From Oryzias latipes (taxonomy: Eukaryota > Chordata > Actinopteri > Beloniformes > Adrianichthyidae), in assembly GCF_002234675.1 (NCBI RefSeq), contig NC_019865.2, forward strand, positions 2,232,958 to 2,296,957: DNA of 64,000 nt. Direction: 5' to 3'. How positions within the stretch are numbered: position 1 is the stretch's first letter; each line of letters starts with the position of its first letter. Below, piece after piece: positions 1-64,000 of the stretch. Below the pieces are notes generated by a model. The model did not search any database, had not been told where the DNA came from, and saw nothing but the letters and a program-made list of their open reading frames with translations. The position numbers were made by a program, and so were the translations under genes.

Positions 1-1150
1 AACGTGCATATTTTAATAAAAATACATTTAAATACATTTTTGGCAATGCATTGTGGTCTAATCTAGTGAGTATCGATGCACACTGGGTTCTAGGCCACTC
101 GATTTGGGAATTATAGATCTGGACAGCACTACAACATGGCGAACTCACTATATAGTGCACTATGCAGTGTGTAGGGAAGGAGTTTGGATACAACCATAGA
201 ACAAGCATGCAGGACTAGAACTATAGTCATTAGAATGGGAACGCCAGGGGATGGCGTATATAATTACAAAAGAAATATTACAAAACACATTACAATACAT
301 TGAATATGTTCAAAGAGAGACAATTTTGTGTTCATATTATTAGATTATTAATATTATTAGAAATGGTACGTAAATAGAAATCTAGTTCTTTAATTACTAT
401 AGGGAAAGAAAAAAAAGGTGTGATGAAGAAAATTCTGATTTGTGAATGTGAAACTTCCTAAATATTATAATTAGGGCCCCATTTATTTCTTTTTTTTAAT
501 GGTTTCTCCCGCGGTGATGTCATCAAATGTTCACTCAATTGCAGGAAGAGAAAAAAAAAGCATCGCAAAGACAATCTGGTCCTTGCAGTCCAGGACTGCT
601 GCGCGACAGAGTTAACATCTTAGAGTTGGTGTTTCCCCGCTGAGCTTCATTGAACATCTTTAGAAATACTGATGCCCCCCTTCCTTCCTCCCTCCCCCCA
701 TAGCAATCATGGCCGAAGAGGAAAGTCCCAGCGAAAGATGTGTGGCTTTGAACAGCCAGAATCTGCGTCACTCTGTACTCAGAGCTGTTTGCTTTCAAGC
801 GAGAGCTAAAAATATCCCCACGAGTGGAGCTGCAGCAGTGATGTTAAACATAGTGTTGGGTCTGTGCACATAAAACCACAGGGTCAATATTGACTTGATC
901 TCTTCCTGCACCTGCACTCACGCCTGCGAAACGCACGGGAATACCAGCAAACCCTATGACTTCCCCGCCCGGCGCAGCAGCATCTCCTCTCCTGCTGGAT
1001 GTGGGAAAATTGGCCTAAACTTAATGCAAAATGCCCCCTGTTGTCTTGATTTCCTGTTTTTATACGCAGAAATATACAAAAAAGGATCCGGTGATGCGTT
1101 TGCTGACTTTGTCACTGTAAACTGTGTGAATATGACTCACTGCTCAACAG
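1..1150. other. Intron 5' of the first visible hdac7 exon
   Basis: The first exon in view opens in mid-codon (two bases of a split codon), so this segment must be the end of an intron of hdac7. I looked for the N-terminal Gln-rich and MEF2-binding exons of a class IIa deacetylase and saw none, so they lie to the left of the window. Apart from the repeat remnant near the left edge it holds nothing I can name. Confidence 0.6.
20..205. repeat. Degenerate DNA-transposon (MITE-like) remnant
   Basis: The stretch reads like the dispersed fish element whose end carries a 'cactatatagtgcactat' type core followed by a 'tgtagggaaggagtttgga' type flank. Only one end can be seen, and no terminal repeat or target duplication could be paired. 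Recognition rests on memory of the family, so the call is weak. Confidence 0.3.
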
Positions 1151-4100
1151 GTGCAGTGGCGAGTTCTCTGGTGAAGCAGAAGCTGCAGGAAGTGATCCTC
1201 AAGAAGCAGAAACAGGCGGCGCTGGAAAGGACGAACCCTGCACATCCCGTCGCGTACAGGTACGCGCACCTGAAGGGAAGACGCCTTTCATCTGCAGATC
1301 CAAATTCCCCCTAAAATATTTGGTGTGTGTGCTTTTGTCAGAAAACTGGGCCCGGACCCCAGCGCACCCGCCCAGCCTCTGGTCTCACCTCCATCACAGT
1401 CCTCACCCGAGAGCTCAGAGGGGACGCCACTGCGGCGAGCAGGTAAGCGACCAGCATCCACCTTCATCACAGAGGCTGAAAATGGAAATCTGGTCTCATT
1501 AATCGGTTTAAAAACTACTGAAAACGTTAAGCAACCCTGTTTTTTTATGAAAGACCCCCCCTCTTATCTTTTGAGCTACTTTGAAAGCGTTCCACTTTGA
1601 GGAAAAATTGTGTTTTTGATATTTTTTAGAATGTTTTGTGGCATTTTTTTGATAAAGGGGGGCATATATGAAGAAAGTGAAGACTAAATAAACTTTTAGC
1701 GAAGACAAATCTGGAGTGATCAAAGGAATTAAATGAATTGGTTTAATAATCTGAGTTAATAAAAGGATGGACATGTTAACACTGGAGGACAAAGAGCGGA
1801 GCTTTGGGAACTTCTTTTTTTATACCTTGTCTACTTTTTTCATGGCCCCCACCAACACAAAGTCTATAAAGTAAAACTTCATAAACTTCCTTGACTTCTG
1901 GGACTCTGCTTCTGTATCTTTTAGTTGCTCCTGTTTTTATCAGTAATCCTGTTTCATTGTGGTACTCTTTATTTCTTACTATTTGACTTTTAAATGGTTG
2001 TTTTTATTGATTTGAGATTTTAGTATATGGCACCTATTTTGATTCTTAAGGCACTATATAGATAAGTAGCTATGTTTTCTGTCAAATGCAGCACAAAGGC
2101 TCTGAAACGATCCGGTGGAAGTTCAATTTCTATACTTTTTTAACGCTGATTACAATAATCTAACCTCTATAGCAGAAATTTAAGGTGACGGCTGCAGAAA
2201 ACTGAAAGAGCGTTTTGTGTGCAGCGGTCTGATTCCTGAAAATGAACCGAGTTTTTACACCTGAGTGACTTTACGAGTATTTTCTGTTATGACAAGTTCA
2301 CTGTGGTGCTGCAAAAACTCCAAACTTATGCTTCTAAGTGTGAGGAAAGTCATCAGATGCACCGATGAATAAGTCCAAAACTCCTTTTTCCAGCATCTGA
2401 GCCCAACCTGAAGGTGAAGAACAAGCTGAAGAAACACCTGAACACCCGCAAGAGCCCGCTCACCCGCAAAGAGAGCGCCCCGCCCACCGTCAAGCACAGA
2501 GTGCCGGACACGCTGGGTGAGCTTGACACACTGAGGCTGGAGAAATGTGACTGGGACCCCAGACTCACACCCATGCCTCTCTTTTCCAAAGATTCCTCCC
2601 CCAGCAGCAGCAGCACGCCGGTGTCCGGCTGCAGTTCCCCCAACGACAGTCTGCCCTGCGAGAATGGACTGCTGCCCTCTGCAGGCGGCCTCTCACACGA
2701 GGTCGGTGAAGAAAAACGCACCAAACACATGTTATGTTATGTTATGTTATGTTATTGATTAGCAAGAAAAAAAAATATGTGTGGGATTTGGACGGCATTC
2801 AAAAACTTCTTAGGAATTTCTGAGAAACCTTTGATACAATTTAGACGGGGAAAAAAGGTTTTGCCTGCGGGGAAGAGCGGCCCGTAAATATGCACTTTGC
2901 TGAGACGCTGAGTAATGACATGTTTAAAGCAGTGACACAGGAGCCCTGCGTGTCGGCTGTTCCTGCATAATTCATCTAATCACAGAAAGTCTGAGCAGAG
3001 CTCGCCGTCACAGCTGCTCTGGGGGTCTGACTCACACACCCCCCGTGTCAAGTCTGAGCCTGGGTAACAAGGCCAGCTCTGGTTTCATGAGGTTGTAGCG
3101 CCTTTGAAGCTGCTGATGACACTCCAACCATGTTTTTTAGGCTCACAAGATGCTGCTGAGAGACGGCACGCTGTCGAGCTTCACCATCCAGAGTCCCTCC
3201 ACCCTTCCCACCATCACGCTGGGGCTGCCGGCCAACTCCAGGGTAACGGCGCCCCGCTGCGGCGGACATCCGCCTTCGTGGCATTTGTTTAGAACGCAGA
3301 TTGGGGTTTACGGCAATCACATGATCGCGCTGTGGGTTTTTTTTACGCCGCAGACTCTGTTTGGAGAAGTAACTTTGCAGTAAAAATTTCAGGGAGTCGC
3401 AGTTTCTTTAAAAGGTCACGATGACTTTCATATCTATGTTAAGTGGATGGAAATCACCACCTCAATATCCCGTTTTCAAAAGTGCAGCTCATCAGTTACA
3501 GGGAGGAAGTCGCTCTTCATTTGCTGTTTCACTCTGACCTGTAACAACTTGTATAGTTTGTTCACCAAACGTTTGAAACCGCCTCTTCTGAGTTTGTGAA
3601 AACCATTGTAGCAGCCTTACTGATGTTTGTCTGTGTGCAGGCGGACGGGGAGGTGTCGCCCCTGAAGGTCAGTCGGGTTCCCATGGTTACCGCAGGGGTT
3701 TCGCCCGTCTTCCTCCCCATCAGCAGAGAAGATCAAGGCGGGCAGATGGGTCCCCACCTGCCTGTCATCATCCTGGAGTCTCCTGGACTGGTCCATCCTC
3801 CGCTTCTCACGGGTGAGATCCCACAGTGTGTGGGTCCAAACCCGTTCCTCCACCCAAAAACACACACTCCAGCACGCTTAAGACATTTCTGATCAATCTG
3901 ATAATCCCTGTGGTAATATTACTCTTTTTCTTATGTATTAATATTATATATTGAATGAAATATTTAAGGTTTAGCTTCAATTGTTGCATCCAAATTCCTT
4001 CCCCTAAGCACTAAAGAACTTCATAGAGCTGGACAATCTAGTTTCCTGGACTTGAAAATCACTTTTAATCAATTTTAAACAGCAAACATGATATTACCGA

Positions 4101-7100
4101 TTCCCTAAAGTAAAAAAAATAAATATAGAAATTTAGACTATTTATTATTGACTGCAATTTAAAACAATTAATAATCCACGGTATGCAGTTGATGATGTTT
4201 ACTGTGGGCTACATTAACCAATCTAGTGAGCCTTGTAAACAAACAAATCTGCGTATATATGTTTATATATATATATAAATATTGTAAAAGTGCTAAATTA
4301 GCAATTATTTTATTTAGATTAATTAAGTTTATACATTTATGGCTGAGGTGCGCCTAGAAGACTTGAAGAGGCCTCGTACGCTCTACGCTTCCTCCAGAAT
4401 ACACAGATTTCAGAAACAAAATGAAAAGTTGGTTAAAAAAAAGTCTGATCTTTTGTGAGTTTACAGCACATAATATCTTATGCTGCATTACTCTAGTTAG
4501 CAAATGTCCAGAGCTGCACTGGGATGATCCTGTTTGGCACAGGGCGTCTTTTATTTTGAAAGGAAATCCAAATATAAAAAAATATACATTTTGAGAAATG
4601 CTAGTTTCACTTTATATTTCAGTTTTATATTCATGACATAAAATAAGTAAAATTCATATGTATTATTTAAAGAAAACAATGTAATAAGTGCAAAGCTTTA
4701 CAAATTTTACTTCTACTAGGTTTTAATCAGCAGAAAACAAGCCCATATGGCTTTTATTGTGTAAGGTTGCAGACCCTAGTCTAAATGAATGATTGTTGGA
4801 AGTGGATTAACTGATTAACTGAAATGTTAGTGCACCTCCCAGAGGCTCCTAGTAGAATGCAACTTTGACTTTTGTTTGTTGTCTCCTTTTTAAGTCCCGT
4901 GTTCCATAAATGCCGGTGTAGGTACCAAAAGTGTTTGGCCTGCAAAAAGTGTTTGGGGGCCTGCGACTAATGATGATGTCACACTATTTGATTAGCTGGA
5001 CGTTGGTCCGATAACGTGTTAGATAGTGATTGGTCTGAATAAGTGACGGTACGGCAGCAGAAGAACAAATAGTAAGTTCTGTTGTAAACAAACAGAGCTG
5101 CCACATAGAGCGAGAGGATCTTTTAAACGGGCTTTTATTGGTGTTATGATTATTATTAAGTGCATGTTTGATTATAGTTTTTTAAATCCATGCGGCCAGT
5201 GCTTCATTATTGGCAAAACGGACCCGGAAGAAGGGTTAGGAATAGCTTACTACGTGCTAACAACACCAGCCTTTATTTGTCTGAACCCGACTGGAAACAC
5301 AAATTCACATGGTTGTTTGGATTCTCAGGACTGTTCATTCCGCTAGCGCACACACCGTCCCAAAACCACTCTTCTGCTTGGAGACACATTCCTCCCGGGA
5401 GACACGGTTATCCCAGACAACGATCCGAAGCCTTCTCCGGACCGCATACTGTAACAAAGCACCTCCCCTGCCTGCAAACACGAAGCTACGAGTCCGCTGC
5501 TCTGCTAACAGCCACAGGTCTTTTTACAAAGTGGCAAAATCTCTCTATAAACACTAAAAAGAATGATGTCAAACACAACTTATGAGGAAAAAGAACTTAA
5601 AATTGAAATATGTAGAGTCCGAGCAGATCTCCACGCTACGCAGTTTGTCCAAGTGGGGTTACCGTAGTGTGACGTCATAATTAGTGTCAACCCCCCGAAC
5701 ACTGATTGCAGGCCGAACAGTTTTGGTACTTACACCGGCAGATGAATCGCTGATTCTCATGTCTAACCCATCTTCTTCTTCCTCCACAGTTCCCTCCTTG
5801 GATTCTGTTCCTCTTCAGTTTGCACACCAGTTAGAACGCCTGTCTCCAGGCGGGGTCCAGCCTCACAAGCCCCTGAGCCGGACTCGCTCGGAGCCTCTCC
5901 CTCAGACGCTTCACACGCATCTGCTGCAGCAGCAGCACAACACGCAGCTGCTGGAGAGGCTCAAACAGCAGACTCACCTGGGGAAGGTACTGAGACTCGC
6001 CCAACGCCGTTCGTGAACATCAGCCGGCTTCTCTTGGAGCCAACCAACACTGTTTTTGTTTATTTTTTATTTTTGTGTGTGTGTTTGCAACATGTAAAGC
6101 TCAAATCCCACTTTAAAAACAAGTCTGACTGTGAGCTTCTGATGTTTTCTCAAACAAGTGTTAATCGTTCGTCTGAATGTGTTTCTGTCCAAACAGCTGA
6201 TGTCTAAGTCCAGCGAGAAGCCCAGGCTGCACCAGATCCCCTCGGAGGACATGGACTCAGAGGACGGCGGCGGGACATCACCCAGTGAGCCGGCGTATCA
6301 CAACAGAGTGAGGGCGGGGTCACTGAGGGAGGCGGAGACGACGTCGTCCAAGAGCCACGAGGAGCAGCTGCAGCACGCGCTGATACTCAACCAGGTTTGG
6401 AGAGTTCCTCCGGTTCTTCCTGCGTGGTCCTGCAGGTGGCAGCGTAACTCCTGCACAGGCACCGTGATCGTTTTCTACAACATGATCATTTAAACGCAAC
6501 AATCATTGCATGTAGTAATGCAATAAAATGTCCAATAACTTCAAAGATAAAGCAGTTTAATCGACATGCATCAGTCAAATCCAAAAAAAGGCCAAATCAA
6601 ATTACAACATTTGTGAAACTTCATTTTTTTCCAGCTGTGGTTATAAATGAAATTTAGTTTTAAGTGTTGGTGATTTGAACTGCCTTTTCTGGTCTCTGGT
6701 CAGTCGTTGCTATGGGAACAGCAGAAGCAGCTGCAGCAGCTGCACCGGCAGATGAAGACCCTAGCCGTTCCCGTGTTGCCAGGCGGCTGCAGCGGCGGCG
6801 GAGGGATCCACCGCCCCCTGTCGCGCACGCAGTCCTCGCCGGCCTCCACCTCCCTCACTCTGCCAGAGAAACCCCTGAACCTGGCGGCACCGGAGATCAG
6901 CAGCAAGCCGCGCTTCACCACAGGTGAGTCCGAATCAGCTGTACAACACTAAAGAAAAAAGTAAACTCTACATTATTATAGTCATTTCTGCACACAAAAA
7001 GAAAATTTTTCTGATGTTATTATTCTGTTTTTCACCCTCGAAAAGCAGATTTTTAGAAAAAAGTGGCTATATTTGTGCCAAACATTTTTAAAATAAGACT

Positions 7101-10100
7101 TTTAGCTGTTTTGTTTTTGTTTTAGTGGCAGCAGGTGATTTTACCAGCACATGTAGATGTTAAACTGACACTAATGCTGCCTGAAACTCCTAAAGAGCTC
7201 GTTAATGAGGGATTATATCTCCAGTACGTTGGAGCGATGAAGACCAAGTGATGACGCAAAAGTTTTGTGTTTTGTTGCGTTTTTATTTGGGTTACTTGGG
7301 TTACAAAAAATGACTTTCTGTACAATTTAATTTAAATTGAAAGAAACAACTTTGATATTTAATAATACATTTCACCATCTCAGCAATTATACATTTTAGA
7401 ATAATTGTAATGTACTGCTACAGTCCATTTCCTTTGACTGTCATGTTATCTTAACGTGTCTGTCGTTGGGTTTTCAGGCAGAGGTTTTGAAAAATAGTTG
7501 TTCTTCAAACTTACTTTAGGTGTGCCAACAAACATGGAGCAGTATCTGTTAAACAGATATTGAATCACTGTCAATCATTGTAACCAAAAGCAAAAAAGTA
7601 TTTTTAGATAAGTTAGCTCTGATTTTGGGGGAAAAGTCATTAAAAAACACAATCGTTGAGTTTCATCTTCCAGCCTCTGAAGGTATTCAGAGAAGTGTTG
7701 ATGACGCTTCTCCTCCCTGAAACCTGACAGTTTTTGCTCAGTCTTATTGTGAAGGGGACTGATTTGAATTTGTGTTTGCAGGTTTAGTGTATGACTCTCA
7801 GATGCTGAAACACCAATGCGCATGTGGAGACAACAGCAGTCACCCAGAGCATGCTGGGAGAATACAGAGCATCTGGTCCCGACTGCAAGAGAGAGGCTTG
7901 AGAGGACAGTGTGAGGTACAGCTAACCCATCTTTCCTTATAAGGACATGAATCTAAACCTTTCTTCCTCTTGGAGTCCCGCTCTGATCATCTTTTGACGT
8001 ATTTTCTAAGCTTTCCCAGTGGACTTTTACTCAATAAACTCCACAGAAACAGTTTTAATTACAATTTCCTCTACTACTCTCTACTAGGTAGACCACAAGC
8101 ATTGGAGATCTGACAGTTTGAGAAAGATCAGTTTCATATATTTAGGTTGTTTCACAGATTTCTTGGGCCTCTTTGAAAAAAAAAAAGATTTTAAAATCTG
8201 GAATTCTTTCTTCCAAAAAACGAATAATTCCAAACAAAGGCCGTATCACACTGATGCTATGTACAATTGACACATATTGCATGGATAAAAAGTAGTCATT
8301 ACACTTGGAAAAAAGTGAGAAACATTGTGGTCTTTACTTGAATTTTTGACAGATTTCTCACAAATGAACTACGTTAAAACCACAGAAAAAGTACAGATAA
8401 ACCACGCAAAGCCACGCAAACCTTCGCTTCAATGAATTTCGCGCGTCAGCACCACGGTCAGCTCCCGCCGCGGGCCCTTCAATGCTTTGTTTCAACAAAA
8501 CGATAGGATTCCCCTAGTCCACACAATTCAGTAGCGATTCGTGCGTCAATTACGTAATTTGAACGTGATATATATGCGATATAATAGTTATACATCGGTG
8601 GTACATGCGTGAAAAATCTGTTGGACATACGTGGAACGGTCGTGGAAAACCACAGATTTGCAAAAGCATCTCACAAAAAACCAGCACAATTGCATACGAT
8701 TTTCGTAATAATTGCATATAAGCTACGTATAATACACGTAAATTGCATAATTCTCAACCGACCAATAATTGTGAGCAGCTGAAAACTAAATTCAGGTAAA
8801 GACCCAACAGCCGAAACCTGGACGCACATCGACCAACAACGGACTCAAGAGACACTTATGAATTTTTTATATCACGCGTGTATCACGAAAGGTCGAAAAT
8901 TAATCGGTGGAAAATGCGCAAAATGTACGTAGCGAGTGTGTGACACGTCCCTAATATAACCATGCTACTAATGCTGGTTTGCAATTCACTACTCCATCAG
9001 AGAAAAACGATGCAATGTGTCGCTCCTTCATCAGATTTAGAGATTTTGACCTTTTTAATTCAGTTTGTTTTGATTAAAGCAGAACAGATTTTAGCCTGTT
9101 TGCTAATGATGCCACCATTCTGGGTTCAAAACCAAATCGTATGTGTCACCATTGAGCCGAATCGGGAAAGGATATCGTTGCATTTCTAATATACTGGTGG
9201 AAAATACCGCAGGTCTGTCCTATATTGTCATATTAACGTGACAATGTGTAATTGACACATACAATAAATCAAAATCCTCCTGTTGATTATATTTCTACAT
9301 CCTCTATTTCTCAGCACAGATTTTACCGCCTATTTTCAATTGTCAAAGTTTCTTTCCCTTCAGTCACATTCAGAATGACAGAAAGTCAGAGCAGATCTTG
9401 GTGTTTTTCTGTCAAATAGAGTCGGAAAAATGTTGAGTTTGATTTTTTATTTTGTTGACACCTTAAGTGCAGAAAATTTGCTTCCTTAATTTGTGCTTTT
9501 ATTTCAATATAATGACTTTTAGATTTAAAAAAATGCATTTTTGTGGTAATTTTTTTTTTTACATTTTCCCTTGCTTGCAGAGTATTCGTGGACGTAAAGC
9601 CACGCTGGAGGAGCTGCAGTCCGTCCACACCGAGCGCCACGTGCTGCTGTACGGCACCAACCCGCTCAACCGTCTCAAACTCGACAACCGCAAACTGGCT
9701 GGTAGGACAAGTCGACAGAAAACGCATATAATCTGCTGAGTCATGACATGGAAATCGTGACTCGGACGTTCCTGTTTTTTAGGAATCTTTTCTCAACGGA
9801 TGTTTACGATGTTGCCATGCGGGGGAGTGGGGGTAAGACCAGACACACAACATTAAACCAGTGCTGTATGATCCGCCGCAATGAATGCAAAGAAAAGCAA
9901 CAAAAGCATGAAAATTCGCCCAAAATGGAAAGAAGGGAAGGAAAAAAAGGAAAGGACAGGAAAGCAACAGTCCAGCGATAGTCTGGATCAAACCAAGTCA
10001 AGTCAGACTAACGAGAACAGCATGTCCAAAGCCGGGGATGAAAGACATGCCTCACATTTCTTGAGTGAATTGGCTGGACATTTGTGCCAGTTTTAGCCAA

Positions 10101-13100
10101 CAGAGCAGGAGAAAAGGAAGATCCGAATGACGGAATTCCGTAGGTCAGAACTTCTGAGGGCAAAAGCTTCCTTCAGTGGTTTCCAAAGAATCAGGATAAA
10201 TTCAGCTTTCATCTCGGGGAATAACTTGCATTGTTTTCCTGTAAAAATCAGGTTGATAATGACACCATCTGGAACGAGTCGCACACTTCTACAGCGTCAC
10301 GTATGGCGGCGGGCAGCGTGGTGGAGCTGGCCTTCAGGGTGGCCAAAGGAGAACTGAAGGTGAGAAGACGAACCCGAACAAAACCTCCAGCTTCTGTTCT
10401 TCAGAAAGAGGAAAGACGTGATGCACAGATTCACTCAAACTCTTTTGACTTTGTTTTTGCTTCGTTTTTTAAGGATGTATACATTTTTATTTTGTCTCTA
10501 GGAGTTTGATCTTTGTTGTTAACCATAAAAAATGTTTTTTGTTTCAATTTTTGTTATTTTTGCAGAAAAAATACCTGAACGCGGCTTTTGGTTTTTGGAC
10601 AGTTTCAGGTTCAGTGTGGAATATATTGAAAAATATCGACTAAAAAAGAAGCTGTGGTCGTACTTAAAGCTGGATATCAAGCATTTCCAAAAAAAAAAAA
10701 ACGCTTTATAAGTTTTTAAGCAAAAAAAAAAAAGCAAAAATAGAGACAAACTGTCTTTATTAATGAAAACAATTCTACCCACAAATTTCTTTTTCTCCAG
10801 AATCTTTCTGGGGTCACCATTTTAATGTTAAAAGCAGACAAACTGCTTTTATAATAAGGAAGAAAATCTTAACCGTTTAAAATAAACAATATGCAAACTC
10901 AAACATAAATGAAACTCATTAGCAAAAGAAAACCTACGACTGAGATGTCTTTGCTATTATAAAAGTGTATTTATTAGATCATGTTTCTCACGAAAATAGA
11001 AAATAAAGGCTTTGTAGGTAGTTTTATTTTTTTAGGATTTCTTTTTATTTGTTTTTTTTATTTTTTACATTTTGATGTAAATGTTGAAATGTTAGTTTTC
11101 ATTTGTCTCTTTGTCTTCGTGTTCATCATTTTTATACTCAGATTTGTTTGTTGCGTCACTGTTTTTTTCACAACATGGTAAATAAACAGGAAGTTTCAGA
11201 ACAAAATGTTCAATTTAACTCATAAAACACACAAATAAGTCAGAGAAATGATGTTTTGGGGTCTGCTACCTGTGATGCTAAAAGAGCCACTTGTTTTGTT
11301 TAGCAAGAGCCGCAAAGTCACTGGTTAGAAAAATATACTTTATGACATGTCACTTTTAAATATTAACAATAATAGAATTATTGTAATTTTCTATACAAAA
11401 CAATTTTAATCCTTTCAAAATAAACCCCCCTGTTTTGAAGAAGATCCTCCTGCTGTAGCAGATTTACTTGAATTAAAATGCAGAAAATCCAAATGAAACA
11501 TACTATTTTTTATCAGTATGACGTTTCTGTACCGTGACCCTTTTCCCCCTTTTATTATAGAATATAAATATGACAACAGTGGGGTGGAATCCAATGTTTT
11601 TTTAAATCTATATGTGCTTTTAGCTTAATCTAATGATAAACCACTCTTACCGTAATTTTTCTCAGTTATCTAACATGTTAAAATTTTATTGATACAACGA
11701 AATTTACTAAAACAAATGAACCAAAGTACAAACTCATGAGTTATTGAAAATCTGTAGCATTTTTCTTAAAAGCCAAAAATTCCCAATGGAGGGATGAATC
11801 GGCTCCAGAGCCTCAGGTGGCAGACCTGTTTTAGACTTTGAATCCATAATGAGCATGTATAGATTTACATCTGTCATTAAGAAAACACAGTTAGACCCAG
11901 AATCATTGCTATCATGAATAATGCATCAAAGTTTTTGGATTATTTTTCATCTTAGATGCTCTTATAGTTAACTGCTGCTGTGTTAAAGCTCTAGTTTTTA
12001 TCCTACAAACGAGATCTTGCCAAAAGTGATCTCAAACTGAGGGTTTCTCAGTGAAACACAAACTAATAGGAGCTTCGTTTTCCTCCCAGAACGGCTTCGC
12101 TGTGGTCCGACCGCCGGGTCATCACGCTGACCCCTCCAATCCCATGTAAGTGCATCTGCATTTATAGCCAAACACAGATTCCTCTGCATGCACTAAAACT
12201 TATCATGCCATGTTTAAAACAAACAAACGTTTTGTTTCTTAGGGGTTTTTGCTACTTCAATTCTGTGGCCATAGCAGCCAAGCAGCTGCAGCAAAAGCTC
12301 AGCGTCAGCAAGATCCTCATCGTGGACTGGGTAAGACGTCTGCACGCGTCCTCCTGAGGGATGCTGGAAACCCTTCCAAGAAAGACCCTCAAGAGTGTCG
12401 TTTCGTCTTCCCCTGTCTGACTAGGATGTTCACCATGGTAACGGCACTCAGGAAGTATTTTACAACGACCGGAGCGTCCTCTACATCTCGCTTCATCGCT
12501 ATGACGACGGGAACTTCTTCCCCGGGAGTGGGTCTCCCGCTGAGGTGGGTGAGCTGGAAGGACGCAGTGAAAAAGCCCATTTGTGAGATTTCAAACTCTA
12601 ACCGGAACGTTGCGGTTCAGGTGGGCTCTGGAGCCGGAGAGGGCTTCAACGTCAACTTGGCCTGGACCGGAGGTCTGGACCCGCCCATGGGAGATGCGGA
12701 GTACCTCGCCGCGTTCAGGTAGGAGTTTCCGCTCTGCCACAGGAGTGTGAGAGCCGAGTAATCCAAGACAACCTGGTGGGATTTAACTCTGTCATTTTAG
12801 GAATCACGTTAGCATCACGATCATCTTGAGTTTTGACAAAACTCTGTCCACACACCAAAATCACATGATGTAAAATCTAAAAAAAAAAAAAGCAAAGATC
12901 CCAAAAAATGTCATTTTAATTTAATGCAGTTCTCATTTTGATTTTCAATCCTACAACCTTTACGTCAATTATTTAATATTCTGTTAGCAGCGAACCATAT
13001 TGGTGTTTTAATCATGTTACCTCATTTCCCCAAAGCGTAACCACAACAAAGATGGTTTTCCCTCTCAGAGGCTCGGTTGACGTCTTGCCTGCGTGCTGAA

Positions 13101-16100
13101 TAATCTCTGTCATTTGGAGAGCATGTGTCCTGCGCTGGGCTTTTCCAAAGCCTTTAGATGTCTTACAGTAAATGCTCTCCAGGTCTTGTGTTTGGCAGAC
13201 TGCAGACAGATACTTCCTGCTGGTGGGGTGGATAATAGTCACTGGTGGGTGTTTAGTACCAATAAAGTTTCTGTCGTGTGGGCTGTTTGGTCGGCTGCTG
13301 CGCTGAAGCACTTGGAAGCTGAAGAACCGCAGTGTAGCTGGAAAAAGGGCTCAAACTGTTTCTATGTTTATGTTTCCTGCAAGCATATTGCACATGTGCA
13401 TCAAGATGGAAACGGCGAGATGACCAGCAGTAGCAGCTTTAACCCTGGAGAACCCACAAAATTGAATCTGATCTTTTAATACTTTTTCTTTTTTTTGGCT
13501 GTCGCTGTTCTTGGGTGAGATGGATGTGTTTCTGATCAACAAAGAACCAAATAAGACAGAAAAACAGACAACAAACTATTTCAAGTTAGAGTCAACATTG
13601 GTGTTGATGGTAAAACGTGCTGTCATGTCTGTCATGGGGACAATTTTTTTTAAGAGAGGAAGACAAAAGACAGTCAAGTTTGGAGAAAAGATGGAGATGC
13701 AGCAATTGGCTCACATCCGCACACACATCCTGTTGGATTGAAGTGAGAACCAACAGAATGACGTTGGTGAACATACGGGATGGGGTCTGTGTGGGCACAA
13801 CAACTGTAAAGTCAAGTAAAATTAGAAAATTCTAAACATTTCTTAAACATCAGAAACATTAAACGGTTGCTTTGGACCTTCAACTGTCATTCAGTTTCTG
13901 CGTTATGGCTGCACGGTATGAGGAAAACTCTCCATATGCTTTATTAGTGATCAATGTTGCGATCACGATATAATTTGCGATACCGGAACAAATAGAAAAC
14001 AACCAAAACATTTCACTGCAACAGTTGAATTTAAATACGCGTCAACATAACTTAAATTATACTCTGAATGACCCTCGTTGACATGGGAGGCGAACATTCA
14101 ACATAAAAGAGCTCCGAAATAAGTAAAAGGGCTCCATCCGATTGGTTAACAACATAAAGGCGTCCATCTGATCTGTCGAATGCATAATTGGATTTATTTG
14201 ATTTGTTCAAAACTTCAAGCTGCCACAAGATTGTTTTAGCATATTTAAGGTAACTATTATTTGCAATTTTCGCCGACTTTTGTGACATGCGTGTTGCACG
14301 CGTGGAACCGAGGTGTTCATTTTCTCCGGCTGTCGACTCTGCAGCACGACGCTGACCTCTGACCTTTTTCAGAGAGCAGCTGAAAGGCGGGCTTCTTTTC
14401 TTATGACAGTAATTCAAAGCAGGAAGTTGGAAGTGGGGGTGCACACGTGTTTCTGAAATGGAGCAGATCTCTTCCATGAAAGTGCACACATGAAGTGGAC
14501 ACTCCTGGTTTTCCTAATTCCTGTTTTTCCTTATTTTCAGACCTATGTTTGTCGGGACGGTGTGCGTTGGTCTTCTCGTTTTTTTTGTGTTTTTGTATTC
14601 CAAGAGGGTGTGAATTTACCACAACCTGGTGTTTGAAAGACGCTGTGTTTTTGTTAACAGTTAGAACCACAAAAGATGTTTTCCATCATCTCAACAGTGT
14701 GACATTGTGGTCAGATCTGTATTCAATAGAGGATTTTCAAAGCTTATCTTCTGACTGAAGCGGCAGATGTTGAGACACCTTCAGAAGATTTGATAAAACT
14801 GTGAAAACACCACAGACGTTGACTAAAATGTGAGCTTCAAAGGCTTCATTTACGCTTCTGAGATTCAACGTTTACCCTCAAAAATGCACCATAGTTCAGC
14901 CATAGGCACCTCCAATAAAACTACGGTGGCCCCCGATCTGCAAATCACATTGACAAAATCGCTCAACATGTTTAAGATCGCAAGAAGAATTAAAACAGAA
15001 AAAGCATTACAACTTAGAAATCAAAACAAAATTTCAGAAACCAAAACGTAATCCCAAAAATAAAAAGGAAGAAAGGCATTATGGGACATCACTGATCGGA
15101 TGTTTTTGTTTTTTCACCTTCACAACAGGAAGTGATTCTTTGAACTCCCCAAGTTCAGTGATTGCTCAATCAGCTCATCGAACATCATCAACTCAAATGC
15201 CATCATCCAATCAGTGACATCCCATAATACCTACCTTTTCTGCTTTCTTACTTTGTTTCACTTGTTAACATTTAATTTTGATTTTTAGAAAATATATTCT
15301 TATCAAGTTTTATATATTTCGGTTTCTGAAATTTTGTTTTGGTATTCCAAAAATGTGCTGATGTTAATTTATAATTTGTTTTGCTTTTTTAATTGTCGTT
15401 GTGGCCTTTTTGCGTTGAGGGATTTGCCGTGATTTTTTCCCTTCAGGGCCACCGTACAGAACAAAGAGTAGTAGATCGAACGTTTGGGTGAATTTTGGAC
15501 CCATCTTCCTTATTGCATGGTTGAATTTCCTTCAAGAAAAATGTATATGATGTCATGTTTTATGGGTTTTGTTGCAAAGCGGCAATAAAAAGCTATAACT
15601 TACAGAGTTTCTTTTAAACTTTTCTTGAGAGAATTAACGAAGAAAGATCCGAGCGTTGAATTCTGTCTGTAAGGATTCTTTTTTTTCTCCTAATGAGGAA
15701 AAGTTTTCCCCCATATTTTTGCATTAAAAAGCCCTCACTGACTCCTGAAAGCACCGTACGCCAGCGCCGCCATTAACCGTTTTCAAACAGTCCTCGTAAA
15801 AAATGGGGGGGCAGTCTTACAGGGAGGGGTTTTATGGATACAGGTTAGCGTGTGCTTGAGCTTTAGAGTGGGTGCTTTGTTTCATTTTCACCTTATCCTT
15901 CACTCTCACCCCCTTATTTTCCTTCAACTCCCCCCCAGGACCAACCAACCAACGCAGACGCACGCTCACTTCCTGTCCTCCGGTCATTGATCTTTAATAA
16001 GGTTCCCCTTCTCTTCTCCACCTTCCTCCTTTCCCTCTCATCTTTCCATTAGCTTGTCTGTACTTATGTTCTCTGGGGGGTTTGTGGCGTTTTAGTGGGT

Positions 16101-18151
16101 CCATGGGGGGGGGGGGGTGGGGGGGGGTGGAATTGGGTTTGTGGTCAACTGTTTTTCTATGAGAGGGGGTGAGAAAGAGAAGGGGCGTGGCTTGATTGAC
16201 TATCATTGTTTGATTGATAGTTCGTCATTGACGTCCGTCAGGGAGGCACAAAAACACGATTGTGTGTCTCTTTGCCGTGTCATTTATTGTTGTTTTTGTG
16301 TAAATGTTTGTGCATTTCATCCATGAGCTCATGCTGTCCGCTCACATGCGCTCACGACAGCAGTATGTGTTTGTGAGGGGGAGGGCAGGAGGCTTCAGGC
16401 GGAGTAATGAAGGCAAATGGATCCCAGATGGACTTCTTTTCCTCCTTTCTCCACGTTCAGTGACGTGAAGAGAGTGACAAGCTTCTAATGGGAAGCAGAG
16501 TCTGAGGGCTGCAGCTTTTGAACTTCGCCGACGGCGGCCGGCCATGCCGTGGACCCCCCCCCCCCCCCCACACACACCTCTTCAGCTCTCCTCCCAACAA
16601 CAATGGCGTTGAGGAAAATGTGGAATCCACGGAGCTGACAGCAGAGGGGCTTCTTTGAGCAAACTGAACTCCCAAACGAGAAACAAAAGTTCTGGAATCT
16701 GCCAACGCTTTGGCTTCACTCCTGGACTTAAAGACTTCTTTAGATCAGATCATAAATATTTGTGGTGGCGGGGAGAAACCCGTTCGGATTTCAAATCAGG
16801 TTCAAGTTCAAGTTTCAAACCTTCAAAATAAAGAACACAGTAAATAAACAAAAAAGAAGATCATGTGACCCACTTTTGGTTTAAATCAGTTCCAATAAAA
16901 GTACTTTTTTTACATTTTCTTTATTTTGAATGTTTTTGTTTATGCTAAATCTGAATTACTCACAGTTCTTTGCATCCTTAAATGTTGGGAGAAAAAGGGA
17001 AGGAGACATTAAAACAATAGAGGACTTCTGATATTTATGCGAATCGTCTCCACGGAAGTGGACTGGTCTTAAGGTGGACTTTGTGTGTCCCTGCAGGTCT
17101 GTGGTGATGCCCATTGCCCAGGAGTTCTCCCCAGATGTTGTCCTGGTGTCGGCCGGGTTTGATGCTGCTGAGGGGAACCCCGCTCCCCTGGGGGGGTACA
17201 AGGTTTCCGCCAAATGTGAGCACCGCTCTTAAACTGTACAAAACGCCCCAACCTTCCTTGGAGTTCTAGTTCACGGCCCTTGGTTCGAGACGGTGAGGCG
17301 TTCGTGTTTAACCTCACCAGTTCTGGAGTTTCAGTAAATGAGCAGATTTGTCGCTGAAGGAAGATTGGGGAAGTTGGAGCAGAACTTTTTGATGCTTCAT
17401 TTTAGACCCCTCACCTGCATGGACTTAGCTTAATGATAACTTTTTCTGTCTGTGTGGTGCAGGTTTTGGTTTCCTGACCCACCAGCTGATGTCTCTGGCC
17501 GGTGGGCGTCTTATTTTAGCCCTGGAGGGGGGGCACGACCTCACAGCCATCTGTGATGCATCCGAAGCCTGCGTTAGTGCTCTCCTGGGCATGCAAGTAA
17601 GGCATTCTGGGTAATGATGTTCCCAGAGAGTTATCTGAGGACAGTTTGGTTCTTGTGTTTTTGTTGATGCATCCTTTTTTCTAGGATTCAATGCCAGAAG
17701 ATGTTCTGCTCCAAAAGCCCAACGCCAACGCAGTCCGGTCCCTCCAGACGGTCATACAGATACAAAGTGAGCTGCAGGGAGATCGTTTTTGTGTTTTTCT
17801 TTGCCTTCTTTTGTTTGATTTGTCCTGAGGATGTGGCAGCAGAGGCAGAATGACGGTCTGACTCGTGTCTTTGTGTCGCAGGTCAGTTCTGGCAGAACGT
17901 GAAGGCCCACAGTGGAACGCTGGGCCTGTCGCTGCTGGAGGCTCAGAGCAGAGACTGCGAGGAAACGGACGCCGTCAACGCTTTGGCATCGCTCTCAGTG
18001 GGAGTCATGCCCAACAAGAGGTAGAGCGCAAACATTCATCAGAGTTGAGCGTCACATTTTTCCTGCTTCACCCAGCAATTATCTCTGTCATTTCCCATCT
18101 TCCTCCAGTCTCCAGGATGAGCCCATGGAGCATGACAGCGACCCCCTGTAG
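1151..18151 (+). CDS. hdac7: Histone deacetylase 7 (class IIa), 5' partial, 22 exons
   Basis: This is a nuclear/cytoplasmic shuttling class IIa corepressor that binds MEF2. Exons: 1151-1259, 1342-1442, 2394-2516, 2592-2701, 3141-3242, 3641-3812, 5790-5986, 6197-6394, 6704-6923, 7782-7915, 9581-9701, 9783-9832, 10252-10359, 12090-12145, 12243-12330, 12425-12544, 12621-12718, 17097-17215, 17463-17596, 17685-17766, 17882-18020, 18109-18151. They join in one frame, 873 residues plus stop. The 14-3-3 phosphosites are visible as [26 protein letters not shown] and SRTQSSPAS. The catalytic domain starts near exon 7782. It has the structural-zinc residues ([16 protein letters not shown]), GHHAD, the zinc ligands in DWDVHHGNG and GFDAAEG, and EGGHDL, where class IIa enzymes have His in place of the catalytic Tyr of class I. 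That His predicts weak intrinsic deacetylase activity. [16 protein letters not shown] and the Leu-rich TITLGLP region favour HDAC7 over HDAC4/5/9. Which teleost copy (a or b) is undecided, and the 5' exons are off-window. Confidence 0.95.
2728..2757. repeat. Short ATGTT microsatellite
   Basis: About five tandem copies of a pentamer (ATGTT) lie in the hdac7 intron, directly after the exon ending at 2701. Confidence 0.8.
4911..5740. mobile_element. Non-autonomous DNA transposon with ~75-bp terminal inverted repeats
   Basis: The left end begins tgccggtgtaggtaccaaaa and the right end, read on the other strand, begins tgccggtgtaagtaccaaaa. The match goes on with mismatches for about 75 bases, through a 'ggcctgca' block to a 'tgacgtcacacta' type block. 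The interior has open frames (5190-5585, 131 residues) with no transposase motif I know. No convincing target duplication was found. It lies wholly inside an hdac7 intron, its right end only 49 bp before the exon starting at 5790. The superfamily is not assigned. Confidence 0.75.
8239..8951. mobile_element. Degenerate foldback/MITE-like element
   Basis: The two ends are imperfect inverted repeats: 'ggccgtatcacac' then 'gctatgtaca' on the left, against 'gggacgtgtcacac' then 'gctacgtaca' read inward from the right. The interior is CpG-containing and carries repeated 'acgtgga' and 'cgtggaa' type words unlike the AT-rich intron around it. No open frame of interest and no clean target duplication were found. 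It lies in the hdac7 intron between the exons ending 7915 and starting 9581. Confidence 0.5.
11259..11828. mobile_element. hAT-like non-autonomous element, degenerate
   Basis: The left end reads 'ggtctgctacctg' then 'agagcc'. The right end, on the other strand, reads 'ggtctgccacctg' then 'ctctggagcc'. These are like the ends of a dispersed fish hAT-type repeat. The interior is AT-rich with no coding capacity. A short 'tgtttt' is shared by both flanks but is not a clean target duplication. Confidence 0.45.
13905..14290. repeat. Dispersed repeat, copy 1 of 2 in the window
   Basis: This block shares diverged sequence, in inverted orientation, with 37330-37600. Shared landmarks are a 'gcgatcacgatat' type core, a block reading 'aagagctcc...ccgattggttaacaacat', and a 'caagctgccac' end. 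It is intronic in hdac7 and probably an old non-autonomous transposon; the termini are not resolved. Confidence 0.5.
14932..15456. mobile_element. Foldback MITE (long palindromic element)
   Basis: The ends are tacggtggccc and its inverse. The homology of the two arms continues inward through 'aaatcac', 'ctcaac', 'aaaattt(c)agaaacc' and 'attatgggacatcactgat', so most of the 525 bp folds back on itself around a short centre near 15150-15180. It has no coding capacity and sits inside the 4.4-kb hdac7 intron 12719-17096. The long arms are typical of Foldback-type or tail-less hAT derivatives; the superfamily is inferred only. Confidence 0.65.
16105..16130. repeat. Poly-G tract, possible G-quadruplex
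   Basis: Thirteen G, one T, nine G, one T and two G occur in sequence in an hdac7 intron on the sense strand. A second homopolymer run, 16 C at 16554-16569 followed by a short CA repeat, lies 430 bp further on. Confidence 0.7.
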
Positions 18152-20560
18152 GAGAAGCGACCACCTCAACTCCGAAACTGCAGGGAGACCGTCTGTAGCT
18201 TGGGACGTCCTGCGCCGGCACACGACGAGGATGTTTTTACCGCCAAGCCCCCGGCTCGTAGCCTTCTTCAAACTCTTGTAAACACAACGCTGGACCTGCC
18301 ATTTTGAGCACCTCAATGCTGGGAAGAAGCCACCAGCACTGCCTGCAGCTGAGAAACCTCCTGAAACCTCACAAACAGCAATACAAGTTCACTTTACCAG
18401 ACTTTTAAAGGTCTCCTTTACTGACATGGGACAGCGAGGGAGTAGGTGCTTTTGCCTGCTCAGAGCTTCAGCCCTCTGAGCAGGCAACCAGATGTGGAGC
18501 TTGGCTATGACTCACCCGGAAGCACTGTGAACCACCAGCAGACCCAGCCGCCTTAACGTTTGCCTTATCCTTCAGACTGAGCCTCAGACTGTACGTCCTC
18601 TGACCGTGTTTGCTCTGCAGAGCCGAATCAAGTATTAACCAAACCCCGGTGAAGCCCGCAGATCACCATGAAGAGGTGTCCACCACACAAGGAAAGCCAA
18701 TAACCAAGACTGAAGTCATTCCATGCAGCAAAACCACTAAACAAAGACGACAAAGAGCAAAAGACAGGAAGCAAAGACACAAACTGTGTTTTTGCTTGAG
18801 ACAAAGACGGGACACAGGTCCTCTCTTGTTTTATTGCACTGTTCATTCCATAATGTGAACCATGATGAATTCCAAAACTCTGGGATAAAAAAAGTTCTTC
18901 TTTGTAGAATATTTAATAGTTTCTTTTTTTTTTTTTTTTTTTTAGAAGATTTGGAAGATTCCTGCTATATATTTCCCAGGTTTTATATGGGTCTCTTCTC
19001 TTTGGACCAGATTACTGTAGAGCTGTTTCCTAAGAATGACAACTGCAAAGTAGACTAGATTTGAAATGTATTCACTGCTGTTCAGTGTCTTTAGTTTGTC
19101 TTCATACGCAGATTCAAACATACAAAGCGTTGAATAATGTACCACTAGTATTGAATACTGTATATAGTTGTTGACGTTGGAGGGTAAAGGCGTGATCATT
19201 CCACCCTGGCACCACTGAGGACCATTGAATTGTTAGCAGTACTGTTAATGCACTTCCTGAAACCGCTCCATAGAAAACGGCCTTAGCCCGCCTGCTCCTG
19301 GCACTGGGACTGTGTTGACGCGACACAAGGGACACGTATGGACTCACTGCTCTTTACAGACAGCAATCGAACCTGTGGATTTAGGCGAGTGTCACGTATG
19401 CAGTCTTTTATATACTGTCAGTACAACGACCTGCTCTGGTCTGAATGTTTTATGGTCTTAAAGTTGCCGCTTGTCTGTTGTTGTTTTTGTTTGTGTCCAG
19501 CCTGGACCACACTGTGCTGTGTACGGTAAAGTGCCTGTACATGCTGGGCATTCCAAAAGAAAACCAGAAGAAGTTGTCACTTTGGAGGTTCTTGTGGAGC
19601 AAATGTAGATCTTTTTTTTTTGTATGCTCTGTGTTTGTGCACGCTGTTGAGGTTCTAGGGTGAACGGTTCTAATGTTTGGACATTAGAGTCCTACCTTCT
19701 TTAGTCTGAGACGCAAAACAACAAACTTTCATGACGGAATCATTTTGAACACTAAGCCGTCCTCAAACTATAAGCAGCAAACTGTCGGTGGGGAAAATCA
19801 ACATCTTCTGAGACTTTCCTTTTCCTTTTTTCCCCACCTTTCATTTGGAAGTATCATCATTCTGGTATTCAGACTAAAGAGGAGCATCTTCAGTCTTCGG
19901 TTTTCATTTTTTTCATTAGACCCATCGTCTGCTCAGCAGTAGAGCTCCAAAGACGAGGCGGAAGTGACCAGCGTGTAGAAGATCTCTGAGGAACGGAGAG
20001 TCGCGTTCTCATCAAAGATGGCGGCGTGTCCGCCGCGCTCTGCAGACGGAGGAACATGAGCAGAGGAGTGCTGGCGACTGCACCAAGTGTTATGCATAAA
20101 CGTCTGTCCAAAACTGTAAATGATGTCTGTATAATATTCCAAGTGGCTATTTGATTGTCTTATAGAGGCCAGTACAGCCTCCACTCTTCCCTTTATTACT
20201 GATGTAAATAGAAAGAAGACCAAAATACACGTCACGCGTGTGCCTTCAAGCATTCTGTAGCAGGTGTATTGGTAAATTTCCATTAACTGGATATGCAATA
20301 ACTCTGTATCTGGAGACATTTTCGTCTTTGGTTTATTCTGTTCTTCCCTCCTGTCTTGTATTTTTCCTTTAACATTTCCTACCACGTGTATGTATAGAAA
20401 GATTTGCCTATTTTATCCTTTTTTTTTTTCTGCCCTTTCTTCTCGATTAAAAAAAAATCCACTATTAGCATATTTTCTTGGCCTTGCGTCTTCAAATGTA
20501 TTTGTTTCCTTTTGAATGTTTCATTTAAAAATAAAAATGCAGACAAATGCTGGATGTCTA
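18152..20560 (+). other. Probable hdac7 3' untranslated region
   Basis: After the stop there is no further exon of the family. The 2.4 kb that follow are low in repeats and end in a canonical AATAAA at 20530-20535. Two sequences fit the Pumilio-binding consensus TGTAHATA: TGTATATA at 19159-19166 and TGTAAATA at 20203-20210. A 19-base poly-T lies near 18925. The 3' boundary is inferred from the poly(A) signal alone, so a shorter UTR is possible. Confidence 0.45.
20530..20535 (+). terminator. Candidate poly(A) signal of hdac7
   Basis: AATAAA on the sense strand, 2.4 kb after the hdac7 stop codon. It is the first canonical hexamer I found downstream in an AT-rich context. Confidence 0.4.
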
Positions 20561-22952
20561 AGCAAAGCACAAATGTTATTTCCTCTAAAATCCATCAAAA
20601 TTGTTCGCAAATATGAACTTCAATATTTTAATGGCACCTTTTTAACTGCATTTGTGAAACTTGTGCAGCTGAAAGACTGACAATTTTTCTAAAAATATAA
20701 AAAAGATTTGAGAAGCATATAATACACTTTGAAATTCCCCCTGTAATTTTTTTTATGACAAAAATTAGTTGGAACTTTTTTCACAACATGGTAAACCTTC
20801 AGTTTTGATTTGTATTTAAAAATCACTTAAGTCTTAAACATTACATGAAAAACTCCAACATTTTTTCAGCTTTGTTAACGTATTCTGTTTAAAAATATGA
20901 CGGCCAAAAAGTGCCACCAATTTCAGAAAGCATTGATTTTAGTCAGCTCTATCCATATTTCATAACCGGAGTAGATATGTTCAGATCTGTGTTCTTTATG
21001 TACATCTATACACATATAAACAGTCTCCATTGAAATGAATCCTTCCTTCAAATTAAATACATACCAAAAACGTGCCTTTTTTTCAATTTTAAGTCCTGAG
21101 ATTTGATAAATGCAAATGTAAATTCACAAAAATGAAGTTTCCTTCTTCTGCTTACTGTTTCTGTCTTGATTTGACCTAAAACTGCCCAAATGTGATCTCC
21201 TAAAAGCTGATTGATTGGGCTCTGTTGAAGCTGTTTTCAAAAACTGAAGGTAAGAAAATACGGTCAAACTGGAACACACCCTCTGGGTCCAAACAGGCTG
21301 TAAATGTTTCAAAAATGGTTTATTGCACATTAACTAGTTCTTCTGGAGGCATTAACTGTTCCTGACTGACCAGGCAAAAGCACACGGAGAGCAATGGGGA
21401 CAGTTTAACAAGAGAGACGGAGAGGCCGAGTGAAGCTCTGCAGCTTTCACCAGCAAACAGGAATTCTTTGATTTTCTGGTCTGGATGTGAGCTTTACTAT
21501 AGATCGAATCAGGAAAAGATGCATCTGTCCGCAAAATGATCGGAATATTTGCTTATCGTCCTCGTTTTAAAAAAAAAGGGTTATCTAAACATCCTTTTAG
21601 CTCTTACATCCACTTTTCTATCTAAGTCTAAAAAAATTGCAAAAACAAAAGTTGAAGCAAAACTTTATTCTCAAGCTGAAAGAAAGCATCTTGCACCCTG
21701 TAAAATTTGTGGTATCAAAAAAAAGAAAAGGAACCAAATTTCACACATAAAATGTCATTTTTCTGCATCTGAGAATCATAGACACAAAAAAGGAAAAATA
21801 AAAATAATAAAAGAAGTGCTGCCTTTGGGATTTTTGACATTCTAATTTACTTTCTGACTGTTTTGGCCCAGAATTGAATTCTTCTAAAATGTCAAGTATC
21901 TCCCAACATCAGAGAAAGGGAAGCCTGTGCGAACTGTAGAGCTCGCTAAAACAGTTCATACGTCCTCATAAGAGCTGGAAACATGAACTCCTCTTCAGGA
22001 CAGTCTAATGATAGGCTGCTGCGTGTCATGCATGTTGGCAATGAAGGGAAAGAGAAAAAAAAAGATTTGTTTTGGAAGGAACCGATCTCTGGAGTCTGCT
22101 CGGTGAAACCATGCAGGTCTCTGGGCCTCTTTCATGTCGGACAGATCTGCTGCTCCGGTTACACAAAGTGGAGTACTATTGGGTAATTATTGGGAATAAA
22201 ACAACTTTTTGGGGGCGCAGGAAATGGTGCCATGTGCGTTGCTACACCTATGGATATGTGCATAAATCCGCTCACACCTCCTTCATCACTCCCAGTGGTT
22301 TATGGGAGCCCAGCAGGGAGCCACATCAGCCTCTCCTTTGATGATGACACGCGTGATTCATGGCTGTTGGAGACCATTTGTTTTCATTACGCCTCCTCCT
22401 CTGCAATACAAGCAAAGTTAGGCCAGAACGAAGGGAAAAGATTTCCAGGAGGAGCAGCCCCCCCCCTTTGGCACCACAATAAACAAAAGGGCCTGTTTTT
22501 TGTTTTTATAAAAAATGAAGGAGAACAGAGATACATCTCCTCTGGATTAATAAAATGACTCAATCTAGGAAAGTTGGTTCAACTCCAGGTTTGTTTTGGT
22601 TCTTCCAGGTTTCTCGTTTTTTTAGTTTTCTGGTTTCCACAAAACTGCAGCCTGACAGCGGAAGCAAAGTGAAATAGAAATGTCAAAGGTGAACTTTACA
22701 GATGGCTCCTACTGCAGACCCACAGTGAAGGAGGCTGCAGCGACATAATCTGAGATGACGGAAACTGAAACTGCTCAATCAGTTCCATCCTTTCCATTCG
22801 GAACCACAAACGTTTTTGATGAAGCCGTCTGCTGGGTCTCTGTTCCCCTCTGTGGTCTAACCACAGAGCCCCCCCCCAAAGGTCCAATCGTCCTGTCACA
22901 GCTGCCACAATCCCATGGTATGTCTCCAGGGTCCACGGTGTGGGCAGGGATG
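20561..22952. other. Spacer between the convergent hdac7 and twist3 genes
   Basis: The segment presumably includes the twist3 3'UTR on the - strand; a - strand AATAAA read from about 21663-21668 could end it. The block 22140-22500 looks unique and non-repetitive, with CpG and homeobox-like words, and is a candidate conserved non-coding element. No coding exon was recognised. Confidence 0.45.
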
Positions 22953-23597
22953 CTAATGCCCGGCAGACATGCTCGACCAGGCCCCCTCCATCCTCCAGAC
23001 AGAGAAGGCGTAGCTCAGTCTCTCGTGGGCCAGGTAGTTACATCCAGCCAGCTTGGAGTCCATCTGGTCGCTCTGCAGAACCTGGTACAGGAAGTCTATG
23101 TAACGAGACGCCAGCTTGAGGGTCTGGATTTTGCTCAGTTTGTCGGATGGCAGCGTGGGGATGATCTTTCTCAGCGAGGCAAACGCCTCGTTGAGAGACT
23201 GTGTCCGTTGGCGCTCCCGGATGTTGGCAATGACCCGCTGGGCATGGGGGTCCTCGAGGGCTGAGAGACCTCCGGGACTGTTAGCAGGAACAGGCGACAG
23301 GGACGGGCCGGAGGAGGAGGACGGGTGCTGAGGGCTTCGTTTGAGCCTCTTTGGACCAGACGGGGAGTAGACCTGAAAACCGTCGCCGTCTTTGACCTGG
23401 TTGTCCACTGAAGAGGGCGGGGTCACCGGGGTGAGGTCATCCTCTGTGTGGGAGCCCATCTGACGTTTGCGTCCAGTGAGCCCCGGGGTTGCTACGACAA
23501 CGGGACAGGTGTTAGAAAAAGGTTTCCCCGTCTTCCCTTCACTGACAGCCACCCTTTCTTCAGGGTGCTCATTGCGAGATGCCTGCTCCTTTCTCAT
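22953..23597 (-). CDS. twist3: Twist-family bHLH transcription factor (twist3)
   Basis: This is a nuclear E-box-binding regulator of mesoderm, skeletal and neural-crest mesenchyme that dimerises with E proteins. One exon, 214 residues. The bHLH domain spans about residues 120-175, with the basic segment [17 protein letters not shown] and loop [12 protein letters not shown] nearly invariant in the family. The C-terminal Twist box (WR domain) occupies the last 26 residues and contains [13 protein letters not shown]. The N-terminus is long and divergent, with basic clusters (GRKRQ, PKRLKR) that fit nuclear localisation signals. The start is the first in-frame ATG; the frame runs open a few codons further, but only through a TTG. 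The tail reads WSSMSAGH, one Ser longer than the usual WSMSASH. Paralogue choice rests on linkage to hdac7 and on the N-terminus lacking the Gly-rich tract of Twist1. Confidence 0.88.
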
Positions 23598-23972
23598 GCT
23601 TTGCCACAATATCCTCTGTTTCTGCAGACTGTCCCAAAGTCCTCCAAACGTGTCCAGAACCTCTCTGTCTGCAGCCCCCTCAGCTCCACCTGAGGAACCT
23701 TCCCCTGTTCTGCTCGTCCTCAGAAGTCCACTCTTCTGTACTTCTCTCTGGTCTGATCTTCTGCTCCGCCGCGCCTCTTCTTCTCCATCCAGCGTTCAGC
23801 GTGTTGCATCCAAACGACCCGACGAAGTCCTCAGGTTTGGGTTCTTCATCCTCACGACTGAAAAATCCATTCAGGCCTCTGTAAACGAACACACACTGTG
23901 GTTTTTTTTTTGTATTTCTGCTCCCTGCTCCTGCTAAAAAGCATGTGAAAGAGCAGCTACATGGATCCCACT

Positions 23973-24032
23973 TTTTAAAAGGGAGGCGACTGCGGGGCTT
24001 TCTGCAGCCCTCCCACCTGGTTCTCCTATTGG
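23973..24032 (-). promoter_or_regulatory. Candidate twist3 core promoter (CCAAT plus TATA-like box)
   Basis: Read on the - strand, a CCAAT box lies at 24032-24028 and a TTTTAAAAAG TATA-like box at about 23980-23973, some 50 bp apart. A start site about 30 bp further on would leave a 5'UTR near 345 nt, plausible for a Twist gene. This is inferred from spacing only. Confidence 0.4.
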
Positions 24033-25891
24033 TTCTTGGTGCTTTTCTTGGACAGCTGAGCTGAAGACGGCAGGAGGAACATTTCAACCAATGACTGCTC
24101 CCATCAAAGCCACGAGGCGGAGAAAAAGGTCTGAGGAACAGCCAACTAAATCCGGCCGTTGTGACGTTTACTTCTTGTCTTGGAAGTTTATAGTTTCCAG
24201 ATTTCCTCCCCCCGAAAAGGAATCTCAGAACTCTTCATAGTTCAGCTCCATCATCCCCCGCCTTTAAGAACCCACCAATAGAAGTTAAAATCTGGGAGGA
24301 GACAGCAGAATATTGGGTATAATGAGAAACATTTATGAATGAAACTGTGCTCCTGCTGCGTTTTGTTTCTGGCAGTGTCCCGGCTCCGGTTCTGAGCTCG
24401 GCTTTGGAGGGCGGAGAGAGCTGGCGTTCATTCAGCACCGCCGCAGCAGCGCCGAGGTCTAATCCACTGCATTGGAGCAAGAATGAGGCCTGTGAGGCAC
24501 AAGGAGGCTCGTGGGACTTTTTCAAATGTTCATCCGCCTACATCCACTTTTCTAGCCCGTCTGATCATTCCTCTGCGTGGCCCACAGCCACAGCTCCACA
24601 CAGGAAAAGGCTTCTGTTGGAGCTTTGCTTCAGATCAGCAGAATCTCTGGAGTCCCAGCAGTTTTTGATAGTTAAGCTTAGGCCATCAGGCGTCACAATT
24701 TCTCTTCATTTGTCTTAATGTTCTGGACAGACATGCAGAAAGCTCATCTGTGAAATTTAAAAACATGTAGATGCAATACGATAGCAGCCAATAAGTCTAT
24801 AGCTGTTAACACACAGTTTATATCATTAAACGCTTGAAAAAAATCAAAAAGTCTTTTTTAATCCACTCAAAGATGCTAACTTAATTTCTTTAGGATTATC
24901 AGTCCTCACTAATTAACTTCTTTAGATTAACCTATTAACTAAGACTAGTCTTCTAGGTGATAGGACATCAAAGCAACCCCATACCATCACACTGTCACCA
25001 CTATGTTTGACTGCTGCTTTGAATATTTAAATATATTACTTTATCGTTTTTATGCCAAAAGTAAGAGAACTTGACCCAAAACTCCCCAATTTTTTTAATG
25101 TCTTTTAACCTCATTCTTTTACTGTTATCCTGTTTTTAAAAACATTTTAAAAACCTTCTTTTAATTTTTAAATTTACCCCAAAAATGTTTGTTTAGTTTT
25201 TTCCCTTTAAAATAATAATCCGTCATTTCATTTTTTTAAATTAATTTACTATTATTGTTGTTGTTGCTATTATTAGTAGTATTGTTAGTAGTATTGTTAC
25301 TATTATTATACACAATACTATTATCTTACTATTATATAACAAAGTCAGGTTTTTTTTCCAGAAAACTTTTGCAGAAAAAAAACAATAAAAATTTATAAAT
25401 AACTGTGTATTATTAGTATATTTATTGCTAATACTTAAAGAATAACTACCCATTATACTTGCTATTTGAAATGTTGGTGTATTTTTCTATATTTAATTAA
25501 AACATATTTAGAAAGCTTTACAAACTCGCGTGTGTTTATTCGTTTGTGTGTCTGCGTGGGGGTGGATTGTTTGTCATTACCTCGGTCGACCATTAGGGGG
25601 CGGTGTTAACCTTTTCTTCCTTAGGAGAGTGAAGCAAAGTATTTTTTTTCTTTTTTAATTCTTCCAGAGTTTCTCGTCTCAGGTTACTTCATTAGTTGGA
25701 GTTGAAAATAGTTAAATTACACCTTTTTACTTGATATGCTTCTTTTTTAGCGGTAGAAAATTATCGTTTTGAACATTTTCTTGTGAAGTTGTTGACGATG
25801 AACCAGCTACACCTGGAACCTTCTGGTAAGTCTTAAAAGTATGCTTGATGCGAGTGACACTGACTTTACGATAGAAAATAAAGCATACTAG

Positions 25892-26395
25892 CAGTGTTGA
25901 GGGTAGCAGATTACAAAGTAATGAGTTACTGTGAAGGAATTACATTTGTCAGTAAGAAACCTAAAGAATTTAGTTCAAATTTCAGTAAAATAAAATTAGA
26001 CCATGAAAACCCTCATTACTTCATTACTCAGGTTGTTGTGCAGTGACTATAGTTGTAGTTTACATTTAATGCCATATAGTACATACATGTTATCAAGTTC
26101 ATGTGGTGAAATCAATGAGTTGGTTTTTAAAAACCCTGGTTGTCCTGTTGATAGCCTCTACCTAAACCTTTTATAAAACTTGATATATAAATGATAATTG
26201 TATTTTTTCCCACATTTCTCTTGAAACAATGGTACCACATGTGTTGTGACTTATCTTTGTGTCACTGTTCACACTGCTGTCTAACAGAGGTAGGTTAGGC
26301 TTTGAACCATGTTCATACTTTACACAAGGTCAAATAAATCAAGTTGAGACATTGATTGTAACAAGTAGTAAATTACTTTTTAACATCCCTAATCA
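25892..26395. mobile_element. MITE-like element with terminal 'agattacaaagtaat' type ends
   Basis: The left end reads gcagattacaaagtaatgag. The right part, read on the other strand, gives gggatgttaaaaagtaattt. This fits a widespread fish MITE whose ends contain 'gtaac/ttac' words. The match between arms is short and imperfect, and the exact termini are uncertain. Confidence 0.35.
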
Positions 26396-27404
26396 GTGAA
26401 GTCATTTAATTACAGTTTCGCCCAGTAACTAATTACTCTGCATACTGGCTTGTTACCTAGTCCCATTGTGAGACTGACGACTCCGTGCAACGCTGCACTA
26501 TCAGTTCTCAGGGTGAAGTTCATGGAAGGACAACAAAACAACTTGAAAAACACAAAAAAGAGGCAATTTTAAGAGAAAGTTCAGCTAAGATTAAGTAAAA
26601 AATAAAGTTTGTTGACAGAAAACACAGGACAAATGAAAAGTAACTAAGAGTAAAGATGAAAAAAAATGTCAAAAAAATCTATACTATGAACGGAGTTCCC
26701 ATCGGGTCGGATTGAGCCTTCAGATCTCTGTGAGTCTGACGGAGCACCTGGGATGGATTACAGATATTTACATATCCCAGCTCTGTTGGCACCGTTCCCT
26801 TCATGCTAAAAAACGATCAACTCCAAGCTGGAAATAGGTATGGAGATGTAAACACGCTCCAAGGGGCGCCGGTGTCCACAAAGCTTCAGCGTATCTGCAA
26901 AGACTGTTTAGATTTGGGCCTTTTCTGTTTCTAACTGCAGTGCAGACCTGGCATATGTGTTCACCACAAAGCATTACAGGACCATGTGGCATGCGTTCAC
27001 TCAGATGTTCAACCAAAAAGGCTCTCTGTGTAGTTAAGTGTTCAATTTTCCATGTTACAGCTGCAAACTGGGCTGTTTGCATTTCTATGGTCATACCGAT
27101 CTAAGAAATGGCTCTGAACAGTAACTTTTGGGCAAATCTCCAGCAAATTTGAAGGTTTTCTTTGATAAGGTTTTATAGTTTATGCCTTAAACACCTGGGT
27201 TGTTTTTGAAAAAAATCACGAAAAATGTAAAAATAAAAGAGGAAAAGCGGGTGCACAACAAAAGAAAGCAAGCTGACAAAGAAAACATTGTTACCCTTTC
27301 TTTTAAATTCAAATTTACCCGTGATTTAATATCACTTGTAAATTCAATCATAACCACATTTTTTTGTTAATTAGCTTGATCCCTTTCCTTCAGGTTTCTG
27401 TACA

Positions 27405-27632
27405 GGGCTGGCTGTGACTCCGCCCACTCACCTGTGGAGCCTGCACTTTGCTAATTAGCCACATTGCATTTAAGGAACTCTCTCCTAGGGTTGGTTCATC
27501 TTATTTATTGCTCAGTTCTCTTTGTTTATGTATATTTAGATGTGTATGTTGCTCAGAAATTCATGGGACTTGTTTACTTTTTTGTTGGCGGGTTTCCTCT
27601 GCATCTGGGTTCTCTTGCCTGACTGGGACACA
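27405..27632 (+). repeat. Possible solo LTR fragment
   Basis: The block starts with a 'tgactccgcccactcacctg' segment and ends with 'ctgactgggacaca', giving the TG...CA form of an LTR. It differs in base composition from the AT-rich flanks. No target duplication and no internal retroelement sequence were seen. Confidence 0.3.
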
Positions 27633-28189
27633 CTTATGTTGGCTTTGATTTCATGAAATTGTTGGACTAAAACACGGTGAAGCAGTTTGAGGAGGCGGAG
27701 ATGATGAACGCCAAATCTCCATATTCCAACACAGATAAAAATCCTGAAGCAACAAGTTTCCCTCAAAGAAAAACTTTAAAGTCAGCTTCTTGACAAGTTT
27801 CTGCACATTTGGTTGAAGGATGTGAAAGTATTAAGATATGCAGGTCATTTTGAGTTTTACCTACCTCTTTCTATTTGACTTAGAAGTACATTTTGACCCA
27901 AACTCTAATCTGTCATCAGGTTTTGAAATAAAACTATGACTTTGATGTTACGTAAAGAAACTCTAGCCGCAGATACAAATTTACAATCTCTTGTCTCTAT
28001 TTTCACATTTCAAAGCCAAAGTTGACTAGTTTGCCAACAGGTTTTTCTTCTTGTCAACTATAAATTTAATTTACTGTAAATAGCAGCTCTAAAGGAAGTC
28101 CATTCCAAAAATCACTTAGACGGTTCCCAGAATTTCCTGAAGTGTTGCTGTTTTCACAAACCAGTTTGACTTGTTGGATTCATGTGCAG

Positions 28190-28768
28190 ACAGACCATCT
28201 CTGCTTTTCTCAGAATACTGGCAGAAATACATGTTATAACCAAAGGTATTTGCTCAGCTGTCCAGATGATCAGAATCAGGTGTCCTATTCCAGCTCCATC
28301 AGAACAACATGGAAAAGTTTGGGAACAACAGCAACTCGGCCAGCAAGTGGTAGACCAGGAAAACTGATGGAGAGGGGTAAGAGGATGCTGAAGCACATAG
28401 TATAAAGAGGTCGCTGACTTTCTGCATAGTCAATAACTACAGAGGCCCAAAAGTAATGTGACCTTCAGATAAGCCCAAGTACAGAGAGCTTCATGGAATA
28501 GGTTTCCATGGCCGAGCAGCTGCATCAAAGCCACACATCACCAAGTGCCATGCAAAGCGTTGGATGCAGTGGTGTAAAACACGCCACCACTGGACTCTAC
28601 AGCAGTTGAGACGCCTTCTTTGGAGTTATGAATCACACTTTTCAAAATTTGATGGATGAGGCTGGGTTTGGAGGTTGCCAGGACAACGGTACATTTAGGA
28701 CCACCGGTTGTGAAATTTGGTGGAAGAGGAATCATGGTGTGGGGTTGTTCTTCAGGATTTGGGCTTGC
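28190..28768 (+). pseudogene. Tc1/mariner-like transposase remnant
   Basis: Conceptual translation shows Tc1-type transposase segments in order: GTTATRPASGRPGKL followed by a KRMLKHIV stretch (the GRPR-like linker), then GFHGRAAASKPHIT and RWMQWCKTRHHWT, then [12 protein letters not shown], then [15 protein letters not shown]. They are broken by stops and at least one frame change, so the copy is dead. The remnant ends abruptly where the CATC satellite begins. Neither terminal repeat was identified, and the 5' boundary is approximate. Confidence 0.8.
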
Positions 28769-28770
28769 AA

Positions 28771-29755
28771 CCATGCATCCATCCATGCAACCATTCATCC
28801 ATGCAACCATCCATCTACCCATCAATGCATCCATCCATGCATCCATCCATCCATGCAACCATCAATTCATCCCTTGCAACCATCCATGAATCCATCCATC
28901 CATCCATCTACCCATCAATGCATCCATCCATCCATCCATCCATGCATCCATACAACCATTCCATCAATGCATCCATCTATCCATCCATCCATGCATCCAT
29001 ACAACCATTCCATCAATGCATCCATCCATTCAACCATCCATGCATCCATACAACCATTCCATCAATGCATCCATCTATCCATCCATCCATGCATCCATAC
29101 AACCATTCCATCAATGCATCCATCCATTCAACCATCCATGCATCCATACAACCATTCCATCAATGCATCCATCTATCCATCCATCCATGCATCCATACAA
29201 CCATTCCATCAATGCATCCATCCATTCAACCATCCATGCATCCATACAACCATTCCATCAATGCATCCATCCATGCATCCATACAACCATTCCATCAATG
29301 CATCCATCTATCCATCCATCCATGCATCCATACAACCATTCCATCAATGCATCCATCCATGCATCCATCCATCTACCCATCAATGCATCCATCCATGCAT
29401 CCATCCATCCATGCAACCATCAATTCATCCGTGCAACCATCCATGAATCCATCCATCCATCCATCTACCCATCAATGCATCCATCTATCCATCCATCCAT
29501 GCATCCATACAACCATTCCATCAATGCATCCATCCATGCAACCATCCATGCATCCATCTATCCATCCATCCATCCATCCATGCATCCATACAACCATTCC
29601 ATCAATGCATCCATCCATCCATCCATACAACCATTCCATCAATGCATCCATCCAACCATCCATCCATCCATCCATCCATGCAACCATCCATCCATCCATC
29701 CATGCAACCATCCATGCATCCATGCATCCATCCATCTACCCATCAATGCATCCCA
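28771..29755. repeat. CATC-type satellite with higher-order structure
   Basis: Almost a kilobase is built from CATC/CCAT words. It is not a plain microsatellite: a 17-base module, acaaccattccatcaat, recurs 12 times, separated by blocks with 'catctatccatccatcc' or 'catccattcaaccatcc', and a 'ctacccatcaatgcatcc' block recurs less often. The lack of stop codons on the + strand creates long spurious open frames rich in His, Pro, Ser and Ile. Confidence 0.95.
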
Positions 29756-29880
29756 TCACCAAGTATGAATGAGGACTGAATGAATAATGAACACACTGTA
29801 AGCACTTTGAGCACCAAGAAAAAAGCGCAGACACATCGAATCCATTATTACATCGAATCAACTTCCGGTTCCGGGTGACG

Positions 29881-30185
29881 TAGTACTTAAGTAATTCATC
29901 TTTGGCATGTGTTTTATTGATACCTTATGATTATTAATTCTGTCTGATAAAACCTAGGAACCGGATATTGATAAATCATGTAATAAAATGGTTATAGTAT
30001 AACGGGGTGGGATTATATAAGTTCGCTTCCTTCCACTCCCTTTCAAGCAATATTTATTAATCATGTCTAATTATCCTAAGTTTGATTAGTTACCGTATGA
30101 ATGTATAACTGATGATTATATTGTTTTTGTGTATTATTATTTGATTGCTTGAAATAAACCATTTCAAATCAAATCAAATCAATTA
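29881..30185 (+). repeat. LINE-like 3' tail, + orientation (copy 1)
   Basis: The tail ends in 'gcttgaaataaaccatttca' followed by repeated ATCAA units, like the terminal repeat of a truncated non-LTR retrotransposon. The same sequence, diverged but alignable throughout, lies inverted at 35888-36180. The segment before it (29770-29850) has a 'cactttgagcaccaag' motif resembling another retroelement tail. Confidence 0.7.
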
Positions 30186-31600
30186 TTATTTTTATTATTA
30201 TTATCCATCCATCCATGTAAGTATATAAGTAAATGTAAGTATTTGAAAACCAAAAAAATTAATTTTATGATCATTTTCACAGACATCATTTGTTAACATT
30301 AAAGCACCAGAATTTGAAGTTGGAAAAATACCAGAAATATTCCTGAGGGTCAAAATGAAATGTGTGCTGAACACATCTGTATACTTTAACTTGTTTGCAG
30401 TATATATGAATAATTTCTACACAAGAAGAGTGTTCTATCCATGTCTATAAAATAAATATTCTGTGGAGGACAAATATGTTCTTATGTGTATCTTAGATGC
30501 TGTTAGCTGCTGTTGGATGAATACAGAAATATTCAGTTCTTTCATTGTAAATCTGACTCCAGAGGAGTCAGTGTCTCACCAGCCATCAACTTCACCACAC
30601 GTCCCTGGTCCCAATGATATCCCAGAATTCTTAGCTCTTCTTCTGGCTCATCTGCAGACTCTCAGCTGGTCTCTGTTTACTCTCTACTGCTAGCTTACAG
30701 CCCCTCACATCCCATCCTAGCATTAGTGGTGTAACAAAAACAGCAGCAACATCCGATCTATCCAGCCGCACTTCAGATCCAGATTCCAGCCCCGACCAGG
30801 AAAACAAAGACGTTCATGGATCCATAAGTCTGCAGGTGATGATCAGAAAGGGGCGGAGCAGGGAGCTTGTGGCCCCGCCCACCGTATTTTCAACATCACA
30901 AATCTTTTTTAAACTGCATTTTTTCAACTGCTCCTGATTGACCACGATTTAAATAAAGAAATACTCAGAAATGCACTTTTACGCTTAATTGTCTTTATTA
31001 AATGTCCTTCATCATCAAAAAAATCCTAAAAGAACATTGATTTTCATTAAGGTGGGTCTTTAAACATTTTTGATGTTTCACATTTTACATTCAGGTTCAA
31101 TTCAAATGTTTGATTTGGATTTTTGTAAAATGACATTAATTAGATGTCATGTAGTGAACATTCATAAAGATCAGCAGGTCCACATTTAATTTAAACTGAG
31201 GACATTAAACAACATTTAATCCACAAGTTAAGACATAAATGTATTAAACAAAATTTATTTTACATTTCTGAACTGATAATTTGATCCAGAAATTCTTTTA
31301 ACGGTAGAATCAGAAAATGTTTGGAAACTTTTATTTTACTCAAAAACGTCCTTCTTATATCATTAATTAATGTTATTATTATTTTTTTTTTTTTACTGTT
31401 TATTCAGCATAAACTCAGTCCATCTGTCTCAGGTGCAACTTTCAGGTCCGGAAGTTCAGAACCGGGAAAACGTCTACAGGCCTTCGGCGGTTCCTTTGAA
31501 CATCTCTGCTTCATGACAGCAGCACGCGGGCATTTCACAACCAATCAGCAAATACCACTGGAGTATTGATATTGATCGATACCGTCCAGAAACATCAGAA
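30186..31600. other. Spacer upstream of the coiled-coil gene
   Basis: AT-rich sequence without recognised exons. A perfect hairpin, ctgactcc-aga-ggagtcag, lies near 30554-30572. Short CpG-containing stretches around 30840-30890 and 31430-31520 stand out from the background. Confidence 0.4.
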
Positions 31601-31635
31601 TTCCTCTCGTTTGCGCAGCTGCCGCCGGTCGAACT

Positions 31636-31906
31636 GCGGCTCCGTGGAGGAGCCGTCACCACGCATGCGCGAGCAGGAAGCGGTTCTGTGGAGGAGCCGT
31701 CAGTACGCATGCGCGAAAATGAAGCGCTTCATAAATCCTTGAAGTCATAACGTTTGTGACGCAGCACGTGACACATCGTGTCACGGAAGGTCACATTAGG
31801 TCATTCAGACAGATGACGGCATATTGTGTCATTACTACGATTGTTTAGCACGTCATTACGATTGTTTCTAAGGTCATTCAGCATCAGATGAGAGCATGTG
31901 ACGTCA
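31636..31906 (+). promoter_or_regulatory. Candidate promoter: duplicated NRF1 sites, E-box, CRE
   Basis: A 44-bp unit is tandemly duplicated (31636-31679, 31680-31723), and each copy carries acgcatgcgc (31661-31670, 31705-31714), the core of an NRF1 site. Downstream are CACGTG at 31765-31770, a palindrome tgacac-atc-gtgtca at 31769-31783, several TCATTACGATTGTT-like words, and a perfect CRE, TGACGTCA, at 31899-31906. No good TATA box is seen. The array lies 160-430 bp before the start codon at 32064. The assignment as promoter is inferred from position and motif clustering. Confidence 0.5.
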
Positions 31907-32063
31907 TCTAATACTGTCAGCAACATCGCCAAATATAACCGCCTGAACTCACAGAGTAACCGAGAGAAACGAGGGAAAGAGAGTAAAAAAGAGAACTGAA
32001 GCGACAAGAAAGACTAAAAGCAGCAAAAGAACAGTTCCAGAAATTCTAAAAGAAAGTTTGAAA

Positions 32064-35000
32064 ATGTCTCTGAAAGAAATCAGCCAAAGTACGGAGACAA
32101 TCCTGACCCAGAACTCCATCATGGTCAGCCAGATGGAAAAGATTGGAAAAAATCTGTCCAACATGAAGGATCTGGAGAGCACCCGCAAGAACCTGAAGAG
32201 GGAGAGGAAAGCTGCTGCTCAGAAAAACAAAGAGCTGCTGAAATCCCTGGAGACCCTGAACACACAAGTTCAGCAGCAGATGAAGATCCAGGAGAAATGT
32301 GAGGCAGAAAGACAGACAATCGCTGCCTTCTCTGAGAACATCCGTGAAAGCAAAGAGGAAATGGTGGCTCTGAGGTCCAAACTCTGGCTGGACGCAGAGC
32401 TGAAACTGGAGCAGGAGCGGGTGAAACAGGAGAGGAAAATCATGGAGAAGAAGTCTGCAGTTCTGAAAGCCGAGCTGCAGAAGCTGCAGAAAAAGGTCGG
32501 CCACCAAGCCGTCCTGGAAATGGACTACAAACTGGAGTTCAACCATTTCCACGCTCTGGAAGAGGAGACCGCCGCTCTGAAAACGGAGCTTCAGAAGCTG
32601 CAGACAGAAATCCTGGAGCGAGACCAAATGAGAGAAGAGTTCCCCGCCATGGTTGAAGAACAATACCGTTTGGAGGAACTAAAGAAAGAGCTGCAGGCAG
32701 AGCTGTCCCAGCTGAGAGAGCAGCCCAACGACGCCATCCAGCTCCGCATGCTGCACCAGAGACTCAGCCTGGAGCTGATGCAGCTCAGAAAAGAGACCAA
32801 AGACCTGCAGAGGAGACGGGAAGGAGTCCAACGCTCCTCTGAGGAGGTGGAGGAGCTGCAATCTGCATGTCAGCATCTCCAAGCAAAGACCAGGGAGGCG
32901 TTCCAGATCAACTCTGACCTCACAGAGGAAATCACCAGACTGGAAAATGAAATCTCACAGCTGAAAATTCAAGAAGCTAGAGGTCAGGAGTGGACTGAAG
33001 AGCACAACAAGCAAAAGGCTGAAGCAGATGTTCTTCAGCTGGACTACCAAGAACTCCAGAAAACCAAGGAGCAGCTGACAAAGTCCATCAAGAACATGAA
33101 AGCTCTGCAGTCTGCATGTCAGAAACATCAAGCCAAAAACAGGAAAGCGGTCCAGATCAACTCTGACCTCTCAGAGGAAATCTCCAGACTGGAACAGGAA
33201 GTCAGTCATCATTTGGATTTGGAGGACAGAGTCTGTGCCGCCAGAGAGGAAAGTGAGAGGATGGAGAAGGAAACTGTCATCCTTCAAGGAAAAATCCAAG
33301 ACCTGCACCTCCAGATGCAGCAGTTCCAGCAGCAAACGGAGGTTCTGCAGCAGGAACGTCAGACGCTGCAGAACCGACGCCACCAAAGAGACCAGATGAG
33401 GGAGGAGTACTCCAGAATGCTGGAGGACATCTGCTGCCTGCAGGACCAGCAGGCAGGTCTGGACACGGAAATCTCACGCCTGAAAGTGGAAGAGATTGAA
33501 GCTCAGGAGTGGATGGAAGAGTTCAAGAAGCAAAAGGCTGCAGCAGATGTTCTTCAGCTGGAGAACCAGGACCTCCAGAAAACCAAGGAGGACCTGACAG
33601 AGTCCATCAGGAACATCCTCACAGACCAGGAGGAAGCAAGCCTGCACGAGCCTTCATCCTCCTCTTCATCAGGCATCCAAAATGATGAGGAGGTCAGTTC
33701 TGATGAAGAGCTCCAGCATCCTTCTGATGATGAAGAGTCTGTGAACTCCATTAAAAGAACAGTCTCCATCAAAGAAATGAAGGTTTTTCTCTCTTCACTG
33801 ACTGAGGAAGATCAAGAGAAAAATGTGGGGGATGAGGAATGTGAGGAGGAGGAGGATGAGAAAGTCAGTTCTGATGAAGAGCTCCAGCATCCTTCTGATG
33901 ATGAAGAGTCTGTGAAGTCCATTAAAGGAACAGTCTCCATCACTGAAATAAAAGCTTCTGTCTCTTCACTGACTGAGGAAGATCAAGAAAAACATGAGGA
34001 AGATCATGAGGAATATGAGGAAGATGAGGAGGAGTATGAAGACATCAGTTCTGATGAAGAGCTCCAGAACACATCAGACGATGAAGAGCTCCAGAACACA
34101 TCAGACGATGAAGAGCTCCGGAATCCTTCGGATGATGAAGAGTCTGTGAAATCCATTAAAGGAACAGTCTCCATCATTGAAATAAAAGCTTCTGTCTCTT
34201 CACTGACTGAGGAAGATCAAGAGAAACATGAGGAAGATGATGAGGAATGTGAGGAGGAGGAGGAGGAGGATGAGGAGGTCAGTTCTGATGAAGAGCTCCA
34301 GAATCTCTCAGATGATGAAGAGTCTGTAAATTCCATTATAGGAACAGTCTCCAGCATTGAAATAAAAGCTTCTGTCTCTTCACTGACTGAGGAAGATCAA
34401 GAGAAACACGAGGAAGATGATGAGGAATGTGAGGAAAAGGAGGAGGAGGAAGAAGTAAGTTCCGATGAAGAGCTCCAGCATCCTTCTGATGAAGAAGAGT
34501 CTGTGAAGTCCATTAAAGGAACAGTCTCCATCACTGAAATAAAAGCTTCTGTCTCTTCACTGACTGAAGAAGATCAAGAGAAACATGAGGAAGATGATGA
34601 GGAAGTCAGTTCTGATGAAGAGCTCCAGAATCCTTCAGATGATGAGGAATATGAGGAAGAGTGTGAGGAGGAATATGAAGGGGATGAGATAGAATATGAG
34701 GACATCAGTTCTGATGAAGAGCTCCAGAACACATCAGACGATGAAGAGTCTGTAAATTCCATTAAAGGAACAGTCTCCATCAAAGAAATGAAAGTTTCTG
34801 TCTCTTCACTGACTGAGGAAGATCAAGAGAAACATGTGGAAGATGAGGAATTTGAGGAGGAGGAGGAGGATGATGAGGAAGTCAGTTTTGATGAAGAGCT
34901 CCAGAATCCTTCGGATGATGAAGAGTCTGTAAATTCCATTAAAGGAGCAGTCTTCATCGAAGAAATGAAAGTTTCTGTCTCTTCACTGACTGAAGAAGAT

Positions 35001-35141
35001 CAAGAGAAACATGTGGGGGATGAGGAATTTGAGGAAGAGGAGGATGAGGAAGAATTTGGCGAGGATGATGAGGAGTTTTCCGATTTTGATGAGGATTGTT
35101 TCGACTTTGAGGATCATGTTGAGGATTTCCTGGTTCTGTAA
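32064..35141 (+). CDS. Intronless coiled-coil protein with acidic tandem repeats (unrecognised)
   Basis: I do not recognise this 1025-residue protein. Residues 1 to about 540 are almost entirely heptad-like coiled coil rich in Glu, Gln, Lys and Leu. Within it a block is duplicated: LQSACQHLQAK and LQSACQKHQAK, and QEWTEEHNKQKAEADVLQL against QEWMEEFKKQKAAADVLQL. From residue 544 to the end run eight tandem units (seven full, one short) of about 57-60 residues, each opening with VSSDEELQ-PSDDEESV, then SIKGTVSI-EIKASVSSLTEEDQEKH, then a variable Glu/Asp run. SSDEE and SDDEE fit casein kinase 2 sites. The C-terminus is FEDHVEDFLVL. There is no signal peptide, membrane segment or enzymatic motif. 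The ATG is the first in frame. A scaffold or structural role is conceivable but not shown. The long intact frame, with synonymous and conservative differences between units, argues that it is a real gene. Confidence 0.75.
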   Translation: MSLKEISQSTETILTQNSIMVSQMEKIGKNLSNMKDLESTRKNLKRERKAAAQKNKELLKSLETLNTQVQQQMKIQEKCEAERQTIAAFSENIRESKEEMVALRSKLWLDAELKLEQERVKQERKIMEKKSAVLKAELQKLQKKVGHQAVLEMDYKLEFNHFHALEEETAALKTELQKLQTEILERDQMREEFPAMVEEQYRLEELKKELQAELSQLREQPNDAIQLRMLHQRLSLELMQLRKETKDLQRRREGVQRSSEEVEELQSACQHLQAKTREAFQINSDLTEEITRLENEISQLKIQEARGQEWTEEHNKQKAEADVLQLDYQELQKTKEQLTKSIKNMKALQSACQKHQAKNRKAVQINSDLSEEISRLEQEVSHHLDLEDRVCAAREESERMEKETVILQGKIQDLHLQMQQFQQQTEVLQQERQTLQNRRHQRDQMREEYSRMLEDICCLQDQQAGLDTEISRLKVEEIEAQEWMEEFKKQKAAADVLQLENQDLQKTKEDLTESIRNILTDQEEASLHEPSSSSSSGIQNDEEVSSDEELQHPSDDEESVNSIKRTVSIKEMKVFLSSLTEEDQEKNVGDEECEEEEDEKVSSDEELQHPSDDEESVKSIKGTVSITEIKASVSSLTEEDQEKHEEDHEEYEEDEEEYEDISSDEELQNTSDDEELQNTSDDEELRNPSDDEESVKSIKGTVSIIEIKASVSSLTEEDQEKHEEDDEECEEEEEEDEEVSSDEELQNLSDDEESVNSIIGTVSSIEIKASVSSLTEEDQEKHEEDDEECEEKEEEEEVSSDEELQHPSDEEESVKSIKGTVSITEIKASVSSLTEEDQEKHEEDDEEVSSDEELQNPSDDEEYEEECEEEYEGDEIEYEDISSDEELQNTSDDEESVNSIKGTVSIKEMKVSVSSLTEEDQEKHVEDEEFEEEEEDDEEVSFDEELQNPSDDEESVNSIKGAVFIEEMKVSVSSLTEEDQEKHVGDEEFEEEEDEEEFGEDDEEFSDFDEDCFDFEDHVEDFLVL
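33693..35141 (+). repeat. Coding minisatellite: eight acidic repeat units
   Basis: These are DNA-level tandem repeats inside the coding sequence. Each unit begins near 'gtcagttctgatgaagagct' and contains 'tcttcactgactgaggaaga'. Units differ in length mainly through GAG/GAT/GAA runs, and unit three contains an internal triplication of a 'tcagacgatgaagagct' segment near 34070-34130. All changes keep the frame. Confidence 0.9.
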
Positions 35142-35149
35142 GGATTTAG

Positions 35150-35330
35150 GTTATTTTATTAGATATCTAGTAGGAAATAAAACATTAGAGACATTTTTAG
35201 ATTATTAGAAAATAAAAAATGAGAGACATTTTTAGATTAGTAGGAAATAAAAGTTTAGAGACATTTTTAGATTACCAGTAGGAAACAAGAAATTAGAGAT
35301 ATTTATAGAATATTAGGACATAAACATGAA
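35150..35330 (+). repeat. 35-bp tandem array carrying poly(A) signals
   Basis: Four to five copies of a unit like 'taggaaataaaacattagag' plus 'acatttttagatta' start nine bases after the coiled-coil gene's stop codon. AATAAA recurs at 35176-35181, 35211-35216 and 35246-35251, exactly 35 bp apart; the next copy has mutated to AACAAG. The first signal lies 35 bases after the stop. Confidence 0.85.
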
Positions 35331-35887
35331 GGAATGTACAGGGTGCACTCAGCCTCTAAGTTTTGTTCTTAATTCCAAACAGAAGGAATTCCTAAAATGT
35401 TTTTATCATAAAGTTAGAAAAATGCCTTTTTGTTCATTGAAATCTTTTTCATTTCTTTTATTTATTTTTTATGCCAAACACGTTATTAGTCAAACAGTGT
35501 TTATCCATTTAGGACTTTAAACCAGATCCTCTTCCAGGGAAGTGGAACCTTCAACCCAACCTTCTTTAACTAAAATTGCCGTCACTATGGTAACCGGCAA
35601 ACACACTGAAGGTTCTTGTTGAATGGAAGTCACAGCAGTCGTTCCCGCTCTAATGCTCTTTGGATTAGCGCTGTGGCTTCACTGGAAGAGGATCCAGTTA
35701 GCACGGGTTCTCTCCGGGCGCTCCGGCTTCCCCAGATCCAAAAAGAATTGAAGAGTTTGAGAAAATGTGATTGTCAGCATAGCCAGGACAGTAAAGCAAG
35801 GCATTAAGCGCTGGCTGCTTTATCGCTGCACCACCACACACCTCTGTTGGAATGAGTCAATAGCCTAATACAACATTTGTAAAGTGA

Positions 35888-36180
35888 TTTGATTTGATCT
35901 GAAATGGTTTATTTCAAGCAATCAATAAGAATAATACACAAAAACAATACAATCATCAGTTATACATTCATCCAATGACGAATCAAACTTAGGATCATTG
36001 GACATATTAATAAATATTACTACTAAGGGAGTGGAAGGAAGCAAATGTATATAATCCCACCCCAGTTTTACCATTTTATTACATGATTTATGTTTATCTG
36101 GTTCATAAATTTGATCAGACAGAATTAAGAATCCTGAAGTATCAATGAAGCACATGACAAAGATGAATTACTTAATTATT
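35888..36180 (-). repeat. LINE-like 3' tail, - orientation (copy 2)
   Basis: This is the inverted, diverged partner of 29881-30185, with the same 'aaataaaccatttca' end and ATCAA tail. The two face inward around the coiled-coil gene. Sequence beyond it (36190-36450) contains two diverged copies of an 'agaaatc...gcaaaattatgttac' block about 120-140 bp apart, possibly more of the same element. Confidence 0.65.
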
Positions 36181-36725
36181 ATGTAAAAAATAACTATTTT
36201 AGAAATCAACATGGAAAATGCAGATCAGTTATCCAAAATATATGCAGATTATGTTACTTATAGAAGTCATGTATATGATTAATAAAATAACACTATAGCA
36301 GTAAAATAGACATAACACTGTTTCAGAAATCTTCATAGCAAAAATTGATCAAGTATCAAAAGTTAAAATATGTGCAAAATTATGTTACATTAGAAAAAAA
36401 TCATGAATCAATTTTTGGAGCAAGTGAAGTAATATCATTAGAAATCAATCAATGTAACCATTTTTAATAATTCATTACGCTTTTCAATGTTTGATTTTTA
36501 AATAGGAATCAGGTTTTTTTTGTTATAACAACATGTTGGTTCAGTCATTGAGGACAAAAAATGTTTTATTGTCAGCTACAAAGATAGCTTGCTTTGATAT
36601 TTTTTATATATTATCAAAAAGAAAAAAGAAAGATCCGGAACTCACACTTCCTGCTCGAGAAAAAGTCAAAGTGCTGCTGTTTTAACCACCAGACTACAGC
36701 AAACATAACAGCATTTAAATGGAAA

Positions 36726-36972
36726 ATCGCGTATACTTATATAGCGCTTTTCTATCAACAAGGCCCAAAGCGCTTTACAGTCACAGACCCATTCACTCAC
36801 TGGTGGCGGCTCCGCTGCCAAACACAGGCGCCCGCCTACCACCAGAGGCAAGGTGGGGTTCAGTGTCTTGCCCAAGGACGCATCGACCCCTGGGCGTGCA
36901 AGGCGGGTATTGAACCTGCAATCTTACGATCATGGGTCGACCGCCCTACCGTTGAAACACGGCCGCCCCCTA
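36726..36972 (-). mobile_element. tRNA-derived SINE
   Basis: Read on the - strand, the head carries a tRNA-like A box ('caacggtagggcgg') and a B box GGTTCAATACC. The body follows ('gggcaagacactgaacccca'), then a tail 'gtaaagcgctttgggcctt' ending in 'gcgctatataagtatacgc'. The same family occurs at 50516-50715, and its tail at 56940-57091. Confidence 0.75.
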
Positions 36973-37329
36973 TGTCTCCCATATGTGACGCAGCAAAACA
37001 GCGTTTTGGATGCACAGCTTTGAACGCATTTATGCTGCTTTTTACGCCCATCCTGACGATGTCAATTATGTGCTACTTTTAAGAAGTGCATCACCTCTGG
37101 CTTGCCATAGACTGCAATTGCATTTACTTGCGGGGTACAGATGAGAAAGCACTGCAACCAGGCCATTGCAGACTAAAGAGAGCACGATGTCATCACGTCT
37201 GCGCAGACTGTGCATTCATGTCACATTTGTACTCCATCCATTAATATTTATCTTACAAAGGATGTGCTATAGTTTTATTTAGGATATTTATTTTTTATCT
37301 TAGTTTCAAATGTTATATTGTTTGTATAT

Positions 37330-37600
37330 GTTGTAATTGCACAACATATCGCAAATTTATCGTTATCGCGAGATCAAGCTGTGCAACATGCATATCGCAA
37401 AAGACGGCGAAAATTGGAACAAACGTCTACCTTAAAAAAATCTCATGGCAGCTTGAAGTATTTAACGAATCAAAACCATTTATGCATTTGACTAGATGGA
37501 CGCCTTCATGTTGTTGACCAATCAGATGGAGCTCTTTTATGTTAGATACTAGCCTCCTATGCAGACGAGGGTCATCTGGAGTGTAATTTTTAAACTGTTT
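37330..37600. repeat. Dispersed repeat, copy 2 (inverted relative to 13905-14290)
   Basis: It contains 'atggcagcttgaag', 'ttgaccaatcagatggagct' and 'gagggtcatctgga', each alignable with the inverted copy in the hdac7 intron. A 'tatcgttatcgcgagatcaa' segment precedes it. Confidence 0.5.
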
Positions 37601-37614
37601 CAGTGAAATGGAAA

Positions 37615-38489
37615 AGATGTTTTTGGTTGTATGGGAAAACGACTCTTTGGTTTGGGCGATTTTCACAAAATTGCACACACTCACTGCCAGCCCCAGTCTA
37701 CAAACACCACAGAAGTGTTGTTGACCTTTGACCTTGGGAAAAGGCCGCCATCTTGCATTTTGAAAAAAAAAGCACTTTTTAGTACCAGATCCTAACCATA
37801 ACTCGTCCACCTGATTTTTATCGATCGTCTCGAAACTTCTTGGGCATCAATGGCAAGCTACTGTGGACATAATGTTGGAATTAAAAGTTGTAGATTTTAA
37901 AAGGGCGTGCGGATGGCAAATTCGCAACTGTTGCGATCAAAGCTAGCTTGCACATTTATTATCATAATGTCATAAAAATGAAATATGCGCTTCCCTGGCC
38001 CACGGTGAACAAAACAATGTAACATACGACAAGACCAATAGAGGAACAAAAAACTGTCGCAAAAAAAGTGCTGACTCTGCAAAAACATTCGGAATTTTTT
38101 TTTTTTTTTACATCGGCAATTAAATCAAAATAACCTTGTCAGGGATATTCAAACGAAGTATTGAAATCATTACGAGGTGGCGACATGACCTACTGTTTGG
38201 CGGTCATTTTTTTTGGCGGTCGTGTTTTCATGGAAAAATTAACTTCTTTTTGGGCGATTTTCACGAAATTTCACACACATGCTGCTAACGTAAGTCTACA
38301 ACCGCCTCTGAAGCTTCATCGACCTTTGTCTTCGGGAAAAGGCGGCAATCTTGAATTTTTCAAAAAAATCACCTTTATTACCGGATACAAATGTAAACTT
38401 GTCTTTGGGATTTTTATCAATCGGCTCAAAACAACAGGGGCATCAATGGCAAGCTACTGTGGACAAAATGTTGGAATTAGAAGTTGTCA
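37615..38489 (+). repeat. Pair of diverged ~280-bp direct repeats
   Basis: Copy A spans about 37615-37898 and copy B about 38216-38489. Shared landmarks in order are 'tgggcgattttcac', 'gacctttg', 'ggaaaaggc', 'catcaatggcaagctactgt' and 'aatgttggaatta'. Both are non-coding and belong to a dispersed repeat of a type often seen in fish. Confidence 0.7.
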
Positions 38490-38748
38490 GGTGAAACTGA
38501 ACATAATGAAAAACACTGGATACGGACATATAAGGCATGTGGACAAGGTTAGCAATAGATCTTTGTTGCTAAGGACACTCAAAAGTGTACTCTTTCCGAT
38601 TAATCTGAAACTGAGGCCGATCTGTTCGTTATCGCCAGGCAACCAAAACATAAAACAGTTGCTATGGAGATGAAATCAACAGAAAAGCTGCCTTTTTGAA
38701 AAAAGTGGATTTTCTATCAACTTATGACCTGTAGCTCTTTCCAACGGA

Positions 38749-39036
38749 GCAATATGTTTTTCTGAGTGAATTCATGATGCTAATTGCTTAGCTATCTTTT
38801 TTATCCCTATTAGCATAACTAGCATAGTTAGCATAATCTTAAGCAATGTGTTTTTCTGAGTCAGTTTAAAATGCTGATTGCGATGATAGCACTTTTATAC
38901 ACATTAGCATAACTGACATAGTTAGCATAATAAGCATCTGAAGCAATGTGTTTTTCTGAATCATTCAATAATGCTGATCGCAATGCTAGCCTTTTTAGCA
39001 ACATTAGCAAAATTAGCATTGTTTGCATGACTAGCC
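38749..39036 (+). repeat. Three tandem ~95-bp repeats rich in 'ttagcata'
   Basis: Units start at 38749, 38843 and 38943, each with 'gcaatgtgtttttctga' or a near match, followed by 'aatgctgatcgc' and several 'attagcata' words. Confidence 0.8.
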
Positions 39037-39149
39037 TCCAGTAACGGTGTGCGGTGAAGGCGGCGGTGGTGCGTAGAGGTGGGCAGCGATGGCGTGGCTG
39101 TGGTGCGTAGAAGTGGGCGACGGGGGCGATTTGCACCTACGGACCATAC

Positions 39150-39167
39150 AAAGCCGCTTGCGGCTTT
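39150..39167. repeat. Perfect hairpin at the end of a G-rich repeat
   Basis: The sequence aaagccgc-tt-gcggcttt forms an 8-bp stem with a 2-base loop. It ends a G-rich block (39045-39150) with an imperfectly repeated 'gtggtgcgtagaagtgggc' unit. It may be the terminus of the dispersed repeat that fills 37.6-39.2 kb. Confidence 0.55.
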
Positions 39168-39996
39168 AATTTTTATTTTGTTTGTTAATTTTTTAAATGT
39201 TCCTAATGCTTCAGCCAAAAACAAGAATCAATCAGGGAAAAAAGGAAGTGTTTTATGGAAATACATACCAAAAATGTGTGAATCACCTTCTTTATCACAT
39301 ATAACCTAACAGGGTTGTTGAAAACAAAACTAATTTGACACTTCAAGTAACCAGTACATTACAGAAAAAAAGAACCATTTTATCCAAAATTAGTACAATG
39401 TGAAAAGTATTCATTCATTTACAGCACAAAAAGCATAAATTTACACTTTCAGAATTGAAAAAATCAACAATAAGAACAGCCTACCAAAAAATAATAGAGG
39501 GTAAAAAAGTCTTATTTCCAAGTGAAGAGCATGCGTTAAAAGTCAAAGAGTAAACTGAACAAGAAAGTGTCCTAAAACAACAAAAAACACAGAAAAATCT
39601 CTTTGATACAAACTTTTTAGGTATTTTAAAAGTTTTTTTTCATATATTTTGTGCATATCTGGAATTCATAATAACAGCAGCAGTGATATAAAGGCTGTAC
39701 AGAATGACTCACATTAGTGTTCTCAACATTTAAACAAGTTTCAAAAGAATAAAGCTGAAACTAAGCAAACGTCAATGGAAAATGGATTAGCAAATAACAT
39801 TAAAAACAAGAGACGGTTCATTGGCTGCAGAAAAAAATATTTCTGTTAAAGTCAAACAATCAGCCACTTGTATTCAGGACCTAAAGCTTCCAGAGAAATT
39901 GCACAAATAATAACTCCACAAATCGCAATTTGTGATTAAAACAGTAAACATGTGTACTATGAGCAAATTTTAAGCTTTTCTCATATTTAAAAATAC
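39168..39996. other. AT-rich spacer before the membrane-protein gene
   Basis: Nothing recognised: no repeat terminus, exon or clear regulatory cluster. Part of it could be extended 3'UTR of the - strand gene if the signal at 39997 is not used. Confidence 0.4.
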
Positions 39997-40002
39997 TTTA
40001 TT
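39997..40002 (-). terminator. Candidate poly(A) signal of the membrane-protein gene
   Basis: AATAAA on the - strand, about 100 bp after the stop codon at 40099-40101. Confidence 0.45.
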
Positions 40003-40098
40003 TTCCATTTGAAGCACTTCTGCTTTTTTTTTTTGGGATAATCGTTTTCTTGTCTCTTCTTTTCAGGAACTGAGCTCTTTATAGTTTGATCTAAGAAT

Positions 40099-42871
40099 TC
40101 AGGAAAAGCCGAAAATGCCAAATAGATGCATCTGTATGAATTTACAAATAGCCACAAAACCCAAAGTGGTGTATGTTAGATAAAACCACAAGCAGATTAA
40201 CCTGATGATCAAACCAAATGAAATCCCTATACATATGTGATGCCATATGGTCTTCAATAAAGTCTTATTGACTAGTAGACAGTCCACCACAGGCATGGAT
40301 AATGCAGATGCAGCAGCTGCACAGAGGCTCATAAAGACACCCAGCAGTCGGCTGTGGGGAAAGGAGAAGAAAAATGCTCCTCCAGCTGCCCCAACAATCT
40401 CTCCTAACTTCCCTAGAGCAACTCTTTCTCCGCCTCCAAACGTCTGCGTTACAGCCTCAGCCGCAGCTAGCGACACCCCAGCTGCTCCTGCCACCCCCGT
40501 CAGAGCTCCAATGGTGGGTCCAGGGCCCGTGACGTGCCGCACCGAATCAATGACCATGAGAACTGCGCCGCCCAGAGCTGCGGAGCTGGCACCGATTTTA
40601 ACCGCTCCTCCTTTCTGCCATAAAACGTATGCTAATTTCCCAACATGAACCATCAGCAGTTGAAGGGTTAAAACCCAAATGAAAAGCCACGGGATCAAAG
40701 CACCGTTGGAGTTTGACCGCTCAGCGATTGGCTTTGACTGCAGGTTAAATCCACCTGTCACAATCAACATCAGCGACAAAGACAAGTAAGCCACTTTTGA
40801 GTCCGAGAGTTTTGACAAATAATATGAAATACTCAAAGCTAAGATCAGAGACAGAAATAAAGTCACATATGTTTGAAAGATCATAAAGACGATGAACACG
40901 ACTACTGAACTTGTAAAAGGTAGTAAAAATTTCGGCATTAATAGATGGCTTTTTTTGAAAAGAACATTTAAATAAAAAAGGCCAAATCCGACACGAAAAC
41001 CATCAAATATAGAAGTGAGAGTGAAGTCTATGGATACAAAAACCTCCGACGCAAAGCCCAGCATGTATCCAGTTGTAGTGACCCCCATGAGACACACGGG
41101 TCCAGCCAAAGTCGGGGCTTTTTCCACCGCTGTTTTACTGTATCTTTTTATGACCAAGCCATACATTGATGATCCAACATAGTAGCCTACAGCCAATGAG
41201 AAACATGACGTCCAAACACGGAAGTCCCCCATAAACAGTGACATAAAAATGTTGTTCACATGACTGTGGCTGGTTCTCTGAGAGGAAAGTTCTCTGGGCT
41301 TCTCCAGAATGTCTATTGGGTTTGCAACATAGTTCTCCGGGTTGTCCATGACGGATGTGTTGGTCACCAGAAGCTCCAGAGATGCGAGTAAGACCACAGC
41401 AGTTCTCCCCAGGAGGAGGCCTCCTGCCGCTGCTGAAACCAGCCCAACAAAGAAGGTGGAAACAAGGAACGGCCCATCTGAAAAGGACAAAAGAAAACTC
41501 TCAGGGAAGTGTGTGTTTGTGTGAGTCAACGTGCACAGAAACATCTTCTTGACTCACAGCAACGGAAGCAAGTGGGCAGATGGAGACGTCTGCCAAACAC
41601 AGAGGTATCAGTAGCTTCACTGGCCACTTTATTAGGCACACCTGTCCAACGGCTCTTAATGCAAATTTCTAATCAGACGACCACATGGCAGCAACTCAAT
41701 GCATTTAGACGTGTAAACGTGGTTCAGACGAGCTGCAGCAGTTCACACAAACATTAAAATTGGGGAAAGAGGGGGATTTTTAACGTGGCATGGCTGTTGG
41801 TTGTTGGTGTATTTCAGAAACTCTGGAGATTTCTGGTTCTGGGTCAACGAGAGGGGTTGCACGTTGGCGGCTCTGGCAGCAAGCACCGCCTTCAAGCGTC
41901 TTAAAGCTCGATTCATCGCAGAATTTCTAATAAAGTGGCCGGGGAATGAAAATGTTCATTTATTTAATTTAATCTGTGCCGACACATTCAGTATAAATGA
42001 TGACAGAGGTTTATTTAAAGACACCCACATTTATAAATGTTTCTCTTGTAGAGTTGTTTTCAATTACAAAGTTAAAGACTAAAAATGCAACTGAAATAAA
42101 GTCTTCTGCCAAGACAAAGTGAAAGAAGCTGAAACAGACGTCAAGGTGACAAATGCGCCACATCAAAACAATGAGACTATGGTTCGGGTGAAAACTGGAT
42201 TCTGATCGGCTGCTGGGTGTGCATTAAAAAGTGAAAATCCATAGTGAAAACGAACAAAAGAGATCCGTCATATAGCATAAATGTTTTTATATCACTGCGC
42301 CAGCTTCTTTAGAACAAACTTTAGCTTCATCCTCTGGACAAAAACAAGCAGTTAGACGTGAACTCTCTCTCTCTGAACTGATGCTTAATTTAACCCATCG
42401 TGACGACCAGCGTAAATGTCGCTTGTCCTTAAGACCATGAGTTCTGCTCATCGTACCCCCCCGGGTGAACTTTTTTATCAGCTCAGTTTCTGAGCGCGCC
42501 ACAACCCGTAACAAATAGTCCACTTTTTGTAAAAAACGTGATCTAAACAAAAAAAAAACAAGACTAAAGTACTAACTGATTGAATACTTATGCCTTTTGT
42601 AAGCGACCATATAAGCTGGATAATGGCCTGAACGCACTTCGCGTTGGACGGTTGACGTGCTTTAATTTCTGATAAAGCACACTTAAGGCCGTAATCCCTT
42701 ACTTGGAAAGATGTTGTTGTTTTAGTTTCCCGTTCCACTGACATTCTAATCGACATAAATATTACTTTTAAAGTTTTGGACTGCTATCAAGTCATTGTTT
42801 TGCACTGAAGCTAAACCACATTTACATCCAAATTCAAAGAGCAGAAACTTACCAGCATCAGGCTGACTCAT
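40099..42871 (-). CDS. Polytopic membrane protein, two exons (unrecognised)
   Basis: I cannot name the family. Exon 1 (42871-42853) encodes only MSQPDA plus one base and ends at a perfect donor, GTAAGT. Exon 2 (41477-40099) follows a good acceptor. The join completes a GAT codon, giving MSQPDADGPFLVS and a 465-residue protein. There are about 10-12 hydrophobic segments, beginning with FLVSTFFVGLVSAAAGGLLL and including SSVVVFIVFMIFQTYVTLFL and LIPWLFIWVLTLQLLMVHVG. A hydrophilic loop follows the first segment (about residues 45-80). A Gly/Ala-rich pair of helices (AALGGAVLMVIDS, GALTGVAGAAGVSLAAAEAV) lies near residues 315-365. No transporter signature or ATP-binding motif is seen. A channel or transporter-like role would be a guess. 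The frame upstream of the acceptor is also open, which makes exon 2 look longer than it is. Confidence 0.75.
41619..41946. mobile_element. MITE with 'ggccactttatta' inverted ends
   Basis: The left end, cactggccactttattaggc, and the inverse of the right end, ccccggccactttattag, match. This is a very common non-autonomous element in fish. It sits in the single intron (41478-42852) of the membrane-protein gene. The rest of that intron is unremarkable. Confidence 0.8.
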
Positions 42872-42911
42872 GGTGTAGTTGATGGTTGGAGAGAGACTTT
42901 TTAAGATAGTG

Positions 42912-42918
42912 TTTTATA
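42912..42918 (-). promoter_or_regulatory. TATA box of the membrane-protein gene
   Basis: TATAAAA on the - strand, 41 bp before the ATG. A start site 25-30 bp downstream would leave a leader of only about 10-20 nt. It is a perfect consensus in the right place, but the leader would be unusually short. Confidence 0.5.
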
Positions 42919-43349
42919 CTAACTTGACAAAGGTAGTACTGATTCCTAAATGCTCAGCTTGTGAAATGAAAAAAAAACCCCACAAAATACTAGACATATA
43001 GCATTCCACAGATGAAAACAAGGCGGTTCAGTTTGGGTGACGGTTAAACAAGTCTGTCTCTCAGACCCAATCCCCACTAGGCTTTTTTAAAGACATCTTT
43101 CCCCTAATGAATGAATCCAAATTAACTATAATTAACACCTCTATAGAAACAGGACAAGTGCCACGGTCTTGAAAATATGCATAAACGTCTTCTGAAACAG
43201 CCCAGTTTAGATCCTGGCAATGTGGCCAACATTCACAGTTAGACTTTAAACATTCATCTTTGGACAGCTCCATTGCCAGGCTAGCTGGTAATAAGAGAAT
43301 ATTTAACTTACTGCTCTCTTCTGTCCTCTATTGTCCTTTTCTTATTTTC

Positions 43350-43855
43350 TTCTTTATTCTTGATCATTTATTTATCACTAAGTTCTCCATGCCTCTGTTT
43401 GGTGCATGTGTTGTCCCTCTTTCCCACTCCTCTCCGGGGGAGTTATTCCAGATTCCAGTCGGCTCGTCTGTGCTTCTGTTCTTGACCGTGGACCTCGCCT
43501 CCGGCTCATCTGGCGCCCCCAGCCGTCCCCCAACTCCCTCTGGCTGAAGCCCATCTGTAACACCATTCAAACATGTCGTTGTAGAGTTAGATAAGCTAAT
43601 TCTCTCTAAGAGTTCTGGTACATCGTCTGTCTGTCCTGGGGGAGGATCCCTCCTTCATGTGGACACCCCTGAGGTTTCTTTTGTTTTTTCTCCTGGAATC
43701 TGTTTTTCCTTGCCGAGAAGGACGGTCTAAAGGAAGGGAGGCCCAGTTCAGTTTAGCAATCAGTTATTGTGTTTTATAACTAATTGTGTGTTTTGTACAA
43801 TGAGTGGAGCCCCCAATATTACAACACTGTTGTAAATAAAACTGAATTGAAAAGA
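43350..43855 (+). repeat. Dispersed repeat with retroposon-like tail
   Basis: A pyrimidine-rich body includes a 'tctgtttttccttgccgaga' segment and ends 'gtaaataaaactgaattgaa', the form of tail left by fish non-LTR retroelements. It is probably truncated at the 5' end. Confidence 0.5.
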
Positions 43856-45468
43856 CAAAACCTTAAAGAAATAAACACCTGAACTGATCATGAGACGCTG
43901 TTGAGATCAACCTTCAGCTTGAACAGAAGTTTTTCAAAAAGAGGATTTTGCAGAAGATCTCAGAACTTCACTGTGGTTCTCAGAAAAGCGGTTCTGCAGA
44001 TGTGCAGACAGGTGGCAGAAGAAAGCAGCTGGCTTGGTTTCAGCTCTTCAGCATTCTTCACACAGAGATTCTTCAAAGCCATATTATACGTTCAGGACTT
44101 CTTTGCCAACATTTAAACAAATACTGTTTCACTTTTCATATTTACAGTACAAATAGAAAAGGTGCACCTTGGAATGAGGAAAGAGGAACAGGAACCGTCT
44201 AATGAAGAATGAAAGACAGGAAGATGGAGGAGAAAGAAAGTAGTTTTAGATGAATGACAGATCATTTAGTTTGATTTGCAGCTTTTGTCATGCCATAAAC
44301 TTTTGGCAAAAAGTGTTAAATCTGCAGATTATTTTTCCACAGCTGCAACTGAACAAAAAAAAGTATCAAAAAGGATAATAGAGTTTAAAGTTTCGTAATG
44401 CTAATAGTAATAAAAAGTTAATTGAATTTTTGCAGACGGTTGTAATTTGTGTTTGATAAAAGAAAACTAAATTCTCGTTGCTGCTTTAGAAGTTTATGTG
44501 GTTCTGCAGGAGGGTTTACTGCAGATGAGAACCAGTTCAGCAAGAACTCAGCTTTTGTTAGATCAACCTGAGTCACGGACAACCTGTGAGACAATGAAAC
44601 AAACCCCAAAAAAAGTCTTAGCTCATCTCGAAAGCGGATGGTCTAATTTTAGAAACAGGGCTGCTCGCAGTTTTTCATGCGCAGGGAACAGAATGTCTGC
44701 AGCGCAGAAGGAATGTTGGTGATCCAGAACCGTGATCCGGTTCTGGTCTGATGATGGGAAAAACCTGAAGGAACGTACAGTAAAAAGACTACATTACAGA
44801 GGGAAAGAGAAAACCAACCAAAACTCACCCGTCAGCAAAGATTTTTTACTTCTAGCTTCCAGACACGCCACTTTTAACATGTAAAAAGTTTAGTGGTTCT
44901 TCAGTTTGATTATAAAAGTGTAAGAAAAGAATATTGAAAAAAACGTAATATCAAGAGCAGAATATTGAATAATGCTGCATTTTTCATGTCATCCTCAACT
45001 TTTCTTAGTATTTTACTTTTACCAACATAAACAATGAAAAATTATGCAAAAGAAATGTAAAAATTAGTGACAGTTTTGTGTATTTACGGTTGTTTTCTAT
45101 CATTTCATCTTCGTTAGAATCTCTGAATCTGCACAACTTGAAAAGAACATAAGCATGTTTTAATGTATCAAAATTCGAAGTGATGTTTTATGCAGGTTTG
45201 GGAACATTTTTAAACCATAGCCACATCTTAAACTTGAACTTGAGACACACCGCTCCACTGCTGAGGTAAGGCTAGACACTTCTCTGCATGAAGCGACCGC
45301 CTCGGGTAACGTCTGACAGACTGGCGTCTCGTTTGCCTGAAGCTTAACCTGAGTTGCATAAGTTCGTATTTGAACCTAAATCTGCCTTTTTTTTCTGCAG
45401 CTTCAATGTAAAAGTATACGTTTCTTTTATTATATATATTCATGTAAAAAACTGCTGCTGTGTTGAAG
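43856..45468. other. Spacer, nothing recognised
   Basis: Open frames are short and lack composition or motifs of known proteins. The sequence is AT-rich with no paired termini that I could find. Confidence 0.4.
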
Positions 45469-45880
45469 TGTCAGAAGTCACCAGCGGGAACCATCTCAAG
45501 AGTTCTAACCACACTACATCTCCCAGCAACCCCAGCATGCACTTCCTGGATGCCACACACCTGACTCTAATTCACCCAATCAGTCTCAGCATGCTTAAAC
45601 ACTGCAGTGAGCCTCACCCAGTGTAAAGTATTGTATGTGCCGATTTGCCTTCACCCACTGAGCGATATGTTTATTTCTGATCTTCTGTCTTCTGAATCCG
45701 TTTCTGACTCCGCCTGCCCCCGACTCTTGCCTGTATCCTGATTACTCTAGTTGTTTCTCTGATGTTCTCGTGCTCGTTATCGACCCCTGGCTGCCTGGCC
45801 CTGATTTAGCTTTGTGGACTTTTAGCTGAGCTAATAAACCGGCTGCAACTGGACCAACCTGTCTGCCCATTCTTGTGACA
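45469..45880 (+). mobile_element. Probable solo LTR
   Basis: The block starts TGTCAGAA and ends CTTGTGACA, the TG...CA form of an LTR, with AATAAA near 45834 and a GC-richer, cytosine-rich body unlike its flanks. Both sides show a 'ttga' word, but no clean 5-bp target duplication. No gag or pol sequence adjoins it, hence solo. Confidence 0.55.
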
Positions 45881-48637
45881 TTGAGACACTATCTCTTCTC
45901 CCATTAACAGCAAAAATGCCTTTTCAGACTTTCAAAGCCTAATTTCAAAAATTGCCATTCATGATGGTGCACTTAATTGAAAACAACAACACATATGGGA
46001 ATAGAGTCTGCTAAACTGGATCAATATGAAATGACGTTTTGGACAAAGGCTCATTTCTGGTTTTAATGTCCAGCTGAGTCTTTGGAAGAAAAAACTGAAT
46101 ATCAACAGAAACTCATCATATCAGGTCTCAAGCATGGTGGTGGAGGAATTACGAGTTTTATTTTTTGCTGATGCCCTGCAGGCACTGAGCTGATAACAAA
46201 GTCCTCTGTCAACCAAAGTAAAGACCTCTAAAACATGTTTGAAACTGCATACTCTGCTAAAGATATCACTTTTAAACCCATATCCATCACTGTGTTGGAT
46301 TTTAGAGAACTCTACATAAAATATTCACACTGCTCATGCACGAAAGCAGAGTTGCATGAAAATACGAGCCAGAATTCCTCTGCAGGATTGTCATGTTAAT
46401 ACATTTTTTGTGAGAGGTTTGGATGCTTTAGTTTGCAGGACACATTTACATTGGACAGGTAGGAATCATTTCCTTGGATATTCTGGTTGATTTAGGGAAA
46501 TGAGCCGTCACTTTGGTGTGGAGAAAGAAGCTAAAAACTTTGCCTGGAAGGGAGGTTTTTTTATTTGTGTGCACAGTAAATCTGGTCTAGTTCACTACAG
46601 TGAGGGAATAGACTGAAAAATCTTTACCAAATTGTTAAAAAGCAAGATGCCTTTTCTTTTTCTCATTAGAATTTTTTTCTTACAGTTTTTCACCCAGACG
46701 GAGGTTTTACGTTGGGAGTTACTAAAGGCATGTTTTCACACTGCAAACTTTGATACTTGCAAAGATGTCAAACCTTGTTTTTAGACACTCTGGCAGGTTT
46801 AAGGTTGTTTTAACTTTGTTCTACACATTTCCAAGCTTTTCTCCAAATCGGCACAGAGGAGAACGTTTCTGTCTCATTAAGAGTTTGGACCTAGAAATAA
46901 GTTATTAAAACGCGTCTAAATCTTTCTGCTACATACACTGGACAGTAGAAAAACTTTCAGACTCCAAAAAACTCAAGTTGTTATTTTGGAAACAAAAATT
47001 AGGACTTACCGGTATGTTCTAAGAATAAGTGCTAGTTTTAGTTTTCATGAGGAAATATTGAGATGGACCAACTTGTTCAAAGATTCTCATTTTGTTCTAA
47101 AATTAATTTTAAAAAAAAACTTAATTTTGGGTTACATAACCTTCAAATTAAGTAATTCTATTCTATAGTTTTTTTTCCATCTCAGTCTTCCCTTTTTGCA
47201 AGCTTGTCTGAAACTCCTGGTTTCTAGGCTTTTTCTATCTTCAGATTTAAATAGTTGCATGGACAGATCATTTTACTATTTTCTGGTGATTTGCTTCTTA
47301 AGATCAGTGTTATTTTCCTGTTTTTAGGCTGCCATAGACACCCTGCGATCAGTGCATCCTCAGACACTTGGAACAGTCTCATTCTCACACGGCAGAAGTC
47401 TCAGAACCTGAAATGCATGTTTTTAGGATTGTCGAGAAGAGGTAATCGTCCTGATGAAGCCCATGAACACATGACCAAGAAAAGACAGTGACATGCGTCT
47501 CATTAGACGGGGAAAGGCTGTGGTGTCAATCAAGCGCCTTAATGTTTTGTTGTGTGTGTGTGCAGCAGTCACTTCTGATCAAGACTTGAAAGGCGAGATC
47601 GGCCAGTTACAGATGCACAATAAGGGTGTGATAATTCAGTAGCAGGAAGAAAGCCAAACATTGAAGTGGAATCTTTCAGAAAATTGCTAAAAATAAAATC
47701 TGTATGTTGGTTTAAATATGTTTGACTCCAAGGTTTTGAATTACATTCTGAGTGTGTTTTCTGTAAACCTCCTTGGTGCTGATTGTCCTTTATTTGTGTA
47801 TTAATCTCAAACAAGCATCTGGACATTGAACCTGCAGTTTCCAAGTATTTTGAAAACACTTGCATGGAACGTGCTGCTAAACTTGGAGGAACTTTCCCTG
47901 CAGCTTCCCCGAATGCTTGTTTTCTTCTACTTTACATGCTGTCATCTGCAGAACTTCACTCTTGTTTGAAAGGCCTGTTTGAAAAAAAAAAACAAATTGT
48001 AGCCACAAATGCACTGAAAGCATGGAGGTTATAAGTGTTTTTCTGATGACAGTGCTTACAGTCAACAGTGGACTGAATTGCTCAGAGGTTGATTGTGTCT
48101 ACAGTACCTACACTTTCCCACATATGCTAAAGGTGCATGCACAGAAAGTCAGGAGTGCGTTTTGTTTTTTAGGTTTTCCACCTGAGCTACCATTCTATGA
48201 GCTGAACAAACTTTTCCTAAAGAAAATAAGTAAATTTCCAAATCAGAAATAAATGTTCAACTTTTTCTACTCATCTTCCAAGACCTTTAAGTTGCCTTGT
48301 TTTGCAATTTTTTGTAACTGTCCCCATTTTCAATGAAACTTTCTGAATTTGTGCACTCTGTAGCATCCACAGTGGCCTGTAATAGCAGCTTCCTGCCAGT
48401 GGAGGACTAACAGCTTCTTAGGTTGGAATGTTGTTCTGTACACAAGTTTGGAACCACCTCCTGCTTTTCAGATAAGTATGAAAGGCTGACGCGCCTGCTC
48501 GCACTGTTACCTGCCTCGTCACATGTACCTGCAGACCTGCCAGATGGATGGGAAAGATAAGAACCAATAGGTGAAGAAAGAGTTCAGAGACAAGTCTCAC
48601 TAGAACACAGACAGCAAAAGGAGAACATCAAGGCGCC
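45881..48637. other. Spacer upstream of the TRIM gene
   Basis: AT-rich, with no exon recognised. Just before the start codon there is a CCAAT word near 48564 and a GATAAG word near 48556, which could belong to a proximal promoter. Non-coding 5' exons of the TRIM gene cannot be excluded. Confidence 0.4.
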
Positions 48638-51600
48638 ATGTCTTCATCAAAACCAGAAGAGACTTTGGCACAGGAGCTGAGCTGCCCCATCTGCCTCCAG
48701 CTCTACCAGGATCCAGTGGTCCTCCCCTGTGGCCACAACTACTGTCGGGACTGCATCAGCAAGAGTTCTGACACCGTGGACGTCAGCAGTAAAGTGTTAC
48801 CCCGGTGCCCTGAGTGCCGCGAGGAGTTCAATGGTATGGACTCACTGCAGAAGAACTTCAAGCTGTGCAACATCATCGAGGGTTATCGCTCCAGCTCGGC
48901 TGTGAGGGAGGCCCAGTCTGACCCGGAGGTCAAATCCACCTACCTCTGTGACTACTGCATAGACAGCCCATCACCTGCCGTAAAGACCTGCCTGAAGTGC
49001 GAGGTGTCGTTGTGCTCCAGGCACCTCCAGAAGCACCAGGAGAAGGAGAGCTTCAGGAACCACTCCATGGCGCAGCCCCAGGAGGAGGTGGACGTGAAGA
49101 CCTGCATCCTCCACTGCTGCCCCCTTGAGTACTTTTGCTCCAACGACATGACCTCTCTGTGCGCCAAGTGCTTTGTGGAAGGACAACACCAGAATCACGA
49201 TGTCCTGACCTTCAGCGTCGCTGAGGAGGAGATGAGAAGAGCGCTGGAGAACCGCAGCAAGGTGAGCTACATCCCATCTGACCCTTTCACCTTAGACAAG
49301 TTCAGAGCAATGAATGAATCGGCGTGTCTATGTTCATGACAAATTAAAGTAGTTAAAAATTTATATTTTGGTCCATGCACAAACTTTGTGGATCATTTAA
49401 ATGAAGAAATCCCAACCCAATCAGAAACAGTTTGCACAGAGAAAGGTTTGCTTTAGTGCCGATGAAACGCTGAAGAACATTTCACAAGACTTTAAAATAA
49501 AACAAGAGATGGTTTGACGTTTGGTTTGCTGTGGAATGCATGCAGAGAGACAAAAGTTTTACGTAAAGATGACAGCTGAAGACTTTGTCTCCGGTTTCCC
49601 GTCTGACTGATTTTTATCAGGGAAAAGAAACCTTGAGTAACGCTTATTGTCCAACCTTGTTATCGGAACAAGAATCTGAGAAATGAAAATGAGCAAAGCA
49701 CTATAAATAGATCCGGTTGTTCCAGAATTTCTGCTCCATTTTCTTCCACACAATAGACATTCGTTGCGTTGAATGTGTGTTTGCAGATTCTTTCGACACG
49801 CCTGCAGCTCACACAGAGCCTCCTGCAGAAGGTGACAAATGACCAGGGAGTCTCCGAGGCCATAGCAGAGAAAATCGTCAACAAGGCAGTCTCACTCATG
49901 GACAGCATTGTGGGACTGGTGGACAGGTAACAGAAGGACGGTCTCCACATGATGCACACCTGTATTGTGCGGTGTGTAAACCTTTAGTCACAGGACAGTT
50001 TTTGATGAGGCAAATAGTAGAGCTGATGAAAGTTTTGTTTTTAAAGACCCACTCCAATGAAAATTGTGTTTTTGAGATATTCTTTATTGATCCCACATTG
50101 GGGAAATTCAATTGTTACAGCAGTTCAAAAAGCAGAGAAGAATGACAGCAATGTGCAAAAGTGAGGGGTGTTCAACATGTGCAAAAAACAGAAAAAGTAA
50201 AAAAAGTAAGTAATAACTTATGTACACTATTACGACATAACGTATGTTATGCGTAATAATAAAATTAAATAAAGTAAAAACACAGAATATACAGATGGGC
50301 TTTTGGTGTTTCTAACATGTTCTTGTGTTTTTCTGATGATGGAGGACATTTATATATAAAAAAAAAGTAAGCTTAAATTAGCATTTTCTTTTAGTCTTTA
50401 TTCAAATCACTGTGAATCAGGAGCAGATGAAAAAACGCAACTTGAAAAAGTGTCTAAAATAATTTCCACACCCTTTGTTATTTTACCCCATCCTAGAATG
50501 ACTGAAATCAACGAAATGGTAAATGGCGTACACTTGTAAAGCGGTTTTCTACCTTCCCCGAAGGCCCCTAGCGCTTCAGTCACACACTGCACGGGGGCCA
50601 AGCTTCCACCAGAGGCAAGGTGGGGTTCAGTGTCTTGCCCAAGGACACTTCGACTCATGGGCAGGCAAGGCAGGTATCAAACCAGTAATCTTCCGTTCAG
50701 AGGTCGCCAAACATATAAAACGCATAAGACTGCTCATGTGAAAGTGTCCATCCTCCCCCATCCCTCTGCGGCAATGGAACATTCCGTCAACAGCAAGTAG
50801 CCAGCAGACTGAAGGTCTTCAAAGAGATTAAAAAAAACAAAAAAACAAAAAAAAAACATGGTCAAATGAAGCATAGATAACCGAGCGGCGCTGAAAATGA
50901 TCATGATCGTTGTACTGATGATGCAATAAAAGAAAAAAATGCAAACCATCTCACAGAAAATTCTAACAATGTAAGATAAACGTCAAAATCCTACTGTGCA
51001 GGAAGGAAGACAAAACACGGAAAAGAAGAACAGGTTAAAAGGAAATTAATAAAAGAAAAGTCAAGAATGAAAAAAGGGACACAAAAGGAGAGGAAATGCA
51101 AAAAAAGGGGACAAACAATGACCATTTGGAAAATAATTCTTATTTTTTTTACTGACTTCACTCCATAATGTTCTATTTTGTTCCTTCATTTAAGTATCTT
51201 TATTTATTTTAACTTCTTTGGTAAAATCTGACAAATGAAAGAAAAGACAAGACGTCATTTGTTTCTTCTGGAAAGTAACAATTCAATAAATTCAATATTG
51301 GTTTCCAAGTCAAAATAATGTACATAAAATGCATTTGCTTAACATTTAAAAGGGGTTTTGGTTCTGAAATGCGTATTAAACGTTTGGATTCTTGACATTG
51401 ATGCTGTCTAAAAGCGGAACAGTGACGAAGATATTCGACAGACGTTTTCCTATATAGGTAAGGAATTAAAAAAAAAAAAAAAAAAAAAGATGAACTGCTG
51501 CAGAGTCCCCCCCCCATGTTATTGTTCGCCCCACTGTCCCCCACTGTGAACGGCTCCAATATTGCTCGCCATTTTTTGTGGAACCAGTAAAGTTAGGGTG

Positions 51601-53335
51601 GGGGGTGGGAGGGACTGTAAGCTAGCGGGGGAGCACGTAAATGGATGGGTGATGCAAAGTGGGGGTGGGGTTGCTGCACCCCAACAGTCCCGCCCACAAC
51701 TCCTGCCGCTCTGCAGAAACTATGTTCTAAAAAAAAAACAAAAAACGTTTTTACATTTTGGCTCAAAACGGTTCCTTCTACTTCTTTCTTTCGCCTGTTT
51801 CTTCCTGTTGGGACATGGGCCGCATGCGGGGGCTCTCCAGGTGGGCCGGTCTTGGGCGAGTTCTTCCAGCTGTCCCAGCGTTTTCCCCAAGCCATCGAAC
51901 CCTGCTTCTGGATCCCGGCGCCACGTGTTCCTAGGTCCCCCCCCACGGTGTAATCATAATTAAAAGACCACTGGGAAGACTTTGAAAATAAATCAGAATA
52001 GAATCAGAGTGGGACTTTAAAGACTTCGTCACCTTTTTAAATGACAGGAGTTCACCTACCTAAATGTGTTCTTCAATTTGCAAGAGAATTTGTTTAAAAA
52101 TGTTATGTTGATTGCTGTTAAGTCCAGTTGAGGAGGAAGGATTGTCCCCCTTTACTTTTCTTAGATGGGAATAAGTGAATGGATTTGTTTTTCATTTGGC
52201 TTCGTCTTTTCTTTTCTATAATAGCTGTTGTAGTGAGTAATGGTTTCATGGGAAATAAAAGGACCTGAACATCATCAGTGATGAAGGCCAATGAAGGACA
52301 TGGACGTACGTATCTGCAGGTACAGGGACCGTCTGCTGACGGTGTTGGAGGAGGAGAGGGGGCAGCGCAGGAAAAGCACGCAGTTGGAAGTGAACGCACT
52401 GGGGGAGTCGCAGCAGCAGCTGCTGGAGATCCAGAGGAAAACTGCACAGGTGCTCAATGAGAGAGATACATGCCTCTTCATACGCAGGTAGAGCACAAAA
52501 GCCTTCCCAACTCCTTAAATGCTACTGTGTCTACACTGATTGAGCAAAAGCGCTGCAGTGTACAAGGAAACTTCTTTCATTATTGTTTTGATTTATGGAC
52601 TGTGTGCTTTTGTACCTGTTTTCCAGATTTATGATGATAGAAGAACAGCTGAGGGATGCTGTCACGAGCAATTTCTCCAACAAAATCTCCCTAAGCCCTC
52701 CAGTCAACACCAAGCGCCTGCAGACCAGCCTGAAAACCCTGGACTTCCGCTCAGAAATGACCCGGCTCATCGATGCCCTTCACATCCTCCTCAACCCGCA
52801 GGAGCTCACCTTTAACGTTTGTACCGCCCACCCCAACTTAAATGTGTCCACTGACCTGTGCACAGTCAGGTTCACCTCCAACAAGCAGCCCTACATGGAC
52901 CACCCGGAGCGCTTCACCAGTGCGCCGCAGGTTCTATGCAGCCAGGGCTTCTCCAGCGGTCAGCACGTCTGGGTGGTGGAAGTTGGGCCCAACTGCATGT
53001 GGGCCATGGGCGTGTGCTACAAGAGCATCCCACGCCGCGGTGACCACAGCCGTCTGGGTCACAACACCGTGTCTTGGAGACTCCAGTGGAAAAATGGCAA
53101 ACTCACCGTGTGCAGCTCCTCCAGTAATGTTGTGATTCCAGAGAAAAAGCCTCATCCAACCAAACTGGAGATGGCGCTGGACTATGAGGGTGGAACCCTG
53201 ACGTTCCACAGCATCAAAGGCAGCAGAGAGCACATCTACACCTTCAAAGCTGTGTTCAAAGAACCCGTTTTCCCAGCATTCAGCATTCATTCAAGCAACC
53301 CAGACTCCTGGATCACGCTTCATAATGGAATGTAG
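48638..53335 (+). CDS. TRIM-family RING E3 ubiquitin ligase with PRY-SPRY domain
   Basis: The protein is a probable cytoplasmic E3 ubiquitin ligase of the tripartite-motif family. Exons 48638-49261, 49787-49926, 52320-52487 and 52627-53335 join in frame to 546 residues. The RING spans residues 16-60, with all eight ligands (C16, C19, C31, H33, C36, C39, C57, C60). A B-box1-like zinc module runs from C104 to about H142. B-box2 spans 156-187 (C156, H159, C167, D170, C175, C178, H184, H187). Coiled coil covers about 195-330, and PRY-SPRY about 371-546, including a WVVEVG-type core. Two B-boxes plus PRY-SPRY place it with TRIM25/TRIM47/finTRIM-like proteins. Many fish members are antiviral or lineage-expanded, so I give no symbol. 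All key residues are intact and the start fits the family, with the RING close to the N-terminus. Confidence 0.88.
50075..50235. repeat. Retroelement fragment
   Basis: The segment reads 'tctttattgatcccacattg' then 'ggggaaattcaattgttac', a short fragment of a dispersed retroelement-type repeat common in fish introns. Its boundaries are approximate. Confidence 0.45.
50516..50715 (-). mobile_element. tRNA-derived SINE, second copy
   Basis: On the - strand it has the same body ('cttgggcaagacactgaacc') and tail ('acaagtgtacgccattt') as 36726-36972, with a weakened B box (GGTTTGATACC). A piece of the middle is missing relative to that copy. Confidence 0.7.
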
Positions 53336-54288
53336 AATGACTGTTCACTATCAACTTTACAGAACATTTTGGAGATCCACAAGCCAAGGCATTCCTTTAA
53401 CACGAAAGCTTTGTTCTTTTTTTTGTTTATAAAAGACACAAACTATCATTTATGGTGTATCATATGTTTTAAATTCCTAAATGTTAATTTAAATCTTGTA
53501 ATGACAAAAGTATTGACTTATTGATGGGGAGGAATTACTGAGAAACAATAATTCTAAATATATTTACACTTATGAGCAAAAAACAACTAATACAATAAAA
53601 CATGTTTACAGTTTTTTCTTTTTTTTACATTTCTGTTAAAACAATTAAATAGAAAGTACATAGACACTGGCTGATTCACCTTTTTTGGTAAAGAGGTCTT
53701 AGTTTTGTCTCCTATTTTCTTTTTTTTCCAAACTATAGTAAAACGTGTGCACCTGCACCAGCTGTCAATGTCATTGTGCAAAGTTAACCCGGTGAACCAC
53801 CATGGAAAGAAGAATTATAGACATGTTTTGTGTTTGGGGGTTAAATAAACTTTGAACAGAATGTTTGCTGTCTGTTGGCAAACGTTTGACTCATCGTTAC
53901 CATAAAGATTTATTATTTTTATTTACTTTTAAAGGTACTTTTAATTAAATTGTATAAAATGCAGCATATGGTGTAAGCGTTGCCAAATCTGATGATAACC
54001 CCCTAAATTTACTAAAGTATTTTGCAAGTATTGCAACTTTTAAATTTTTAAGAAATGTTTAAAAAAAATTGCTGCTTCACTTAAAATAAATAAATAAAAA
54101 TCAATCATATGAAAAGGTTACTGCACTTACACGCAAACATCGGGTCATTTGGGGACATTTCCAAGCAAACCTGGCAACCCGCATCCCATCTGTCACACAT
54201 TCTGTCATTGGACAGGGGCTTAACGGAATTCTTTGATAGTACTATCAGTATTTTCATTAAAGAGGGGGGGCTCATTCTAACAAACGGC
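53336..54288. other. TRIM 3'UTR and chchd6 upstream region
   Basis: The first half is probably TRIM 3'UTR. The last 200 bp are less AT-rich and include an inverted CCAAT (ATTGG) near 54206, about 80 bp before the chchd6 start codon, consistent with a TATA-less promoter. The intergenic gap is under 1 kb. Confidence 0.4.
53594..53849 (+). terminator. Candidate poly(A) signals of the TRIM gene
   Basis: AATAAA occurs at 53594-53599 and again at 53844-53849 on the sense strand, 260 and 510 bp after the stop codon. Either or both may be used. Confidence 0.45.
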
Positions 54289-56267
54289 ATGGGCTTAGGG
54301 GAAAGTACGACCAGAAAAGTGTCTTATGGCGTGGATGAGGAGGACAGAGTCCGGATCCTTCGCGGAGTAAAGGTAATTATGCTACTTCTGCTAGCGTGTG
54401 ATGATAAGGCTAATAGGGTGTGTGGAGCGCTGACTCCCCGCCGAAAGATGTCTCCTCCACATCTAAATGTACTCCAAGCGAAGGCAGAGCTTCGTCCAGA
54501 ACCCACGAAACAAGTGGCGAAACGGTGAGGACAGACGGGGAGGAAGGGGCTGGCTCAGCAGGGATGAACCAAAGTGACCTTTTCGGTTACGCCGAACCTC
54601 GTTCGTAAACAAGCGCTTTTTAGCGTTCCTTCATTATTTTCCAACAAAACAAAAACATTTCATAAACTTTCAACACATCTCATAACTCTTTGGTGTGTTA
54701 TAGTGAATTCGGCGCAAATATTATCTACATTGATGCGTAAATATTGTTTTAAATGACGCGTTTGGACTTTAGCATGTTGCTTGGGTTTTGGCTAATATCT
54801 TAATCGAATTCAGCTAATAATAGCAACAAATAAGGGACGAATAAAACATGAAAAACAAACTACACAGACTGGGCTATACTATTATTTGTTTTGTTAATAA
54901 ATTACATTTGTAAGCGAGGCTCTGTGTTAATTTAACAGTTTTAATTGAACAGATTTTAAATCAAGTTTGGTTTAATAGCTGGCTTGACAGTGATGCGTTC
55001 ACGACCAATACTAGGAGTAGGAATTGAGCGATCGGCCACTCAGCAAAGTGTAATAAATGACATTTATGCAGCCAAATAAAATCAACATTAGTTTTTCTAC
55101 ACCATAACTGTCTGTGTGTTTTATTGTTGGGGAAGTTCAGAATTATTTAAAAAGCTTTTAGCTGTACACATCCAGCCGAATGAGGGGTTGCAGTTTAGAT
55201 CTTTCTTTGTGTTTTGACTGACTTTTTCTATTTCATTTTTAAAAATAAATTTTAAGGTAATTCTTACATTTAATGGCTGCATGGGGGTAAAAACCCATAC
55301 CAATGTAGTTGGCCCCTTTTTAAAACGTTTTGCTATTATATAAGTCTTTTTTTTGCAGTTTACTGAAAAAAACTTTGTTTAAACAAAGAAAAAAGAAAAA
55401 GAAACGCTGGTTACACATGTAAAGTTGTGAGTCACAGAATCAGTGACTCATAGACTTGATCTGCCTCCTGTGGTTTTTCATGTAGCTATTTATTTTTTTT
55501 AGCCATTTTTCCTGGGCCATTCACAAGCAGGCGCCCAAATTAAATAGGCCTGCTGTGTTTCCTCAAACATTCATGGTATTCTGAGTTTTTATAGCTATTG
55601 CAGAGTTGAGATCTTTATGCTTATAATCTGGATATTGTGACTAAGCGAGCTCTTTTTTTTCTTTACCAGCTGTCAGAAGATGTTCTTCAGAGGATGCGAG
55701 GAGTAGCCAACATCAGTCAATCATCACTGTCCTCAGGCCCTCAAGGAGACAAAGGTATAGTTCACTTCACAATTGGTGAATTATTTTGTGTCCCACAAGA
55801 AAAGTCTTTGCTGAAAACATCCAAAGTGCCCGTCCTGATAGCTGAGATACATATAAGTTTGTGTCTCAGGTGGAGACGATCACCTGTCTGGGTTTTAACA
55901 CAAGAATCTGTGTCACAGGAGGTTTTTTTTTTTTCTGTTTTTGGTCGACACAACACAAAAGTCTGGGTCTTGCTTGAGTACAATTCCCAGAAGGCTGAAG
56001 GTTCCACAGTTATCAGTTGTTGAAACAGTGTTTGGGTATAAACATCATGGGAGCACAAAGGCATCACACCTCTGAGAAACCCTCCGTCCCGGTAAGGACC
56101 ACGCTCTGGTGGTCACAACCCTCCAGAGACAGTGGAGGCTGTGGGAAAAAATACAGATTTGGTCATTCTGCATGAACAAGTTGGTAGTGGGGGGTGATAA
56201 AGAAATGATCAATCTGGGGAAAAAACATGATTATCAATTGAGGAAATACATAAATTACAGCTAAAAG

Positions 56268-56298
<31 letters not shown>

Positions 56299-58301
56299 CA
56301 GGCTTTCTTGGCTTTAGACACATAGGGGTCCACAAATTTTGATTGGACTGTTCCCTGTCCCCCCCCCCCCAGGATTGGGTGGGGCTAGGGGTCCCTTGCG
56401 CCCCTGACCTTGCAGCTCTTTTTCCACGCGGGGAGGACGTCCACATCTGAGCTGGGTAGGGCAGTATCGCCCGTGGAGCGGGAAGGACCCCTTTTCTTGG
56501 GACTCCAGGGCCCCCCCAATTTTTCCATCGTTGCTCACAGCAACCGGAGCCTGGTCCTCGGGCTCACCGGGCCCTGGCCCTGTCTGGGGCCTCTGCTGGT
56601 CGCTGGTTTCTGCCGCTTCCCCCGGTTTGTCTTCGGCGGGGCTGCGCAGTGCGGGCTGGCCATGGGTGTTCCAGGCCTGCCTCGGGGGTGGGGGCGGATG
56701 GGGGCTCAGGACTCCCGGACGGTGGCGTGCCTCTGATCTGGGTGCCGGTTGTAAGTCCCGCGTGGTCGCGTTTGGGGTGGAGCGGGTCGCTGCCCTGGCG
56801 GGGGGCCCCGGCTCTGCGCGCTCTCTGTTTCTCTTACTTCTTGACGGGGGGTTGCTGGGTCTTGCCCTCTGGTTCCGTCTCTGTGGTGGCGGGCCCGCGG
56901 TCTGCCCCTAGCTCTGGGGTGTGGGTGGGCTGGAGCATTCAGTGTGATGAAGGTACACTATAAGCAGCACAGTGTGTGAATGTGTGTGTGTGAATGTGTG
57001 TGCATGGGTGAATGGGACTGTGACTGTAAAGCGCTTTGGGCCTTAGAAAGAAGGTAGAAAGCGCTTTATTAGTATACGCCATTTACCATGTTTGTTCAAC
57101 CCACCTCCATATTCACTTTTGCCCAAATATGGGCATGGGTGAAGAATATTGGTCATGCAGATCTTGTGTGTAGCTGTGTGTGTGCAGAAGTTAAGTTCAG
57201 TCGATGCATCCTGTGAGATTCGTCTTCCAGGTATGAATAGACTTAAAACCTGTAAATAGCTGTTGGTGTGTGTGTCATGAAATATACTGATGACACAAAA
57301 ACATGCAGAATTATGCAAAAAAAACATTCATTTTTATATGACCCCCCCTGTTTTATCAGGTTCCTCTCCTGGCTCTAGCTCTGCCTCTCAGTCCAGGCAG
57401 AAGCCAGAGTCCCGAGCGCCGTCCAGCAAACCAGCGTCCACTGCTAAAGAAGATCAGAGAAGGTGGGTAACGTCTGAAGGAAGACGAGAAGTTTTTCTGA
57501 GCTAAGTCCTGTTGTGGAATCTGAGAATCTCCATTTTGAAATCTTTGCACTGGCTCCCAGTCAGCTTTAGGATCGATTCTAAGGTTCTTTTATTAGTTTA
57601 AAAAAGTGGAACTAAACACTTAGAATGTGATTTATGTATTATTTTGTTGTTGAACCAGACATTGTGAAATCTGAATGTATCCCTTATCATCTCCCTTTGT
57701 GGTCCTCCATCCTGGTCCTCCAAACCCAGCAGGTATGGGGAACTTAAAGAAGAGTCCAGTTTTGGAATTAGGTTTTTTTTTAAGCAACCAAAACAAAACA
57801 GAAAACTTGAAGAAGACAAACAAATAAATGTATAAAAGCCATTGATTTATCAAACCTAGTAGTTTATACAGGTTTCAGTCAACTGGTTTTTAAGCCAAAC
57901 CTTCTAGGCAGATGAGAAGAGATGAGCAAAACAGACTGATTTGCAACATGTATGAAGTTTTTAGATGAGTAGAAGTTCATTCTGGGTTAAGCGGTGACTC
58001 ACATTTGTTTAGATCTGCATCCAGCGGCCTCTGAAAACTGGAAATGTGCTGCCCCCTTGTGGACATTTTCTTTCTTTTAAGAGTCAAACCAGGCTGAGTG
58101 AGAAAACAAATGCATCCTTCTGGGAATAAACAAACTCTTGTCTTTGCCAAACCTTTTAGGTTTGAACGGCAGCAGGCGATACTGAAGGAGGAGCTGGCCA
58201 AGATTACCCAGAGAGAAAAGGAGCTGGCAGACGAGAAGACCAAAGCCTCCATCCAGGAACGACAACACGCCCGCCAGGAGTCTGAGAAGACTAAACAACT
58301 G
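54289..58301 (+). CDS. chchd6: MICOS subunit Mic25 (CHCHD6), first four coding exons
   Basis: The product is a peripheral inner-membrane protein of the mitochondrial MICOS complex, which maintains crista junctions. Exons 54289-54372, 55670-55754, 57360-57462 and 58160-58301 join in frame to 138 residues and end at a donor in phase 0. The N-terminus MGLGESTTRKVSYGVDEE has Gly2 and Ser6, the N-myristoylation pattern of Mic19/Mic25. RVRILRGVK followed by LSEDVLQRMRG is the conserved N-terminal block of the family (DUF737). Exon 3 encodes a Ser/Pro-rich linker and exon 4 a charged coiled coil (LKEELAKITQREKELADEK). The remaining coiled coil and the C-terminal CHCH domain with its twin Cx9C motif are not in the window. 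VSYGVDEEDRVR favours CHCHD6 over CHCHD3. Confidence 0.85.
56268..56295. repeat. Run of 28 cytosines
   Basis: A pure C homopolymer in a chchd6 intron, followed by a 12-C run at 56359-56370. Tracts this long are prone to assembly error and could form i-motif or G-quadruplex structures. Confidence 0.9.
56390..57091 (+). repeat. GC-rich block joined to a SINE tail
   Basis: About 550 bp of GC-rich sequence with many G and C runs leads directly into a TG-repeat patch and then 'gtaaagcgctttgggcctta', ending 'gtatacgccatttacca'. The last 150 bp equal the tail of the SINEs at 36726-36972 and 50516-50715, here in + orientation. The GC-rich part may be a related longer element. Its open frames give low-complexity Gly/Pro/Leu peptides with no recognised domain. 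Confidence 0.55.
57540..57840 (+). pseudogene. LINE reverse-transcriptase C-terminal fragment
   Basis: Translation of 57545-57605 gives LHWLPVSFRIDSKVLL, the conserved segment near the end of fish non-LTR retrotransposon ORF2. The sequence after it, interrupted, yields a GPPSWSSKPS stretch, a decayed form of the block that normally follows. It is heavily broken and short. Confidence 0.6.
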
Positions 58302-58604
58302 GTATGAAAAAAAAAGGATCTGGAGCTTTGACTGCAGAAAACACATTTTTGACAGTTTAATGTTGGTAAAAGAGATATTTTCGGTGGTTTGTTGAGCCTT
58401 TTCAAGCTCATTTTCTGAGGCTTTAGGGTCAGGACTTTCCCAGTCCACCTGTGAAAGACATTTAGTTTTCTGCTCCTTCACCACAGAAACCAGACTTTTT
58501 TTTTATTGAATGCTCATTCTGTTTACTCATTACAAAATCATAAAGCACATTTCCTTACATTAATAAGATTGTGTTCTATTCATTATGTCATACAGCTTTA
58601 GCTT

Positions 58605-58960
58605 TCTAACACATTAAGCTAAGGAGCCGGTTAGCTAATTGGCTGGTCTGGGGTTCAAATCTCAGTCTGTCTGTTGACAAGACAGCAATGTAAAACAATC
58701 TATGGATAAAAACCATCATCAGTTATTTGTTTATAAAGCACCTCCCACCATCAGCCAAAGAGACCTAAAGTGCTGTACACGTGGAGAATAAAATAATTAA
58801 AAGCATAAAACCAAATTAAAACATTGTAGAGACATAAATAGAAACGAATAAAAACATCTGCTGAAGTTAGCTGGATCCTATTCTAACTAGGATTAAAACT
58901 AATTAAAAATGTATCTAATGTATAATAACAATTACCGGGATGTTTACAGTTGCCCAAAAA
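58605..58960 (+). mobile_element. tRNA-like SINE with a second repeat body
   Basis: A tRNA-like head has an A box ('gttagctaattggctggt') and a B box GGTTCAAATCT. It is followed by a body with 'ttataaagcacctcccacca' and 'taaagtgctgtacacgt', then an A-rich tail. The acceptor stem does not pair as in a tRNA gene, so this is a retroposed element. Confidence 0.5.
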
Positions 58961-61189
58961 TTCCCATCCTAATAAAATAAAAAATAAAAAACACGACTAT
59001 TGGACACTTCTATTCATTTGTGTAACACAGAAAGGTCAAAGTTGACCATAGACCAATGACTTGCATTTTGTGCAGCAAGAGAACCTAGTGCATTGTGGGA
59101 AAACCAACTATTTTTGACCTGGTTTTGCTGAATGAAACCCACTGTAACCATGATCAATGCACTGCATATGGAATTTTTTAACTGTTTAAATTGCAAATTA
59201 AACTTAAAATTCAGAAAAAAAAAAGTGCTGCCCTATGGCATAATATACTTTAAAATGTTCACATGACATAACAGAATTAGTACTTTTATTATTTGTCACC
59301 AGCTTGTGTGATTTTTGACTCTTTTTTTTTAAATCCAACATGGATAAAATGTGACAAAGAAAGTGTGTGTGGCCATTCAATGGGGGTTTTTAGGTTTGTA
59401 AATGGATGTCATAACCACCACTCACCTGTAGGTGGAGTGGTTGTACTCTGTGTGATTTTTTTTTTCTTTTTTCGTATGCAGGCGCATTAGCATTTATGAC
59501 TCTAGGTTTACACCAGTTCAGTGATGAAGCTGTTTAAAAATGGATTAGTCTGAGCGCCTCTGAGTTGGAGGCGATACGTTTTTAGAGTCCAGTCATGATT
59601 CAGTTTTCCTGCTCCAGTTAAATCGCAGGTTGGAGTGTTTTTGTTCGGACACAAATTGCTTCTTGGGTTTGTAATTTCCACGCCGCGCCTCGCTGCGCTC
59701 CTGTCCTCCCGTTACATCCCGCTTTCTTTGTTATCTCTCGCTCCTCGCCATGTTGGCTCTCTCCCTCATCTTTATGCTTTTTCTGTTTTCCCTCTCTCCA
59801 TCCTCCATCTTCTGCTGTCTTTCTTTTTCTTCTTCTTCTTTTCTTTCCTTCCTATCCCAGCCCATCACTCTCTCTCTCTCTCTCCCCTTCCTGCCCCGGA
59901 GACAGTATTATCAGCCCGCCGCATGCGGTAAATTGCGCGCTGAGAGTTTCCTGGAGCTGGAGATAGGAGTGGAGCCGGGTTGAAGGTGTAGGCGCAGAAA
60001 GAGGGGGAGCTTGTCGTACACACCTCCAACGTGACTCCTGCTCCCCGTCTTCTGCTCGCGCCCCCACCCCCATGTCGAGATGTGCTTATCTCCTCTCCAA
60101 CATACTCCCACTTCTAATGAGACGCCGCCGGAGGGACGGCGTGAGCGGAATGACCAGTCGAGCAGGACTGGACCTCCTCGTGTGGAGGGCTTCCTGTAAT
60201 TACTGCTTCCCCTGCTCTGAATGCACATATGCTGGTGAAACGGGCCGGTTTCCTCACATTCATAATTCAGATCTTTATTTATTTTCTGAAAGCTTAATAA
60301 GCCATCAACTTTCCTCTGCAGCTCTTTGTCCCCTTCAGGCATAAAAGTGTCAAGAGGTGATGTTTTATATCGCTGGGGGGCCATAAAGCCCAGAATGCAA
60401 GTGTCTGGCATGTTCATCTCCCCACCTGTCAACAGTACATCATCCTTTTGGAAACAAAGTTTTACCAAACGTGTCTGGCTTAAATAGTTTGTAAAGTGTT
60501 TTTTTTTAAGCACCACAGACTTTTTTTTTTATGAAAACAAATGTGTCAAATCCGCCATTCTTCCTTCAGAGCGAAGTTTGCTCCGTGGTACGGTTGAACA
60601 TTTGTTGTCTTTTTCTCTGCCGCTCCTGTTAAAGTCCGTAAAGTTAGTTAGTTCCTGCAGTTCTCTGCTTTGTTTCTTTGACGGTTTGTCCATTTTGCAG
60701 AGAAAAGTCTATAAAAACATGAAGAAAACATCTTTAGTCTGATTCCGACTGGACTGTGTGACTGAGGTGAGGTCAGGAAGCTGGGAGGGACTCAGAATGA
60801 AGAGGAGGTGAGAAGAACCAGGAGAGGAAGAGGAGGAGGAGAGAAGAGTCTTTATTAATCCAAAAAATAGAGATTGGGCTGTTAGATGGTCAAACCTTTG
60901 GTTTGGAAACATTTGAGGAGGAAGGTTAAAAGGACGAAAGCAGCAGAAAAAGATGATGCAGAATCAGGAGAACAAGGAGCAAAACACATGAAAGAAAAAG
61001 AAATAGGAAATTATTTAATCATTACAAATTATAAATTAAATTGGAAAAATGGAGTTTGATCCATTTTTCACCAAAAAAAAGTACCTATAAATTCTGTTTT
61101 AGTTTTATTTTGAGGACTTTTTTCTAAAACGGAGGAAATTCTGGAAAAAAATGTTTGCTGAGATGAGGCTGGATATAGGGGTGAGGCTG

Positions 61190-61240
61190 GTTATGGGGTG
61201 GGGGGTGGGGGGTGGGGGGCTGGATATAGGGGTGGGGGCA
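61190..61240. repeat. GGGGTGGG-rich tract
   Basis: Several short units like 'ggggtggggg' follow two copies of a 'gaggctggatataggggt' type phrase. They could form G-quadruplex structure on the + strand of the chchd6 intron. Confidence 0.6.
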
Positions 61241-62644
61241 AATGCAGTGACTGTTTCCCCAAATGTGATGACTCGCTACAATCTGCAATTAAATAAACAC
61301 AATAAAACAAAAAATAAATAAATAAAATAAGACAAAAAAAGGTAAAGATGGACGAATCGACAGATGGAAAAATACCAACAGACATAACAAGCCAAAAGTA
61401 AGAAAAATGCAGCCTCAACAGGGCAAAAACCAGGGTCCTTCTTGTACCTGTCCAAAGCCCGGTAAAGGCAGAGGGTAGTGCCAGGATGAGCATATTAAAT
61501 AGATGAAAGTTTAAATGCATTTTAGGGGCTCAGAGGAATAAACGTTCAGCACACACAGACTTATTCTAAGTGGGGCTGGCTAAATCCATCTCTCAGGTAT
61601 ACATTAGGAACAAGAAGGTCCTCCTGAAACTGCCTGTTTTATCCTTCACTTCAGTTCTTCATGTCCAGATTCCCTTCCACCAGCATCCAAGGAGGCCCCG
61701 AGTTCTGTTCACCAGGTCAAAGCGATACAACAACGCCATGAGAAGACATAAAAAGGAAGAAACGCACATTCAAAAAGCCAAATGTCAGCTAGGCAGGCAG
61801 ATGCTACGGCGCATTACTGAAGGAACTGTGTGCACTTCAATTAAACTTGGGTTTCATCACTTTTTCACCTAAAAAACAATCATTTAGCAGGAATTTGCCT
61901 TTTTTAAGTTTCATTTTGAGGACGTTTTCTAAAACGGAGGGAGCTCTGGGGGAAAACAATGCCGATGTGATTAGTTATCATTTAGAAGAACAGTAGAAAG
62001 CAGAGCTTTAATAACCCAAGTCTGCAGGCCGCCGTGAATCAGAGGAAAAGGCCCAGACTCCTTTGAAGGAGACATTTGTTCTGATGCTTTATTAGACGTT
62101 TCAGAAAACATAACTTTGTGTCTCAGGGGTTTTTGTTTATTGGCTCCTAAGGCTCATGAAGGCATCTCTCTCTGGACATGTTGTAGGTTTTTATTACCCA
62201 GAATGCCGTGCGTCATCCGTGTTTAGTGAAAGGACCATTATCCCTGCATTATGGTCTCAACCCGACTCGGCGTTCATTCTTCTCAAAGCTGGGATTTTCT
62301 TTTTCTTCTGGTGTTAATAATCACATTTCTCCCAGTGGTGCAGCGTTTATGTCACACAGGAAGAAATGCTCCTTATGGATAATTATGAGCTTCAGCTTTT
62401 TATGGCAGAAAGAATAAAACAAAAGCCCTTCAATGTTAATGCACATTCACTTATTTATTTTACCTCCAGTGTTGATTGGAAGAACTTCGGCTGAAGATTT
62501 ATCGGCTACACGTTTTATTTTATTTACCTTTAATTTGATATTTTTTATGAAATCTTTTTTAGTTTTTTATCCTACTCTTGAATTCCTTGGTATTTTTTAA
62601 TATTATAAGTAAATTACATTTTGGAAAGATTTAGATTTCCACGA

Positions 62645-62930
62645 TGGGGTGTGCTGGGTGGTGTAGTGGTTAGCACTCTCACCTCACAGTGAGAAGGCCC
62701 TGGTTCAAATCCCAACGTGTGTGTTGTCTCTGGGAATTGCTTCCAAAAACGTGCTTCATAGGTTGATGATGATTCTGAATTAGGTGTGAATGTGAGAGTT
62801 TCTCTGTGTGGACCTGCGATGGACTGCAGAACGGTGCCCCCCCCCCCCCCCCCCATCAGTGGCTTGGATAGGCTCCAGCAACCCCACTAATCCAAAAGGG
62901 AATACAGCGGGTTTAGACGATGGATGGAAG
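62645..62930 (+). mobile_element. tRNA-derived SINE-like repeat
   Basis: The head reads 'tggtgtagtggttagcac' (A box) and, about 50 bp further, GGTTCAAATCC (a perfect B box). The body contains an 18-C run at 62837-62854 and ends 'gggtttagacgatggatgga'. This structure is widespread in fish genomes. Confidence 0.65.
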
Positions 62931-64000
62931 GAGGGATTTTCTTCATATTTCCTTACGACAGAGCAAGTCAGACTCTGATGCATGTTTGTGGATTCCAGAT
63001 CCCAGTCTTGCGCTTGTGGACGCAGAGACGTTCCTGCAGGAGACGGGATGAGATCCAGTCTTCTGTGAGGAGTTGGGCCTAGAGTGTTGAACAAAGGTGC
63101 GAAGAGATGGACGAGGAGCGCTCAGGACTTTTTGGCCTTTTGTGAATCCAGCGCTCTGCATCCTCAGCCACACATTCAAACAATGATCTGCTATTTATGA
63201 GCTTCATTCTTCTGGTGGTCTTTCAAATCCCTCGCTCACTTCCTGCCGTCTTTTGTTCCCTTCCCGACGAACTGCTTGATCCCTCCATTCCTTCATCCCT
63301 TTTCTTCGTCTTTCAGCCCGGGTCCTCACCCCCGTGTGCCGCTCTGTGCACCGTCTTTGTTCATGGCAAATATTCTGCAGATTAATTTCACGACGACTGA
63401 GGGGAATGTGAGGATGAGAAGAATGGAGGCAAGTTGAGCTGAAAGACTAAAAGGATTTCTCTTTTTAGAATGCGTTAATGGCCTTTTCCAGCATGTAGAA
63501 AGCAAAAAAACAAAGTATAAGTCACATTAGCATATGGTAAATTTCTCTTTCTGTTCTCACAGAACAATTAGAAATCCTCCTTTATTAGCTGCCCTTTACC
63601 TCCCTTTGGTAGAGCTTCAGCTAATAAATATGTCATCTGCGTTTTTCCCCCTTTTTTTTGATAAACTGGAGCGTTCAAGTCGTCTCTACAAGTTAATGAG
63701 TTAAAAAAAACAGGCTAGTTTTTACTTGACACAACTTACTGAATATAGGAAAAATGGACAGTAAATGATAATGTGGCTGAAAATAACATTAAATGAAATC
63801 TGAACCAATTAAATGATCTGTTGGATCATTTTATTGGTGCTAAAATGAAAAAAATATAATTACGTTTTTCAAATTATTCTTTTTGCAGTTCCCTCAGTTG
63901 ACACCAGATGGCAGCAAAAGCACATCCGGGTTTATCCTGAAGTTCTTCTAAGAGTAAAAAAATATTTGTTCACTAAATTGTTATTTTTCTTCCCCGATTC

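Follow-up and report, generated by a model that had tools for sequence, protein, structure and literature searches.

The window, a 64-kb stretch of Oryzias latipes NC_019865.2, contains a forward-strand open frame that begins with ATG at 32064 and whose stop codon ends at 35141 (Table 1); openness reaches upstream to 31947. The single frame of 1025 residues over 3.1 kb given in a preliminary description of this DNA was confirmed. It is the longest in the open-frame list of the window, where the runner-up has 481 codons. The stretch 31947-33686 is open for 580 codons and 33687-35138 for 484, whereas the maxima in 300 dinucleotide shuffles were 301 and 227, respectively. A synonymous-codon score trained on five exons, one of them read in the wrong frame, favoured the annotated frame in the coiled-coil half. 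By the same score the annotated frame of the tail (-0.226) was beaten by others, with an antisense frame at the top (0.202), and the tail score was counted as uninformative. The frame very probably represents a genuine protein-coding gene, and the gene-like behaviour ascribed to it earlier is borne out by its openness beyond shuffles, by the synonymous and nonsynonymous counts and by its family membership, as described below.

Table 1. Features at the locus, in positions of the window.
Feature	Position	Strand	Basis
Two 44-bp direct repeats, one GCATGCGC (presumed NRF1-like) site each	31636..31723	+	Repeat and motif scan
Palindromic TGACGTCA (presumed CRE-like), 165 bp before ATG	31899..31906	.	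Motif scan
Probable 5' leader	31941..32063	+	Without upstream ATG; A at -3 of start codon
Protein-coding gene (very probable), single open frame, 1025 codons and stop	32064..35141	+	Frame scan, shuffles, genome search, S/N counts
N-terminal rod, six gapless 38-residue repeats, residues 1-228	32064..32747	+	Matched whole or partly by 15/15 relatives compared
Remaining predicted coiled coil, residues 229-525, 173-residue super-repeat and internal duplications	32748..33638	+	Self-comparison, model
Acidic coding minisatellite, seven complete units	33684..35105	+	Repeat and box counts
C-terminal end peptide SDFDE..(S/F)DF(E/D)D(Q/H)VED(L/F)LVL	35079..35138	+	Kept in 4/6 clade copies, window counted
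3' side: 35-bp tandem repeats with three AATAAA signals	35168..35324	+	Repeat and motif scan

GCATGCGC, which we take to be an NRF1-like site, occurs only twice in the window, at 31663 and 31707, and the CpG observed/expected ratio around the two direct repeats is 1.34 (31601-31800). The close copies have in common a promoter with this site and with TGACGTCA, presumably a CRE-like site. In a pattern test, GCATGCGC was found within 600 bp upstream in all five copies of the window's clade (window counted), and it is visible upstream of the sixth copy, L011, too. TGACGTCA was present upstream in 5/5 clade copies tested (window counted) versus 1/11 members of other clades. A TATAA at -130 would place the transcription start. 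On the 3' side, AATAAA lies at 35176, 35211 and 35246.

A dispersed family with a repeated rod

One search of the 734-Mb genome (25 contigs), in which 45 of 468 candidates were scored, gave the size of the family as a lower bound: counting the window, 44 or more related loci spread over 12 contigs. Of the 44, 38 have a frame that is open for 450 codons or longer; 31 of these show no stop in any matched stretch and seven do show one. Nearly all fetched members are long single frames. All 15 relatives compared scored 59-193 bits against residues 1-330 of the window protein, with identity down to 24%, whereas the best of 900 heptad-preserving shuffles scored 25.4 bits and only 23 yielded any match. 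These matches show that the window gene belongs to a family of predicted coiled-coil proteins. Some members also lie in tandem clusters; on C19, for instance, four members are spaced about 9.8 kb from each other. Of the six clade copies, two are damaged, with TAA after 154 codons in L011 and AGG instead of ATG in L013. The preliminary description had presented a candidate for an undescribed protein. This stood insofar as, at the thresholds applied, the window protein had no match to a named family in Pfam or PDB, but the protein is not solitary, its gene being a member of the group of 44 or more loci described above. Titles and abstract openings in the literature yielded no paper on such a family, although public annotation may already contain it. 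The medaka genome appears to have dozens of long single coiled-coil frames without a fitting Pfam model.

A single-sequence AlphaFold2 model (mean pLDDT 74.6, pTM 0.19) predicted helices at residues 3-143, 151-218, 224-324 and 330-525. The long helices agree with the earlier wording that the first half is strictly coiled coil, but the breaks near 144-150, 219-223 and 325-329 make it slightly too strong. Of five blocks tested for a hydrophobic periodicity of 3.5 residues, three (1-110, 111-220 and 331-440) stood above the 99% level of shuffles, but 221-330 and 441-540 did not, nor did 1-540 taken as one stretch; the lack of a signal over the whole is expected if the heptad phase breaks. The internal duplication noted before was found as two pairs, 32856-32954 with 33105-33203 (84% identical) and 32940-33097 with 33459-33616 (82%).

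Period 38 was examined in nine proteins, window counted, from clades other than D and E, which align only from further in. It ranked above all other periods from 20 to 60 in eight of the nine, the exception being L035, and in eight of nine, too, six repeats of this length open the rod. A diagonal-score scan gave offset 173 as the strongest self-match in 8 of 13 proteins. The family-wide shared feature is, as far as the compared sequences tell, a rod with 38- and 173-residue periodicities, which the preliminary description lacks. Column 17 of the 38-residue repeat is Asn in 17/30 lines (in just 2/6 lines of the window protein) and column 20 is Leu in 26/30. Where the period is present (eight proteins), L/I/V/M/F/N occupied 62-71% of the 11 assumed core columns versus 58-67% at the best other shift; the values for L035 were 52% and 52%. 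Columns 3, 10 and 34 were hydrophobic in 37, 33 and 20% of lines, and the stammer register within the repeat is soft. A stammer is described in PMC4786415 as a strained insertion overwinding the helices. A 3-residue step of this kind once per 38 residues would overwind the rod locally, and so regular a repeat would mean an unusual coiled-coil geometry.

The sub-threshold Pfam matches of the relatives (GM130_C, CENP-F_leu_zip, GAS, CCDC113/96) are weak and uninformative. Among ten scanned proteins, only DUF7491 in L016 (34.8 versus 30 bits) and DUF3097_C in L025 (37.8 versus 27) passed the cut-off, each with a match of about 50 residues in a single protein, and no Pfam domain above cut-off was common to the ten. 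A profile of alignment A1 (14 sequences) run against PDB retrieved 31 chains with E no higher than 1, the majority of them coiled coils and the best a myosin-7 fusion (22.2 bits, E 7.5e-4); this search was uninformative.

Acidic tail and constraint on the coding sequence

Residues 541-1025 carry a net charge of -180 over 485 residues. The tail contains eight [VI]S[SF]DEELQ boxes and seven SSLTEEDQEK boxes, and the copy spacings of 171, 234, 180, 177, 249 and 177 are all multiples of 3. Thus, the eight acidic tandem repeats reported previously hold for the first box type, but complete units number seven; likewise, the boxes said to be kept in every unit recur eight and seven times for the first and last types, whereas SIKGTVSI is exact in 4/7 units. 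CK2-type S/T-x-x-D/E sites, also part of that description, are indeed repeated, with 49 of 85 S/T in such sites against 36.5 +/- 4.2 in the shuffled tail (p 0.0015), and the enrichment beyond composition is therefore modest. The phosphorylation-tuned scaffold suggested in that description is still conjecture. The tail is poorly modelled (mean pLDDT 46), and pN/pS between its units is only 0.63. Exact boxes differ among the six clade copies (7, 4, 3, 3, 2 and 0), the copies with 2 and 0 exact units both being the damaged ones. L031 has an acidic tail array built on a different, 42-residue unit, and no such acidic array was seen in the members of the B, C, E and F clades or L035 as read. Judged from these members, the acidic minisatellite is a clade-specific add-on of variable copy number.

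Over codons 1-285, the window gene differs from the C1 copy by 12 synonymous and 6 nonsynonymous changes (pN/pS 0.13, p 2.9e-5), from the C7:1.09 Mb copy by 8 and 5 (0.16, p 1.5e-3) and from an older C12 copy by 46 and 85 (0.50, p 5e-5). The tail gave pN/pS 0.34 (p 1e-9) against the C7:1.09 Mb copy. For residues 286-535, constraint was not significant in comparison with the close copies (e.g. S 1, N 9 versus C1), perhaps owing to gene conversion. The coil alignments (855 and 750 bp) with the C1, C7:1.09 and C7:0.30 copies are gapless, and those of the promoter and 3' flank with the same three copies each contain 57-91 gap positions, with mismatches at 6-9%. Synonymous divergence from two close copies (0.05-0.07) is near that of the flanks. 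Elsewhere in the family, dN/dS was 0.94 for L030/L034 and reached 0.98 in some B clade pairs. The comparison of paralogues shows that the window coding sequence has been under constraint since the copies split, so that the selection on the frame proposed earlier receives support beyond mere frame retention.

Possible origin and function, and comparable known proteins

We favour, with a probability of roughly 0.6, the reading that the locus is a functional intronless gene, a recent duplicate in an old dispersed family, encoding a coiled-coil rod that in this clade bears a CK2-phosphorylatable polyanionic tail. The gene would have arisen by recent duplication near the chromosome end, within a multigene family evolving by birth and death. 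It is very unlikely that it is instead a decaying or non-coding duplicate, open only through a recently open ancestor. The damage in two of six clade copies and the stops in seven of the 38 long-frame loci would fit such decay, but at the N-terminus synonymous change exceeds nonsynonymous change 6-8 fold per site against two different copies, and 1605 coding bases are gapless at a synonymous divergence comparable to the flanks. Loss restricted to the window copy, if very recent, could have escaped these counts.

Carriage by a mobile element or virus seems hardly credible. The copies are dispersed and the gene is flanked by an inverted pair of 300-bp repeats (29878-30184 and 35882-36184), but the pair can be read as two inward LINE-like 3' ends with AATAAA and ATCAA tails, and collinear homology passes the right-hand repeat in 2/5 copies, with insertions interrupting. 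A transposon bounded by this pair was judged unlikely, as its outer ends do not match and the homology of two copies extends past it. When viral contigs were scanned with a single protein, a probe limited to close relatives, not one of the 28 pattern matches was confirmed, and the tandem clusters also argue against carriage. It is improbable that the family goes back to a multi-exon coiled-coil gene by way of a processed retrogene; the prevalence of long single frames would agree with it, but no multi-exon parent was recognised among 93 matches (45 of 468 candidates scored). For the window's clade, processed-retrogene status was rejected, since promoter and 3' flank travel with the copies; this common sequence shows that, by all that the alignments indicate, the clade copies were duplicated at the DNA level together with their promoter.

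Under the favoured reading, the rod would pair into a parallel, in-register two-stranded coiled coil, as the recurrent Asn at an apparent a position with Leu at the next d is a pattern used by such rods. The tail in this clade is predicted to be long, largely disordered and polyanionic with many CK2-type sites, and might work either as an electrostatic brush or as an array on which basic partners dock, its unit number setting the reach while rod and end peptide are kept. Dimerisation, tail phosphorylation, tissue and function are inferred; use in the germ line is guessed from the multicopy intronless style and from a CpG-rich promoter that has NRF1-like and CRE-like sites. A chromatin- or basic-protein-binding germ-line factor, in which the coil would serve multimerisation and the acidic repeats would attach to cationic proteins such as histones or protamines, is a rather unlikely alternative. 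Acidic histone-chaperone tails bind basic proteins, and the charge of the tail, the arrangement of acidic runs about a short strand/helix motif (modelled at low confidence) and a promoter type and gene habit compatible with germ-line expression would suit it. However, the array is unseen outside the clade in B, C, E and F members and L035 and is reduced or lost in the two damaged copies, which indicates that basic-protein binding is not the family's shared function.

More tentatively, the loci may form an unclassified fish-lineage family of at least 40 mostly single-exon genes with a new rod type (a 38-residue, 11-turn repeat with one stammer and a recurrent core Asn, in 173-residue super-repeats), to which fast-evolving acidic minisatellite tails were added independently in a modular germ-line rod-and-brush design. 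If expressed, they would offer a natural series of rods in 173-residue steps and of brushes in tail units, making rod length and tail charge directly testable.

In type IV intermediate-filament proteins such as neurofilament M/H and nestin, the coiled-coil rod leads into a long tail that is rich in Glu, can be phosphorylated and contains repeats, and the window protein resembles them in its rod and Glu-rich tail. Unlike them, the window family has one open frame, 38-residue rod repeats and an optional tail, and PF00038 was not matched at E up to 1 by the window protein or nine relatives. Golgins, CENP-F, GAS/CCDC types and trichohyalin share with the family long helical rods with internal duplications. 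Plakin (plectin) repeats are likewise 38 residues long but are not coiled coils, and PF00681 was not matched at E up to 1 by the window protein or the nine relatives. Membership of the plakins, like that of the intermediate-filament proteins, was rejected. In finTRIMs and mammalian multicopy germ-line coiled-coil genes, copy number is lineage-specific and clusters evolve by birth and death, as in the window family. TRIM/finTRIM membership was rejected because the window protein has no RING, B-box or SPRY. These domains are located elsewhere in the window, in the frames 48638-49336 and 52595-53332.

Reading frame and family

The window gene starts at an ATG with A at position -3, and its presumed leader contains no other ATG; upstream, the frame is still open as far as 31947. 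In 300 dinucleotide-preserving shuffles per half of the gene, the longest open frames reached 301 (first half) and 227 (second half) codons, compared with the observed 580 and 484. Both halves thus exceed every shuffle, and the frame of 1025 codons is real, as the preliminary description had claimed. The synonymous-codon score, trained on five exons of which one was in the wrong frame, was 0.186 bits per codon for the frame in the coil (five other frames, ≤0.121) and -0.226 in the tail, where other frames beat it, the best being an antisense frame (0.202).

A protein search of the genome (734 Mb, 25 contigs), in which the window occupies C7:2232958-2296957, gave 93 matches. Merging them yielded at least 44 loci, counting the window, spread over 12 contigs, a lower bound because scoring covered 45 of the 468 candidates. 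Frames open for 450 codons or more were present in 38 of the 44 loci, and 31 of these 38 had no stop in any matched stretch. Sequences were fetched for 28 of the 43 loci other than the window. Since coiled coils look alike, homology was tested against shuffles that keep every residue in its own heptad register. All 15 relatives gave 59-193 bits against the first 330 residues of the window protein, and the shuffles gave any match in 23 of 900, with a top score of 25.4 bits. These comparisons indicate that the window gene belongs to a coiled-coil gene family. In a tree of 27 N-termini, which shows 9 of its 23 inner branches as open and in which long-branch joins may be false, the window groups with the copies on C1, at C7:1.09 Mb, on C2 and at C12:2.47 Mb (five rows, 100/99). 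Synonymous change has already reached saturation when the window is compared with the C7:0.07 Mb member, which indicates that the family is old. We conclude that the frame is a gene and that the fish gene family to which it belongs is old, dispersed and made up mostly of single frames; the coiled coil is of an unusual, regular kind. On contig C14, toward one end, three near-identical 704-codon copies (L017, L018, L019) lie ~0.43-0.5 Mb apart, as would result from recent large duplications or from assembly copies.

The whole window protein matched no Pfam family (E up to 1); the coil alone gave two matches, both far under the cut-off, and two relatives had one short above-cut-off match apiece, to different families. 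The coil had no PDB match (E up to 0.01), and a PDB search with the family profile returned mostly generic coiled coils. A scan of viral contigs confirmed no relative, and literature searches covering titles and abstract openings found no publication on such a family. The gene had been put forward as a candidate for an undescribed protein; this holds in that no Pfam or PDB family fits at the thresholds applied, but with so many related loci in the genome it is not a lone gene.

Duplication, selection and decay

Besides the window, its clade has five copies, and all of them align to it from ~0.6-1.0 kb before the frame to ~0.6-0.75 kb past its end. For two of them, L009 and L010, the collinear homology reaches still further out, in pieces that insertions interrupt. 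Since the homology spans both flanks, the alignments indicate that this clade multiplied by DNA duplication and not by retroposition. By their coordinates, eight loci of the window's group lie less than 2.5 Mb from a contig end, namely the window, the other five clade copies, a broken relative (C12:1.63 Mb) and a sister (C7:0.07 Mb); the ninth, a broken tail fragment (C2:6.04 Mb), does not. The other clades are mainly contig-internal and in part form tandem clusters (C19, C12, C13). Decay is visible in L011 (TAA after 154 codons), in L013 (start ATG replaced by AGG) and at the C12:1.63 Mb locus (five stops).

Selection on the frame, which had been claimed earlier, was borne out between copies. 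Over the first 285 codons, 12 synonymous changes and 6 nonsynonymous ones separate the window from the C1 copy (pN/pS 0.13, Fisher p 2.9e-5), and 8 and 5 separate it from the C7:1.09 Mb copy (0.16, p 1.5e-3). The values were 0.38 for the stop-bearing copy at C7:0.30 Mb (4.5 and 6.5 changes, p 0.14), 0.46 for C2 (p 0.04) and 0.50 for C12:2.47 Mb (p 5e-5); these pairs are non-independent. The 855- and 750-bp coding alignments with the C1, C7:1.09 and C7:0.30 copies have no gaps, and the promoter and 3' flank alignments of the same copies have 57-91 gap positions and 6-9% mismatches. In the tail, where repeat alignment is uncertain and that of L013 hardly possible, five window pairs gave 0.34-0.65 (all p ≤6.1e-3), and units within the window tail compared with one another gave 0.63. 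In other clades dN/dS was 0.24-0.98.

For residues 286-535, no significant constraint was found against the close copies, with p 0.01 against C12 alone. Synonymous change from C1 was 1/150 sites here, compared with 12/179 in the N-terminus. Against L009-L011, synonymous divergence of this stretch is several-fold below that of the adjoining N-terminal part, and its DNA is far more alike than the flanks. Because synonymous divergence is so far under that of the N-terminus, gene conversion between copies is suggested.

Rod and acidic tail

A single-sequence model (mean pLDDT 74.6, pTM 0.19) places four long helices in residues 3-525. The first half had been described as strictly coiled coil; the helices agree with a coiled coil, but the run is in four pieces. 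Offset 173 gave the top self-match for 8 of the 13 proteins and ranked second in L029; L015, L031, L032 and L033 had another best offset. When eight clade representatives were pooled, offsets 173, 76, 38, 7 and 114 were the strongest. Among periods 20-60, 38 was the best for eight of the nine proteins, all but L035. Set in 38-residue lines, residues 1-228 of five proteins keep a gapless register (n=30 lines), with Leu at column 20 in 26/30, Asn at column 17 in 17/30 (2/6 in the window protein) and 63-93% hydrophobic residues at columns 6, 13, 20, 24, 27, 31 and 37. Since 38 is five heptads plus three, each repeat would contain one stammer if the core is continuous; a stammer is described as a three-residue insertion that overwinds the helices (PMC4786415). 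Its position within the repeat is soft, the assumed core columns leading the best other shift by 1-8 percentage points in eight proteins and tying in L035. Asn presumably falls on a and Leu on d, which would favour a parallel dimer, by analogy with GCN4.

Residues 541-1025 contain 209 acidic and 29 basic residues. Eight acidic repeats had been counted; there are eight SSDEELQ-type boxes but seven complete units. The spacings between tail copies are all divisible by three, so the frame is retained through the length changes, as had been proposed. A low-confidence model (mean pLDDT 46) gives a strand followed by a 3-7-residue helix in 7/7 units, with disordered acidic runs between. Exact SSLTEEDQ boxes, variants left out, number 7 in the window, 4 in L010, 3 each in L009 and L012, 2 in L011 and 0 in L013; the end peptide is retained in the window, L009, L010 and L011 and not in L012 and L013. 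In another clade, L031 carries its own 126-nt coding repeat (L031:567-1185, 4.9 copies), whose acidic, Ser-rich unit is unlike the window's, and L015 and L029 likewise read as acid-tailed. Acidic tails may have arisen repeatedly. No such tail was seen in the B, C, E and F clade members read, nor in L035, and judged from these sequences it is optional and not core of the family. A rod-and-brush mode is the likeliest for the window protein, as a putative function.

Promoter and neighbourhood

The 200-bp block holding both GCATGCGC copies has a CpG o/e of 1.34 (99th percentile of such blocks in the window, 1.35). GCATGCGC and TGACGTCA both occur within 600 bp upstream in all five clade copies pattern-tested, the window included; upstream of 11 members of other clades they occur in 0/11 and 1/11, respectively. 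Because we take GCATGCGC to be an NRF1 site and TGACGTCA a CRE site, the promoter hints at germ-line use. The neighbours are presumably hdac7 and twist3.

Features in and around the window gene
Position	Strand	Feature
2369-2755		presumed class IIa HDAC-like exon (hdac7)
22956-23795		Twist-type bHLH frame, HLH match in Pfam (presumed twist3)
28771-29753		~1 kb imperfect CCATCCAT array; 250-351-codon frames stay open
29878-30184	+	84.8% alike to 35882-36184, facing it across the gene; AATAAA and ATCAA tails in the pair
31601-31800		both of the window's two GCATGCGC copies (pattern count over window)
31899		TGACGTCA, one of two in the window (pattern count over window)
32064-35141	+	window gene
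32919-33668		residues 286-535, suggested gene conversion
35882-36184	-	partner of 29878-30184
40099-41544	-	single frame, 481 codons, hydrophobic, multi-membrane-span look
48638-53335	+	RING/B-box frame plus PRY-SPRY frame

The facing pair around the gene reads as two LINE-like 3' ends; its likeness to terminal inverted repeats is mimicry, as the outer ends do not match. The open frames of the CCATCCAT array are most likely without coding meaning. The hydrophobic frame, with no match in Pfam (E up to 5) or PDB (E up to 0.1), is possibly another single-exon gene. The RING/B-box and PRY-SPRY frames probably form one TRIM gene, which we take to be finTRIM-like.
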